Shown here: positions 1 to 50,677 of the stretch, in pieces
How the letters are laid out: each line of letters opens with the position of its first letter
Position numbering within the stretch: the stretch's first letter is position 1
Assembly: GCF_029017505.1 (NCBI RefSeq)
Contig: NZ_JAQGEI010000041.1
Location: 1-50,677 of the forward strand
DNA: 50,677 nt
DNA from: Sedimenticola hydrogenitrophicus
Lineage (GTDB): Bacteria; Pseudomonadota; Gammaproteobacteria; Chromatiales; Chromatiaceae
Reading direction: 5' to 3'
Position numbers and translations under genes: made by a program
The notes under the pieces: generated by a model
What the model was told of the DNA's origin: nothing
The model's input: the letters and a program-made list of their open reading frames with translations, nothing else
Database searches by the model: none

Positions 1-144
1 TAAAAGTTGTAATTTTCCGTGTCTTCTGTGTGCTTCCGTGGCTAATGATCAAGGTCGTCTAACTGGGCAGCCTGGTGGATGTTGTTGCGACTATCGCTTA
101 GTATCTTCCCCTCGCAACTCAATCATCCCTCAGCAGCCGGACCC

Positions 145-1416
145 ATGAGACCGCTCTACACCTTCATTCTCTATCTCAGCCTGCCACTGGTACTGGCTCG
201 CCTCTACTGGCGCAGCCTGAAGAATCCGGATTACCGCAGGCGCATTCCGGAACGCTTCGGCAGGCTGTCCACGCCCATGGTCAAGGGCTGCCTGTGGCTG
301 CACACGGTTTCGGTGGGCGAGACCCAGGCGGCCGAACCGCTGGTGCGACGGCTGCAGAAACAGTTCCCCGACCTGCCGATTGTGCTCACCACCACCACAC
401 CCACCGGTTCCGACCGGGTGAAAAGGCTGTTTGGTGATTCGGTGATTCATACCTATTTCCCCTATGACCTGCCGTTCGCCATCAACGGGTTTCTCAAGAC
501 CCTGCAGCCCCGGCTGCTGGTGATGATGGAGACCGAGGTGTGGCCCAACCTGCTGGCGCTGTGCGAGCGCCAATCCATACCGACCGTCTTGGCCAACGCC
601 CGCCTGTCGGAACGCTCCGCCAGGGGCTATGCGCGACTGGGTCCCTTTACCCGGGAGACCTTCGGCCGTATCGGTCTGGTGGCCGCCCAGTCGCCGGCGG
701 ATGCGGAGCGCTTTCTCGGCCTGGGGCTGCCATCTGATCGGGTGCGCGTCACCGGCAGCATCAAGTTTGATATACGCCTGCCGGCGAGTCTGCGGGAGCA
801 GGCGGAGGCGATGCGACGCACCTGGGATGGTCGTCCGGTCTGGGTGGCGGCCAGCACCCGGGAAGGCGAGGATGAACAGGTTCTGGATGCTCACCGCAAG
901 GTGCTGCGGGCGTTGCCCGAGGCGCTGCTGGTGCTGGTTCCGCGCCACCCGGAACGCTTCGACAGGGTGGCACTGCTGTGTCAGCGCGAGGGCTTCGTAG
1001 CGGCGCGTCGCTCGACCGGTGAGGCCTGTGGTCCGGGGACCCGGGTGCTGCTGGGCGACACCATGGGTGAACTGACCCTGTTTCTGGCTGCGGCGGACGT
1101 CGCCTTTGTCGGTGGCAGTCTGGTGCCGACCGGCGGGCACAATGTGCTGGAGCCGGCCGCCCTGGGGCTGCCGGTGGTGTTCGGTCCACACATGTTCAAC
1201 TTCGCCATGATCAGCCGCATGCTGCTGGCCGAGGGTGCGGCGCTCGAGGTGACCAGCGCCGCTGCCCTGGCGCAGGTGGTGACCAGCTGGCTCGCCGATG
1301 CCAGCCTGCGGGCGCGCTTCGGCGAGAACGGCCTGCGGGTGGTCGAGGCCAATCGCGGGGCGCTGGAGCGGCTGTTTGATATTATTCGCGGCTATCTGAC
1401 GATAAGGGGGATTTGA
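145..1416 (+). CDS. waaA: 3-deoxy-D-manno-octulosonic acid transferase (Kdo transferase)
   Basis: This is the inner-membrane glycosyltransferase that adds Kdo from CMP-Kdo to lipid A precursors in lipopolysaccharide synthesis. The 423-residue product opens with MRPLYTFILYLSLPLVLARLYWR, one membrane-anchoring helix, as in the family, and E. coli WaaA is about 425 residues. The N-terminal half has the Glycos_transf_N pattern (HTVSVGET near residue 55, METEVWPN near 130). The C-terminal half is GT-B-like, with FVGGSLVPTGGHNVLEPA. An in-frame codon at 79 would add 22 residues that do not fit the family, so 145 is preferred, although its ribosome binding site is weak. Whether it transfers one or two Kdo residues cannot be told from the sequence. 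Confidence 0.95.
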   Translation: MRPLYTFILYLSLPLVLARLYWRSLKNPDYRRRIPERFGRLSTPMVKGCLWLHTVSVGETQAAEPLVRRLQKQFPDLPIVLTTTTPTGSDRVKRLFGDSVIHTYFPYDLPFAINGFLKTLQPRLLVMMETEVWPNLLALCERQSIPTVLANARLSERSARGYARLGPFTRETFGRIGLVAAQSPADAERFLGLGLPSDRVRVTGSIKFDIRLPASLREQAEAMRRTWDGRPVWVAASTREGEDEQVLDAHRKVLRALPEALLVLVPRHPERFDRVALLCQREGFVAARRSTGEACGPGTRVLLGDTMGELTLFLAAADVAFVGGSLVPTGGHNVLEPAALGLPVVFGPHMFNFAMISRMLLAEGAALEVTSAAALAQVVTSWLADASLRARFGENGLRVVEANRGALERLFDIIRGYLTIRGI

Positions 1417-1533
1417 CTGGCCGGTTAATCGGAAAATTCTTACTCTCGCTATACCAAATGTCTCTATATCAGGATCCCTTAAATGACTAGGATGTCATTT
1501 CTTTCGTGGATCCATATTACAAGGAGCGTATCA

Positions 1534-1806
1534 ATGAAGTGTCTTAAATTGTTTGTCACAACCGCGTTGCTGCTGGCCTGCGTCAGTGGTTTTGCCGGGC
1601 CGGTGAATATCAATACCGCCACCGCCGAGCAGATCGCCACCGAGTTGAAGGGGATTGGTGATTCCAAGGCCCAGGCCATTGTGGCGTATCGAACCGCGAA
1701 TGGTGCGTTCAAGTCCGCCGACGACCTGGCCATGGTCAAGGGGATTGGCGAGAAGACCGTCGCGGCCAACCGGGAAAATATCCTGATTGGTGATTCGGAA
1801 AAGTAG
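1534..1806 (+). CDS. ComEA-like helix-hairpin-helix protein
   Basis: This is a 90-residue exported protein. A Sec signal peptide (MKCLKLFVTTALLLACVSGFA) is followed by a single HhH domain with VNINTATAEQIATELKGIG and a second hairpin, MVKGIGEKTVAANR. In the family this domain binds DNA, and in competent bacteria ComEA pulls DNA through the periplasm. Short stand-alone versions like this are common in Gammaproteobacteria and their role is often untested. AAGGAG at 1521-1526 lies 7 nt before the ATG and decides the start. A strong terminator follows. An alternative lipoprotein reading (LLLAC) is possible but lacks the usual context. Confidence 0.85.
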   Translation: MKCLKLFVTTALLLACVSGFAGPVNINTATAEQIATELKGIGDSKAQAIVAYRTANGAFKSADDLAMVKGIGEKTVAANRENILIGDSEK

Positions 1807-1823
1807 TTCGGTTATTGGCAAGC

Positions 1824-1855
1824 AAGGGCGCCCAGGTAATGGGCGCCCTTTTTTT
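1824..1855 (+). terminator. Rho-independent terminator after the ComEA-like gene
   Basis: AAGGGCGCCC and GGGCGCCCTT pair around a short loop and a run of seven T follows. Confidence 0.9.
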
Positions 1856-1870
1856 ATGATTCAGGTAAAC

Positions 1871-1955
1871 GGTGGATGCGCTGTCGCTTATCCACCCTAC
1901 ATCCGAGCATTTTGTAGCATTTCGTAGGGTGGATAAGCCGGTAGGCGCATCCACC
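1871..1955. repeat. REP-A inverted pair upstream of RAYT 1
   Basis: Two inverted copies of a 30-nt unit (GGTGGATGCG ... TTATCCACCCTAC) face each other around a short spacer. The same unit recurs at 2514-2589, 7691-7773, 12030-12061, 25561-25590 and 39292-39359. Copies flank the RAYT gene on both sides, the usual arrangement for a RAYT with its cognate REPs. Confidence 0.85.
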
Positions 1956-1969
1956 AACAGGGAGCCGGT

Positions 1970-2488
1970 ATGAGCAATTATCGTCGAGCTTATGTTCCCG
2001 GTGGCACATACTTTTTTACCGTTGTTACTCATCATCGCGTCCCGGTATTTACTAATGAAGAACATGTTGAGGTGCTCAGGCAAGCCTTCCGCAAGGTCAT
2101 GGCAGCCCGTCCATTCGCAATCGATGCGATGGTCGTCCTGCCTGAACACCTGCACTGTATCTGGCGTATGCCGGAAAGCGATGCCGACTACTCTTCCCGT
2201 TGGCGGGAAATAAAGAAAGCCACGTCACGTCGCATTCGTACAATCACCAATACCCGCAATGAGCGAATGCTGTGGCAGCGAAGATTCTGGGAGCACGCTA
2301 TACGTGATGGGGAGGATTGGCGCAGGCATGTGGATTATATTCATTACAACCCGGTGAAACATGGGTTGGTGAAACGCCCCGGGGATTGGCGGTGGTCGTC
2401 TTTCGGCGGCGCTACCAGCAGGGGGTGGTATGAAGCGTCCTGGGGTGCCAGTGAACCGGCGAGTATCACAAGTATGGATTGTGAATGA
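1970..2488 (+). CDS. REP-associated tyrosine transposase (RAYT), Y1/IS200-like
   Basis: This 172-residue HUH-type single-strand nuclease belongs to the TnpA(REP) family, which is thought to move REP palindromes. The HUH motif is seen in VVLPEHLHCIWR near residue 62 and the catalytic-tyrosine helix in YIHYNPVKHGLV near 126. WQRRFWEHAIRD is also typical of the family. GGGAG lies 8 nt before the ATG. The gene sits between two REP-A pairs, and a broken copy of its 5' end is found at 7774-7832. There is no sign of a frameshift, so it may be active. Confidence 0.9.
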   Translation: MSNYRRAYVPGGTYFFTVVTHHRVPVFTNEEHVEVLRQAFRKVMAARPFAIDAMVVLPEHLHCIWRMPESDADYSSRWREIKKATSRRIRTITNTRNERMLWQRRFWEHAIRDGEDWRRHVDYIHYNPVKHGLVKRPGDWRWSSFGGATSRGWYEASWGASEPASITSMDCE

Positions 2489-2513
2489 TAAATGGGGTTT
2501 GTTGCATCGAAAT

Positions 2514-2589
2514 GGTGGATGCGCCTACCGGCTTATCCACCCTACAGAAATGCTTAAATGTAGGGTGGATAAGCGACAGCGCATCCACC
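2514..2589. repeat. REP-A inverted pair downstream of RAYT 1
   Basis: GGTGGATGCGCC...ATCCACCCTAC faces its inverse, GTAGGGTGGATAAGCG...GCATCCACC. Together with 1871-1955 it brackets the transposase gene. Confidence 0.85.
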
Positions 2590-2598
2590 TTCCCCGAT

Positions 2599-3261
2599 CT
2601 AAAATACGAACTTACGAATCACCGGTGCGTTGGTCAGCGGGGCGATATCGGTCTCGAACAGTGCCTCGCTGTGCCATTCGTTTTCGCTGGTGCGGGTCAC
2701 CAGGAAGGCAGTCATGGCCGGGCTCTGGCCAATCACCACGAACAGCCGGCCGCCGATGTTCAGGCGCTGCTTGAACGCCTCCGGCATCTCCGGCAGGGAG
2801 CCGGTCACGGCGATGGCGTCGAAGCGGCCGCTCTCGATGTCGTCGCTCAGGCTGTCGGTGGTGCGCAGCTCGACATTGTCGATCTCCAGTTCCGCCAGCC
2901 GCTGCCGTGCCTGTTCGGTGTAGGCCGGGTTGATCTCCTGGCTGATCACCTTGTTGCCCAGCTTGGCCAGGCAGGCGGTTAGGTAGCCGCTACCGGTGCC
3001 GACCTCCAGGATGTTGTCGGCGGGCTGGATGTCCAGCGCCTGCAGCAGCCGCCCCTCAACCCGTGGGAACATCATCTTCTGGCCGTCACCCAGGGGGATC
3101 TCGATATCCGCGTAGGCCAGCCCTTTGTAGCTGTCGGGCACGAAGCGATCCCGCGGCATTTCGCCGATCAGGTTCAGTACCTTGGGATCGAGAACCTCCC
3201 ACGGGCGCACTTGTTGCTCAACCATGTTGAAACGGGCTTTTTCGTAGCTTGAGACGATCAT
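2599..3261 (-). CDS. Protein-L-isoaspartate O-methyltransferase family protein
   Basis: This 220-residue SAM-dependent methyltransferase of the Pcm family has motif I in LEVGTGSGYLTACLAKLG. Upstream the family block MVEQQVRPWEVLDP is followed by PRDRFVP. In Gammaproteobacteria this branch is often found near tolC and waaA and is distinct from the stationary-phase pcm next to surE. Repair of isoaspartyl residues is the family reaction, but it has not been shown for this branch. The start at 3261 (MIVSSYEKARF) has AGG about 10 nt upstream. A longer in-frame start at 3306 adds an unconserved leader. Confidence 0.85.
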   Translation of the reverse strand: MIVSSYEKARFNMVEQQVRPWEVLDPKVLNLIGEMPRDRFVPDSYKGLAYADIEIPLGDGQKMMFPRVEGRLLQALDIQPADNILEVGTGSGYLTACLAKLGNKVISQEINPAYTEQARQRLAELEIDNVELRTTDSLSDDIESGRFDAIAVTGSLPEMPEAFKQRLNIGGRLFVVIGQSPAMTAFLVTRTSENEWHSEALFETDIAPLTNAPVIRKFVF

Positions 3262-3398
3262 CTGATTTACCTGGCACTCGGGTTGAAAAGGTGTCGAGGG
3301 CGACAAGCCTACTCAGTTTAGGTTGATCAGGCAAGTCTGACATGCTAAGCCGCTGCCATGTAACTGTTTTCTGTTATTCACCAAGTCGGGTCTGGTAA

Positions 3399-3601
3399 GA
3401 ATGGCACTTACTTAAGGCGAATTGCAGGATTTTCGTTATTCCGGCGCAGGCCGGACAAAAGCGCGAAGCGCGTTGAACGACTGAAAGTCGGCCCGAAGGG
3501 TGAGCGAAGCGAATAATCCAGGAATACCGCCACCATTAAGCAGTCTGGATCCCGGCCTGCGCCGGGATGACGGTGGTTTTTGGCTTAAGTAAGTGCCATT
3601 C
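3399..3601. mobile_element. MITE copy 1 (GAATGGCACT family), 203 bp
   Basis: The terminal inverted repeats GAATGGCACTTACTTAAG and CTTAAGTAAGTGCCATTC match perfectly over 18 bp. The direct repeat GGGTCTGGTA lies outside both ends, at 3388-3397 and 3602-3611, as expected of a target-site duplication. The interior has no transposase. It holds a GCGCAGGCCGG/CCGGCCTGCGC palindrome and a 60-bp module (3455-3514) shared with the nosL copy. It ends 70 nt before dgt. Confidence 0.9.
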
Positions 3602-3671
3602 GGGTCTGGTAGGATAGAGCTATCCGCTCCGCGCCTTGCGCACGCGTCCGTTTTCACCGGTTGAGGTACTC

Positions 3672-5036
3672 ATGACCATGCACTGGAATCAACTGCTCTC
3701 CCGTAGCCGCCTCGGGAGTGATCTAGCCCAGGGGGGGACGACGGCCCGGACCGATTTTCAGCGTGACTTTGACCGCATTGTCTTCTCCTCCGCGTTCCGC
3801 CGCATGCAGGACAAGACCCAGGTGTTCCCGCTCTCCCGGGTGGACTATATCCGCACCCGCCTGACCCACAGCCTGGAAGCATCCAGCATCGGCCGCTCAC
3901 TGGGCACCCAGGTGGGGGAGCAGGTGATCGCACGCCGGGGTCTGAATGGCTTCGAGGCCTCCGATTTCGGTGATATCTGCGCCGCCGCCTGTCTCGGCCA
4001 TGACATCGGCAATCCGCCGTTCGGCCACTCCGGGGAAGACGCCTTCCGCAGTTGGGCCAATGACGCCCCCTACGGCCAGCGCCGGGTCGCCATGCTGCAG
4101 GACAGTGAGCGGGAGGATTTCACCAGCTTCGAGGGCAACGCCCAGGGCTTCCGTATCCTCACCCGGCTACAGAATCCGGACAATCCGGGCGGCCTGCAGC
4201 TGACCTGCGCCACCCTGGCGGCCTTCACCAAGTATCCCCGGGAGTCCTGTCTGGGGGGTGGCCGTTATCCCGGGGTCAGCGCCAGGAAGCAGGGCTTTTT
4301 TGTCGAGGATCGTGCGGCCTTTGAAGCGATCGCGGCCCAGGTCGGGCTGATCCGGCGGGACGGTTCCCGTGCCGTCTGGTGCCGGCACCCGCTGGCCTTC
4401 CTGGTGGAGGCGGCGGATGACATCAGCTATCGGGTGATCGATATCGAGGACGGGTTCCGGCTCGGGTATTTCACCTTTGACGAGGTGATGGGGCTCTATC
4501 TGGACATCCTCCGCGAGCCGGAAAAACCGCGCCAGCGGATGCAGGCCATCCGCGACAGCAAGGGCAAGGTGGAGTTTCTCCGCGCCAAGGTGATCAACGA
4601 GGCGATCAGTCAGGCGATGGACTGTTTCCTGGATAACGAGGAGGCCATCCTGGGCGGCCGGTTTGACGAGCCGCTGCTGCATCAGTTCCCCCGGCGGGCC
4701 GCCATGGACCGGCTGATCGAGGTGGCCAAGGAGCGTATCTACCAGGCGACCGAGGTGGTGGAGATCCAGGCCGCCGGTTTCCAGGTGATCGGCGATCTGT
4801 TGGAGCGTTTCATCCAGGTGCTGGACGACCTGGCGGAACAGGGTGAACAGGCCTCGGCGAAAAGCCGCATGATCTCGCGTCTGATACCGGAGCAGTTCAT
4901 CGGCCCGGAGCGCGTCCCCTCGCCCAACGTCTACACCCGGCTGCTGCGGCTGACCGATTTCGTCGCCGGCATGACCGACTCCTATGCGGTCTCCCTGTAT
5001 AAGAAGCTTACCGGCATCTCCTTGCCCAATGCTTAA
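3672..5036 (+). CDS. dgt: Deoxyguanosinetriphosphate triphosphohydrolase-like protein
   Basis: This 454-residue HD-domain enzyme should cleave dGTP or other dNTPs to the deoxynucleoside and triphosphate. The first metal-binding histidine lies in RLTHSLEASSIG (His66). The HD pair is in CLGHDIGNPPFGHSGE (His110, Asp111), and DDISYRVIDIEDG supplies the later Asp. An N-terminal FQRDFDRIVFSSAFRRMQDKTQ block is conserved in the family. GAGG in TTGAGGTACTC supports ATG 3672; an upstream codon at 3636 would add 12 unconserved residues. No partner gene is apparent. MITE copy 1 lies in its upstream region. Confidence 0.92.
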   Translation: MTMHWNQLLSRSRLGSDLAQGGTTARTDFQRDFDRIVFSSAFRRMQDKTQVFPLSRVDYIRTRLTHSLEASSIGRSLGTQVGEQVIARRGLNGFEASDFGDICAAACLGHDIGNPPFGHSGEDAFRSWANDAPYGQRRVAMLQDSEREDFTSFEGNAQGFRILTRLQNPDNPGGLQLTCATLAAFTKYPRESCLGGGRYPGVSARKQGFFVEDRAAFEAIAAQVGLIRRDGSRAVWCRHPLAFLVEAADDISYRVIDIEDGFRLGYFTFDEVMGLYLDILREPEKPRQRMQAIRDSKGKVEFLRAKVINEAISQAMDCFLDNEEAILGGRFDEPLLHQFPRRAAMDRLIEVAKERIYQATEVVEIQAAGFQVIGDLLERFIQVLDDLAEQGEQASAKSRMISRLIPEQFIGPERVPSPNVYTRLLRLTDFVAGMTDSYAVSLYKKLTGISLPNA

Positions 5037-5085
5037 GCAGCCATCCCGTGAATGCTTCGTCCGCTGGGTCGGCGGCTGGCCTGGC

Positions 5086-5207
5086 TGTAGCGCGTTCCGG
5101 CTGTCGGGTTACGCCTTCGGCTAACGCGACCTACGGCTACCGCGGCTGCCTCGACCAAGGAGCGGCTTTGCCGCGAAAAGCCTTCGCGCCAGAGGCGCTC
5201 CTACAAG
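5086..5207. repeat. Two REP-like palindromes in the dgt / GGDEF-EAL gap
   Basis: TAGCGCGTT...AACGCGACCTAC (about 5088-5136) and AGGAGCGGCTTTGCCGCG...GCGCTCCTAC (5157-5207) are hairpin-forming repeats of types scattered through many proteobacterial genomes. In the rest of the gap, 5208-5499, I see no gene and no clear promoter. Confidence 0.7.
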
Positions 5208-5499
5208 TGATTCACCAAAATAAATCAACACCAACAAATAACCAGGACAGGGCCTTTTTCAAGGGGGAGCGGCGGATTTTTTTCATAATGTGTACCCCGT
5301 CTGATTTTCGAACCTGTACGTCGGGATGGCTTAAAGAACCGGATGCCCCGGTCGCTACATCCGCAAACAATCACCCTAACGAACACCAAGCGCCGTTTCC
5401 GCCCCGGTAATGTCCCATGCGCTTCCACCCTGCGTGGTTGCCGATGGGGCAGGGGGCGGTACGGCCGGGTGTGCGAACTCGAGTTCTGCAGAGTAGTGG

Positions 5500-7641
5500 A
5501 TGACCGATAACAATAACCTGGATGATAAAATTGATCTGGCGCCCGTGGTGCTGGATCAGTGCAGTATCGGTTTGTTCGTGCTGGGGGCGGACGGCCGCAT
5601 CGTCAACTGGAATCGCTGGATGGTAACCGCCTCGGGTATCGGCGTGGCGTCCGCGCTGGGTCGTCTCCTGGCGGATCTGCTGCCCGAGGTTTCCGGCTCC
5701 ACGCTTGAGCAGGCGATCGATGCCGCCGGATCGCAGGGGGACTCGACGGTGTTGCACGCCGCGTCGGGTACCGCCGTGTTGCCGCTTCCCCGGAGGGCGG
5801 CCGGGGGCGCCCATCAGATGGTCATCGTCAAGCCCCTGTTGGCCAAATCTCACCATGTACTGGTGCAGGTGTTTGATCAGGGCGATCTCCCGGGTGAAGC
5901 TTCCCTGCCGCCGCGGATGGCGGAGCAGCCGGGGGCGAAATCGGGGGCGGAACTGGCCACCCTCTCCATCCTTTCCGCCATCGCCGATGCCGTGATCACC
6001 ACGGACCTGCATCGCAACATCAGTTATATGAACGTGGTGGCGGAAAAGTTGACCGGCTGGCGACTCACGGCCGCCATGGGATTGCCGCTGGCGCGGGTGT
6101 TTCAGGTGATGGACGAGGGGGCCGCGCTGTTGCACGGCGCCATCGAGCGTTGCCTGGCGACCGGTACCCTGGCTGGTGGCCAGCGTCAGGAGTTGATCCT
6201 GGTGCACCGGGATGGTATCGGCATCGCCGTGGAAGCGTCGCTGGCGCCGATCTGCGATGAGCAGAAGAATATTCATGGCGTCGTCCTGGTGTTCCGCGAT
6301 GTCAGCCACGCCCGCAGCCTGGCGGCCCAGGTCAGCTGGCAGGCGTCGCACGATACCCTGACCGGTCTGGTCAACCGGGGCAGTTTCGACGACCGCCTGG
6401 ATGACCTGTTGCGGGATGCCATGGCGACCGGGCGCATCCATGGCATGCTCTATCTCGATCTGGATCAGTTCAAGATCGTCAACGACACCTGCGGGCATGT
6501 GGCGGGCGACGAGCTGTTGCGGCAGATCGCCACCCGGCTTTCGCAGCATATCCGCACCGGCGATACCCTGGCGCGTCTGGGCGGTGATGAATTCGGTGTG
6601 CTCCTGGTCGATTGTTCGGAAGCCGTTGTGTTGCGCATCGCCAACAAGATGCGCCAGGCGATCATGGATCTGCGCTTTGCCTGGGATGACAAGGCCTACG
6701 CTATCGGGGTCAGCATCGGGGTGGTCGCCATTACCGCGGAGAGCGAGCGCGCCGAGCAGGTATTGAGCGCGGCGGACACTGCCTGTTATGCCGCCAAGGA
6801 TGGTGGTCGCAACCAGGTGCATGTGTACCGCCCGGATGCCGGTGAAGCGGCCCAGCGCCAGGGTGAGATGCATTGGGTGGCCCGCATCCACAGTGCCCTG
6901 GAAGAGGATCGGTTCTGTCTCTATGTGCAGCCGATCGTGCCGATCGACCAGCGTTCGGCGCACACCGGTCATTGCGAGGTGCTGATCCGGATGCGCGATG
7001 AGGCGGGTGCATTGGTGCCGCCGAACAAGTTCATCCCGGCGGCCGAGCGGTTCGGCCTGATGCCGAGGATCGATCGCTGGGTGGTCAACCAGCTGTTCAA
7101 TCTGATCGGGCGTGAGCATGAGACCCTGGTGCTGGGGGGCTACTGTTTCGCCATCAACCTCTCCGGCGGTTCGGTGAATGATGAAGACACCCTGACCTAT
7201 ATCGGCGAAAAGCTGGTTGAGTTCAGGATTCCACCGGGGATGATCAGTTTCGAGATCACCGAAACCGCCGCCATCGCCAACCTGGCCTCGGCCAGTTATT
7301 TTATCCGCACCCTGAAGCAGGCCGGCTGCCTCTTCTCCCTGGATGATTTCGGCAGCGGCCTCTCATCGTTCGCCTATCTGAAAAATCTGCCGGTCGATTT
7401 TCTGAAAATAGACGGTGCCTTTATTCGCGATCTGGCCACCGATCCGATCGACCGCGCCATGGTCCAGGCGATCAATCAGATCGGCCAGGTGATGGGGCTC
7501 AAGACCATTGCCGAGTTTGTGGAGAATGACCAGGTGCTGGGTCTGTTGCGGGGTATCGGTGTGGATTTTGCCCAGGGCTACGGCATCGCCCGGCCGATGC
7601 CGCTGACCGATCAGGCGGGCCGGCTGCTGCTGGGAAAGTGA
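5500..7641 (+). CDS. PAS-PAS-GGDEF-EAL cyclic-di-GMP signalling protein
   Basis: This is a 713-residue cytoplasmic protein without membrane helices. Two PAS domains (about residues 12-125 and 150-270; the second begins ILSAIADAVITTD) precede a GGDEF domain with an intact RLGGDEFGV motif (GGDEF at 361-365) and HDTLTGLVNR. The C-terminal EAL domain reads EVL (493-495) instead of EAL, but keeps EITET, DDFGSGLSSFAYLK and DFLKIDG, and has KTIAEFVEN where KTIAEGVE is usual. Diguanylate cyclase activity is therefore likely, and phosphodiesterase activity is possible but uncertain. The PAS ligand is unknown. It is transcribed alone, with a poor ribosome binding site before ATG 5500. Confidence 0.9.
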   Translation: MTDNNNLDDKIDLAPVVLDQCSIGLFVLGADGRIVNWNRWMVTASGIGVASALGRLLADLLPEVSGSTLEQAIDAAGSQGDSTVLHAASGTAVLPLPRRAAGGAHQMVIVKPLLAKSHHVLVQVFDQGDLPGEASLPPRMAEQPGAKSGAELATLSILSAIADAVITTDLHRNISYMNVVAEKLTGWRLTAAMGLPLARVFQVMDEGAALLHGAIERCLATGTLAGGQRQELILVHRDGIGIAVEASLAPICDEQKNIHGVVLVFRDVSHARSLAAQVSWQASHDTLTGLVNRGSFDDRLDDLLRDAMATGRIHGMLYLDLDQFKIVNDTCGHVAGDELLRQIATRLSQHIRTGDTLARLGGDEFGVLLVDCSEAVVLRIANKMRQAIMDLRFAWDDKAYAIGVSIGVVAITAESERAEQVLSAADTACYAAKDGGRNQVHVYRPDAGEAAQRQGEMHWVARIHSALEEDRFCLYVQPIVPIDQRSAHTGHCEVLIRMRDEAGALVPPNKFIPAAERFGLMPRIDRWVVNQLFNLIGREHETLVLGGYCFAINLSGGSVNDEDTLTYIGEKLVEFRIPPGMISFEITETAAIANLASASYFIRTLKQAGCLFSLDDFGSGLSSFAYLKNLPVDFLKIDGAFIRDLATDPIDRAMVQAINQIGQVMGLKTIAEFVENDQVLGLLRGIGVDFAQGYGIARPMPLTDQAGRLLLGK

Positions 7642-7690
7642 GGTGTTTGTTGCCTGATCGCCAGCCTCCGGGCTATGTGGTCAGGCAAAT

Positions 7691-7773
7691 GGTGGATGCG
7701 CCTACCGGCTTATCCACCCTACAAAAGTGATCGTTGACCGGATGTAGGGGGGATAAGCGACAGCGCATCCACC
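7691..7773. repeat. REP-A inverted pair
   Basis: GGTGGATGCGCC... and its inverse ...CGCATCCACC face each other around about 20 nt. It runs straight into a relic of the RAYT 1 5' end. Confidence 0.85.
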
Positions 7774-7832
7774 AACAGGAGCCGGCAGGAGCAATTTTCG
7801 TCGAGTTTACCTTCCCGGCGGCAGATACTTTT
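7774..7832 (+). pseudogene. Relic of the 5' end of a RAYT gene
   Basis: The stretch AACAGGAGCCGG...CAATTTTCGTCGAG...TTCCCGGCGGCAGATACTTTT matches the ribosome binding site and first 17 or so codons of the RAYT at 1970 with a few changes. The start codon has become AGG. The match stops at the stop codon of rapA (7833-7835, minus strand), so this is a truncated copy. Confidence 0.75.
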
Positions 7833-10730
7833 CTACAGTCCGATCAGCAGGCGGATGGCGTCGAGCCGCACCCGCGAGGCCGCCAGGTGACTGTTCAGTT
7901 CGCTCTGGTGTGCGCGCAGCAGATCGATGTCTGCCTGGCGGATATAGGGATTGACCCGGTGCAGGGCATCGAGGCGATCGATCTCTTCGGCATAGTAATC
8001 GTTCATCATCGTCTCCGCCTGGCGCAGCCGTTGCCTGGCCTGGCCGGCCATGTTTTGCTCGCCCTGGGTGATCATCGCCTGGATCGGCTTGCGCAACGGG
8101 GTGACGATCTTGTGGATGACCGGCTTGGGCAGGGTGTGCAGGGCCGATTCAAGGCCGGTATCGGCGACGGCGTCGCCGCGCTCGGCCAGGCGCTGGTCGA
8201 CCACCGTGCGCAGCAGCGTGGGGGGCAGGAAACGCGCCGCCTGCAACACGCCGGGGGCGGGGCATTCGAGCACGAACAGCATCTCCAGCGCCAGCGTTCC
8301 CGAAGGCACGGCCGGATGGCGTATGCCCATGGCGGCACAGTTGCCGCGTCCGCTCTCCAGGAGCATGTCCATGGCGTCGTGCACCATGGGGTGCTCCCAG
8401 GTGAGAAACAGCCACTGCTCATGGGTCAGCGCAGTGCCCCGGTCATAGGTCAGGGTCGTCCCTTCTTGTGGCAGGTGGGGGAAGTGCTCGGTCAGCATAT
8501 GCTGACCGGGACGGATCACCAGGCTCTCGCTGGAGTGGGGCTCCGCCTCCACCCCATAGGCGGCGAACAGCTGGTCCATGTAATCGCCCAACGCCGATGT
8601 GCGGTCGATCAGGGCGAGCTGCTGCACCAGCCGGTCGGCATCTTTTTCCCGACACGAATTCAATTCCAGCAGGTGGTCGCGGCCGTTTTTCAATGCCGCG
8701 CCGATCTGTGCGTGCAGTTGACGTGTCCGTGTCAGCAGCCGCTCCAGATCGGCCGGGTTGTCCGGGTGGGTTGCGTAGGCTTGGTGCAGGGCGGGACCCA
8801 GCTGCTCCAGCAGCTGTTGTCCCGCCTGGCAGGTGTGCACGAAGGCGTTGAGCCCCTCGTGATACCAGCGCAGCAGCACCTCCTGGGCGCTGTCCCGGAA
8901 ATAGGGGGCGTGCAGCTCGATCTGACGCTTCTGGCCGATGCGGTCCAGCCGGCCGATGCGCTGTTCCAGCAGGTCCGGGTTCTCGGGCAGGTCGAACAGG
9001 ATCAGGTGATGGGCAAATTGAAAGTTACGCCCCTCGCTGCCGATCTCCGAACAGAGCAGGATCTGGCAGCCCTGTTCGTGATCGGCAAACCAGGCCGCCG
9101 CCCGGTCGCGTTCGATGATGCTCATCCCCTCGTGAAACAGGGCGGCATGCATGCCTTCACGGATCCTCAGCGCCTGTTCCAGGTCCATCGCGGTGCCGGC
9201 GTGGGCGCAGATCAGCAGCAGTTTCTCGCCCCGATAGCGCTTCAGCAGGGTGATCAGCCAGTCGACCCGCGGGTCGTGGCGCCACCACTCGGCGCCGGAC
9301 TTGCCGCGCAACCCGTGCTCCGGTTGCAACTGCCGCGAGGGCGCTGCAGCGGCCTGTTCGGCGGACCGGTAACGGGCCGGCAAGTCGAGTGGATAAGCGT
9401 GGAATATCCGCGGAGCAAAACCCTTGATCCGCTCGCGGGTATTACGGAACATGCCCCGGCCGGTGCCGTGGCGATCGAGCAGCAGCTCGGTCAATCGATC
9501 CCTGGCCTGGCGTTGTCGTGCGGGTGTCCCATCCGGCTCCCGGATCTCCGCAAGCAGCGGGGCGGCCTGCGCCTCCCCCAGCGTCTCCAGCAGACGTGCG
9601 GCATCCGCTACGGAGAGCGGTGTGTCGGCGATCAGGCCGGCGGCGGCATCGGCGATGGACCGGTAGTGGGCCTGCTCCTGCCGAAACTGCGCCAGGCTGG
9701 GAAAGCGGTCCGGGTCGAGCAGCCGCAGGCGGGCGAAGTGCCCGTCGCGGCCCAGCTGTTCCGGGGTTGCGGTCAGCAGCAACACCCCCGGGATGCGGCC
9801 CGCCAGCGACTCGATGGCCTGATACGCCGGGCTGGGGTTCGCTTCATGCCACACAAGGTGGTGGGCCTCGTCCACAATCAGCATATCCCACTCGCCCGCG
9901 AGGGCCTGGGTCAGCCGCTGCGGTGAGCCGGTGAACAGATCCAGGCCGCAGAGCACCAGCTGTTCGGTGAGAAAAGGATTCTCGCCGTTGATCGACGCCT
10001 CGATCTCCGCACAGCGCGGCTCGTCAAACAGGCTGAAGTTGAGGTTAAACCGGCGCAACAGCTCCACCAGCCATTGATGCAGCAACGGCGGCGGCACCAC
10101 GATGAGGGCGCGGTGCGCCCTTTCAGTGAGCAGCTGGGCATGCAGGATCAGGCACGCCTCGATGGTCTTTCCCAGCCCCACCTCGTCCGCAAGCAGTATC
10201 CGCGGGGCGAGCCGGCGGCTCGCCTCATGGGCGATATAGAGCTGATGGGGCAGCAGTTCGGTACGGGCGCCGCCCAGGCCGATCAGATCGGACTGTTTCA
10301 GCGACTGTTGCTGGAGCAGCGTGGCCTTGCGCAACTCGAACCAGATGTTGCCGTCCGGCTGGCCGGCGAACAGCCGCGCCTGCGGACGGTTGAACTGCAT
10401 GAAGGCACTGATTGACTGTTCACCGAGCCTGGCTGCCTGGCCGCTCTTGCCTGTCCCAGAACAGGTACCGGCGTAGGTCAGCAGGCCACCGCGCTGCGCT
10501 ACCGACTCCACCGTCAGGTCCCAGCCCTGGTCGGATTCGATGGTATCGCCGACCTGGAACCGCACCCGGGTCAGCGGCGCGTTGTCGGCGGCATAGGTCC
10601 TGGACTCGGCGGCCGCAGTGAAGCGCAGGGTCAGAGTGCGGCCCGTGGTTCCCGTCACCATGCCAAGGCCCAGTTCAGGTTCGGTATCGCTGATCCAGCG
10701 CTGTCCCGGGATGAAGTCGTGTTCTGCCAT
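7833..10730 (-). CDS. rapA: RNA polymerase-associated ATPase RapA
   Basis: This 965-residue Swi2/Snf2 protein binds core RNA polymerase and helps to recycle it (E. coli RapA has 968 residues). It begins MAEHDFIPGQRWISDTEPELGLG, close to the family N-terminus with its Tudor-like domains. The ATPase has Walker A LLADEVGLGKTIEA, the DEAH box DEAHHLVW and motif III LLTATP. The helicase C part has EIGSEGRNFQFA and EQRIGRLDRIGQK. A long C-terminal RapA-specific domain follows. ATG 10730 is chosen because an upstream codon at 10814 adds 28 unconserved residues. The stop codon abuts a RAYT relic. Confidence 0.95.
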   Translation of the reverse strand: MAEHDFIPGQRWISDTEPELGLGMVTGTTGRTLTLRFTAAAESRTYAADNAPLTRVRFQVGDTIESDQGWDLTVESVAQRGGLLTYAGTCSGTGKSGQAARLGEQSISAFMQFNRPQARLFAGQPDGNIWFELRKATLLQQQSLKQSDLIGLGGARTELLPHQLYIAHEASRRLAPRILLADEVGLGKTIEACLILHAQLLTERAHRALIVVPPPLLHQWLVELLRRFNLNFSLFDEPRCAEIEASINGENPFLTEQLVLCGLDLFTGSPQRLTQALAGEWDMLIVDEAHHLVWHEANPSPAYQAIESLAGRIPGVLLLTATPEQLGRDGHFARLRLLDPDRFPSLAQFRQEQAHYRSIADAAAGLIADTPLSVADAARLLETLGEAQAAPLLAEIREPDGTPARQRQARDRLTELLLDRHGTGRGMFRNTRERIKGFAPRIFHAYPLDLPARYRSAEQAAAAPSRQLQPEHGLRGKSGAEWWRHDPRVDWLITLLKRYRGEKLLLICAHAGTAMDLEQALRIREGMHAALFHEGMSIIERDRAAAWFADHEQGCQILLCSEIGSEGRNFQFAHHLILFDLPENPDLLEQRIGRLDRIGQKRQIELHAPYFRDSAQEVLLRWYHEGLNAFVHTCQAGQQLLEQLGPALHQAYATHPDNPADLERLLTRTRQLHAQIGAALKNGRDHLLELNSCREKDADRLVQQLALIDRTSALGDYMDQLFAAYGVEAEPHSSESLVIRPGQHMLTEHFPHLPQEGTTLTYDRGTALTHEQWLFLTWEHPMVHDAMDMLLESGRGNCAAMGIRHPAVPSGTLALEMLFVLECPAPGVLQAARFLPPTLLRTVVDQRLAERGDAVADTGLESALHTLPKPVIHKIVTPLRKPIQAMITQGEQNMAGQARQRLRQAETMMNDYYAEEIDRLDALHRVNPYIRQADIDLLRAHQSELNSHLAASRVRLDAIRLLIGL

Positions 10731-10808
10731 GGCGGATTCGGTCCGTGTTTTTCGAGGGCGGAAGGATACGCCCATCGGGGACGATTTTCTATTCGTCCGG
10801 CAGGGATT

Positions 10809-10848
10809 TAGCAATTCTAAATATGGCCTTCAACAGCTGTTTAACTAT
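10809..10848. repeat. Single end of an ATTCTAAATATGGC repeat
   Basis: AGCAATTCTAAATATGGC followed by GTTTAAC matches the ends of the inverted-repeat element at 39402-39530. Only one end is seen here. It lies 14 nt before MITE copy 2. Confidence 0.6.
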
Positions 10849-10861
10849 CCAGGTCCGATTA

Positions 10862-11003
10862 GAATGGCACTTACTTAAGGCGAATTGCAGGATTTTCGTC
10901 ATTCCGGCGCAGGCCGGAATCCAGGAATACCGCACCATTAAGCAGTCTGGATCCCGGCCTGCGCCGGGATGACGGTGGTTCTTGGCTTAAGTAAGTGCCA
11001 TTC
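10862..11003. mobile_element. MITE copy 2 (GAATGGCACT family), 142 bp
   Basis: This is the shortest copy: terminal repeats GAATGGCACTTACTTAAG / CTTAAGTAAGTGCCATTC with only the GCGCAGGCCGG palindrome inside. The 11-bp direct repeat AGGTCCGATTA flanks it exactly, at 10851-10861 and 11004-11014. Confidence 0.92.
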
Positions 11004-11017
11004 AGGTCCGATTAAAA

Positions 11018-11099
11018 GGAACCACAGATGGACACAGATTCACACAGATAGGAGATCAGAATCCTGAATCTGTGTTTATCGGTGTGAATCCGTGGTTCT
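11018..11099. repeat. Palindromic repeat, GGAACCAC...GTGGTTC
   Basis: GGAACCACAG...ATTCACAC faces CTGTGTTTATC...GTGTGAATCCGTGGTTC. Partial copies lie at 12085-12115 and, less clearly, at 17-45. It forms a long imperfect hairpin upstream of the cytochrome c gene. Confidence 0.65.
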
Positions 11100-11146
11100 C
11101 CAGGGGGCGAGGTCCGGCCTGGATCTAACCATGGAAAGTTTATGGA

Positions 11147-11176
11147 TTGACAGCTATGTGAAAATGATAGTATAGA
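11147..11176 (+). promoter_or_regulatory. Candidate sigma-70 promoter of the first cytochrome c gene
   Basis: TTGACA (11147-11152) is a perfect -35 and TATAGA (11171-11176) follows after 18 nt. The expected start would leave a leader of about 85 nt before the ATG at 11270. Confidence 0.5.
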
Positions 11177-11269
11177 TGCCTGCTTTTCCATGCGGCCCCT
11201 GGATAAGAGACCGAAGGGTATCGAGTTCGCCGGGTCGGGTATACTCAACTGACAAAGGTACTGTACAAG

Positions 11270-11584
11270 ATGAAAACCATTGCTATGCTCGCAGGCGCTG
11301 CCCTGCTCTCACTGGGTCTTGCTGGTAACGCCGTTGCGGCTGATGGTGCGGCACTCTACACTTCCAAGGGCTGCGCCGCCTGCCACGGGGCTGATGCCAA
11401 GACCCCGATCATGCCGGCCTATCCGAAACTGGCCGGGCAGAATGCCCAGTACGCGCTGAACCAGATGAAGGACATCAAGAGCGGTGCCCGTAACAACGGC
11501 CAGACCGCCGCCATGAAAGGCATCGTCATGGGTGTCTCCGATGAGGAGATGCAGGCGATCGCGGAGTGGCTGGCCGCTCAATGA
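11270..11584 (+). CDS. Periplasmic monoheme cytochrome c (NosC-like)
   Basis: This is a 104-residue class I cytochrome c. A Sec signal peptide ends at AVA-ADG. The heme site is CAACH (residues 35-39) and a likely Met ligand lies in AAMKGIVMGV. It is a close paralogue of the cytochrome at 14789 (shared ADGAAL, AKTP, MP.YP.LAGQNA, YA.NQMKDIKSGAR.NGQTAAMKG), and the two flank nosZ. Clade II nos clusters often carry such cytochromes, and donation of electrons to NosZ is the likely role, though not proven. AAAGG lies about 12 nt before the start. Its own terminator and a repeat-rich stretch separate it from nosZ. Confidence 0.9.
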   Translation: MKTIAMLAGAALLSLGLAGNAVAADGAALYTSKGCAACHGADAKTPIMPAYPKLAGQNAQYALNQMKDIKSGARNNGQTAAMKGIVMGVSDEEMQAIAEWLAAQ

Positions 11585-11630
11585 TCCCCCAATGATCGGG
11601 CGCCTCGCGGCGCCGGTGAACGCAGTATAA

Positions 11631-11660
11631 AAAACGCCGGGCTCGCCCCGGCGTTTTTTT
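11631..11660 (+). terminator. Rho-independent terminator after cytochrome c
   Basis: AAACGCCGGG and CCCGGCGTTT pair around CTCGC, followed by T7. Confidence 0.9.
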
Positions 11661-11710
11661 GTCCAGGGATGGATTTATGCCGCGAAGGCCGCTCTGTTTC
11701 AAGATAACCC

Positions 11711-11786
11711 GTAGGGGCAACCCCCCGTGGTTGCCCTTGGAACGGTATGGTGCCCGATCCGGGCAGGCACGGGGACCTGCCCCTAC
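11711..11786. repeat. REP-B pair
   Basis: GTAGGGGCAACCCCCCGTGG and GGGCAGGCAC...CTGCCCCTAC are the same units that surround the second RAYT at 49836-50447. Confidence 0.8.
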
Positions 11787-11839
11787 ATCCGGCAGATCAA
11801 CGCCGGCGCTGGAACGGATACAACCGGCCCGATCACGAC

Positions 11840-12170
11840 TTCAGCGAGGATGGGTGGGGGAGGCGCGACGCAACCCATCGATACCATTGGTAAGTTTGCA
11901 GGGTGGATAAGCGACATCGCATGCCCTCCTCAGGTCCGTAAACGGTACAGCCATGTACCACTCCTCACTGCGGCCGCTCCCGGCCATCCATGGCCTCCAC
12001 GGCATAAGTCCATCCCTGGACAAAGCATTGGTGGATGCGTCTACCGGCTTATCCACCCTACATCTGACTGCGGGGTGGCCCATCTGTGTCCATCCGTGTG
12101 GATCCGTGGTTCGTAAAAGAGGTCCGTAAACGGCACATCCCTATACTACTCCTCACCCCGCATCAACTTC
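11840..12170. repeat. Repeat mosaic between cytochrome c and nosZ
   Basis: This stretch holds no gene. In order it contains a GATGGGTGGGGGAGGCGCGACG unit (related to 29748-29872), a half REP-A (11892-11912), a GGTCCGTAAACGG...CCACTCCTC unit (11934-11968), GGCCATCCATGGCC (11975-11988), REP-A (12030-12061), a GTGTCCATCCGTG unit (12085-12110) and a second GGTCCGTAAACGG...ACTCCTC unit (12121-12158). It appears to have built up from several repeat families. Confidence 0.65.
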
Positions 12171-12275
12171 GCACCCATTCTGAAATTCACTGAAAAACAG
12201 CGAGCTGATAAATGTCAGAGGCGAAGGCTACTTTTGTGTTATTTGCCACAATCTTCTTGGCATATGCCTTCTTGA

Positions 12276-12289
12276 TTGACTTTGATCAA
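12276..12289 (+). promoter_or_regulatory. FNR/DNR-type box upstream of nosZ
   Basis: TTGACTTTGATCAA fits the TTGAY-N4-ATCAA pattern of FNR, DNR and NNR sites. It lies 96 nt before the nosZ start. It implies activation at low oxygen or by nitric oxide; which regulator acts cannot be told. Confidence 0.7.
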
Positions 12290-12384
12290 TGATTTCGCCC
12301 CTACTACGGCGCAACATGCCGCTGCTATTTCAACAAAAGCGCAGTCTAGCGCAAGAATAAAGTCCTAAAACGGAGACGTGTCTC

Positions 12385-14685
12385 ATGAAAGTGAACAATA
12401 AGCGAGCATTGTCGCTGATGCTGGGCCTGGCGATGGGGCTGGGCGCAACGTCAAGTGCATATTCTCAGGCGTCGCTCGAAGATGTCATGAAGGCTCGCGG
12501 CCTGACGCAGAAAGATCTGCTGGCCGCGGCCAAGACCTACACCCCCACCGGCGGCCGTGACGAGTATCTCGTTTTCGCCTCCGGTGGACAGAGCGGTCAG
12601 GTGATCGTATACGGCATCCCGTCCATGCGTATCCTGAAATATATCGGCGTATTTACCCCGGAACCCTGGCAGGGTTACGGCTTCGATGACGAGTCAAAGG
12701 CAGTACTGGCACAGGGGCGCATCAACGGCAAGGACATCACTTGGGGTGATACCCATCATCCCGCGTTCTCCGAGACCGAGGGTGAGTACAACGGCCGCTT
12801 CCTGTTCATCAACGACAAGGCCAACCCGCGGCTGGCGGTGATCGATCTGCACGACTTCGAGACCAAGCAGATCGTGGTCAACCCGTTCTTCAAGTCCGAG
12901 CACGGCGGTGCCTTCGTTACCCCGAACACCGAATATGTCATGGAGGCTACCCAGTATGCCGCGCCCTACAGCAAGGACTTCGTGCCGCTTTCGGAATTCA
13001 ACGAAAAGTACCGCGGTGGTCTGACTTACTGGAAATTTGACGACAAGAAGGGACGTCTGCAGCCGGATCAGTCGTTCACCTTCGAGCTGCCGCCCTACAG
13101 CCAGGATCTCTCCGACGCGGGTAAGAATGCCTCCTACGGCTGGGGCTTCACCAACTCGTTCTGTTCCGAGCGCTATGTCGGCGGTATCGAGAAAGGGCGT
13201 CCGCCGTTCGAGGCTGGCTGCTCCCAGAAGGATACCGACTTCCTGCACATCACCAACTGGAAAAAGGCGGCCGAACTGGTTGCCGCCGGCAAGGTGGAAA
13301 AGCTCAACGGCTCTTACATGATTCCGATGGCCCAGGCGATCAAGGAAGAGCTGCTCTATCTGGTACCCGAGCCCAAGAGCCCGCACGGTGTTGACGTCAA
13401 CCCGGAGGGTACCCACATCATCGTCTCCGGCAAGCTGGACAGCCATGCCTGGGTGTATAGCTGGGAGAAAATCCAGAAGGCCATCGCCGCCAAGAAGTTC
13501 GAGGGACAGGATCCCTACGGCATACCCATCATCGCCCTGAAGGATGCCTTGCATACCCAGGTTGCCGTGGGTCTCGGTCCGCTGCATACCCAGTATGACG
13601 CCAAGAAATGTACCGTTTACACCTCCATCTACGTGGACTCCATGGTTACCAAGTGGGACTACTGTGAAGGCAAGGTGCTGGATCAACTGCACATCCACTA
13701 CAACATCGGTCACTTGCTGGCGATGGAAGGTGACTCAGTCTCTCCGGACGGCAAGTATCTGGTTTCGCTGAACAAGCTGGCGATCGATCGCTTCAACCCC
13801 GTGGGTCCGCTGCATCCGCAGAACCACCAGTTGATCGATATCAGCGGTGACAAGATGCAGCTGCTCTACGATATGCCGCTGCCCCTGGGCGAACCGCACT
13901 ATGCCGTCGCGATCAAGGCCGACAAGCTGAAACCGGTCGTGCGCTACCAGTCCGGCTGGAACAGCCGCGCCGACGAACGCTCTCCCTACCGGACCCGCGC
14001 CGGTCGTGAGAAAGTGGTCAAGGAGGATGGTGTAACCCATGTCTACGGTACGGTGATCCGTTCGCACATCACGCCGGAGATCATTGAAGTGGAAGAGGGC
14101 GACACCGTCTCCATCCACCTCACCAACCTGGAGCGTGCCCAGGACGAGACGCACGGTTTCGCACTCTATGGCCAGAGCGTGAACCTGTCGATCGAGCCGG
14201 GCAAGACCGTCTCTTACACCTTTACCGCGGAGAAGGCCGGTGTCTTCCCGTACTACTGCACCGAGTTCTGCTCCGCGCTCCACCTGGAGATGCAGGGTTA
14301 CCTGCTGGTCACGCCGAAAGGCTACCAGGCCAAGGCTGGCACCATGGTGGAAGGTGAGCAGTACACAAAGGCCGATTACGAAAAGCAGGTCAAGACCAAC
14401 GTCGAGACCCAGGCCGTGATCGATTCCGTGGTCGCCTTCATCACCAGCCACAACTTCAAGGACTTCCCGCCGGTTGTGGCCCTGGTTGAGGATGCCACCG
14501 AGCAGCTTGGATTCGCCGATGAGGCGAAGAAAAAGGCCGAAGGCTTTGCTGCCAAGGGTGACTTCCAGAATGCAACACTCTGGGCCGGTCAGTGGTGGCA
14601 GTATCAGGTGAAGACTGCCGATATGGGTCTGCGTGCCAAGACCTATCTTGAGCAGCACGGTGCTGTTAAGGTGGAAACCAAATAG
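12385..14685 (+). CDS. nosZ: Nitrous oxide reductase, Sec-dependent (clade II) type
   Basis: This periplasmic copper enzyme reduces N2O to N2. The 766-residue protein has a Sec-type signal peptide (MKVNNKRALSLMLGLAMG...AYSQA) without a twin-arginine motif, a mark of clade II. The seven-bladed propeller supplies CuZ histidines: DTHHPAF (His124, His125), SEHGGAF, SPHGVDV, GPLHTQYD, YNIGHLL and GEPHYA. The cupredoxin domain holds the CuA site: His590 in DETHGF, then CTEFCSALHLEM (Cys625, Cys629, His633, Met636). About 110 helical residues follow the CuA domain (from about 655) with no CXXCH motif. GGAG at 12372-12375 sits in a small GAGACGTGTCTC palindrome that abuts the ATG. Paralogous cytochromes flank the gene. 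Confidence 0.97.
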   Translation: MKVNNKRALSLMLGLAMGLGATSSAYSQASLEDVMKARGLTQKDLLAAAKTYTPTGGRDEYLVFASGGQSGQVIVYGIPSMRILKYIGVFTPEPWQGYGFDDESKAVLAQGRINGKDITWGDTHHPAFSETEGEYNGRFLFINDKANPRLAVIDLHDFETKQIVVNPFFKSEHGGAFVTPNTEYVMEATQYAAPYSKDFVPLSEFNEKYRGGLTYWKFDDKKGRLQPDQSFTFELPPYSQDLSDAGKNASYGWGFTNSFCSERYVGGIEKGRPPFEAGCSQKDTDFLHITNWKKAAELVAAGKVEKLNGSYMIPMAQAIKEELLYLVPEPKSPHGVDVNPEGTHIIVSGKLDSHAWVYSWEKIQKAIAAKKFEGQDPYGIPIIALKDALHTQVAVGLGPLHTQYDAKKCTVYTSIYVDSMVTKWDYCEGKVLDQLHIHYNIGHLLAMEGDSVSPDGKYLVSLNKLAIDRFNPVGPLHPQNHQLIDISGDKMQLLYDMPLPLGEPHYAVAIKADKLKPVVRYQSGWNSRADERSPYRTRAGREKVVKEDGVTHVYGTVIRSHITPEIIEVEEGDTVSIHLTNLERAQDETHGFALYGQSVNLSIEPGKTVSYTFTAEKAGVFPYYCTEFCSALHLEMQGYLLVTPKGYQAKAGTMVEGEQYTKADYEKQVKTNVETQAVIDSVVAFITSHNFKDFPPVVALVEDATEQLGFADEAKKKAEGFAAKGDFQNATLWAGQWWQYQVKTADMGLRAKTYLEQHGAVKVETK

Positions 14686-14713
14686 TCTGTACCAGGCTTA
14701 GGTTATCAACCTG

Positions 14714-14755
14714 AAAGGGGGAGGGGCTCTTGCTAGGGCCCCTTCCCCTTTATTT
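14714..14755 (+). terminator. Likely terminator after nosZ
   Basis: AAAGGGGGAGGGGC pairs with GGCCCCTTCCCCTTT around a short loop, followed by ATTTG. The T tract is weak, so read-through into the next cytochrome gene is possible. Confidence 0.65.
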
Positions 14756-14788
14756 GCCCTAAACCATATATGTAGTGAGGTATTTGTT

Positions 14789-15112
14789 ATGAGCAAAATC
14801 AGAAGACTGGCCGTTGTCATGAGCGCGGTGGCGGCGCTAATGACCGGGGCAACGGCGGTTGCCGCGGATGGCGCGGCACTCTTCAAGGCCAAGACCTGCT
14901 GGTCCTGCCACGGTAAGGATGCCAAGACACCGTTGATGCCTTTTTATCCTTCGCTGGCCGGCCAGAATGCCGACTACGCCTTCAACCAGATGAAAGACAT
15001 CAAGTCGGGGGCGAGATCCAATGGCCAGACGGCCGCTATGAAAGGGGTGATGGGTCTGGTGAACGAGGAGGAGATGCGTATTATCGCCGATTGGCTGGCT
15101 ACGCTGCAGTGA
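14789..15112 (+). CDS. Periplasmic monoheme cytochrome c (NosC-like)
   Basis: This 107-residue cytochrome has a Sec signal peptide ending AVA-ADG, a CWSCH heme site (residues 37-41) and a possible Met ligand in AAMKGVMGLV. It is a paralogue of the protein at 11270, and the similarity runs over the whole mature chain, so the two probably arose by duplication around nosZ. GTGAGG lies about 10 nt upstream of the ATG. It sits directly behind nosZ, which suggests electron delivery to NosZ, by inference from context. Confidence 0.9.
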   Translation: MSKIRRLAVVMSAVAALMTGATAVAADGAALFKAKTCWSCHGKDAKTPLMPFYPSLAGQNADYAFNQMKDIKSGARSNGQTAAMKGVMGLVNEEEMRIIADWLATLQ

Positions 15113-15243
15113 AATCCGGCCGGAAAATTGCCCTTTAATTGATAGTTCTCAATGCAACAAACCCGGCTGTTATGAGAGACTTTCAACCAGTGTTACAGAC
15201 TGATCAGGGGGCGGTTTCTCGCCAGATTAAATGATCGAGGTGT

Positions 15244-15257
15244 TTGATTTGTATCAA
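15244..15257 (+). promoter_or_regulatory. FNR/DNR-type box upstream of the diheme cytochrome
   Basis: TTGATTTGTATCAA is a perfect TTGAT-N4-ATCAA site, 175 nt before the start at 15432. It suggests that the cytochrome-nosB-nosD-nosG-nosH unit has its own anaerobic promoter. The rest of the gap, 15113-15431, holds no gene, only a small GCCTGTCGCAAGGCAGGC hairpin near 15359. Confidence 0.75.
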
Positions 15258-15431
15258 TGAAGTCTAATATTCATTGTGGCAACCTCGCGGCGTCCTTAGC
15301 GGATGTCACCCTTTGTCGATCGGCAATCCAGTCGATCAGATCAGTTAATCAGATTAGGGCCTGTCGCAAGGCAGGCAACAAACCAGTACTGTGATGGTGC
15401 CTGTCCCGCAGGGACCGTCAGGAGAAATGTG

Positions 15432-16166
15432 ATGAGTGTAAAACCCGTACTTACCAGTTTAACCGCTGCCGTGGCCATCAGCCTGAGCTTCGGTGTCAGT
15501 GCTGCCGATACCTCCAGCTGGAGTAAAGGCACAGTGAGTGGCGAAACGGACCAGGCCATGCATCTTGAGCCGGATATGGAAAACGGCCGGGATATCTATG
15601 AGGTCTGTTCCGCCTGCCACATGCCGGAGGGCTGGGGCATGACCGACGGTACCTTCCCGCAGCTGGCCGGCCAGCATCGCCCGGTGCTGATCAAGCAGCT
15701 GGCGGATATCCGCGCATTGAACCGCGATAATCCAACCATGTATCCGTTCGCGCTGCCCGAGTCGATCGGTGACGAGCAGGCGCTGGCCGACGTGACCGCC
15801 TATATCGAAAAACTGCCGATGAACCCGGAGAACGGCAAGGGCGAGTGGGCGGAAGGCACCCCCGAGTTCGCGCAGGGCAAGAAGCTCTACGACGACAACT
15901 GTGTGCGCTGCCATGGCGAGCATGGCGAGGGCGACAAGGTGAAGTTCTATCCCCGCATCGAGGGGCAGCACTACGCCTACATGCTGCGCCAGTTCGAGTG
16001 GATCCGCGACGGCAAGCGCCGCAACGCCAACCCCGACATGGTGGATCAGATCAAGAACTTCACCGATAAGGACATGGCCATGGTGATCAACTATGTCTCC
16101 CGTGTGCCGGTGAAGAAGGAAGATCTGGCCCCCTCGGCCGACTGGAGAAATCCGGACTTCGATTAA
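15432..16166 (+). CDS. Periplasmic diheme cytochrome c (NosC-like)
   Basis: This 244-residue protein has a Sec signal peptide (cut near GVSA-ADT) and two class I heme domains: CSACH at residues 59-63 and CVRCH at 157-161. It has the cytochrome c4/c553 layout, with FPQLAGQH in the first domain and YPRIEGQHYAYM in the second. GGAG lies 7 nt before the ATG. Its position ahead of the membrane nos genes suggests that it carries electrons from the quinone-oxidising membrane proteins to NosZ. This is an inference from clade II operon structure. Confidence 0.9.
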   Translation: MSVKPVLTSLTAAVAISLSFGVSAADTSSWSKGTVSGETDQAMHLEPDMENGRDIYEVCSACHMPEGWGMTDGTFPQLAGQHRPVLIKQLADIRALNRDNPTMYPFALPESIGDEQALADVTAYIEKLPMNPENGKGEWAEGTPEFAQGKKLYDDNCVRCHGEHGEGDKVKFYPRIEGQHYAYMLRQFEWIRDGKRRNANPDMVDQIKNFTDKDMAMVINYVSRVPVKKEDLAPSADWRNPDFD

Positions 16167-16248
16167 TCCAGCCACACCTCCCGGCCACGGGGCGTCGCGT
16201 TTGCGAAATCCCGGGGCCGGGTGACCGCCTGCCCATTTCCAACAGCTG

Positions 16249-17445
16249 ATGTCTCTCGCCATGAATGCAGTAACCAGTACAAAACAGACAATCATCGTGG
16301 CCGCCCTGGGTGTCGTCGCCCTGGGTCTGATGGTCGTGATCTTCTACTCTCCGATCTGGTGGGTTTCGTTGACGGCGCCCAATTATCCGGAAGAGGCGTT
16401 TCCGGATGGGGTGCGCATCCACTTCCATATGAACGGCGTTTTCAACGGTTGCCAGAAGGTCAACAAGGCGGAGATCCAGGAGGATGTGGCCCTCGACTGC
16501 GTGCATGAGATGGATACCATCAACCACTATGTCGGTATGTATCCGATCGCGGCGGGCGGCCCGGTTGAGCGCGGCTTCGGCCAGTTTCTGATGACCTTCA
16601 TGGGTATCATGCTGGTGGGCTTTATCTGTGTCAGGCCCAAATTGCGCATGGCCATCATGGGGGTCGCCTTCGCCGGGCTGCTGGCCTGGATGTACCTCAC
16701 GATCTACGCAGAGGACGGGTTCGCGCTGCAGAGCGCGGGTTATGTCGAGGCGATGGTGACCTCGCTGGACCAGGAGGCCGGTGCCGAACAGGAAGAGCCG
16801 GAGATCGTGATCGGCGGTATTGTCGGGGTACTGAAAAAGTCCCTGGAAGATTCGGGCGTGGTGGTTGATCTGCCTTCGGACAAGACGGCGTCCGCCAAGG
16901 CGGCGGTTTCCGACAAGCAGCACATGATCGAGCAGCTGAAGCTCACCTATGAAAAGGACCTGGAGCACGGTCGGGTCACCGAGCCCTGGAACGGCAGCAG
17001 TTTCCAGGTGATGACCTGGCATTATGGCAAGAGCCTGGGTCGCTACTTCAACAACCCGGAAGAGATCGTGCCCATGGTGGCCAATCTCAAGATTGCCCTG
17101 CATGTGGCGTTTGCCGGTCTTGCCGGGGCGATGCTGCTGCTGGTGTTCGGCGCGCGCAAGAACGGTGGCATACTCTACTGGCTGCTGGTCCTGGTGCCGA
17201 TGGCGCTGCCGCTGTTTTTTATCATCGACTATGCCGCCTGGCTCTGGTGGTATGGCCATACGTTGAACGCCATGGGCGCCTTCGCGGTCAAACCTTTTAT
17301 GCCCACTGTGTTTGGCGATGGTAAAGTGGCGCAGTTCGCCACCCACTCCTACCCCTATATAGGCTTCTTTATCATGCTGCTGCTCTCTCCCATCCTGGCG
17401 GTGGCCGCGCTGGTGCGGAAGAGGCAGTTCAAGGATGCTGAGTAA
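16249..17445 (+). CDS. Nos-cluster membrane protein, NosB-like
   Basis: This 398-residue protein has about six hydrophobic helices: one near residues 15-35, two near 105-150 (FLMTFMGIMLVGFICV, MAIMGVAFAGLLAWMYL), two near 280-325, and one near 370-390. A large polar region (about 155-275) lies between the second and third groups. FHMNGVFNGCQKVN and a Cys near residue 80 are features of the first loop. Clade II nos operons carry a membrane protein, NosB, between nosZ and nosD, and both position and topology fit. Its function is not well established; a role in electron transfer to NosZ has been suggested. Translation may start at 16249 or 16261; neither has a clear ribosome binding site. Confidence 0.65.
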   Translation: MSLAMNAVTSTKQTIIVAALGVVALGLMVVIFYSPIWWVSLTAPNYPEEAFPDGVRIHFHMNGVFNGCQKVNKAEIQEDVALDCVHEMDTINHYVGMYPIAAGGPVERGFGQFLMTFMGIMLVGFICVRPKLRMAIMGVAFAGLLAWMYLTIYAEDGFALQSAGYVEAMVTSLDQEAGAEQEEPEIVIGGIVGVLKKSLEDSGVVVDLPSDKTASAKAAVSDKQHMIEQLKLTYEKDLEHGRVTEPWNGSSFQVMTWHYGKSLGRYFNNPEEIVPMVANLKIALHVAFAGLAGAMLLLVFGARKNGGILYWLLVLVPMALPLFFIIDYAAWLWWYGHTLNAMGAFAVKPFMPTVFGDGKVAQFATHSYPYIGFFIMLLLSPILAVAALVRKRQFKDAE

Positions 17446-17585
17446 ATAGCCCACACACCTCCGTGTGATCCGCTTTGAGCGCACGGGGGTCTGTCGATTC
17501 CAAGGTTGAACGGGCACGAAATTAACGAGTCTGAGAGGGCTGTGCCCACGTGCTTCCGAACAAAGACACTTCCGAACCAAAATCC

Positions 17586-18821
17586 ATGTGTACCCTGCGT
17601 CATATTGCCGCATTACTGTTGTTCCTGCTCCCGGCATGGTTATCGGCCGCCGAGTATCCCTCGTTTCAGGCACTGGTGGATGCCGCCAACGAAAATGATC
17701 TGCTGATACCCCCACCGGGAACCTATGCCGGTCCGGTGTCGATCGAAAAGTCGCTGGTCATCGATGGCCAGGGCAAGGTGGTGATCGATGCCGGTGGCAA
17801 GGGCTCGGTCATCTACCTGGACGCGGACGGGGTCACCCTGAAGGGGCTGCGCCTGACCAATTCGGGTAATTCCCACAACGACATCGATTCCGGCATTCAG
17901 GTGCGCGGCAATTTCAATGTCATCAAGGACAATGTGATCGACAACAGCCTGTTTGGTATCGATCTCGGGCAGGCGGAAAATAACATCATCCGCCGCAACC
18001 GCATCTCCTCCAAGCCGGTCGAGATCGGTATTCGTGGCGATGCCATCCGCCTCTGGTACAGTTTCAATAACAAGATCACCGATAATATCATTCGCGACTC
18101 GCGCGATATGGTGGTCTGGTACTCGAAAGATAATCTGATTGCCCGCAACGATGCCCGCCGTGGCCGTTATTCCCTGCACTTTATGTATGCCCAGCGCAAC
18201 GAGGTGGTGGAGAATCACTATGAAGACAATCAGGTGGGCATCTTCCTGATGTACAGTGACAGCGTGGTGATCAGGAACAACTACATCGCCCATGCCATCG
18301 GCCCGACCGGTATGGGCATCGGCTTCAAGGAGACCTCGGATGTGGATGTGCATGACAACCGCATCCTCTACTGTGCCACCGGTATCTATCTCGATATCTC
18401 CCCCTACGATCCGGAGGCAACCAATCGGCTGACCGGAAACCTGATCGCCTTCAGCGGCATCGGGGTGCAGTTCCTGAATGACTGGAAAGGCAACATCCTG
18501 GAGCGCAACCGGTTCAAGGGAAATATCACCCAGGTCACCGTGGGCGGCGGCAAGACCGCCAAACGCAATCACTGGAACGGTAACTACTGGGATGACTACG
18601 AGGGGTTCGACCGTGACTTGGACGGGGTGGGTGACCGACCCTACGAACTCTACAGTTATGCCGACCGGATCTGGATGGACGTACCCTATGCGCAGTTTTT
18701 CAAGGGTTCACCCGTCCTGGAGGTGCTCGATTTTCTTGAGCGACTCGCCCCCTTTACCGATCCGGATATGATCTTGCGTGATGAAAAACCGCTGATGTCC
18801 GCGGAGGCAGTGCAACAATGA
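17586..18821 (+). CDS. nosD: NosD, periplasmic copper-site maturation protein
   Basis: This 411-residue protein acts with the NosFY transporter in assembly of the CuZ centre of NosZ. A Sec signal peptide (MCTLRHIAALLLFLLPAWLSA) is followed by a right-handed parallel beta-helix of CASH/PbH1 repeats (IRGDAIRLWYSFNNKITDN, RDMVVWYSKDNLIARND). NHWNGNYWDDYEGFD near residue 335 is a family signature. ATG 17586 gives a normal signal peptide. An upstream GTG at 17550 has a better ribosome binding site but adds polar residues. Its last codons overlap nosG (ATGA). Confidence 0.92.
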   Translation: MCTLRHIAALLLFLLPAWLSAAEYPSFQALVDAANENDLLIPPPGTYAGPVSIEKSLVIDGQGKVVIDAGGKGSVIYLDADGVTLKGLRLTNSGNSHNDIDSGIQVRGNFNVIKDNVIDNSLFGIDLGQAENNIIRRNRISSKPVEIGIRGDAIRLWYSFNNKITDNIIRDSRDMVVWYSKDNLIARNDARRGRYSLHFMYAQRNEVVENHYEDNQVGIFLMYSDSVVIRNNYIAHAIGPTGMGIGFKETSDVDVHDNRILYCATGIYLDISPYDPEATNRLTGNLIAFSGIGVQFLNDWKGNILERNRFKGNITQVTVGGGKTAKRNHWNGNYWDDYEGFDRDLDGVGDRPYELYSYADRIWMDVPYAQFFKGSPVLEVLDFLERLAPFTDPDMILRDEKPLMSAEAVQQ

Positions 18822-19723
18822 ACGAGCAGAGCAAACCGAAAAATCCCGCGCCGAAAAAATCTGCCAGGAGAAAGCTTAATCCGAAGCAGCTCGAACAGAA
18901 CCGGCGCGAGTTCCTGAGAAGCTCCGCGCTGGCCGTCGGCATGATCGGGTTCTCCCTGGTCGGACTGTTGCCGGTGGTGCAGGGGAAGACCCTGGCATTA
19001 CGTCCGCCCGGCGCGCTCAAGACTCCGGCCGATGAGAGCGACTTTCTCGCCGCCTGTATCAAGTGTGGTCAGTGCGTGCAGGTCTGTCCGGTCAATGCCA
19101 TCAAACTGGCTGAACTGGACAAGGGCGCGGGTATCGGCGTGCCCTATATCGATGCGCGTGCCCAGGCATGCGATTTCTCCTGCGACGGCCTGCAGTGCGT
19201 GCTGGCCTGCCCGACCGGGGCGTTGACCCATGATCTGGACTATCCGGCGGATTCCCGCATGGGCTACGCCCGGCTGGCCGAGCCGCGCAAGTGCCTGGCG
19301 ATTCAGGGCAAGGGATTCAAGGGGCAGGCGCGCGGTCCGGACTACCAGGGGATTTTGCGTTACGACGACGTGGACCGTTGGAACCCGATCCCGGTAGCCG
19401 ACTATCCCTACGATCTGGAGTTGTGCGACCTCTGCGTGCGCCAGTGTCCGATCGAGATCCGCATAGCCCAGTGCGCGGAGGAGGAGGCCGCCAGGGAGCA
19501 GAACAAGGATCGGGTTGCCCAACGCCAGGGCAACGAGTGCCCGCCGAAACACGCCATCGCCCTTGAGCCGATTGTCAGTGAGGACGGGATCCGGCGCATG
19601 AAGCCGGTGATTCTGGATGGCTGTGTCGGCTGCGGTGTCTGCGAAATGATCTGTCCCCCGGAACCGCCAGCGATCGTTATCGACATCCTGCAGGACGCCG
19701 ATCACATCGGGGGTGTCTCATGA
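18818..19723 (+). CDS. nosG: NosG / NapG-like Fe-S protein
   Basis: This 301-residue ferredoxin-type protein has a twin-arginine signal (RREFLRSS, Arg29-Arg30, then a hydrophobic stretch) and four cysteine-rich [4Fe-4S] motifs: CIKCGQCVQVCPVNAI, CDFSCDGLQCVLACP, CDLCVRQCPIE and CVGCGVCEMICPPEPP. With NosH it should form a quinol-oxidising electron path toward the periplasm, as NapGH does for nitrate reductase. Its ATG overlaps the nosD stop and its own stop overlaps the nosH ATG, so the three are translationally coupled. Confidence 0.92.
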   Translation: MNEQSKPKNPAPKKSARRKLNPKQLEQNRREFLRSSALAVGMIGFSLVGLLPVVQGKTLALRPPGALKTPADESDFLAACIKCGQCVQVCPVNAIKLAELDKGAGIGVPYIDARAQACDFSCDGLQCVLACPTGALTHDLDYPADSRMGYARLAEPRKCLAIQGKGFKGQARGPDYQGILRYDDVDRWNPIPVADYPYDLELCDLCVRQCPIEIRIAQCAEEEAAREQNKDRVAQRQGNECPPKHAIALEPIVSEDGIRRMKPVILDGCVGCGVCEMICPPEPPAIVIDILQDADHIGGVS

Positions 19724-20691
19724 GCTACATCACGGAATCCCTTCGCCAGCTGTACGGCAGCGAACCTCGGCGCCCGGAAAAAGCAGAGATTTCGCCCGAG
19801 GCGCAGGCGATCCACTTGTTTAAAAAGCAGAATCCGTTCGACGCAATTGCCTTCGAAGCCCATCGCCAGGCACATGCCAAGGATGCGAAAAAATGGCGTA
19901 ACCGGCGCTGGGCCACCCTGCTTGTGATCAACTTGCTGTTTCTGGTCTCCTACTACTTCGATATCCAGTTGCTGGAGGGGGCGCTGACGGCGTCGCGCTT
20001 CATGGGTTTCCATATGGCGGACCTGAACTCCGCCCTGCAGGTGACCCTGGCGTTCAAGCATATGGTACTCAACCTGGTGATCGGTACCGCCACCATCTTT
20101 GTGCTCTGGCTGCTGCTGGGTGGGCGTACCTTCTGTTCCTGGGTCTGCCCCTATCACCTGCTGTCGGAGTGGGCGGAGAAGCTCCATCTCTATCTCGCCG
20201 ACAAGGGGCTGGTGAAGGATCGTTCCTTCAATCGCAAGGTGCGTTCGCTGTTCTACCTGATCTTCGCCCTGCTCGCGCTGCTCAGCGGCTACACGGTGTT
20301 TGAGACCATCTCGGTGACCGGTATCGTCAGTCGGGCGCTGATCTACGGTCCCGGCGTGGCCATGATCTGGGTCGGCCTGGTGCTGCTGTTCGAGGTGTTC
20401 TACTCGCGCCGCGCCTGGTGCCGCTATGTCTGCCCCATCGGTATCACCTATGGCGTGGTCGGCGCGCTGTCGCCCCTGCGGGTCAAGTTTGTGCTGAAGG
20501 ACTGTCATCACGAGGGCGACTGCCGCAAGGCGTGCCTGGTGCCCCACGTGCTGGACATGACGGTGAAGGGCAAGGCGGTGCATACCGAGGTGGATGTCAG
20601 CGCCGACTGCACGAGGTGCGGCATGTGCGTGGATGTCTGTCCCACCAACTCACTGCGGTTCGAGATCAAGGGGCTCGGAAAACACCTTTGA
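19720..20691 (+). CDS. nosH: NosH / NapH-like membrane Fe-S protein
   Basis: This 323-residue integral membrane protein has four helices (near residues 65-85, 120-135, 170-195 and 205-225). The cytoplasmic CSWVCPYHLLSEW and CRYVCPIGITYG motifs are typical of NapH and NosR-type proteins. Two [4Fe-4S] motifs follow at the C-terminus (CHHEGDCRKACLVP and CTRCGMCVDVCPTN). It probably oxidises menaquinol or ubiquinol and passes electrons to NosG. It starts in an ATGA overlap with nosG. A long inverted-repeat element follows it. Confidence 0.92.
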   Translation: MSYITESLRQLYGSEPRRPEKAEISPEAQAIHLFKKQNPFDAIAFEAHRQAHAKDAKKWRNRRWATLLVINLLFLVSYYFDIQLLEGALTASRFMGFHMADLNSALQVTLAFKHMVLNLVIGTATIFVLWLLLGGRTFCSWVCPYHLLSEWAEKLHLYLADKGLVKDRSFNRKVRSLFYLIFALLALLSGYTVFETISVTGIVSRALIYGPGVAMIWVGLVLLFEVFYSRRAWCRYVCPIGITYGVVGALSPLRVKFVLKDCHHEGDCRKACLVPHVLDMTVKGKAVHTEVDVSADCTRCGMCVDVCPTNSLRFEIKGLGKHL

Positions 20692-20713
20692 AATGGGCTT
20701 GTGGTCCAGGACG

Positions 20714-20873
20714 ACGTCATCTAAACACGCAACTGCTTGTTAGAGAGGATCTGCCTGCTTGATTGACGGGATGCCGTAAACCCATCCCTGGGGGCTTGCC
20801 GTGGCCATCCATGGCCGCGGACACCCGTCAATCAAGCAGGCAGATCCTCGTCCCGCTCAGCATTAGATGACGT
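20714..20873. repeat. Foldback element between nosH and nosF
   Basis: A perfect 26-bp inverted repeat (GAGGATCTGCCTGC... at 20745-20770, its complement at 20824-20849) encloses 53 nt containing GGCCATCCATGGCC. An outer pair, ACGTCATCTAA (20714-20724) / TTAGATGACGT (20863-20873), frames it. It would form a very stable hairpin in RNA or a cruciform in DNA. No T run follows. Confidence 0.85.
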
Positions 20874-20894
20874 GACCCTGGCTTGCGGTGCGTT

Positions 20895-20908
20895 TTGATT
20901 TACATCAT
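20895..20908 (+). promoter_or_regulatory. FNR/DNR-like box upstream of nosF
   Basis: TTGATTTACATCAT differs from TTGAT-N4-ATCAA by one base. It lies 97 nt before nosF and would give nosFLY a promoter of its own downstream of the foldback element. Confidence 0.55.
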
Positions 20909-21004
20909 TGCCAGGATAACTCAAACTCATAGACTATCCGGGTTGCCCAGCAGATTTACCTTCTATTCACGTAGTGGTCACGGATTCAAATATCAGGTTC
21001 ATGA

Positions 21005-21892
21005 ATGATTGAGTTTCACAACGTCGTAAAAAGATTCCGCCGTCATGAAGTACTGAAGGGCGTCGACCTGACCATCGAGCGCGGCCATCGGGTTGCCCTG
21101 GTGGGGTCCAATGGCGCTGGCAAGACCACGCTGATCCGTTGTCTGCTGGGTGAATATACCTGCGAAGGTTCGGTGACGGTGGACGCACTGGCGCCACGCG
21201 AGCATCGCCGCGCCGTGCTCTCCAAGGTGGGTTTTGTCCCGCAACTGCCGCCACCGCTGAAAATGCCGGTCGGGCAACTGATCCGCTTCGCCGCCAGCGT
21301 CTGTGATTCCGATCCGCAACGAATGACCGATGTGGCCACCCGCCTGGGGCTGGACACGGAGCGTTTCCGCCACCAGCCCTTCGTCAAACTCTCCGGCGGC
21401 CAGAAACAGAAGCTGCTGATCAGCATCGCCCTGGGGCGTGACAGCGAGTTGCTGGTGATGGATGAGCCGGCGGCCAACCTGGACCCCGAGGCACGCCACA
21501 TCTTTTTCAGCCTGCTGGCGGAGAAGAAGGATGAGGCCGCCATGATCATCTCCAGTCATCGCCTGGACGAGGTGGCCTCCCTGGTAAACCGGGTGATCGA
21601 GATGGATCAGGGGCGGGTGGTGCTGGATGATCGGGTGGCCGATCTGGTGGAGCTCTCCAGTCGTCTGCACTGCCGTATCCGGCTGATCCGCCCCGAGGCG
21701 CCCTTTGCCAAGGCCATCCAGGAGTGGGGCTTCAAGGGGTCGGTGGACGGTCGCGAATGGAGTGGCCAGGTGGCCGGTCCGGACCGGCTGCGTTTTCTCG
21801 GCGTCCTCTCCCGCTACGCGGCCCTGCTCTCCAGCATCGACATGCGTGAAGCCGAGACGGCGAAGGATTACGAGGCGGTGGTGAATGAATAA
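21005..21892 (+). CDS. nosF: NosF, ABC transporter ATPase for NosZ maturation
   Basis: This 295-residue ATP-binding subunit has Walker A GSNGAGKTTL (near residue 35), Q-loop GFVPQLPPP, signature LSGGQKQKLLI, Walker B LLVMDEP and a switch His in IISSHRLDE. It pairs with NosY and acts with NosD to supply what is needed to build the CuZ site, probably sulfur. An ATG at 21001 is immediately closed by a stop and has no role in this frame. The end of nosF overlaps the nosL start (ATGAATAA). Confidence 0.93.
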   Translation: MIEFHNVVKRFRRHEVLKGVDLTIERGHRVALVGSNGAGKTTLIRCLLGEYTCEGSVTVDALAPREHRRAVLSKVGFVPQLPPPLKMPVGQLIRFAASVCDSDPQRMTDVATRLGLDTERFRHQPFVKLSGGQKQKLLISIALGRDSELLVMDEPAANLDPEARHIFFSLLAEKKDEAAMIISSHRLDEVASLVNRVIEMDQGRVVLDDRVADLVELSSRLHCRIRLIRPEAPFAKAIQEWGFKGSVDGREWSGQVAGPDRLRFLGVLSRYAALLSSIDMREAETAKDYEAVVNE

Positions 21893-22703
21893 GGGCTCGA
21901 ATGGCACTAAGTTAAGGCAGGCGTCCATTTTTTCGTCATTCTGGCACAGGCCGGACAAAAGCGCGAAGCGCGTTGAACGACTGAAAGTCGGCCCGAAGGG
22001 TGAGCGAAGCGAATCATCCATAAATTCACCACGGATGCGGGTTCTGGATGCCATCCTTAGGTCCGTAAACGGTGCATCCCTGCACCACTCCTCCGGCATG
22101 CGCCGGGATGACGGAGGCTCTGGGTTTAACTTAGTGCCATTCATTAAGGGCTTCACCCTGCTGTTCGCGGGGCTGCTGACGTTGCTGGTCAGCGCCTGCA
22201 GCGGCGATCCGGGGACCGGTCCCGGCGAGGTGAAGTGGGACCGGGACGCCTGCGAGCGCTGCCGCATGGTGCTCAGTGACCGAAATCACGCGGCGCAGAT
22301 CCGTTATTTTCCGGCCGACAAGAAGCGCTCGAAACTGATGAAGTTCGATGATATCGGCTGCGCGGTTATCTGGCTGGAGGACAAGCCCTGGAAGGATGAC
22401 CAGAAGACCCAGATCTGGGTGACGGACATCAACGGTGGCTGGATCGACGCCCGGAACGCCACCTATGTCAAAGGCGATTTGACACCCATGGAGTACGGCC
22501 TCGGGGCGCAGTCTCAACCGGTCTCGGGTGGACTCGATTTCGCCCAGGCGAAGGCGCATATCTTTGCCGTTGAGGAACGTTTCAACATCCACGGCGTGGA
22601 TCTGCTGAAACGACTGGAGGAGCGACAGGGGAAGCAGCCGGGGAAGGTCCAGTCGGGCCGCACCGATTCCCATAACCATACAGCGGGTGAGACCAATCAA
22701 TGA
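21885..22703 (+). CDS. nosL: NosL copper-binding lipoprotein, signal peptide interrupted by a MITE
   Basis: NosL is an outer-membrane copper lipoprotein that delivers Cu(I) for NosZ. The mature part is normal: lipobox LLVSAC, CERCRMVLSDRNHAAQI (Cys-x-x-Cys and Met ligand region), KLMKFDDIGC and WVTDINGGWIDARNA. The first four codons (MNKG) overlap the end of nosF, but a 244-bp MITE plus its duplicated target lies between them and FTLLFAGLL. The insertion adds exactly 85 codons with no stop. Without it the protein would begin MNKGFTLLFAGLLTLLVSAC, a classic 19-residue lipoprotein signal. Today translation may run through, start at GTG 22134 inside the MITE end (giving MPFIKGFTLL...), or start at ATG 22098. 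The C-terminus overlaps a micro-ORF. Confidence 0.85.
   Translation: MNKGSNGTKLRQASIFSSFWHRPDKSAKRVERLKVGPKGERSESSINSPRMRVLDAILRSVNGASLHHSSGMRRDDGGSGFNLVPFIKGFTLLFAGLLTLLVSACSGDPGTGPGEVKWDRDACERCRMVLSDRNHAAQIRYFPADKKRSKLMKFDDIGCAVIWLEDKPWKDDQKTQIWVTDINGGWIDARNATYVKGDLTPMEYGLGAQSQPVSGGLDFAQAKAHIFAVEERFNIHGVDLLKRLEERQGKQPGKVQSGRTDSHNHTAGETNQ
21899..22142. mobile_element. MITE copy 3 (GAATGGCACT family), 244 bp, inside nosL
   Basis: The 17-bp ends GAATGGCACTAAGTTAA / TTAACTTAGTGCCATTC are perfect inverted repeats. The flanks AATAAGGGCTC and ATTAAGGGCTT match at 9 of 11 positions, which suggests an older target duplication. It carries both internal modules: the 60-bp one at 21955-22014 (as in copy 1) and a CCTTAGGTCCGTAAACGG...CACTCCTCCGG one at about 22049-22097 (as in copy 4). 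It is open in the nosL frame throughout. Confidence 0.9.
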
Positions 22704-22777
22704 AAAATTGGCAGGATAGACAATTTTCACGGCCGCAGGCCGCCCGTCAGGGTGCGGCACAGGGAGGTGCCGCATGA
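22700..22777 (+). CDS. 25-codon micro-ORF in a coupling repeat between nosL and nosY
   Basis: ATG at 22700 overlaps the nosL stop (ATGA) and the TGA at 22775 overlaps the nosY start (ATGA), so the unit fills the junction exactly. The peptide begins MKNWQDRQFSRPQ and ends RQGAAQGGAA. The DNA also forms two hairpins, ACGGCCGCAGGCCGCCCGT and GTGCGGCAC...GTGCCGC, and contains AGGGAGG 6 nt before the nosY ATG. A near-identical unit, in tandem, precedes rsmA. Whether the peptide is made, or only the coupling matters, is unknown. It could also be a non-coding repeat whose target duplication is ATGA. Confidence 0.6.
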   Translation: MKNWQDRQFSRPQAARQGAAQGGAA

Positions 22778-23601
22778 AACATCTCTGGTTAACTGCGTAC
22801 GCCGATATCGTCGAGTCGCTGCGGGCGCGCTGGTTCATGGTCTACACTCTGGTGTTCGGCGGTCTGGTGGTGGTGCTGTTCGCCTACGGACTGGCCGAGT
22901 CCCGCATCATGGGTTTCACCGGGCTGTCGCGGCTGCTGCTCACCTATATCCAGATCTCCATGGCCATCCTGCCGGTGTTCGTGCTGATCACCACGGTGCG
23001 TTCGGTGGCCGGGGATCGCGAGGCCGGGGTGTTCGAGTACCTGCTGTCGCTGCCGATCAGCCTGGCGGCCTGGTTCTGGGGCAAGATCTTCGGGCGTTTC
23101 CTGGTGGTGTTCCTGCCGGTGCTGCTGGCCATGGTCGGCGCGGTGATCTGGGGCACCATCAAGGGCGTCAACGTCCCCTGGGATCTGTTTATCTATTACA
23201 CCGGCCTACTGATGGCCCTGGCCTGGTGTTTCCTCGGCATCGGCATGCTGATCTCCACCCTGGCACGCAGCTCGGATGTGGCCCAGGGCGCGGCCTTCGT
23301 GGTCTGGTTAACCCTGTTGCTGTTTCTCGACCTGATCCTGCTCGGTATCCTGATCCAGGAGCAGCTGCCGGCCGAGACCGCGGTGGCCATTGCCCTGGTT
23401 AATCCGATGCAGGTGTTCCGCACCGCCACCATGATGCTGTTCGATCCGCAGCTGGTGCTGCTGGGTCCCTCCGCCTACGTCATCCTCGATACCTTCGGCC
23501 AGAAGGGTTATATCGCCTACGCGCTGCTCTACCCCATCCTGGTGGGTACGGCCTGTGCCGCGCTGGGTTTCCTCCACTTCCGGCGCAGCGATCTGCCCTG
23601 A
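22774..23601 (+). CDS. nosY: NosY, ABC-2 type permease for NosZ maturation
   Basis: This 275-residue membrane protein has six predicted helices and the pattern of ABC-2 permeases (AGDREAGVFEYLLSLPISLAAWFWGK near residue 78). It forms the membrane channel for NosF. NP-Q-F (VNPMQVFRTATMMLFDP) near residue 208 is conserved in the family. Its start codon and ribosome binding site are provided by the repeat unit that separates it from nosL. Confidence 0.92.
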   Translation: MKHLWLTAYADIVESLRARWFMVYTLVFGGLVVVLFAYGLAESRIMGFTGLSRLLLTYIQISMAILPVFVLITTVRSVAGDREAGVFEYLLSLPISLAAWFWGKIFGRFLVVFLPVLLAMVGAVIWGTIKGVNVPWDLFIYYTGLLMALAWCFLGIGMLISTLARSSDVAQGAAFVVWLTLLLFLDLILLGILIQEQLPAETAVAIALVNPMQVFRTATMMLFDPQLVLLGPSAYVILDTFGQKGYIAYALLYPILVGTACAALGFLHFRRSDLP

Positions 23602-23690
23602 TCCGGATAGGAAAATCCAGTCGCCAAAGAATGTGAATAAACTTGCCGACGCAGGATGCCGGTGAGGCAGGAACCGCATCAAGACGTATC

Positions 23691-23815
23691 GCGAGGAGTG
23701 GTGCATCCTTGCACCACTCCTCGCGGCTTAATGAACAGTTTTCAATCCTGATTGAGTCGGGCGGGTAATCGGAAACTTTTTGCGGCATATCACGCAACGT
23801 CGCGTGATATGCCGC
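23691..23815. repeat. Two strong hairpins between nosY and the copper-chaperone genes
   Basis: GCGAGGAGTGGTGC / GCACCACTCCTCGC (23691-23724) and GCGGCATATCACGC / GCGTGATATGCCGC (23782-23815) are perfect 14-bp inverted repeats with 6-nt loops. Neither has a T run. The first is related to the CCACTCCTC units in MITE copies 3 and 4. No gene is seen in 23602-23932. Confidence 0.75.
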
Positions 23816-23932
23816 GCCACGCTGCCCCGCTCGGCGGATCAATCCCAACTCCCCGGCATCCATTGACGGCCATCAATTGCGGTACTATTCGATTGCTCTA
23901 ACATCGCGCTCTGATAACACACGAGGTATTTT

Positions 23933-24433
23933 GTGGCGAAATCGACAACCCTGCTCTGGGCCATTGCCGGGGTGCTGTTCCTGGCCCTGGCCGGCGTGGC
24001 GGCCTACAAGGCGCTGCCGATCCTGAATCCCGAGGTGGGGGGGATGGCCGTCCTGGACAGTGACTGTGACCTGCGCGCCGGGCCCTGCCAGTCTGATCTT
24101 CCCGGCGGCGGCCGTGTCAGCTTTGCCATCAAGACCCCCGGGATCCCGCTGGTGAAGCCGCTCGATCTGGAGGTGCGCCTGAGCGGGGTGGAGGCGAGCC
24201 AGGTCGAGGTTGATTTTGTCGGCATCGGCATGAACATGGGATTCAATCGTCCCCGGCTGAATGCGCAGGGGGGCGGGGTGTTCGCGGGTACGGGGATGCT
24301 GCCGGTCTGTGTGCGGGTGGCCATGGAGTGGGAGGCGCGGGTGCTGATCACCAGCCCGCGCGGCCTGCTGGCGGCGCCGTTCCGCTTTATTACGGTCAAG
24401 GATGGGGTTGCACTGCCGGGAGGTGAGCGGTGA
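23933..24433 (+). CDS. Uncharacterised membrane-anchored periplasmic protein
   Basis: This 166-residue protein has one N-terminal helix (TLLWAIAGVLFLALAGVAAY) and a beta-rich periplasmic part. Two cysteines lie in DCDLRAGPCQS. VDFVGIGMNMGFNRPRL, with paired Met residues, could bind copper, and a third Cys lies in LPVCVRVAMEWEARV. I do not recognise the family with confidence; the fold pattern recalls FixH/YtkA-like domains. It starts with GTG, supported by GAGG upstream, and its stop overlaps the GTG start of the SCO1 gene. That context suggests a role in copper handling for NosZ or a heme-copper oxidase. Confidence 0.75.
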   Translation: MAKSTTLLWAIAGVLFLALAGVAAYKALPILNPEVGGMAVLDSDCDLRAGPCQSDLPGGGRVSFAIKTPGIPLVKPLDLEVRLSGVEASQVEVDFVGIGMNMGFNRPRLNAQGGGVFAGTGMLPVCVRVAMEWEARVLITSPRGLLAAPFRFITVKDGVALPGGER

Positions 24434-25041
24434 AAAGGGGCGTGTTGGGCGGGGTGGTAGTGCTGGCTGGCGCGCTGATCTGGCTGCTGTTTTTCTGGCA
24501 GCCTCGGGTCGGACATGAGGTGCCGGCGGCCACCTCGATGAATCTTGCCGAGGCGCCCAAGGGCGGTGATTTTGTCCTGAACTCCTATAAGGGTGAGATC
24601 GACACCCGGTCCCTCCGGGGCAAGGTGCTGATACTCTATTTTGGCTATACCTGGTGTCCGGATGTCTGTCCGACCAGTCTCGGTTTCCTGAGCGCGGCAC
24701 TGGACCAGCTGAGCGCGGCGGAGTTGGGCGAGGTGCAGACGCTGTTTATCAGCGTCGACCCCGAGCGCGACAGCCTGGAGCACCTGAAGGGTTATGGCGA
24801 ATATTTTCACCCCGGCATACTCGGCGTCACGGGTACCCACCAGCAGTTGGGCCGGGTCGCGGCCCTGTTTGGCGCTGCCTATCGCCATGTCGAGCAGCCT
24901 TCAGCGACCGATTATGTGGTGGATCACTCGGCCGATCTCTATTTGGTGGACCGGCAGGGGCGGCTGCTGACCACCATCCGCCACGGCACCCAACCGGATG
25001 GGATCCTTAGCGCCATCCGCGCGGCACTCAATAACAACTGA
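24430..25041 (+). CDS. SCO1/SenC family copper chaperone
   Basis: This 203-residue protein has an N-terminal anchor (VLGGVVVLAGALIWLLFFW) and a thioredoxin fold with the copper motif YTWCPDVCPTS (Cys76, Cys80) and the third ligand in VVDHSADLYLVD. Members insert copper into CuA centres or act as thiol reductases for them. The gene starts at GTG 24430, overlapping the stop of the preceding gene (GTGA), and is followed by a PCuAC gene. Next to nos it may serve the CuA site of NosZ, though cytochrome oxidase is also possible. Confidence 0.93.
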   Translation: MKRGVLGGVVVLAGALIWLLFFWQPRVGHEVPAATSMNLAEAPKGGDFVLNSYKGEIDTRSLRGKVLILYFGYTWCPDVCPTSLGFLSAALDQLSAAELGEVQTLFISVDPERDSLEHLKGYGEYFHPGILGVTGTHQQLGRVAALFGAAYRHVEQPSATDYVVDHSADLYLVDRQGRLLTTIRHGTQPDGILSAIRAALNNN

Positions 25042-25062
25042 TTTTTCAACAGGAGAGAGAGA

Positions 25063-25542
25063 ATGCGTAACACCTTCTATTCAGCCGTGCTGGTATCATC
25101 CCTGCTCGGTTTCCCGGGTCTGCTGTCCGCCGCCGAGGCGGATCAGGTAACGGCCGCCGACGCCTATGTGCGTGCCGTCCCCCCGGGGCAGCCGAACAGC
25201 GCCAGCTTCATGACCCTGACCAATGCATCTTCCGGCGACATCGTACTCAAGGGTGCCGAGAGCCCGGCCGCCAAGGTGGTGGAATTGCACACCCATACCA
25301 TGTCCGACGGCATGATGCGGATGCGCCAGGTGGAGCAGATCGACCTGCCGGCGGGCCAGAGCGTCAAACTGCAGCCGGGCGGGCTGCATGTGATGATGAT
25401 CGGGCTGCAACAGAAGCTGGTGCCGGGCGAGCAGATCGACCTGGCGCTGGTATTCGGGGACGGTAGTAAGTTACAGCTGAAGGTGCCGGTGGTGAAACTG
25501 CAGATGAAGATGCAGGATGCCGGTATGCAGCACAAGATGTAG
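25063..25542 (+). CDS. PCuAC-type periplasmic copper chaperone
   Basis: This is a 159-residue protein with a Sec signal peptide (ending LLSA-AEA) and a cupredoxin-like PCuAC domain. The copper motif H-M-x10-M-x21-H-x-M is seen as VELHTHTMSDGMMRM...GGLHVMMIGL. A Met/His-rich tail (KLQMKMQDAGMQHKM) may add binding sites. PCuAC proteins hand Cu(I) to SCO proteins and CuA domains, which fits the gene upstream. AGGAGAGAG is a strong ribosome binding site before ATG 25063. Confidence 0.92.
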   Translation: MRNTFYSAVLVSSLLGFPGLLSAAEADQVTAADAYVRAVPPGQPNSASFMTLTNASSGDIVLKGAESPAAKVVELHTHTMSDGMMRMRQVEQIDLPAGQSVKLQPGGLHVMMIGLQQKLVPGEQIDLALVFGDGSKLQLKVPVVKLQMKMQDAGMQHKM

Positions 25543-25560
25543 TTTCTACGGTCGTAGTGT

Positions 25561-25590
25561 TGGATGCGCTATCGCTTATCCACCCTTCGG
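25561..25590. repeat. Single REP-A unit
   Basis: GGATGCGCTATCGCTTATCCACCC lies between the convergent ends of the PCuAC gene and hemL. Confidence 0.7.
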
Positions 25591-25602
25591 GTGCGCCGGC
25601 GC

Positions 25603-26886
25603 TCAGGCGATCTTGCGGAAGGCCACGGCGGACGCCCGGATCGTTGCCTGGATATCCTCGCCGGTATGCGCCGCCGAGACAAAGCCTGCTTCAAAGGCCG
25701 AGGGAGCCAGGTAGACGCCCTGTTCCAGCATGGTGTGGTAGAAGGTCTTGAACCGCTCCTGGTCGCAGGCCATGGCTTGGGCGAAATTGGTCACCTTCCC
25801 CGCGTCGCTGAAGAACAGACCGAACATGCCGCCCACCTGGTTGGTGCTGAGGGCAACCCCGGCAGCATCGGCCTCCGCCTGAATGCCTGCCAGCAGCTCG
25901 CCGGTGCGCTGGCTGAGCCGTTCGAAGAAACCGGGCACCGAGATCAGCTCCAGGGTTTTCAGGCCGGCGGTCATGGCGACCGGATTACCGGACAGCGTGC
26001 CGGCCTGATAGACCGGACCCAGGGGGGAGATCCGCTCCATGATCTCGCGCTTGCCACCGAAGGCGCCGACCGGCATGCCGCCGCCGATCACCTTGCCCAG
26101 GGTGGTCAGGTCCGGGGTGATGCCGTATAGCCCCTGGGCACCGCCCAGGGCGACCCGGAAGCCGGTCATCACCTCGTCGAAGATCAATACCGTACCGGAG
26201 CGGTCACACACCTCCCGCAGGCACTCCAGAAAGCCGGGCAGCGGGGGGATGCAGTTCATGTTGCCGGCCACCGGCTCGACGATGATGCAGGCGATCTGTT
26301 CGCCGATCTCGGCAAAGGTGGTCCGGACCTGGTCGCTGTCGTTGTAGTTCAGTGTGATGGTGTGCTCCGCCAGCGAGGCGGGCACGCCGGGGGAGCTGGG
26401 CTCGCCCAGGGTCAGCATGCCGGAGCCAGCCTTCACCAGCAGCGAGTCGGAGTGGCCGTGATAGCAGCCCTCGAATTTGACGATCTTGTCGCGGCCGGTG
26501 TAACCGCGCGCCAGGCGGATGGCGCTCATGGTCGCCTCGGTGCCCGAGCTGACCATGCGTACCAGATCCATGGAGGGCACCAGCTCGCACACCCGGTCGG
26601 CCATCACCGTTTCGATCTGGGTCGGGGCGCCGAAGGAGAGGCCCTTGCGGATGACCGCGGCGACCGCATCCAGCACTTCGGGGTGGGCGTGGCCCAGGAT
26701 CATCGGGCCCCAGGAGCCGACGTAGTCGATGTACTGTCTGCCATCCGGGTCGTAGATATAGGGACCGCTGGCGTGATCGATAAACACCGGATCGCCGCCC
26801 ACTCCCTTGAATGCCCGCACCGGAGAGTTCACTCCGCCGGGAATATGCTGCTGGGCCTGAATGAAGCGATCGTGTGAAGCGGTCAT
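25603..26886 (-). CDS. hemL: Glutamate-1-semialdehyde 2,1-aminomutase
   Basis: This 427-residue PLP enzyme converts glutamate-1-semialdehyde to 5-aminolevulinate, the C5 route to tetrapyrroles. Typical motifs are [19 protein letters not shown] at the N-terminus, [16 protein letters not shown], the aspartate in [11 protein letters not shown] and the PLP lysine in [19 protein letters not shown]. Its ATG overlaps the stop of thiE (ATGA), so it is the last gene of a thiD-thiE-hemL unit. That order is also known in other Gammaproteobacteria. Confidence 0.96.
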
Positions 26887-27533
26887 GAGGGGGGTCTCTC
26901 CGATGTGTTGAATAACTGTCTGAAACGGCGGCAGCGGGCGGCGATATCCGGGGCACCGAAGATGCCGTTGATCACGGCCAGCATATCTGCGCCTGCCTGA
27001 ATGAGCGTGGCGCCATTTTCCGGGGTTATGCCGCCGATGGCAACCACCGGAATCCGCAGGGAACGTTTCGCCTCGCCCAGCAAGGCGATGTCGGCCTGGA
27101 CCGCGTCCGGCTTGGTCAGCGACGGGAAAAACCGGCCGAAGGCGACATAGTCGGCCCCGGCCTGCTGGGCGGCGCTGGCCAGCGCCAACCGGTTATAGCA
27201 GGAGGTGCCGATGATTGCCTCGGGCCCCAGGGCGGCACGTGCCGCGGCGATGTCATCATCCTCCCGGCCGACATGCACGCCGTCGGCGCCGATCGCCTGG
27301 GCGAGGGCGGTGTCGTCGTTGATAATCAGCAGGGCGTCGTGGGCATGACACAACGCCAGCAACGCCGTCGCTTGTGCTTTTCGCCGCGCCGCGTCTGGCT
27401 GCTTGTCCCGGTACTGAAGCACGCGGGTGCCGCCGATGAGGGCCTGTGCCACCTGTTGCAGCAGCCCATCGAATCCGTCGGGGTGGGGCTGGGTGATGGC
27501 GTAAAGGCCCTTCAGCCGTGCCTGTTTATGCAT
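26883..27533 (-). CDS. thiE: Thiamine-phosphate synthase
   Basis: This 216-residue TIM-barrel enzyme joins HMP-PP and thiazole phosphate. YAITQP at the N-terminus, [49 protein letters not shown] and [12 protein letters not shown] are the usual active-site segments. It lies 6 nt downstream of thiD. Confidence 0.95.
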
Positions 27534-27539
27534 GAGTAA

Positions 27540-28358
27540 TCACTCACTCGGTTGACGATAGAGGCGGTTGGGAATGTGTTGACCCCGGCCCGGTTGCCAG
27601 CCGGCGCTGAGGCTCTCCCAGGTGTAGCGCTGCGCCTCGCTGACCGCCTCAACCAGGGAGACTCCCCGGGCCAGCCCGGCGGCGATCGCCGAGGCGATGG
27701 TGCAGCCGGAACCGTGATAGGAGCCGGCGAGTCTGGGCCAGCGTTCCCGGTGGTGAGGGATCCCCGGTCGGTAGAGGGTATTGACCACGTCGGTGGCGGC
27801 TTCATGGGTGCCGGTGATCAGCACCGCCTGGCAACCGCGGGCGAGCAACACAGCGGCGCACTCATCCAGTTGCTGACGCTGGGTCAGGCGCCTGGCCTCC
27901 TGGGAATTGGGGGTGACCACGGTGGCGCGCGGCAGGATCCGCTCGAGGAGCGTCTCCAGCAGTGCCTTACCGGCCAGTTGGGTTCCGCCGCCAGCCGCCA
28001 GGATGGGATCTACGACCACCGGGACATCCGGATACCGGGCCAGCAGGTCAGCGATGGCGAGGGCCGCCTCGGCGCTGCCGATCAGGCCGATCTTGATGGC
28101 GCGGATGGGGTAATCCTGAAACAGGGTTTCAACCTGCCGGGTGATCAACGAGGCCTGCAGCGGGATCAGCTCATGCACATCGCGGCTGTCCTGGATGGTC
28201 AGGCAGCTGATGACCGTGGCCGCCTGGCAGCCCAGCGCCCCCAGGGTCTCTATGTCGGCCTGGATGCCGGCGCCCCCAGACGGGTCGTGCCCGGCAATGC
28301 TCAGGACGATGGGCTTGGGGATGGTGGGTTTGGGAATTGTCTGCATCACATTTGTCAC
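27540..28358 (-). CDS. thiD: Hydroxymethylpyrimidine / phosphomethylpyrimidine kinase
   Basis: This 272-residue ribokinase-fold enzyme phosphorylates HMP and HMP-P for thiamine synthesis. SIAGHDPSGGAGIQADI near the N-terminus, VVDPILAAGGGTQL, TPNSQEARRL and the anion hole GSYHGSGCTIASAIAA near residue 215 are family hallmarks. A repetitive TIPKPTIPKPIV leader is odd; translation could also begin at the Met at 28346. It is the first gene of the thiD-thiE-hemL unit. Confidence 0.95.
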   Translation of the reverse strand: MTNVMQTIPKPTIPKPIVLSIAGHDPSGGAGIQADIETLGALGCQAATVISCLTIQDSRDVHELIPLQASLITRQVETLFQDYPIRAIKIGLIGSAEAALAIADLLARYPDVPVVVDPILAAGGGTQLAGKALLETLLERILPRATVVTPNSQEARRLTQRQQLDECAAVLLARGCQAVLITGTHEAATDVVNTLYRPGIPHHRERWPRLAGSYHGSGCTIASAIAAGLARGVSLVEAVSEAQRYTWESLSAGWQPGRGQHIPNRLYRQPSE

Positions 28359-28486
28359 TGCCAGGGCGCGGATAGGGCGCTCGGATTAATCCGGAAAAAC
28401 AGCCGATCCATCGGCTACAATTAAACCAGCATTCACTGAATACCTCTAGCTCGGGCAGATGAAGATTCCCGGACCGGGGGGGTGGA

Positions 28487-29014
28487 ATGGCAGCAGTCGA
28501 GGTTTACTCTACAGCTGAATCGTCCCGATTGGTGAAGTTTATGGATAAGCGAATGAATGAATTGTCCCGATTGGCCAGAGACTATTGTGCACTGATTGAG
28601 TCAGCTGACGAAACCGATATCGGTTGGTTGCGGCAGCTCTCTTCCCTGCTGCCGCAACTCCATGCCGCGGTCACGGCACTGGGGGCACCCCCGCGCAGCG
28701 CGGACTACTTCACCCCCGATCTGGATGAACGTTTCGAGCGGTTTGCCCGGTTGCGCCGGCTGATAGGGCACCGTGATGCTTATTGGATGGAGTTTGACGT
28801 GGCGCCGGATGAGCAGGGCATGTCCGGCAGTCTGGCCGACGATCTGACCGATATCTATTGCGAATTGAAACACGGACTGCATCTGCTGGAGGACCGGCGC
28901 GAGCCGGAACGTGCCTTCGATGACTGGTGTTGCGGCTACCAGGACCATTGGGGGCAGCATCTGCTGGATGCCGAACGCCACCTCTACGAGCTCGCCAACC
29001 GTAACCAGCTTTAA
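28487..29014 (+). CDS. DUF5063-like protein
   Basis: This 175-residue acidic, mostly helical cytoplasmic protein contains RLARDYCALIE, LSSLLPQLHAAVTALG, DLTDIYCELKHGLHLLED and FDDWCCGYQDHWGQHLLDAERHLYE. That pattern matches the DUF5063 family as I remember it; no function is known. It is transcribed divergently from thiD, with GGGGGGTGG before the ATG. It has no clear partner. Confidence 0.7.
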   Translation: MAAVEVYSTAESSRLVKFMDKRMNELSRLARDYCALIESADETDIGWLRQLSSLLPQLHAAVTALGAPPRSADYFTPDLDERFERFARLRRLIGHRDAYWMEFDVAPDEQGMSGSLADDLTDIYCELKHGLHLLEDRREPERAFDDWCCGYQDHWGQHLLDAERHLYELANRNQL

Positions 29015-29071
29015 TTCGGTCCGCGTTAATTTCACTAAAAAATCAATGTTTCACGAAAAACTTTCTTTGGT

Positions 29072-29091
29072 ATAGTATCACGCCATACTAT
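29072..29091. promoter_or_regulatory. Perfect palindrome in the promoter of the Fe-S carrier gene
   Basis: ATAGTAT-N6-ATACTAT overlaps a plausible -10 (TATAGT, 29071-29076) and lies 24 nt before the start at 29115. It has the size and position of a repressor operator. It does not match the IscR type 1 or type 2 consensus as I know them. Confidence 0.5.
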
Positions 29092-29114
29092 TGTTTGCGT
29101 TTGGAGAAATACCG

Positions 29115-29504
29115 ATGAGTGAAGCAACCACTAACCTGCTGAAGGATGAGGAACTCAGTCTGACCGAGGCGGCACAGGGCAAGATGGCTGAGCTGGTAGG
29201 GCAGGTTGAAGAAGAGGTGAAGGGGATTCGCGTCTATGCCACCGCGGGTGGTTGCAGCGGCATCAGCTTCGGCATGACCTTTACAGATCAGGTCAACGAT
29301 AGCGATTACATCCTCAACTCCACTGGATTCGACGTGATCGTGGACGGTGAGACCATGCGACACCTGGCGGGCGTGCAGATCGATTTCGTGGATCACGGCC
29401 AGGGTAATGCCAGTTTTGTGTTCAACAATCTGAAACCCGCCGAGAGCGGCGGCGGTTGTGGCGGTTGCAGCTCCAGCGCGACACAGGGCGGCGGCTGCTC
29501 CTGA
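29115..29504 (+). CDS. A-type Fe-S cluster carrier with Cys-rich tail
   Basis: This is a 129-residue IscA/HesB-family protein. The first conserved Cys is in ATAGGCSGISFG (Cys47), but the usual C-terminal CGC is replaced by an extended GGGCGGCSSSATQGGGCS tail (Cys115, Cys118, Cys128). The spacing of the last ligands is therefore unlike classical ErpA, which is separately present at 34536. It probably carries [2Fe-2S] or [4Fe-4S] clusters. TTGGAGA is a good ribosome binding site. A strong terminator follows. Confidence 0.88.
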   Translation: MSEATTNLLKDEELSLTEAAQGKMAELVGQVEEEVKGIRVYATAGGCSGISFGMTFTDQVNDSDYILNSTGFDVIVDGETMRHLAGVQIDFVDHGQGNASFVFNNLKPAESGGGCGGCSSSATQGGGCS

Positions 29505-29523
29505 TCGGTTACGGGTTGCGTAA

Positions 29524-29559
29524 AAAAGGCCCGCGGATGGCAGCATCCGCGGGCCTTTT
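29524..29559 (+). terminator. Rho-independent terminator
   Basis: AAAAGGCCCGCGGATG and CATCCGCGGGCCTTTT form a perfect stem around GCAG, followed by GTCTTT. Confidence 0.9.
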
Positions 29560-29632
29560 GTCTTTCCCGGCCCATTGGGCGGACCGTGCCCGCTGAAACT
29601 TCAGCGCATCTGGCTGGCAGATGGCAACTGGA

Positions 29633-29703
29633 CTCTCGCCAAGACGCCAAGCACGCAAAGATTAAAGGGAGGCATCGGTTTTCCTTGGCGTGCTTGGCGA
29701 GAG
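29633..29703. repeat. Inverted repeat CTCTCGCCAAG...CTTGGCGAGAG
   Basis: CTCTCGCCAAGACGCCAAGC faces CCTTGGCGTGCTTGGCGAGAG around about 30 nt. It is an intergenic repeat with no coding content. Confidence 0.7.
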
Positions 29704-29747
29704 TAATGATCCTTGACTCCGACCCCTGTACTGCCTGGCGGCAGTGC

Positions 29748-29872
29748 GTAGGATGGGTGGAGGAGGAACGACGTAACCCATCGCCCGGCGGCATCCGAAG
29801 ATGGGTTACGACGCGCCCGGTAGTCGTGCAGAGCCTCCGGCGATGGAAGCTACGCGCCTCCACCCATCCTAC
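29748..29872. repeat. REP-D inverted pair
   Basis: GTAGGATGGGTGGAGGAGG...AACCCATCG faces its inverse, ...CGCGCCTCCACCCATCCTAC. A related unit lies near 11848. No gene is seen in 29505-29944. Confidence 0.75.
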
Positions 29873-29944
29873 ACGCTGTTGTGGCGCCTTTGAGGCACTC
29901 ACCCAACAAGCCTCCGGCTTTACCGGTGGTAGTTAACGGGATGC

Positions 29945-30364
29945 CTAAAACGGCTTCAGCACCGCCAGCAGCACTACCGCGACCAGGATCGCCACCGGCA
30001 CCTCGTTGAACCAGCGGTACCAGACGTGGCTATGCAGGTTCTGGTCCCGGGCAAACTGTTTCACCAGTCTTCCGCAGTAGAGATGGTAGGCTACCAGCAG
30101 GCCGATCAGCAGCAGTTTCACATGCAGCCAGCCCATCTTGCCGTACGCCGCCCAGGCGTAGTCGTAGAGCATCCAGAAACCGAACAACAGGGTGAGGAGC
30201 ATCCACGGGGTGGTGAAGTAGTAAAGCTTGCGTTCCATCATCTTGAACCGCGCATTGCCCGCCTCATCCTCGGTCATGGCGTGGTAAACGAAGAGTCGGG
30301 GAAGATAAAATATCCCGGCGAACCAGGTCACCATGAAGATCAAATGCCAGGCCTTCAGCCACAT
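29945..30364 (-). CDS. hemJ: Protoporphyrinogen oxidase HemJ
   Basis: This 139-residue membrane protein oxidises protoporphyrinogen IX in heme synthesis. It has four helices and the conserved KAWHLIFMVTWFAGIFYLPRLFVYH at the N-terminus, followed by MERKLYYFTTPWMLLTLLFG and GWLHVKLLLIGLLVAYH. The conserved His residues (WH, YH, LHVK) fit heme binding. In many Gammaproteobacteria it neighbours argC and erpA, as here, and hemL is also in this window. Confidence 0.92.
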   Translation of the reverse strand: MWLKAWHLIFMVTWFAGIFYLPRLFVYHAMTEDEAGNARFKMMERKLYYFTTPWMLLTLLFGFWMLYDYAWAAYGKMGWLHVKLLLIGLLVAYHLYCGRLVKQFARDQNLHSHVWYRWFNEVPVAILVAVVLLAVLKPF

Positions 30365-30401
30365 CGCAAACGCACCTCGGAATTGTTGTTAGTTGGGGGT
30401 T

Positions 30402-31115
30402 TCAGTGATTCAGTTTGTTGCTGTTATCGCTGGCGTCATGATACAGCGCCCGCAGGATATCCTGACGCCGGCCGGTCGGCCGCTCGAGATCAACCGGTTC
30501 CGCCGGGCCTTTCCCTCGCCCCGCGAAAAATTCGCCAACGGCGCGGAATACCCGCTTCAGCGCCCGCCATAGCTTCGGCAGCAGCCAGATGATCAACAGC
30601 AGGCTCAGGACCAGTCCGGCAATGAACAGCCAGGGATAATGGAGCGATGCCCAGAGCCCGCCGATCACCACCAGATCCTCGGCGATCGAGGCGGTCCAGT
30701 TGCTGAAGGGTTCCGGCGAGGTGTTGATCAGGACCCGGGTGCCGGTTTTGGTAAAGTGCGTGGTAGCGGCCAGCCCCCCGCCGATCAGCAGGGCGGCAAA
30801 CTCGGCGGCCTGACTTACCTCAAGCCCCTGGGCCATGCCGGCGGCCAGCACCGCGCCGGCGGGAATACGGATAAAGGTGTGCAGGACATCCCAGCCGGTA
30901 TCCACGCCCGGGGTCTTGTCGGCAAAGAACTCCACCAGGTACATGAAGCCGGCGGCGGCCATCACCAGTGGATCGCTCAGCAGTTCCAGCCCCGGTGGCA
31001 GGGTGATATCACCCGTCATGCCGAAATAACCCAGGACCAGCACGGCGGCATAGAGATTGATGCCGGAGGCCCAGGCCACACCCAGTGTGAGGGAGATGAG
31101 TTCAATAGTTTCCAT
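30402..31115 (-). CDS. DUF4126 membrane protein
   Basis: This is a 237-residue membrane protein with about five helices. LTLGVAWASGINLYAAVLVLG near the N-terminus, LVEFFADKTPGVDTGWDVLHTFIRIPAGA near residue 65 and GGGLAATTHFTKTGTRVLINTSPEPFSNW near 115 are the family signature. The function is unknown; DKTPG-W-D motifs occur in some transport-related families. It is followed by hemJ on the same strand (37 nt gap). Confidence 0.85.
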   Translation of the reverse strand: METIELISLTLGVAWASGINLYAAVLVLGYFGMTGDITLPPGLELLSDPLVMAAAGFMYLVEFFADKTPGVDTGWDVLHTFIRIPAGAVLAAGMAQGLEVSQAAEFAALLIGGGLAATTHFTKTGTRVLINTSPEPFSNWTASIAEDLVVIGGLWASLHYPWLFIAGLVLSLLLIIWLLPKLWRALKRVFRAVGEFFAGRGKGPAEPVDLERPTGRRQDILRALYHDASDNSNKLNH

Positions 31116-31146
31116 TGATTAATTCCTACACCATTGGGTCAGATGG

Positions 31147-31330
31147 GAATGGCACTTACTTAAAGCGAATCGCAGGATTTTCGTCATTCCGGCGCAGGCC
31201 GGAATCCAGGAATACCGCCACTGATAAGCAGTCTGGATGCCATCCTTAGGTCCGTAAACGGTGCATCCCTGCACCACTCCTCCGGCCTGCGCCGGGATGA
31301 CGGTAGTTCTTGGCTTAGTAAGTGCCATTC
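31147..31330. mobile_element. MITE copy 4 (GAATGGCACT family), 184 bp
   Basis: GAATGGCACTTACTTAA at the left faces TTAGTAAGTGCCATTC at the right, which has lost one base. The 11-bp direct repeat GGGTCAGATGG flanks it exactly (31136-31146, 31331-31341). It carries the CCTTAGGTCCGTAAACGG...CACTCCTCCGG module also seen in the nosL copy. Confidence 0.92.
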
Positions 31331-31493
31331 GGGTCAGATGGCATGGGTCAGGCTCATCGTTCGTCCCAGTATGCCACTAACCGGGGGAATATCCCACCAG
31401 CCGGCATTTGCCCGGGCGCGCCCGCGGCCCCGCGCCAGGCTCGGGAGTGCGTCATAAAAATGCCATCTATCAGTATGAATTCTAAGATAATAT

Positions 31494-31522
31494 TTGACCT
31501 TTAAAGAACACGGATATATAGT
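31494..31522 (+). promoter_or_regulatory. Sigma-70 promoter of a candidate small RNA
   Basis: TTGACC (31494-31499) and TATAGT (31517-31522) are separated by 17 nt. No start codon with an open frame follows before the terminator at 31607-31634. Confidence 0.65.
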
Positions 31523-31527
31523 GTGCG

Positions 31528-31625
31528 CATTCCTTGTCGTGGCGCCTGCGGAGATCTCTCCGGGGAGAAGGAATTAAAAAAAACTGTCACACACGCTTAA
31601 GCGACCCCCGGGTCGCTTTTTTATT
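31528..31625 (+). ncRNA. Candidate small RNA of about 95-105 nt
   Basis: The stretch runs from a good promoter to a good terminator. ATTCCTT (31526-31532) can pair with AAGGAAT (31568-31574), enclosing a GGAGATCTCTCC hairpin. A single-stranded A-rich region and the terminator stem follow. It does not resemble 6S, 4.5S, RNase P, tmRNA or Spot 42 as I know them. Exposed GGA motifs could suggest CsrA/RsmA binding, but this is weak. Confidence 0.5.
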
Positions 31626-31634
31626 AGTTCTGTC
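31607..31634 (+). terminator. Rho-independent terminator of the candidate small RNA
   Basis: AAGCGACCC and GGGTCGCTT pair around CCC-type loop bases, followed by TTTTTATTA. Confidence 0.85.
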
Positions 31635-31682
31635 TGCCGCTACCGGTTTGGATCTTTAGATTTTTCCTGTGGCGCCGTATGA

Positions 31683-31848
31683 TTAGGGCTCGCGCAAGAA
31701 TAATTTCGCAGTACCGAGGGCATCACTGGGCCACGCCGGCAAGGCACGCTTTGCAGGCAATGGCTGTTCCCTTGCCAAAAAGCGTAACGCCGGCGGCGGG
31801 GTCCAGTGGCGACCGAATACCGGAACTTATTTTGGCGCGAGCCCTTAA
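31683..31848. repeat. Long imperfect hairpin upstream of argC
   Basis: Almost the whole 166 bp folds back on itself. The outer arms are TTAGGGCTCGCGC...AATAA and TTATTTTGGCGCGAGCCCTTAA, then CACTGGGCC / GGTCCAGTG, GCCGGC / GCCGGC, ACGCTTT / AAAGCGT, and an apical GGCAA / TTGCC around 11 nt. No target duplication or T run was found. It may be a structured RNA or a foldback transposable element. Confidence 0.7.
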
Positions 31849-31944
31849 CCCCATTTTCCGATCCGGAAGTGACGTGCGTTGCCCTGTCGCGGGGCGCTGT
31901 CTTGTGTCCGACCGGCAATCTGTATCCAGTGTGGAATCGAAGCG

Positions 31945-32973
31945 ATGGTGAAAGTAGGTATTGTAGGTGGTACGGGCTATACCGGGGTTGAACTGCTGCG
32001 GTTGTTGGCGGGCCACCCGGAAGTGGTGGTCACGGTCATTACATCCCGGGCCGAGGCAGGGCGCCCGGTCTCGGATCTCTACCCCAATCTGCGCGGCCAT
32101 TTCGATATCCCTTTCAGCGAGCCGGACCTGGGGACCCTGGGCGCCTGTGACCTGGTGTTTTTTGCCACTCCCAACGGTACCGCCATGAAGCTGGTGCCCG
32201 AACTGCTCGAACGGGGCTGCCGGGTGGTTGACCTGGCGGCCGATTTCCGCATCAAGGAGATCCCGCTCTGGGAGCAGTGGTACGGCATGACCCACAGCTG
32301 CCCGGAACTGGTGGCCGAGGCGGTCTATGGGTTGCCGGAAATCAACCGTGAAGCGATCCGTTCCGCCCGGTTGGTGGCCAATCCGGGTTGCTATCCCACC
32401 GCGACCACCCTGGGTTTTCTGCCGCTCATCGAGGCCGGTGTGGTGCGCTTCTCGGGACTGGTGGCCGACTGCAAGTCGGGCGTCAGCGGCGCCGGTCGGG
32501 GGGCCAGCGTCGGGCTGCTGATGGGCGAGGTGGGGGAGAGCTTCAAGGCTTACGGGGTGCCGGGGCATCGGCACATGCCGGAGATCCGCCAGAATCTCTC
32601 GGCCGTGGCGGCGCAGGATGTGGATCTGACCTTTGTCGCCCACCTGCTGCCGATGGTCCGGGGTATCCACTCCACCCTGTACGCCACCCTGACGGCCGAC
32701 AAGGATCTGCAGGCGCTGTATGAGTCGCGTTTCCGTGACGAGCCGTTTGTTGATGTGCTGCCACCCGGCTCACATCCGGAAACCCGCAGCGTCCGGGGAG
32801 CCAATCACTGCCGCATCGCGGTCCACCGGCCACAGGGCGGGGATACCGTGGTGGTGCTCTCGGTGATCGATAATCTGGTCAAGGGGGCCGCTGGCCAGGC
32901 GGTGCAGAATATGAATATCATGCTGGGTCTGGAGGAGACGCAGGGCTTGCGGGCGGTGGCTCTGCTGCCCTGA
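31945..32973 (+). CDS. argC: N-acetyl-gamma-glutamyl-phosphate reductase
   Basis: This 342-residue NADPH-dependent enzyme makes N-acetylglutamate semialdehyde in arginine synthesis. [22 protein letters not shown] is the nucleotide-binding start, [19 protein letters not shown] holds the catalytic Cys, and GHRHMPEI holds the catalytic His. KSGVSGAGR and HLLPMVRGI are also typical. A frame extending upstream to 31879 reads into unrelated DNA, so ATG 31945 (MVKVGIVGG) is chosen. A 166-bp foldback sequence and a candidate small RNA lie in its upstream region. Confidence 0.96.
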
Positions 32974-33046
32974 ACCGTGACTTGCGCCCCGTTTCCATGC
33001 GCCACTGTTTTGCCATGCTGATTTAACCAGGTCCAGTGACCCAGGG

Positions 33047-33784
33047 ATGAAAATGAGGGGTATGAAAATGAAGACGCCCAGAATCATCCAGTCCCGCAGT
33101 CGGTGGGTTTATCTCTGGGGCTTGTTGCCGATACTGATGGCTGTGACGTTGTTGGGAGCCTGGAGTGGCTACATCCAGTTCAGGCATCCGACGGAGGACA
33201 GGGTAACCCCGCTGAAATTCCAAGTGACCGAGCAGCGTCGCCAGATTGAGCTGCTGGAGACGCAGCGCGGGCGGCTGCGTGAGCAGGTGGCCGCGCTGCA
33301 GCGGGCCAGCCAGATTGACCAGGAGGCGATCCGTCAGGTGCGGGAGGCACTCAGGGAGAGCCGGTCCAGTTACCTGGAGATGGAGAAGGAGCTCAATCTG
33401 CTGCGCGGTATTGTGGAGGCCGGGGTCAAGTCCGAGGGGCTCTATATTCAGGGTTTCCGGCTGGACAGGGGCGACCGGCCCGCCAGCTACCGGTTCCGGT
33501 TTACCGTCACCCAGGCGCTGAAGAGTGCCGGAACCGCAGTGGGCTGGATCACCCTCTCGCTGGAGGGCGAGCAGGGGGGTGAGACCCGGGAGCTCACGCT
33601 TAAAGAGCTCACCGGGGAAACAGATGACAAACTGAAAATGCGTTTCCGGCATTTTCAGGATGTTGATGGGTTGATCGAAATACCGGAGGGCTTCAGCCCG
33701 CAGCAGGTGGTTGTGGAGATCAATCCAACCAATAACAGGCTGCCGAAGGTCAATGAGCGTTTTGACTGGCAGGTGGCCGATTAA
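33047..33784 (+). CDS. DUF6776-like membrane-anchored coiled-coil protein
   Basis: This is a protein of about 245 residues with one N-terminal membrane helix (WGLLPILMAVTLLGAW), a coiled coil (about residues 58-122, EQRRQIELLETQRGRLREQVAAL) and a beta-rich C-terminal domain (FRFTVTQALKSAGTAVGWITLSLEG). It lies 11 nt before the bactofilin gene. Such proteins commonly sit between argC and bactofilin in Gammaproteobacteria, which suggests a link to the bactofilin scaffold. The start is uncertain: ATGs at 33047, 33053 and 33068 are in frame, and the latter two have better spaced AGGG sites. Confidence 0.8.
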   Translation: MKMRGMKMKTPRIIQSRSRWVYLWGLLPILMAVTLLGAWSGYIQFRHPTEDRVTPLKFQVTEQRRQIELLETQRGRLREQVAALQRASQIDQEAIRQVREALRESRSSYLEMEKELNLLRGIVEAGVKSEGLYIQGFRLDRGDRPASYRFRFTVTQALKSAGTAVGWITLSLEGEQGGETRELTLKELTGETDDKLKMRFRHFQDVDGLIEIPEGFSPQQVVVEINPTNNRLPKVNERFDWQVAD

Positions 33785-33795
33785 GAGGATGACAG

Positions 33796-34275
33796 ATGGC
33801 GCGTTTTAAAAAGTTCAGGGCTCCGAAGATTGCTACGGTAATCGGCAGCGGGACCACCATTCAAGGTGATGTGAATTTTACCGGCGGTCTGCATGTCGAC
33901 GGGCTGATCCGTGGCAACGTGATGGTGGAACCGGATGGGGAGTCGGCGCTGACCCTGAGTGAGCAGGGGAGGGTTGAAGGTGACATCCAAGTCCCCAATG
34001 TAATACTCAATGGTACGGTCGTGGGGGATGTCTATGCCTCCGAGCGGGTTGAGTTGGCGCCCAAGGCCAAGATTACCGGTACGGTCTATTACAACCTGCT
34101 GGAGATGGCGATGGGGGCGGAGGTGAATGGACAGCTGATCCACACCAAGGATGCCCAGCCACAGATGTTGGGGTATGACGGTCAGGAGGCCAAGCCGGAG
34201 GAGGCGGCGCCACTCCAGGAGGTCGCGGCGGAGATGACCGAAGAGGAGTCGCAGCGGGTACCCCGGGGGCGGTGA
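33796..34275 (+). CDS. Bactofilin (polymer-forming cytoskeletal protein)
   Basis: This 159-residue bactofilin has the DUF583/CcmA beta-helix core: TVIGSGTTIQGDVNFTGGLHVDGLIRGNV, then GRVEGDIQVPNVILNGTVVGDVYASERVELAPKAKITGTVYYN. Flexible, charged ends flank it. Bactofilins polymerise without nucleotide and often organise cell-wall enzymes or polar structures. AGAGG before the ATG is a good ribosome binding site. The gene is probably co-transcribed with the coiled-coil membrane protein upstream. Confidence 0.93.
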   Translation: MARFKKFRAPKIATVIGSGTTIQGDVNFTGGLHVDGLIRGNVMVEPDGESALTLSEQGRVEGDIQVPNVILNGTVVGDVYASERVELAPKAKITGTVYYNLLEMAMGAEVNGQLIHTKDAQPQMLGYDGQEAKPEEAAPLQEVAAEMTEEESQRVPRGR

Positions 34276-34295
34276 CGGCAGGATATTGGTAATAC

Positions 34296-34323
34296 TTGAC
34301 TATATTGATCAGAAAAGCATAAT
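34296..34323 (+). promoter_or_regulatory. Candidate sigma-70 promoter of erpA
   Basis: TTGACT (34296-34301) and CATAAT (34318-34323) are separated by 16 nt, about 215 nt before erpA. An inverted-repeat element lies between it and the gene. Confidence 0.5.
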
Positions 34324-34354
34324 GTTTTAAACATCGCTCAGTGAGAGCGTTTTT

Positions 34355-34513
34355 AGGGCCTGGAAAGAAATAACTGCTACGTATTGCGCCGGATTTTCGT
34401 TTGCCTTCAAGGCACGGCAAGGCGCGCATAGTAGTTCTATGTAAGTCTTACCGTAACGCCGAAGGCGAACGAAAAGACCAGCAAGGCGTCGTAGTTATTT
34501 ATTAACAGGTCCT
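34355..34513. repeat. MITE-like inverted-repeat element in the erpA leader
   Basis: AGGGCCTG...AAATAACTGCTACG at the left resembles the complement of CGTCGTAGTTATTTATTAACAGGTCCT at the right (about 21 of 27). Inside, CGGATTTTCGTTTGCCTTC faces GAAGGCGAACGAAAA. There is no coding content. Confidence 0.7.
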
Positions 34514-34535
34514 TATTACGGATGTGGAGTTGGCT

Positions 34536-34889
34536 ATGAGTGGTATGCAAGCTGAGACCGAGAACCCGCTGGTATTCACCAATGCGGCGGCGACCAAGGT
34601 GTCTGCGCTGATCCAGGCAGAGGGTAATCCCAACCTGATGCTGCGTGTCTTTATCCAGGGTGGGGGCTGTTCCGGTTTCCAGTACGGGTTCAGCTTTGAT
34701 GAAGAGGAGAAAGATGGCGATACCCGGGTGGATACCGATGGTGTCACCATGCTGGTTGATCCCATGAGCCTGCAGTATCTGATGGGCGCCGAGGTGGATT
34801 ATACGGAGAGCCTCCAGGGATCGCAGTTTGTGATTCGCAACCCCAATGCGACCACCACCTGCGGTTGCGGTTCTTCCTTCTCGGTTTAA
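34536..34889 (+). CDS. erpA: Iron-sulfur cluster insertion protein ErpA
   Basis: This 117-residue A-type carrier has the three canonical ligands: Cys45 in [12 protein letters not shown], and Cys109 and Cys111 in [10 protein letters not shown]. It delivers Fe-S clusters to apo-proteins such as IspG/H and respiratory enzymes. GGAG lies 6 nt before ATG 34536; a GTG at 34524 is a less likely start. Its neighbours (hemJ, argC, bactofilin) follow the common gammaproteobacterial order. Confidence 0.95.
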
Positions 34890-34914
34890 CCACCCCCCCA
34901 CTCTTTTCAGGGAT

Positions 34915-34954
34915 TAAAAAGCCCCCGCATCCTCCGGATGCGGGGGCTTTTCTT
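34915..34954. terminator. Bidirectional terminator between erpA and the sulfur globule gene
   Basis: AAAAAGCCCCCGCATCC and GGATGCGGGGGCTTTTCTT form a perfect stem with a TCC loop and T-rich tails in both directions, serving the two convergent genes. Confidence 0.9.
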
Positions 34955-34984
34955 ATGCAGGACAGCTTTGTCCTGGTGAATGTC

Positions 34985-35383
34985 TCAGTTCGCCGGTACG
35001 GCGGGTGCTGCCGGAGCTGCCGGAGCTGCCGGGGCGGCGGGATAGCCATACGGGACCGGGGGGTAACCATACGGGGCGCCATAGCCACCGTAGGGGACAC
35101 CATAGCCACCATAGGGTGCGCCGTAGCCACCATAGGGTGCGCCGTAGCCGCCATACGGATAGCCATAACCGCCATAGGGATAGCCATAGCCACGTCCATA
35201 GGCATTGCCGTAACCGCTGCCGCGCGCACCGAAGTTCATGTTGAAGTCGCCGGATCCGTCGCCCCAGCCGTCACCCAGACCGTTCCATGGGCCACCACCC
35301 CAGGGGCCGCCCCACCAGGCGGAGGCCGAGGCGGATGCAGCGAGCAAGGCTGCAATGGCGGCTGCTTTCATGATGCGTTTCAA
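34985..35383 (-). CDS. Sulfur globule protein-like Gly/Tyr-rich exported protein
   Basis: This is a 132-residue secreted protein. Its signal peptide ([22 protein letters not shown]) is followed by [11 protein letters not shown], then [13 protein letters not shown] and a tandem [16 protein letters not shown] repeat region (about residues 62-105), ending in a [11 protein letters not shown] tail. The DFNMN...GRGYG pattern and Gly/Tyr repeats match the Chromatiales sulfur globule proteins (SgpA/B/C), which coat periplasmic sulfur inclusions. The start is TTG 35383: GGAGA lies about 8 nt before it, whereas ATG 35371 is too far away. A generic Gly-rich cell-surface protein is the alternative. Confidence 0.75.
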
Positions 35384-35449
35384 TAATATCTTCTCCCTAA
35401 GTCATATTTGGGTACTGAAAGCCCTTTCAGCGTCGGGGCCTCCCGAGTA

Positions 35450-35478
35450 AAAATATTAGCGGATTCTAAATAAGTCAA
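35450..35478 (-). promoter_or_regulatory. Candidate promoter of the sulfur globule gene
   Basis: On the minus strand TTGACT (35478-35473) is followed after 17 nt by TATTTT (35455-35450), about 67 nt before the TTG start. Confidence 0.45.
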
Positions 35479-35524
35479 CCGGCATATCTGCTGTTATTGA
35501 TCTGGATTAACTGCCGCGCAATGA

Positions 35525-35555
35525 TCATTTTTTAAACAGCAGGGGCGACTTCGTC
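35525..35555 (-). pseudogene. Relic of a lon 3' end
   Basis: Read on the minus strand, GACGAAGTCGCCCC...TTTAAAAAATGA resembles the last codons of lon ([10 protein letters not shown] stop) with a 2-nt loss. It lies 136 nt past the present lon stop, with a REP-like element between them. It is short, so chance similarity cannot be fully excluded. Confidence 0.5.
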
Positions 35556-35560
35556 ACTCA

Positions 35561-35635
35561 GGGATCGGAGTCAAATTTAATCAGGGAAATGCGGCCGTTC
35601 GCACGACAATGTCCATCCAATTTGCCTCCGACCCC
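35561..35635. repeat. GGAGTCAAAT-type inverted repeat
   Basis: GATCGGAGTCAAATTT faces AATTTGCCTCCGACCCC. A related inverted pair, GGAGTCAAAT / ATTTGACTCC, lies at 44174-44236, and a half copy (TTGACTCCGACCCC) lies near 29713. Confidence 0.65.
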
Positions 35636-35690
35636 TCCGGTAAATCTTCAAGCGATGTTCGACCCGAGCTGGAGCTGGTGGGGCATCCGG

Positions 35691-38075
35691 TCATTTCTTG
35701 AACAACAGCGGTGCGACGTCGTCAAAGCCGCAGGCGAAGTGAACCTTGATCCCTTTGCGGATATGCTCGGGTACCTCGTCATACTCGCCCCGGTTCTCCT
35801 CCGGCAGGATCAGCTCGCGGATGCGGGCACGGCGTGCGGCAATCATCTTCTCCCGCACTCCGCCGATCGGGAAGACATGGCCGGTCAGGGTGAGTTCGCC
35901 GGTCATGGCGAGATGTCGCACCGGCTGATTGCGCGCCAGCGACAGTAGCGCCGAGGCAATGGTGATGCCGGCGCTGGGGCCGTCCTTGGGCGTGGCGCCG
36001 GCCGGTACGTGCAGGTGGATGAAGCCCTTTTCGAAAAATTCCGGGTCGGCCCCCAGGCGGGCGGCATTGGCCATCACGTAACCGTAGGCGATCTCGGCCG
36101 ACTCGCGCATCACGTCACCCAACTGGCCGGTCAGCTTGAAGCCCCGGGTATAGCTGTGGGTGCGGGCGGCCTCGATGCTCAGGGTCGCCCCGCCCATGGC
36201 GGTCCAGGCCAGCCCGGTAACCACCCCCGGACCGGTCAGGTTGCGCTCGTCGCGGAAGATCGGGCTGCCCAGGTACTCCTTCAGATCCGCCTCTTCCACG
36301 ACAATCGGGGTCGGCTCCCGGTCCAGGATCTTGACCACCGCCTTGCGCACGATCTTGCCGATCTGCTTCTCCAGGCGCCGCACCCCGGCATCCCGGGCAT
36401 AGCCCTCGATGATCGACTTCAGGGCCACGGTGTTGAGCTTCAGCTGGTTGCGTTTCAGGCCGGCCCGGCGCAATTGCCGGGGCAGCAGGTACTTACGGGC
36501 GATCTGCAGCTTCTCCTGGGCGATATAGCCGGAGAGCGGGATGATCTCCATGCGATCGCGCAGCGGGGCGGGGATGGTATCGAGCTGATTGGCGGTGCAG
36601 ACAAACAGCACCTTGGAGAGGTCGAAACGCAGGTCCAGGTAGTGGTCGAGAAAGTCGCTGTTCTGTTCCGGGTCCAGCGCCTCCAGCAGGGCCGAGGCGG
36701 GGTCGCCCTGGAAGGAGGCGCCGATCTTGTCGATCTCATCCAGCATGATCACCGGGTTGGCGGTCTCCGCCTCCTTCATCGCCTGGATGAATTTGCCCGG
36801 CATGGCGCCGATGTAGGTGCGCCGGTGGCCCTTGATCTCCGCCTCGTCGCGCATGCCGCCGACCGAGAAGCGGAAGAAGGTGCGTCCCAGGGCGTCGGCG
36901 ATCGATTTGCCGATGGAGGTCTTGCCCACGCCCGGCGGGCCCACCAGCAGGATGATGGAGCCGCTGACCTCGCCTTTCATCATGCCCACGGCGAGGAACT
37001 CCAGGATGCGTTTCTTGACGTCGTCCAGTCCGTAATGGTCCTTGTCCAGCGCCTTGCGCGCCGCGCCCAGGTCGAGCTTGTCCGGGCTGTGTCTGCCCCA
37101 CGGCAGCAGGGTGATCCAGTCGATATAGTTGCGCGTCAGGGCGTACTCCGGTGAGCCGGTTTCCAGAATGGCGAGCTTCTGCATCTCCTCGTCCAGTCGC
37201 TTCCCCGCCGTATCCGGCAGCACCAGCTGCTCCAGGCGCTCTCTGAATTTCTCCAGTTCGGCGGTGCGGTCATCCTTCTCCAACCCCAGCTCCTGCTGGA
37301 TCGCCTTGAGCTGTTCACGCAGGAAAAACTCCCGCTGATGGGTGTTGATCTTGTCCTCGACCGTCTTGCGGATCTCGTTCTGCGCCTTGGCCAGCTCCAG
37401 CTCCTTGTTGAGCAGCAGCAGCACCTTTTCCATGCGCGGCAGCAGGTCGACCTCCTGCAGCACCTCCTGCAGCTGGAAGCGGTCGGCGGTGGTGAGGCTG
37501 GCGGCAAAATCGGCCAGGTGGGAGGGGTCATCCGGTCCCAGCCGGTCAAGGAAGATGCGCAACTCCTCGCCATACAGCGGATTCAGCGGCACCAGCTCCT
37601 TGATGGTGTTGATGACCGCCATGGCATAGGCCTTGATCTCGTCGCTGGGTGCCGAGGACTCTTCGGTGAAGTAGTGGACCTGGGCCTTGAACGGGGCGCT
37701 ACGGGAGACAAAATGATCGATCCGGAAGCGCTGCAGACACTCCACCAGCACCTGCAGGCGGCCCTCCACCTTCTGCACGCGGTGGATCTTGCAGGCGGTG
37801 CCGATGTAGCGGAAGTCGCTCGGCACCGCCTCTTCCGAGGTGGTGGCATCGGTCATGACGATACCGAGAATCGACTGGCTGGATTCATGCGCGGCGCTGA
37901 TGGTCTCTTCCCAATGCTCGTCGTTCATCAGCAGCGGCACGGCCTGTCCGGGGAAGAACGGGCGGGTGGTCACCGGCAGCAGGTGGATCACACCCGGGAG
38001 GACGTCTCCCTGACGGGCCAGTACATGGTCGGTGATGATGTCCAGGGTGTCGGCGTTGATGGCGTCGTCATTCAT
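35691..38075 (-). CDS. lon: ATP-dependent protease Lon
   Basis: This 794-residue LonA protease degrades misfolded and regulatory proteins in the cytoplasm. It has the N-terminal substrate domain ([20 protein letters not shown]), the AAA+ module with Walker [19 protein letters not shown] and Walker [12 protein letters not shown], and the Ser-Lys protease domain with the Ser in [16 protein letters not shown] and the Lys in [14 protein letters not shown]. The length is close to E. coli Lon (784). A possible fragment of a second lon 3' end is seen at 35525-35555. It is 93 nt downstream of rsmA, same strand order reversed. Confidence 0.96.
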
Positions 38076-38167
38076 GCTTCTAATCCACTCTCGTTTTTAT
38101 ATTTGCCGGGTAGGCCGGGCCGGCTGTTTTTTTCATCTCTGGGGTGTACCTGTCCAGATAGGTTATA

Positions 38168-38974
38168 TCAGGCTGGTGGTGCGGTTTTACAAGCCAGGTT
38201 GGAGAGGCGCACGAAATCGGCCAGGGAGAGCCGTTCCGCCCGCAGTGACGGATCGATTCCGGCGGCACCGATCAGCTCGGCGTCCATCAGTTTGCCGAGG
38301 CTGTTGCGCAGGGTCTTGCGGCGCTGGGAAAAGGCGCTGGTGACCAGGCGGGAGAAGTGCGCCGGGTCGTCGATGACGTGGGGCGGCTGCGCGTGGGGGA
38401 TCAGCCGCACGATGGCCGAGTCCACCTTGGGTGCCGGCTTGAAGGCGCCGGGGCCGATCTCGAACAGGGCCTCCACCTCGCACCACGCCTGCATCATCAC
38501 CGACAGGCGGCCATAGGTCTTGCCGCCCGGCCCGGCGGCCATCCGTTGCACCACCTCTTTCTGCAGCATGAAGTGCATGTCGCGGATGATGTCGGCAAAC
38601 TGCAGCAGGTGGAACAGGATCGGGGTCGAGATGTTGTAGGGCAGATTGCCCACCAGCCGCAGCGGGCGGCCATCGCCGGCCAGCGACGCGAAATCGAATT
38701 TGAGCGCATCGCTGTTATAGATATTCAGTTCGCCCAGCCCGGCGCAGCTGACCGCCAGGGGGTGGATCAGATCCCGGTCCAGTTCCACCGCGTCCAGCCG
38801 GCCACAGCGTTTCAGCAGCTCCCGGGTGATGGCACCATGACCCGGACCGATCTCCACCAGGTGCTCGTCCGGCCTTGGATGGATGCTGGCGATGATGCGC
38901 TGGATCACGCCGGGATCGTGCAGGAAGTTCTGGCCGAAACGCTTCTTGGCCTGATGGGGTGGTCTGGAGTTCAT
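38168..38974 (-). CDS. rsmA: 16S rRNA (adenine(1518)-N6/adenine(1519)-N6)-dimethyltransferase
   Basis: This 268-residue KsgA methyltransferase dimethylates two adenines in helix 45 of 16S rRNA. KKRFGQNFLHDPGVIQRI is the family start, LVEIGPGHGAITREL is the SAM motif, and NLPYNISTPILF is the catalytic NLPY motif. The frame is open far upstream, but MNSRPPHQAKKRFGQ at 38974 fits the family. Its ATG overlaps the stop of the tandem micro-ORF (ATGA), so the repeat supplies the start context. Confidence 0.95.
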   Translation of the reverse strand: MNSRPPHQAKKRFGQNFLHDPGVIQRIIASIHPRPDEHLVEIGPGHGAITRELLKRCGRLDAVELDRDLIHPLAVSCAGLGELNIYNSDALKFDFASLAGDGRPLRLVGNLPYNISTPILFHLLQFADIIRDMHFMLQKEVVQRMAAGPGGKTYGRLSVMMQAWCEVEALFEIGPGAFKPAPKVDSAIVRLIPHAQPPHVIDDPAHFSRLVTSAFSQRRKTLRNSLGKLMDAELIGAAGIDPSLRAERLSLADFVRLSNLACKTAPPA

Positions 38975-39126
38975 GCGGCACATCCCTGTGCCGCACCCTG
39001 ACGGGCGGCCTGCGGCCGTGAAAATGGTCTCTCCTGCCAATTTTTCATGCGGTGGGCACATCCCTGTGCCGCACCCTGGCGTGCGGCCTGCGGCTGTGAA
39101 AATGGTCTCTCCTGCCAATTTTTCAT
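38971..39126 (-). CDS. Tandem 51-residue micro-ORF (two coupling repeats) before rsmA
   Basis: Two copies of the 78-bp unit seen between nosL and nosY lie head to tail. The distal copy (39126-39049) reads MKNWQERPFSQPQAARQG... and, instead of the stop, continues CAHR in frame into the proximal copy (39048-38971). That one reads MKNWQERPFSRPQAARQG... and stops at a TGA overlapping the rsmA ATG. Differences between the two copies include synonymous third-position changes (GCC/GCA, CGT/CGC). It may be translated on its own, may serve to couple translation, or may be only a repeat. Confidence 0.55.
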   Translation of the reverse strand: MKNWQERPFSQPQAARQGAAQGCAHRMKNWQERPFSRPQAARQGAAQGCAA

Positions 39127-39222
39127 GCTCATCGTGATCTGTTGTTGCTATCGGGCGGAATGCCGATCGTTTCGCGATCATACCACCAGAAGCGCCTGGC
39201 TGTCGGTGGGGAGAGGGAAGTC

Positions 39223-39391
39223 GGGTGCAATCGAAAGTGTTGGTCAGCTTATTTGGCAACCGAAAAAAACGGTTATTTACGGATTCAGCCCGTAGGGTGG
39301 ATAAGCCGGTAGGCGCATCCACCATTGCTACGGTGGATGCGCAAGCTTATCCACCCTACAGTACTACTGACCAACACTTTCGATTGCACCC
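39223..39391. mobile_element. MITE of a second family, 169 bp, with nested REP-A
   Basis: Perfect 25-bp terminal inverted repeats (GGGTGCAATCGAAAGTGTTG... and its complement) enclose a REP-A pair (39292-39359). The flanks AGGGAAGTC (39214-39222) and AGGGAAATC (39392-39400) form a 9-bp target duplication with one mismatch. There is no transposase inside. Confidence 0.9.
39292..39359. repeat. REP-A inverted pair nested in the 39223-39391 MITE
   Basis: GTAGGGTGGATAAGCCGG...ATCCACC faces GGTGGATGCGC...TTATCCACCCTAC. Confidence 0.85.
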
Positions 39392-39401
39392 AGGGAAATC
39401 A

Positions 39402-39530
39402 GCAATTCTAAATATGGCTTTAACTCACAGGTGTCGTTCAGGGCGGCCCGCCCGGCGCCTGGATTGAATTCCGGCAACTGAACTCTGACACTGGAGTTAA
39501 ACGGCTATGTGAAAGCCATATTTAGAATAG
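39402..39530. repeat. ATTCTAAATATGGC inverted-repeat element downstream of egtD
   Basis: AGCAATTCTAAATATGGCTT at the left faces AAGCCATATTTAGAATAGCT at the right, with GTTAAA-type subterminal repeats. One matching end occurs at 10809-10848. It sits next to the MITE at 39223-39391. Confidence 0.75.
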
Positions 39531-39580
39531 CTGGAGGGAGATTCGGGGCGTCCGGTGACTCGTCGATCCAGGGGGTGGTG

Positions 39581-40537
39581 TCAGGCGGCGGCCAGCAGAT
39601 AGAGGGCGAACAGGCCCTGCTCCCCGACCCAGTGGCGGACCTGGCGCAGTCCCGCCCGGTCGGCCTGGGCCAGGAACTCCTCCGGCGCATATTTGTAGGA
39701 GTTCTCGGTATGGACGGTCTCTCCCGCCCCGAGTTCGAAGCAGTAACCGTTCAGGCGCAGGGTCTGCCGGCAGCGGCTGACCAGGTGCATTTCGATGCGC
39801 CCCAGCTCCCGGTTGTAGAAGGCCCGGTGTGCAAAGTTCTCCGGTTCACACTCCACCCCGACCTCGTTGCGTATCCGCTGCAGCAGATTGAGATTGAAGG
39901 CGGCGGTGATCCCGGCGGCGTCGTTGTAGGCGGCATGCAGAATGCCGGGGTCCTTTTTGGTGTCGACGCCGATCAACAGCATGCCGTCGCGGCCGATCTT
40001 GTCGCCCACCAGGGCGAGGAATTCACAGGCCTCGCGGGGCGAGAAGTTGCCGATGCTGGAACCGGGGAAGAAGGCCAGCCGGGGACCCGCCGGGACGGTC
40101 TCCGGTATCGGCAGCGAGTGGGTGAAGTCGACGCAGGCGGCGTGCACCGGCAACCAGGGGAACTCGTCGACCAGCTCGGCGGCGGCCTGCTTGAGGAATT
40201 CGCAGGAGATATCCATCGGTACATAGGCGACCGGTTTCAGGGCGTCCAGCAGCAAGCGGATCTTGGTGGCGGAGCCGGCGCCGGGTTCGAAGACGACGCG
40301 GCCGGTGCCGGTCAGTTCGGCAATCTCGCCGGCCAGGCGGGTGAGCATCGCCTGTTCGATATTGGGCGGGTAGTACTCGGGCTGTTCGCAGATCGCGGCA
40401 AACAGCGCCGAGCCGCGCGCATCATAGAAAAACTTGGGCGGGATCGACTTGGGGCTGGCCGAGAACCCCTTGATGACCGCATCCTGCAGGCTCAGGGTCT
40501 TCGGTTTGTGGTCGTGAAAGGTGATTTTCTTGGCCAT
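39581..40537 (-). CDS. egtD: L-histidine N-alpha-methyltransferase EgtD
   Basis: This 318-residue enzyme trimethylates histidine to hercynine, the first step of ergothioneine synthesis. PPKFFYDARGSALFAAICEQPEYY, VFEPGAGSATKIRLLL, YVPMDIS, FFPGSSIGNF and the histidine-binding ENSYKY near the C-terminus are all typical. It overlaps egtB at TGATG, so the pair is translationally coupled. Confidence 0.95.
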   Translation of the reverse strand: MAKKITFHDHKPKTLSLQDAVIKGFSASPKSIPPKFFYDARGSALFAAICEQPEYYPPNIEQAMLTRLAGEIAELTGTGRVVFEPGAGSATKIRLLLDALKPVAYVPMDISCEFLKQAAAELVDEFPWLPVHAACVDFTHSLPIPETVPAGPRLAFFPGSSIGNFSPREACEFLALVGDKIGRDGMLLIGVDTKKDPGILHAAYNDAAGITAAFNLNLLQRIRNEVGVECEPENFAHRAFYNRELGRIEMHLVSRCRQTLRLNGYCFELGAGETVHTENSYKYAPEEFLAQADRAGLRQVRHWVGEQGLFALYLLAAA

Positions 40538-41775
40538 CAGGCATCCTCTGCCAGGCGCAGTCCGGAGAACATCCAGCGTTCATGGGGATAAAAAAAGTTA
40601 CGGTAGCTGGGGCGCATGTGTGCGGCGGAGGTGGCGCAGCAACCGCCGCGCAACACCATCTGGCTGGACATGAACTTGCCGTTGTACTCGCCCATGGAAC
40701 CGGCCAGCGGCCGGAAGCCTGGGTAGGCGGTGTAGGGCGAGGCGGTCCAGGCCCAGAGGTCACCGTACCACTGGCCGCCGGGTCCCGCCGGGGCCGGGTG
40801 CAGCAGATCGCTGTCGACGAAATTGCCCGCGATCGGCTGCTCGTCCAGGATCAGCTCCAGCTCCTCCTCCCGGGGCAGGCGTTTGCCGCTCCAGCGGGCA
40901 TAGGCGTCGGCCTCGTAAAAGCTGAGATGACAGACCGGTTCATGGGAATTGAGCGGGCGCTCGCCGCCCAGGGTGAACTGCCGCCAGACGCCATCCCGCT
41001 GTTCCCAGTACAGCGGCTGCCGCCACGCCTCCTGCTGTAGCCGGAACCAGCCGTCGGCGAGCCAGAGCGCAGGGTTGCCATAACCGCCATCCTCGATGAA
41101 CTCCAGGTACTCGGCATTGGTCACCAGCCGGTCGGCCAGCCGATGGTCGTGGATCAGTATGGAGTGGCGGGGGGTCTCGTTGTCGTAGGCGAAGCCGCTG
41201 CCGCCGTGGCCGATGGAGTGCAGTCCGCCCTCCTGCGCCAGCCAGCGGACCGGCGGGGCCTCGCCCGGTGGCACCTTGAGGTCCGCCCGGTAGGCCGGTT
41301 TGACGGGATTGACCGACAGGTTGTGCTTGATATCCATCAGCAGCAGTTCCTGGTGCTGCTGTTCATGCTGCAGTCCCAGGGTGATGCGGAACGCGACCTC
41401 CCCCCATTCGGCGCTTTCAGCGTCGCCGATCAACGCCTCCATCCGGCTGTCGACATGGCGGCGGTAGGCCAGCACCCGCTCCAGGGTGGGGCGCGAAAGC
41501 AGGCCGCGCCTGGGGCGTGGGTGCATGGCGCCGACGGTGTAGTAATAGCTGTTGAACAGGTAGTGGAAGTTGGGATCGAACGGGACGTGGTCCGGGTTGA
41601 AGTGCTCCAGGACAAAGGTTTCAAAAAACCAGCTGACATGGGCCAGATGCCATTTGGGCGGGCTGGTCTCGGTGATGGACTGGATCTGGTAATCGTCAAC
41701 CGCCAGCGGCTGGCACAGCCGCTCGCTGAAGCCCCTGATACGGCGGTAATCTTCCAGTAGCGTCTCCCTACTCAT
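40537..41775 (-). CDS. egtB: Ergothioneine biosynthesis protein EgtB
   Basis: This 412-residue iron enzyme joins hercynine with a thiol (gamma-Glu-Cys or Cys) to the sulfoxide. The N-terminal DinB-like domain has the iron-binding His in PPKWHLAHVSWFFETF and HEQQHQELLLMDI. The FGE-sulfatase domain follows (PVCHLSFYEADAYARWSGKRLP, SPYTAYPGFRP, MVLRGGCCATSAAHMRPSYRNFF). The start is at 41775 (MSRETLLEDYRRIRGF); the open frame further upstream is low complexity. No egtC or egtE is present, which is usual outside actinobacteria. Confidence 0.94.
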   Translation of the reverse strand: MSRETLLEDYRRIRGFSERLCQPLAVDDYQIQSITETSPPKWHLAHVSWFFETFVLEHFNPDHVPFDPNFHYLFNSYYYTVGAMHPRPRRGLLSRPTLERVLAYRRHVDSRMEALIGDAESAEWGEVAFRITLGLQHEQQHQELLLMDIKHNLSVNPVKPAYRADLKVPPGEAPPVRWLAQEGGLHSIGHGGSGFAYDNETPRHSILIHDHRLADRLVTNAEYLEFIEDGGYGNPALWLADGWFRLQQEAWRQPLYWEQRDGVWRQFTLGGERPLNSHEPVCHLSFYEADAYARWSGKRLPREEELELILDEQPIAGNFVDSDLLHPAPAGPGGQWYGDLWAWTASPYTAYPGFRPLAGSMGEYNGKFMSSQMVLRGGCCATSAAHMRPSYRNFFYPHERWMFSGLRLAEDA

Positions 41776-41870
41776 CGCGGATACCTGTGCTCTCCGACCT
41801 TCCTGTAACCATAGCCCAATTTTTCCGCGGCACCGGGTGGATCGGATTAAGGAGGAACGGGGGCAGCTTG

Positions 41871-41954
41871 GTAGGGTGGGCACGCTTTTTGTGCCCACGC
41901 GGAAGGTGTGGCACGGGGGCAACAAGGTGGGCACAGACTACGTGCCCACCCTAC
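41871..41954. repeat. REP-C inverted pair, GTAGGGTGGGCACG...CGTGCCCACCCTAC
   Basis: Two inverted units of a third REP-like family lie between egtB and the GGDEF-EAL gene. It is the only copy seen in this window. Confidence 0.75.
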
Positions 41955-41989
41955 GAAACTACGTGCCCTACGAAACTATTTTTTTCGGG

Positions 41990-44098
41990 CTAGGCCCGCG
42001 GTCTGACGGTAGGCTGTGATTGAGCGGAGTGACGCTGGTTGTGGTTGCGCACCAGGACCTCTATCTGCGCGCTCGGCAGCGGCTGGCTGTAGAGGTACCC
42101 CTGACCCATTTCACAACCCAGCTGGCGCAGATAATTCTCCTGGTACGGGGTCTCCACTCCCTCGGCAACGATCTCCAACTGGAGGCTGTGGCCCAGGCTG
42201 ACGATGGCCTTGACGATGGCGGCGTCGTCGTTGTCATCGGCCAGGTCCTGGACAAAAGAGCGGTCGATCTTGAGCCGGTTGATGGGCAGTTTTTTCAAGT
42301 AGCTGAGGGATGAATAACCGGTGCCGAAGTCATCGATGGCCAGTTTTACCCCCATGTCCCGCAGCTGGCGCAGGGCATCGATGGAGGCGTGGAGCTCGCT
42401 CATGATGAAGCCCTCGGTCACCTCCAGCTCCAGCCACTCCGGCCGGCAGCCGGTCTCGTCGAGGGCGCTGGCGATACTCTCCACCAGGTCGTCGCGGCGG
42501 ATCTGCTTGCCCGCCAGGTTGACCGAAACGGTGTCGATCGGCAGGCCGGTACGCTGCCACTCCACCATCTGGCGGCAGGCGCTTTTCAGTACCCAGTTGC
42601 CGAGGGGAACGATCAGTCCGGTGGTCTCGGCCACCGGCAGGAACCGCCCCGGGGGCAGGATGCCCTGTTCCGGATGATGCCAGCGCACCAGCGCCTCCAG
42701 GCCCACATAGCGGCCCGTGGCGAGGGACTTCTGCGGCTGGTAGTAGACCGTCAGCTCGTCCTTCTCGATGGCCCGGCGCAGGCTCCCCTCCAGGGTGATC
42801 CGGTCATAGGCGGAGGCGGTCATCTCCCGGGTGTAGAAGTTGTAGCTGTTGCGCCCTTCGTCCTTGGTGCGATACATGGCGGCGTCGGCGTTCTTCAGCA
42901 GGGTCTCGGCGCTGTCTCCGTCCTCCGGGTAGAGGCTGATGCCGATGCTGCAGCCGACGAAAATTGACTGGCCGTTGATCTCGAAACGTTCGTTGAGCTT
43001 GTCGAGGATCTTCTGGGCAAGCGAGATGATGTCGGCGGTATCCCTCACCTCCTCCATCAGCAGGACAAACTCATCGCCACCCAGCCGGGCGATGGTGTCA
43101 TCTTCCCGGGTGATCGAGAGCAGACGCTGGGTGACCTGCTGCAGCAAGCGGTCGCCCGTCATGTGTCCCAGGCTGTCGTTGATGAGCTTGAAGTTATCCA
43201 GGTCCAGGAACAGCAGGGCCAGCCGGCGCTGCTTGCGTCGGGCATGGGTGATGGCGTGCTCCATCCGCGCATCCAGCAGCAGTCGGTTGGGGAGATTGGT
43301 CAGGGTGTCGTGATGGGCCAGGTGTTTCAGGTTTTTCTCCGCCTGTTTGCGGATGGTAATCTGTTTCTCCAGGCTCTCGTTGGTACGGGTCAGCTCCCGG
43401 GTACGCCGCTCGACCTGGTCTTCCAGTTGCGTCCTGTGCCGTTCCAGCGCATCCTGCGCCGCCCGGCGTTGCGATACCTCACTGCTCAGGTCGTCGATCA
43501 GTGACTGGTTGTGGGTCTCCAGTTCGATGGAGCGGCGGATCTGCCGGTTCATGTTGCGGCTGGTGGCGGCGATCAGTCCGGTGTAGATCAGGCTGGCGAT
43601 GCTCAGCAGCAGACTCCACTGGGTATTCTGGATGACCAGCACCGCCACCAGAAAAAGCGATTGTGGCAGCACGTAGGCGAAGAAGGCGGGCAGCCTCGCG
43701 GCGAGGACCGGCACCGCCACCGAGATGGTGCCGAAGATCACCAGAAAGATCACGAAGTGGACAAAGATGTCGTCGGAGGTGAGCATCAGCGGGGTCAGAC
43801 TGCCCCAGGCGATGCCCACCAGCAGGGTGCTCAGCACATAGCGCCGCCCCCAGGTCACCGGCGGGTGGCGCTGCTCGGCGAGCCCGTGCCGGACCACCAG
43901 CCAGGTACGCAGCAGGACGGAGAGGAGCATCGCCAGGTTCCAGACGATCAGCAGCCGATGCTCCAGCTTGTCCCACAGGCTGATGGAGAGCAGGATAGAG
44001 ATGGCGGCCACGGTCAGGTTGGCCGGCATGGCATTGGCGTACAGCAGGCTGATCTGCTGGGCCAGCACGTGCTCTGAAGGAGGGGTGTTATAGCGCAT
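41990..44098 (-). CDS. Membrane-bound GGDEF-EAL cyclic-di-GMP signalling protein
   Basis: This is a 702-residue protein. Six or so membrane helices (about residues 20-185) form a MASE-like sensor. A coiled coil (about 200-255) follows, then a GGDEF domain with intact RLGGDEFVLLMEE (GGDEF at 340-344) and HDTLTNLPNRLLLDARM, and an EAL domain with intact LEALVRWHHPEQG (EAL at 468-470), LEVTEGFIM, DDFGTGYSSLSYLK and AEGVET. Both activities are possible. The start is at 44098 (MRYNTPPSEHVLAQQ); the upstream frame to 44428 does not look coding. It is divergent from miaB. Confidence 0.9.
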   Translation of the reverse strand: MRYNTPPSEHVLAQQISLLYANAMPANLTVAAISILLSISLWDKLEHRLLIVWNLAMLLSVLLRTWLVVRHGLAEQRHPPVTWGRRYVLSTLLVGIAWGSLTPLMLTSDDIFVHFVIFLVIFGTISVAVPVLAARLPAFFAYVLPQSLFLVAVLVIQNTQWSLLLSIASLIYTGLIAATSRNMNRQIRRSIELETHNQSLIDDLSSEVSQRRAAQDALERHRTQLEDQVERRTRELTRTNESLEKQITIRKQAEKNLKHLAHHDTLTNLPNRLLLDARMEHAITHARRKQRRLALLFLDLDNFKLINDSLGHMTGDRLLQQVTQRLLSITREDDTIARLGGDEFVLLMEEVRDTADIISLAQKILDKLNERFEINGQSIFVGCSIGISLYPEDGDSAETLLKNADAAMYRTKDEGRNSYNFYTREMTASAYDRITLEGSLRRAIEKDELTVYYQPQKSLATGRYVGLEALVRWHHPEQGILPPGRFLPVAETTGLIVPLGNWVLKSACRQMVEWQRTGLPIDTVSVNLAGKQIRRDDLVESIASALDETGCRPEWLELEVTEGFIMSELHASIDALRQLRDMGVKLAIDDFGTGYSSLSYLKKLPINRLKIDRSFVQDLADDNDDAAIVKAIVSLGHSLQLEIVAEGVETPYQENYLRQLGCEMGQGYLYSQPLPSAQIEVLVRNHNQRHSAQSQPTVRPRA

Positions 44099-44173
44099 TG
44101 TCCATGCCTGCCAGCGCCGCTGACTCAGTGGGTCCCTGTTCTGATAACCCTGTAAACTACTGCATTGGCGGAC

Positions 44174-44236
44174 GGAGTCAAATCCGCGACACTGCCGTGG
44201 GGATTGAAATCCGGGGTTTTGCACATATTTGACTCC
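44174..44236. repeat. GGAGTCAAAT inverted repeat in the divergent promoter region
   Basis: GGAGTCAAAT (44174-44183) faces ATTTGACTCC (44227-44236), with GGATTGAAATCC inside. It is related to 35561-35635. Elsewhere in 44099-44417 I see no gene and no clear promoter. Confidence 0.6.
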
Positions 44237-44417
44237 ATTCCCCTGAGCAAGCGAAACCTGGGAATTTCCGCGTGTAAAGGTAAGTTTAGGTATTAATCTC
44301 TGGTATTGATAGCGGCGGTTTCCGCGCCGGCTTGAAGCAATGCCCCCAATGATCTGGAAAAACGCTAATATAGAAGGTAAGCTACCGCGCCCTTGGCGCC
44401 TTTTTGTAACTAACCGA

Positions 44418-45764
44418 ATGCCCGGCAAACTCTATATCAAGACTTTTGGCTGTCAGATGAACGAGTACGACTCCGACAAGATGTCGGATCTGCTCAGGGA
44501 ATCCCACGGCTACACCCTGACCGACCGCCCGGAAGAGGCGGATCTGCTACTCCTCAACACCTGCTCGATCCGGGAAAAGGCGCAGGAGAAGGTGTTCTCC
44601 CAGCTGGGCCGCTGGCGCCCCTGGAAGGCGCAGCGCCCCGATCTGGTGATCGGCGTGGGCGGCTGTGTCGCCAGTCAGGAGGGGGAAGCGATCCGCGAGC
44701 GCGCGCCCTACGTGGACCTGGTGTTCGGTCCCCAGACCCTGCACCGCCTGCCGGAGATGCTGGAGACGGCGCGGCGCGAGCGGGTACCGGTGGTGGATAT
44801 CTCCTTCCCCGAGATCGAGAAGTTCGACCGCCTGCCGGAACCCCGCTCCGACGGCCCCAGCGCCTTCGTCGCCATCATGGAGGGGTGCTCCAAGTACTGC
44901 ACCTTCTGCGTGGTGCCCTACACCCGGGGTGAGGAGATTAGCCGGCCGTTCGACGACGTGCTGGCCGAGGTGGCCTCGCTGGCCGCCCAGGGGGTGCGCG
45001 AGGTCAACCTGCTGGGACAGAACGTCAATGCCTACCGCGGCCTGATGGATGACGGCGCGGTGGCCGACTTGGCGCTGCTGATCCAGTACGTGGCGGCCAT
45101 CGACGGCATCGAGCGTATCCGTTTCACCACCTCCCACCCCATGGAGTTCTCCGACAGCCTGATCGCCGTCTACGGCGAGGTGCCGGAGCTGGTGAGCCAC
45201 CTGCACCTGCCGGTACAGAGCGGCTCCGACCGGGTGCTGGCGATGATGAAGCGCGGCCACACCGCCTTCGACTACAAGGCCAAGATCCGCCGCCTGCGCG
45301 CGCTGCGCCCCGAGCTCAGCCTGTCGTCCGATTTCATTATCGGCTTCCCCGGTGAGACCGAACAGGATTTCGAGCACACCATGAACCTGATCGAGACCAT
45401 CGGCTTCGATCACTCCTTCAGCTTCATCTACAGCGCCCGACCGGGCACCCCGGCGGCCGAGCTGCCGGATGACGTGCCGCTGGCGGAGAAGCAGGCACGC
45501 CTGGAGCGGCTGCAGCGGCGCATCACCGAGATGGCCGGGCAGATCAGCCGGCGCATGGTGGGCACGGTGCAGCGGGTGCTGGTGGAGCGGCACGCCAAGA
45601 AGGACCGGCGGCAGCTGGCCGGGCGCACCGAGAACAACCGGGTGGTCAATTTCGACGGTCCCGAGGGGCTGATCGGCGAGTTCGTGGAAATCCGTATCAC
45701 CGAGGCCCTGCCCAACTCCCTGCGCGGGGAGCTCATTGACGAGGCGTTGGCCCAATCCGCATGA
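44418..45764 (+). CDS. miaB: tRNA-2-methylthio-N6-dimethylallyladenosine synthase
   Basis: This 448-residue radical-SAM methylthiotransferase modifies A37 of tRNAs reading UNN codons. The UPF0004 domain ([48 protein letters not shown]) supplies the auxiliary-cluster cysteines. The radical-SAM motif is [36 protein letters not shown] and a C-terminal TRAM domain follow. ATG 44418 ([13 protein letters not shown]) is chosen over a longer frame from 44340. It overlaps phoH by ATGA and heads the miaB-ybeZ-ybeY-ybeX-lnt unit. Confidence 0.96.
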
Positions 45765-46774
45765 GCAAGGCCGCCTCCAGGACTGCATCCGTGTCCGACC
45801 ACCCCAAAGACCTCGATCTGTCGTTGACCCCGGAAGACAACCAGCTGTTGGCCAATCTGTGCGGCCAGCTGGATGAACACCTGCGCCAGATCGAGCGCCG
45901 CCTGGGCATCGAGATCAACTATCGCGGCAACCATTTCAAGCTGCTGGGCGAGCCGGAGGCGATCGCCGCCGCCGGCGAGGTGCTGCAAGCCCTTTACAGT
46001 CAGGCTCGCCATGAGGTGCTGACCCCGGAGGCGGTGCATCTTTACCTGCAGGAGTCGGGCATCGATGCCCTGCTCAATGACCTGGCCAAGAGCAGTGTCC
46101 CCGAGGTGGTGATCAAGACCCGGCGCGGCATGATCCGCCCGCGCGGCGTCAATCAGCAGGAGTACCTGCACAAGGCGGTGATCCATGACCTCAACTTCGG
46201 CATCGGCCCGGCCGGTACCGGTAAGACCTACCTGGCGGTGGCCTGCGCGGTGGATGCCCTGGAGCGCGACCAGGTACGGCGCATCCTGCTGGTGCGCCCG
46301 GCGGTGGAGGCGGGCGAGCGGCTCGGCTTTCTGCCGGGCGACCTGTCGCAGAAGATCGACCCCTACCTGCGCCCGCTGTATGACGCCCTCTACGAGATGC
46401 TCGGATTCGAGCGGGTGGCCAAGCTGATCGAGCGCAACGTGATCGAGGTGGCCCCGCTGGCCTACATGCGCGGGCGCACCCTGAACGACGCCTTCATCAT
46501 CCTCGACGAGGCGCAGAACACCACCCCCGAGCAGATGAAGATGTTCCTCACCCGCATCGGCTTCGGCTCGACCGCCATGATCACCGGCGACGTGACCCAG
46601 GTGGACCTGCCCCGGGGGCATGTCTCCGGGCTGCGCCAGGCGATCGAGGTGCTGAAGGATGTGGAGGGGATCAGCTTCACCTTCTTCAACGCACGCGATG
46701 TGGTGCGCCACCCCCTGGTACAGAAGGTGGTGGGCGCCTACGACAATTTTGATAGAAACAAGGATAAGCTGTGA
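45761..46774 (+). CDS. ybeZ: PhoH-like ATPase YbeZ
   Basis: This 337-residue PhoH-family P-loop NTPase is linked to RNA metabolism and ribosome maturation with YbeY. Walker A is [15 protein letters not shown], Walker B is [26 protein letters not shown], and [13 protein letters not shown] is a family signature. An N-terminal KH-like region (about residues 20-90) precedes it. It overlaps miaB (ATGA) and ybeY (GTGA). Confidence 0.94.
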
Positions 46775-47235
46775 ACCTGTTGTTGGAGATCCAGCGGGTG
46801 GTGGAGGGTGACGGCATACCGGGGCCGATGCAGTTTCAGGCCTGGGCCGAGGCGGCGCTGCACGGGCGCCTGGAGCGCGCGGAACTGGTGGTGCGCATCG
46901 TCGACCGCGAGGAGAGCCGGCAACTGAATCGGGAGTACCGCGGCAAGGACAGCCCCACCAACGTGCTGTCGTTTCCGTTCGAGGCGCCGGCGGTGGTGGC
47001 CAATGATCTGCTGGGCGACCTGGTGATCTGTGCCCCGCTGGTGGCGGAAGAGGCGGCCGAGCAGGGCAAGCCACTGGAGGCGCACTGGGCACACCTGCTG
47101 GTGCACGGGGTGTTGCATTTGCTGGGATTTGATCATATTAATGACCCGGAGGCCGAAACGATGGAGGGCCTCGAAGTGGAGATCCTGGAATCCCTGGGAT
47201 ATTCCGATCCATACCAAATCGAAAGGGAACTATGA
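46771..47235 (+). CDS. ybeY: Endoribonuclease YbeY
   Basis: This 154-residue zinc-dependent RNase takes part in 16S rRNA 3' maturation and ribosome quality control. The metal site is [11 protein letters not shown] (His112, His116, His122), and the RNA-binding [16 protein letters not shown] is conserved. It begins with GTG overlapping the ybeZ stop, and its own stop overlaps ybeX (ATGA). Confidence 0.95.
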
Positions 47236-48092
47236 GTAGCGACGGCACTACCAGCGGTTCGATGTCCAGGTCCTGGCTGAAAAAGATGTTACAGGCCTTC
47301 GGCAACGAACCGGAAAACCGGGAACAACTGATTCAACTGCTCAGGGACGCGAAGCGCCGCGCCCTGCTGGATACCGAAGCGCTCTCCATGATGGAGGGGG
47401 TGCTGCAGGTCTCCGAACTGCGGGTCCGGGATATCATGATCCCGCGTGCCCACATGGTGGTGATCGAGCGCGACGCTCCGCTGGAGGCGATCCTCCCCAT
47501 CGTCATCGACTCCGCCCACTCGCGCTTCCCGGTCATCGGTGATGACAAGGGCGAAGTGGAGGGCATCCTGCTGGCCAAGGACCTGCTGGTCTACTTCGGC
47601 GAGCACAAGCGCCGCTTCGATATTCGCGACGTACTGCGGGCGGCGGTCTTCGTGCCGGCCAGCAAGCGGCTCAACGTGCTGCTCAACGAGTTCCGCGCCA
47701 GCCGCAGCCACATGGCCATCGTGGTGGACGAGTACGGCGCCGCCGACGGCCTGGTGACCATCGAGGATGTGCTGGAGCAGATCGTCGGCGAGATCGAGGA
47801 CGAACACGACTTCGATGAGGGGACCACCATCCTCAAGCGCAGCGAGACCGAGTACACCGCCAAGGCCGGCACCTCCATCGACGAGTTCAACGACTACTTC
47901 GACAGCCAATTCCCGGACGAGGAGTTCGACACCATCGCCGGCCTGGTCACCCAGTCCCTGGGGCACCTGCCGAAACGCGGCGAGGTGGCCGAGATCGACC
48001 GCTTCCGCTTCGAGGTACTGCGCGCCGACAGCCGGCGCATCCATCTGCTGAACATTCGCCTGCTGCCGCAACAACTGGACAGTGCTCATTAA
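47232..48092 (+). CDS. ybeX: CorC/YbeX family CBS-domain protein
   Basis: This is a 286-residue cytoplasmic protein with two CBS domains ([23 protein letters not shown] and [29 protein letters not shown]) and a C-terminal CorC_HlyC domain ([21 protein letters not shown]). Members have been linked to magnesium and cobalt efflux and to ribosome maturation. It is the fourth gene of the miaB unit and is translationally coupled to ybeY. Confidence 0.93.
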
Positions 48093-48148
48093 GCACGGCG
48101 ACTTCTGGGGGATCGATATGGTGGTCGCCCTGATCTCCTTTAGCTGCC

Positions 48149-49708
48149 ATGCCCGTTAGCCCGAGCAACCGCCTGGCGCGAAGTGTCCCGTGGCGGCTTC
48201 CGGCCGCCTTTGCCGCGGGTGCCCTGTCGGTGCTCGGCTTCGCCCCCTTCTCCCTCTACCCCTTGGCCCTGGCGGGGCCGCTGCTGCTGCTCTGGCTGTG
48301 GCGCGATGCCTCGCCGCGGTCCGGTTTCCAGAGCGGCTGGGCCTATGGCCTCGGGCTGCTCGGCTTCGGCGTGTTCTGGCTGCACATCAGTATCGATCAG
48401 TTCGGCAACCTGGGGACGGCCGCGGCGATCGCCCTGACCCTGCTGTTCGTGCTGGCGCTGGCGCTCTATTACGGGCTGGTGGGCTGGCTGACGGCGCGGC
48501 TGTGGCGACGCGGCGGCGGGGACTGGTCCCTGCTGCTGACGATCCCCTCGCTCTGGGTACTGGGGGAGTGGCTGCGTGGCTGGATCCTAACCGGCTTCCC
48601 CTGGCTGGTGCTCGGCTACTCACAGATCGACTCGCCCCTGGGCGGCTATGCCCCGCTGTTCGGGGTCTACGGCGTCAGTTGGTTGCTGCTGCTGAGCGTG
48701 GCGCTGCTGTTCCGCCTGCTGCGGCCCGGGGTGGGCGGGCGTCGCTGGCTGGGCGGGCGTGGCTGGCTGGCCGGCGGCCTGGTATTGCTGTGGGGCGGTG
48801 GCGCGCTGCTCCATCAGGTGCAGTGGACCGAGCCGGCGGGCGAGCCCCTCCAGGTGAGTATGATCCAGGGCAATATCGCCCAGGAGGCGAAGTGGCAGCG
48901 CGACTCGCTGCGGCCAACCCTGGCGCTCTATACCGGGCTGACCCGCGAGCAGTGGCAGAGCGACCTGATCATCTGGCCGGAGACGGCGGTGCCGGCGTTT
49001 GCCCACCAGGTGGAAGAGACGCTGCTGCAGCCCCTGGCGGCGGAGGCGCTGGCCAACCGCAGTGAACTGCTGATCGGCATACCCCAGTGGGACGGCGAGA
49101 CGGGTGCCTACTACAACGCCATGCTGAGCCTGGGCCAGGACCCGGATCAACAGCGCGGCAGCTACGCCAAGCGCCACCTGGTGCCGTTCGGCGAGTTCAT
49201 GCCGCTGAAGCGCTGGCTGCGGCCGCTGGTCGAGTGGCTGCAGATCCCCATGTCCGATTTTACCCCCGGCGATTCACCGCGCCCGCTGCTGCGCCTGGCC
49301 GGCTACTACGCCGGGATCTCGATCTGCTACGAGGACGCCTTCGGCGAGGAGGTGATCGAGGCGCTGCCGCAGGCGGCGTTCCTGGTCAATGCCAGCAACG
49401 ACGCCTGGTTCGGCGACTCCCTGGCGCCACGCCAACACCTGGAGATGGCCCGCATGCGCGCGCTGGAGAGCGGGCGCTACCTGCTGCGCTCCACCAATAC
49501 CGGGATCTCCGCCCTGATCGATCCGAAGGGCAAGGTGCAGGGATTCTCCCCGGCCTTCCAGCAGCACGTGCTGAGCGGCGAGATCATCCCCATGCAGGGC
49601 GCCACCCCCTATGTGCGGGTCGGCAACTGGGCGGTGGTGCTGTTTTCCTGTCTTCTGGTTTTAGTAGCCTTGCTCAAGGGCGGCCACAGGGGTGCACCCC
49701 TCCGATAA
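48149..49708 (+). CDS. lnt: Apolipoprotein N-acyltransferase
   Basis: This 519-residue inner-membrane enzyme adds the third acyl chain to lipoproteins such as NosL. About six helices lie in the first 200 residues, followed by a nitrilase-like domain. The catalytic triad lies in IIWPETAVPAF (Glu), SYAKRHLVPFGEFMPL (Lys) and AGISICYEDAFGEEV (Cys), and NASNDAWFGDSLAPRQHLEMARMRALE is the usual final block. A C-terminal helix follows. It ends the miaB-lnt unit and is followed by REP-B repeats. Confidence 0.95.
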   Translation: MPVSPSNRLARSVPWRLPAAFAAGALSVLGFAPFSLYPLALAGPLLLLWLWRDASPRSGFQSGWAYGLGLLGFGVFWLHISIDQFGNLGTAAAIALTLLFVLALALYYGLVGWLTARLWRRGGGDWSLLLTIPSLWVLGEWLRGWILTGFPWLVLGYSQIDSPLGGYAPLFGVYGVSWLLLLSVALLFRLLRPGVGGRRWLGGRGWLAGGLVLLWGGGALLHQVQWTEPAGEPLQVSMIQGNIAQEAKWQRDSLRPTLALYTGLTREQWQSDLIIWPETAVPAFAHQVEETLLQPLAAEALANRSELLIGIPQWDGETGAYYNAMLSLGQDPDQQRGSYAKRHLVPFGEFMPLKRWLRPLVEWLQIPMSDFTPGDSPRPLLRLAGYYAGISICYEDAFGEEVIEALPQAAFLVNASNDAWFGDSLAPRQHLEMARMRALESGRYLLRSTNTGISALIDPKGKVQGFSPAFQQHVLSGEIIPMQGATPYVRVGNWAVVLFSCLLVLVALLKGGHRGAPLR

Positions 49709-49720
49709 TATCAAGGGGTT

Positions 49721-49877
49721 GCCCTGTCCCGGGCAGGCACAGGGGCCTGCCCCTACGCACTTGTGGGTTGGGTGCAAGGATGGGGCGGTGGGTCTTGTCA
49801 TAGCCATCTGTCCGTGCCTCCCTGGCGGATTTGTTTCAAGGTGCAGGATCCGTAGGGGCAACCCCCCGTGGTTGCCC
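49721..49877. repeat. REP-B unit with a RAYT 5'-end relic
   Basis: Two REP-B palindromes (49721-49756 and 49852-49877) enclose a piece that, on the minus strand, repeats the ribosome binding site and first codons of the adjacent RAYT (ATG at 49807-49805; reads MAMTRPTAPS, compare MDMTKPNSPK). Further copies are the true gene start and 50577-50672. Confidence 0.75.
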
Positions 49878-50447
49878 TTTAATACCCACGTATAACTGAT
49901 CCAGCTCCCATTGTGCCGGGTTGTTCCGGATATACTCCCGCGTCAGGTCCAATTCCGCCTCGTCGCGGATGATGCGTTCCCAATAATTGCGTTGCCACAA
50001 CTGGCCCGGGAACGGCGGCCAGCCGGATTGTTTGACGCCGTCTATGTATCTTTTCGTTGCCAGGCTTTTGAATCGATGAACCAGGTCGGGAAGTGACAAT
50101 CTCGCCGGGCCAGACCGTTGCCGTGATCCGTGTGACGGTGCCCGATCCGGGCAGGCACGGGGGCCTGCCCCTACGAGACCCAGAATGCCGTGCATATGGT
50201 TTGGCATGATGACCCATTTATCGACCTCGGTGCCGGGGTAATAGAGCGGTATTTCGTTCCAGATGGATTGGATCATTTCGCCGGCGCTGTTCAAATGCAT
50301 TACCCCATCCACAATCTCGCCAAACAGGCATAGACGATCCCGGGTGCAAATGGTGACGAAATATGCGCCGGCCTGGGAATAATCGTATCCCCGCAGACGG
50401 AGCGACCGGCGATGGGGTTTGGGACTATTCGGTTTTGTCATATCCAT
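49836..50447 (-). CDS. REP-associated tyrosine transposase (RAYT) 2
   Basis: This is a 203-residue Y1 HUH transposase, a different branch from the one at 1970. It has RLRGYDYSQAGAYFVTICTRDR at the N-terminus, HUH in VIMPNHMHGILGLV (near residue 82) and the tyrosine helix in YIRNNPAQWELD (near 175). A REP-B palindrome (50138-50174) lies inside the gene and is read as VGAGPRACPDRAP. Another (49852-49877) codes for the last residues (GQPRGVAP). GGGAGG is well placed before the ATG. It is probably intact, with the catalytic core on both sides of the insert. Confidence 0.88.
   Translation of the reverse strand: MDMTKPNSPKPHRRSLRLRGYDYSQAGAYFVTICTRDRLCLFGEIVDGVMHLNSAGEMIQSIWNEIPLYYPGTEVDKWVIMPNHMHGILGLVGAGPRACPDRAPSHGSRQRSGPARLSLPDLVHRFKSLATKRYIDGVKQSGWPPFPGQLWQRNYWERIIRDEAELDLTREYIRNNPAQWELDQLYVGIKGQPRGVAPTDPAP
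50138..50174. repeat. REP-B palindrome inside the RAYT 2 gene
   Basis: GGTGCCCGATCCGGGCAGGC...GCCTGCCCCTAC is the same unit as at 11750-11786 and 50521-50550. It falls in frame between the HUH motif and the second half of the transposase. Confidence 0.85.
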
Positions 50448-50493
50448 CTATTCATGCCTCCCTGGCAGATTTGTATCAAGGTGCGGATACCCG

Positions 50494-50550
50494 TAGGGGC
50501 AACCCCCCGTGGTTGCCCGATCCCGGGCAGGCACGGGGACCTGCCCCTAC
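50494..50550. repeat. REP-B inverted pair upstream of RAYT 2
   Basis: GTAGGGGCAACCCCCCGTGG and GGGCAGGCAC...CTGCCCCTAC are the paired units that flank the transposase gene. Confidence 0.85.
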
Positions 50551-50576
50551 GCAATTGCGGGTTGGGTACAAGGATG

Positions 50577-50672
50577 GGGCGGCGGGTTTTGTCATATCCA
50601 TCTGTTCATGCCTCCCTGGCAGATTTGTATCAAGGCGCGGATACCCGTAGGGGCAACCCCCTGTGGTTGCCC
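50577..50672. repeat. Direct repeat of the RAYT 2 start region plus REP-B
   Basis: The stretch TTTTGTCATATCCATCTGTTCATGCC...GTAGGGGCAACCCCC repeats 50433-50519 almost exactly. On the minus strand it again has GGGAGG and ATG (50601-50599; reads MDMTKPAAPS) but no transposase follows. The copy continues to the end of the window. Confidence 0.8.
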
Positions 50673-50677
50673 GGTCT

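Follow-up and report, generated by a model that had tools for sequence, protein, structure and literature searches.

A hairpin-built repeat at gene starts of Sedimenticola that may bridge neighbouring genes through a coupled micro-ORF

Our comparisons suggest that a 78-nt repeat of Sedimenticola is most probably a small non-autonomous mobile element, which sits at ATGA or GTGA gene starts and bridges the adjoining genes by a translationally coupled micro-ORF. One copy lies at the nosL/nosY junction of the window (the whole stretch of DNA analysed, 50,677 nt), where a 78-nt unit with ATGA at both ends and a 25-codon frame was found exactly as the first-pass annotation had read it (Table 1). The micro-ORF translation reads MKNWQDRQFSRPQAARQGAAQGGAA up to the stop codon, and the A of the nosY start codon is the end of the 3′ arm of hairpin 3. 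A copy was also present before rsmA, as had been noted, but where a single unit had been described there are two fused tandem copies, with 4 extra nucleotides joining the frames of both into one 51-codon ORF.

Table 1. Coordinates of the repeat units and of the flanking genes in the window.
Feature	Position	Strand	Remarks
nosL	21885-22703	+	Upstream gene; longest ORF; name from the first-pass annotation
Repeat unit, type A	22700-22777	+	78 nt including both ATGA (net insertion 74 nt), with 25-codon micro-ORF
Left ATGA	22700-22703	+	nosL stop TGA and micro-ORF start ATG
Hairpin 1	22706-22725	+	Unit columns 7-11 paired with 22-26, GGA in loop; covariation
Hairpin 2	22730-22742	+	CGGCC GCA GGCCG
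Hairpin 3	22753-22774	+	8-bp stem, loop AGGGAG, -14.4 kcal/mol
AGGGAGG	22761-22767	+	Shine-Dalgarno-like, in and beside the hairpin 3 loop, before nosY; putative role
Right ATGA	22774-22777	+	Micro-ORF stop TGA and nosY start ATG
nosY	22774-23601	+	Downstream gene; ABC-2 membrane protein, PF12679
rsmA	38171-38974	-	Behind the tandem pair; PF00398
Second copy	38971-39048	-	Ends on the rsmA start codon; 96%
Third copy	39049-39126	-	In tandem with the second; about 90%

In its own genome (G000), the unit gave 39 matches at E<=10, including 21 strong ones at E<=5.4e-15, and a 30-nt fragment at 1.1e-4; the recurrence of 21 strong matches indicates that its occurrence is not due to chance. Matches at E<=0.001 were present in 10 of the 55 genomes searched, namely the own genome, the other genus genomes (8/8) and G052, the sole matching genome outside the genus, which contributed three stretches of 25-32 nt only. 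Plasmid and phage sequences gave no match to the unit at E 1e-5 and 1e-2, viral contigs did not contain its exact 26-nt pattern, and none of the 13 records matching that pattern was titled as mycobacterium. When 10 unit loci were compared with Rfam, 5 matches up to E=1 were obtained, none at the unit itself. The start-type unit also occurred in records not titled Sedimenticola, where, with gene names assigned by eye, it preceded fic-like genes (L103, L106, L312 and L315), stood between AbiEi-like and AbiEii-like genes (L107) or, 24 nt shorter and still in frame, lay between gspL-like and gspM-like genes (L314).

The copies were taken with their flanks and each array was read from its left to its right ATGA. 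The right-hand ATGA or GTGA was the start codon of a gene in 21 of the 22 loci with copies of type A, B or C. These downstream genes were nosY, prfA, hisI, rsmA, hypD, flgN, spoVR, cca, dnaE and those for a TPP enzyme, a PAS protein, a response regulator, an ABC ATPase, an RRM protein, a YfcE-type phosphoesterase, a 2-oxoacid dehydrogenase E2 and a Fic protein, together with a ferredoxin-like gene, a CRP-like gene, a histidine kinase-like gene and an ORF of 130 codons; the names histidine kinase-like and CRP-like, and those of the upstream genes hemA, hypC, yeaH and ccmB, are our own reading of the sequence. A Pfam domain was found in 18 of the 19 downstream ORFs scanned. The exception among the 22 loci was ccmB-ccmC, whose copies are intergenic (L012, L065). 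The 22-locus count omits two weak copies of G006 (L094 and L095), which lie at no gene start; with both taken as misses it becomes 21/24 (P 7e-12). In the window, 93 [AG]TGA sites were not wholly within a long ORF and a possible [AG]TGA start was found for 25 of 42 ORFs. Taking 21% of the relevant [AG]TGA sites to be starts, 21/22 would arise by chance with a probability of about 1e-13, and with one of 5e-6 even at a share of 50%, values that are rough because the share of sites comes from a single window and the copies are related; since the copies share ancestry, the locus and array counts are not independent either. The left TGA also ended an upstream open frame of at least 110 codons in 8 of 20 gene loci, and all 45 arrays at gene starts were oriented toward the gene.

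Empty counterparts of these sites were found within the genus. The hemA/prfA junction was filled in G000, G003 and G006 and empty in G001, G002, G004, G005, G007 and G008. At the prfA start, the empty G001 reads CACTCA followed by ATGAACGCATCC, and the filled G000 reads CACTCA followed by ATGAAAAATTGG, the remainder of the unit up to GCCGC, and again ATGAACGCATCC; the two thus differ by a net 74-nt insertion with ATGA on either side, the hemA stop and the prfA start being unchanged. The hypC/hypD junction was filled in G000 and G001 and empty in five of the seven genus genomes in which it was found (G002, G003, G004, G006 and G008), and every empty junction had a native ATGA overlap. The comparison of nosL/nosY junctions that the first-pass annotation had proposed yielded empty sites in G002, G005, G007 and G008, but the flanks were not letter-perfect (CAATA or CACTA before ATGA), because in the empty genomes the stop TAA overlaps the start by one base (TAATGA). 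The cca junction was empty, with a GTGA overlap, in G006 and G017; in the filled G002 it has GTGA to the left of the unit and ATGA to its right. This pattern fits an element that imports its own right-hand ATGA, a later mutation being the alternative. The rsmA junction was found in six other genus genomes, all of them devoid of the unit, their starts not being alignable letter for letter. The insertion and its site are in this way established by comparison, and the earlier description of a dispersed repeat that duplicates ATGA, preserves both neighbours and connects them through a micro-ORF is supported by the start positions, the kept chain and the empty sites.

Relatives of the unit were also found in antisense inside IS91-like transposase genes of two other genera (L104 and L110), at TCAT or TTCAT, the junctions being read from these two loci alone. 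The relative in L110 is in frame and adds 24 codons to its host gene, and that in L104 is out of frame (net 73 nt) and not at a start. Because these insertions lie at TCAT, the ATGA/TCAT target occurs outside start codons too. In the plasmid search, the host gene of L110 matched IS91-like or ISCR-type transposases at 60-90% identity, and it is from the annotations of those plasmid matches that the label IS91-like is taken.

Comparison of the arrays likewise established that the chain of ORFs is kept. An unbroken chain was present in 43 of the 45 arrays at gene starts (48 links), each link being an ORF stop within the ATGA or GTGA that starts the following ORF, with micro-ORFs of 5 to 83 codons; this count omits L006 and L069 (left end truncated), L012 and L065 (intergenic), L097 and L098 (cut by contig ends), and L094 and L095 (no left-hand ATG, 73% identity). 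Of the two exceptions, L063 carries a TAG that ends the ORF early, with an ATG 5 nt on in the frame of the gene, and L073 has a broken chain. The first-pass annotation had conceded that the ATGA coupling would be coincidental if most copies lay away from start codons or in no consistent frame; with 21/22 loci at starts and 43/45 arrays keeping the chain, the copies behaved otherwise.

The chain persisted where the unit itself had been rebuilt. Before spoVR in G000 (L096), the unit is split by about 160 nt of another element, and the ORF continues for 79 codons to the spoVR ATGA; at nosL/nosY of G001 (L308, L173), much of the unit is replaced and a 61-codon ORF links the nosL stop to the nosY start; and in L072 two successive ORFs, of 83 and 5 codons and each with an ATGA overlap, lead into the next gene. 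In three species the cca junction carries a 12-nt in-frame deletion, different in each (L075, L076 and L079). All 11 listed length changes were multiples of three, in a list compiled by hand that omits the 4-nt tandem changes (most of which fuse two frames), L104 with its net 73 nt, and L072 and L173, counted as chimeras. Frame 0 was open in 48 of 50 copies, against a mean of 36 (28-43) in 300 random-substitution simulations, a test that omits L094, L095, L012, L065 and the copies that are not 78 or 82 nt long. Counted singly on the consensus, stop-making substitutions in frame 0 were hardly avoided (5 seen vs 7.3 expected), and the frame-keeping signal resides in whole copies and length changes, not in single substitutions.

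These data also bear on two readings in which a protein sequence would matter. In the first, the amino-acid sequence of the micro-ORF would itself act, by attenuation or as a working peptide. The intact ORF in 43/45 arrays and the similar peptides in most of them agree with this, but synonymous changes showed no excess (29 among 113 distinct substitutions, 26.2 expected), so that the open frame rather than the peptide seems to be conserved, and peptides of 5 to 83 codons, some wholly different in sequence, occupy the same place. We regard it as very improbable, and the leader peptide put forward in the first-pass annotation, taken in its strict sense, finds no amino-acid constraint behind it. 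In the second, which appears scarcely credible, the unit would be an N-terminal extension of the downstream protein, read in the frame of the gene. In 31 of 50 copies that frame contains no stop, and a TTG or ATG could serve as its start, but in the other 19 it is interrupted by a stop, and the Pfam matches begin 1 to 13 residues from the native start in most proteins scanned.

The unit has three predicted hairpins, two of them with GGA loops, and these too are established by comparison. Among 39 aligned genus copies, 93.3% of the paired cells pair and 9 of the 18 pairs show compensatory changes on both sides, a covariation score reached in 0 of 500 shuffles. Hairpin 3 has a predicted energy of -14 to -16 kcal/mol with AGGGA in the loop, and the type B unit has a different hairpin-1 stem with a similar loop. 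Matches to a covariance model were obtained in at least 44 of 146 genomes of the family, at least 38 of them outside the genus. In 56 aligned model matches all 18 pairs had changed on both sides and slid versions scored far lower, in an alignment fitted to the model that had found its rows and with nine rows from the genus itself. With a simple hairpin finder, GGA was located in or adjacent to the hairpin 1 loop in 50/56 rows, and likewise for the hairpin 3 loop in 52/56. The lengths of these diverged relatives cover all three phases (14, 23 and 19 rows), and 12 of the 56 have an [AG]TGA right end. Because the diverged relatives are of every length phase and few lie at starts, the gene-start type of the unit is probably a derived form.

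It could then be argued that the unit is a plain REP- or MITE-like repeat whose ORF and ATGA ends are by-products of its composition. The micro-ORF frame is open in 34 of the 56 diverged relatives, and the insertions at TCAT in the transposase genes of L104 and L110 would suit such a repeat. However, a right-hand [AG]TGA followed by an open frame of at least 85 codons is seen in only 6 of the 56 rows, and the spread over three length phases contrasts with the regularity at gene starts, where the proportions of starts and of kept chains given above, the three different in-frame deletions at one junction and the chain-keeping chimeras would have to be fortuitous. We consider this explanation improbable. 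Of the REP-like element suggested in the first-pass annotation, the ancestry is plausible, given the three-hairpin relatives in at least 38 genomes of other genera, but the gene-start unit is probably not a plain repeat.

Y1 transposases were evaluated as movers of the unit and found no support: 12 genomes gave 53 Y1 matches, and among the 30 of these loci scanned with the model no Y1 gene had the same ends. A diverged relative was detected at L255 (E 6e-6), and three other loci gave matches only at E 0.04 to 0.95. Several further relatives were seen in unusual places. A diverged relative lies between glyQ-like and glyS-like genes in L132, L137 and L142 (G000, G001 and G003), where, by eye, the likely glyS start (ATG/GTG GAA GGC) would fall within the hairpin 3 loop. 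L134 (G000:C5:128906-129121) holds diverged relatives in a 142-nt tandem repeat with what looks by eye like a tRNA-Ser fragment, and in L141, L152 and L167 the relatives lie within sequences running from GGTTCGA to ATCC that, by eye, resemble a tRNA T-loop.

Returning to the coupled mobile element, we infer its mobility, the translation of the micro-ORF and coupling as a selected function. The element would insert at ATGA or GTGA, often where the upstream stop overlaps the start. A ribosome that has come to the end of the upstream gene, or has begun at the old start codon, would translate the micro-ORF and melt hairpin 3, which holds the downstream Shine-Dalgarno and start, and would then terminate at TGA and reinitiate on the overlapping ATG. 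For genes with no upstream partner, the old start and its Shine-Dalgarno would drive the micro-ORF. Since ribosomes would be handed on through the micro-ORF to the downstream start, the insertion would be nearly harmless, and selection would hold the frame open as the peptide drifts. Both routes of coupling, hairpin opening and reinitiation, are as explained for iraD (PMC5574718). A translation-coupling cassette, one of the possibilities raised in the first-pass annotation, appears well supported by the start positions, the 43/45 chains and the empty sites.

The GGA loops raise the question whether, beside coupling, the unit is a portable CsrA/RsmA switch, with two GGA-loop hairpins, one of them over the downstream Shine-Dalgarno. 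Such a switch is conceivable, and we treat CsrA control tentatively, as a serious addition and not as the main reading. The two hairpins lie 49 nt apart, so that a CsrA dimer could bridge them and repress the gene, and this spacing falls in the 10-63 nt bridging range (PMC7652899). GGA occupies unit columns 15-17 and 64-66, the second time within the AGGGA before the start, and hairpin 3, GCACAGGGAUGU, is one base off the SELEX consensus RUACARGGAUGU in the same source. The high-affinity CsrA form is described as an ANGGAX hexaloop on a stem (PMC4005645); this hexaloop was found in hairpin 3 in 28/39 genus rows and 42/56 diverged rows, and GGA is retained while the stems covary. The 48-nt insert of type C adds, in frame, CTGC-ATGGAT-GCAG and GCAACGC-AGGGA-GCGGTTGC. 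csrA was present in 10 of the 12 genomes searched (7/9 within the genus), and in G000 and G001 its sequence reads as standard CsrA, judged by likeness to the E. coli protein.

Other observations speak against CsrA. The diverged intergenic relatives had no orientation bias (10 sense and 14 antisense to the upstream gene, 12 to 11 for the downstream gene, in the 31 of 56 rows that a simple ORF rule placed outside long ORFs, the other 25 being dropped); the CsrA reading is lowered on this account, and the GGA loops may serve another purpose, such as transposase recognition. G-U and A-C changes were 19 to 14, with no clear strand bias, hairpin 3 was lost and the ORF kept in L076 and in the second unit of L089, and the model used to search for relatives already held the GGA loops. 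The stem also exceeds most SELEX stems in length (PMC7652899). If the switch existed, the candidate could be a mobile counterpart of the leader of E. coli iraD (PMC5574718), an analogy that we draw with reserve. It is a rather speculative extension that the mobile cassette has been seeded at unrelated genes (prfA, rsmA, hisI, cca, dnaE, spoVR, nosY, hypD and others) and has made them subject to a single CsrA-sensed translational switch; this somewhat doubtful regulon would combine a MIRU-like coupling ORF with GGA-loop hairpins, some copies having two extra GGA hairpins in frame. If it were true, a post-transcriptional regulon would have been built by transposition, and if GGA hairpins bind CsrA, the regulon would have been assembled in that way.

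Other repeats were noted near the unit and at its loci. The repeat family GGTGCATCCYTGCACCACTCC, at window positions 22071-22093, 23700-23722 and 31260-31282, forms A(A/G)GGAT hexaloop hairpins on the minus strand; of the 66 hexaloop hairpins of the window, three have ANGGAN loops, one from this family and two from the unit. The nosL open frame has 272 codons in the own genome vs 184 in G003 and G004, and its extra N-terminal part (window 21885-22147) consists of other dispersed repeats (D6-D8), in frame behind the nosF stop, so the nosF/nosL junction may display the same tolerance of in-frame insertions. The 5-codon ORF ATGAGGTTTTTRGRATGA, or a similar one, stands directly before a gene start with an ATGA overlap in L072 (1747-1764) and L224, and a similar stretch occurs in L223; the ORF of L072 and L224 has the appearance of a further coupling module. 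A Y1 (RAYT-like) transposase gene lies at window positions 2006-2296 between inverted GTAGGGTGGATAAGC-type repeats (1871-1956 and 2510-2589), which recur at other window positions.

Known systems share parts of this architecture. Palindromic elements of Rickettsia resemble the unit in being palindromic and mobile and in carrying an open frame that spares the host gene; however, they insert inside ORFs as protein fusions, whereas the unit lies between stop and start, and L110, in frame and antisense in its IS91-like transposase gene, is closer to them (PMC10969869). The TAACTGA repeats of Beggiatoaceae likewise stand directly 5′ of start codons in sulfur-oxidising Gammaproteobacteria, but they are heptanucleotide arrays with stops and with no predicted RNA structure, and the paper on them discusses Csr as a candidate, judging canonical CsrA unlikely (PMC4679880). 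In the E. coli iraD leader, CsrA acts via an ORF of 27 aa with a stop that overlaps the start codon of iraD; the unit shares with it the ORF stop on the gene start, the structure over the Shine-Dalgarno of the gene and the GGA sites, but iraD is a single gene and not a mobile repeat, and its CsrA site overlaps the Shine-Dalgarno of the ORF, whereas the candidate site in the unit overlaps that of the gene (PMC5574718). On the complementary strand, the unit presents TCAT beside hairpin 3, a likeness to IS200/IS605 and RAYT/REP elements. These have, like the unit, hairpins near both ends and a fixed tetranucleotide target beside the terminal hairpin. The unit differs in that no Y1 transposase with its ends was found among the 30 of 53 Y1 loci scanned, and the RAYT-like gene in the window goes with GTAG-type repeats, unlike the unit.

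The closest likeness is to the MIRUs, the mycobacterial interspersed repetitive units reportedly described by Supply et al. in 1997. MIRUs have DTGA target sites in operons, occur in tandem copies and have the same translational direction as the neighbouring gene; to our knowledge, they have no obvious palindromes. The Sedimenticola unit is likewise a short, mobile-looking repeat at start codons with an internal ORF in 4-nt overlap (43/45 arrays), found in ATGA and GTGA overlaps and in tandem copies and read toward the gene. It differs by its three covarying hairpins (9/18 pairs) and by its distant phylum, the likeness being one of working principle by description, and for the unit the empty sites and the frame-keeping chimeras are demonstrated across species. 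Because it is rich in covarying hairpins, we do not file the unit as a MIRU and call it instead a putative hairpin-built MIRU-like element in Gammaproteobacteria. Among the open-licence literature matches listed, no description of an element like it was found outside mycobacteria. The first-pass annotation knew of no described family of this kind, a claim that finds no support, since MIRUs are described with the same working principle: a 2025 review treats them as apparently mobile units that land on start codons, their internal ORF being coupled at -4 nt and their impact on the gene being likely minimal, and presents them as an interesting case of a mobile element possibly exploiting translational coupling (PMC12548453). 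With such a set also in a distant phylum, where sister species offer empty sites and chimeric junctions maintain the chain, it appears that landing on ATGA and bridging by a micro-ORF is a general route by which an element enters operons without polar damage, and because related species carry the same gene with and without the bridge, a natural experiment, the cost and effect of coupling are measurable.
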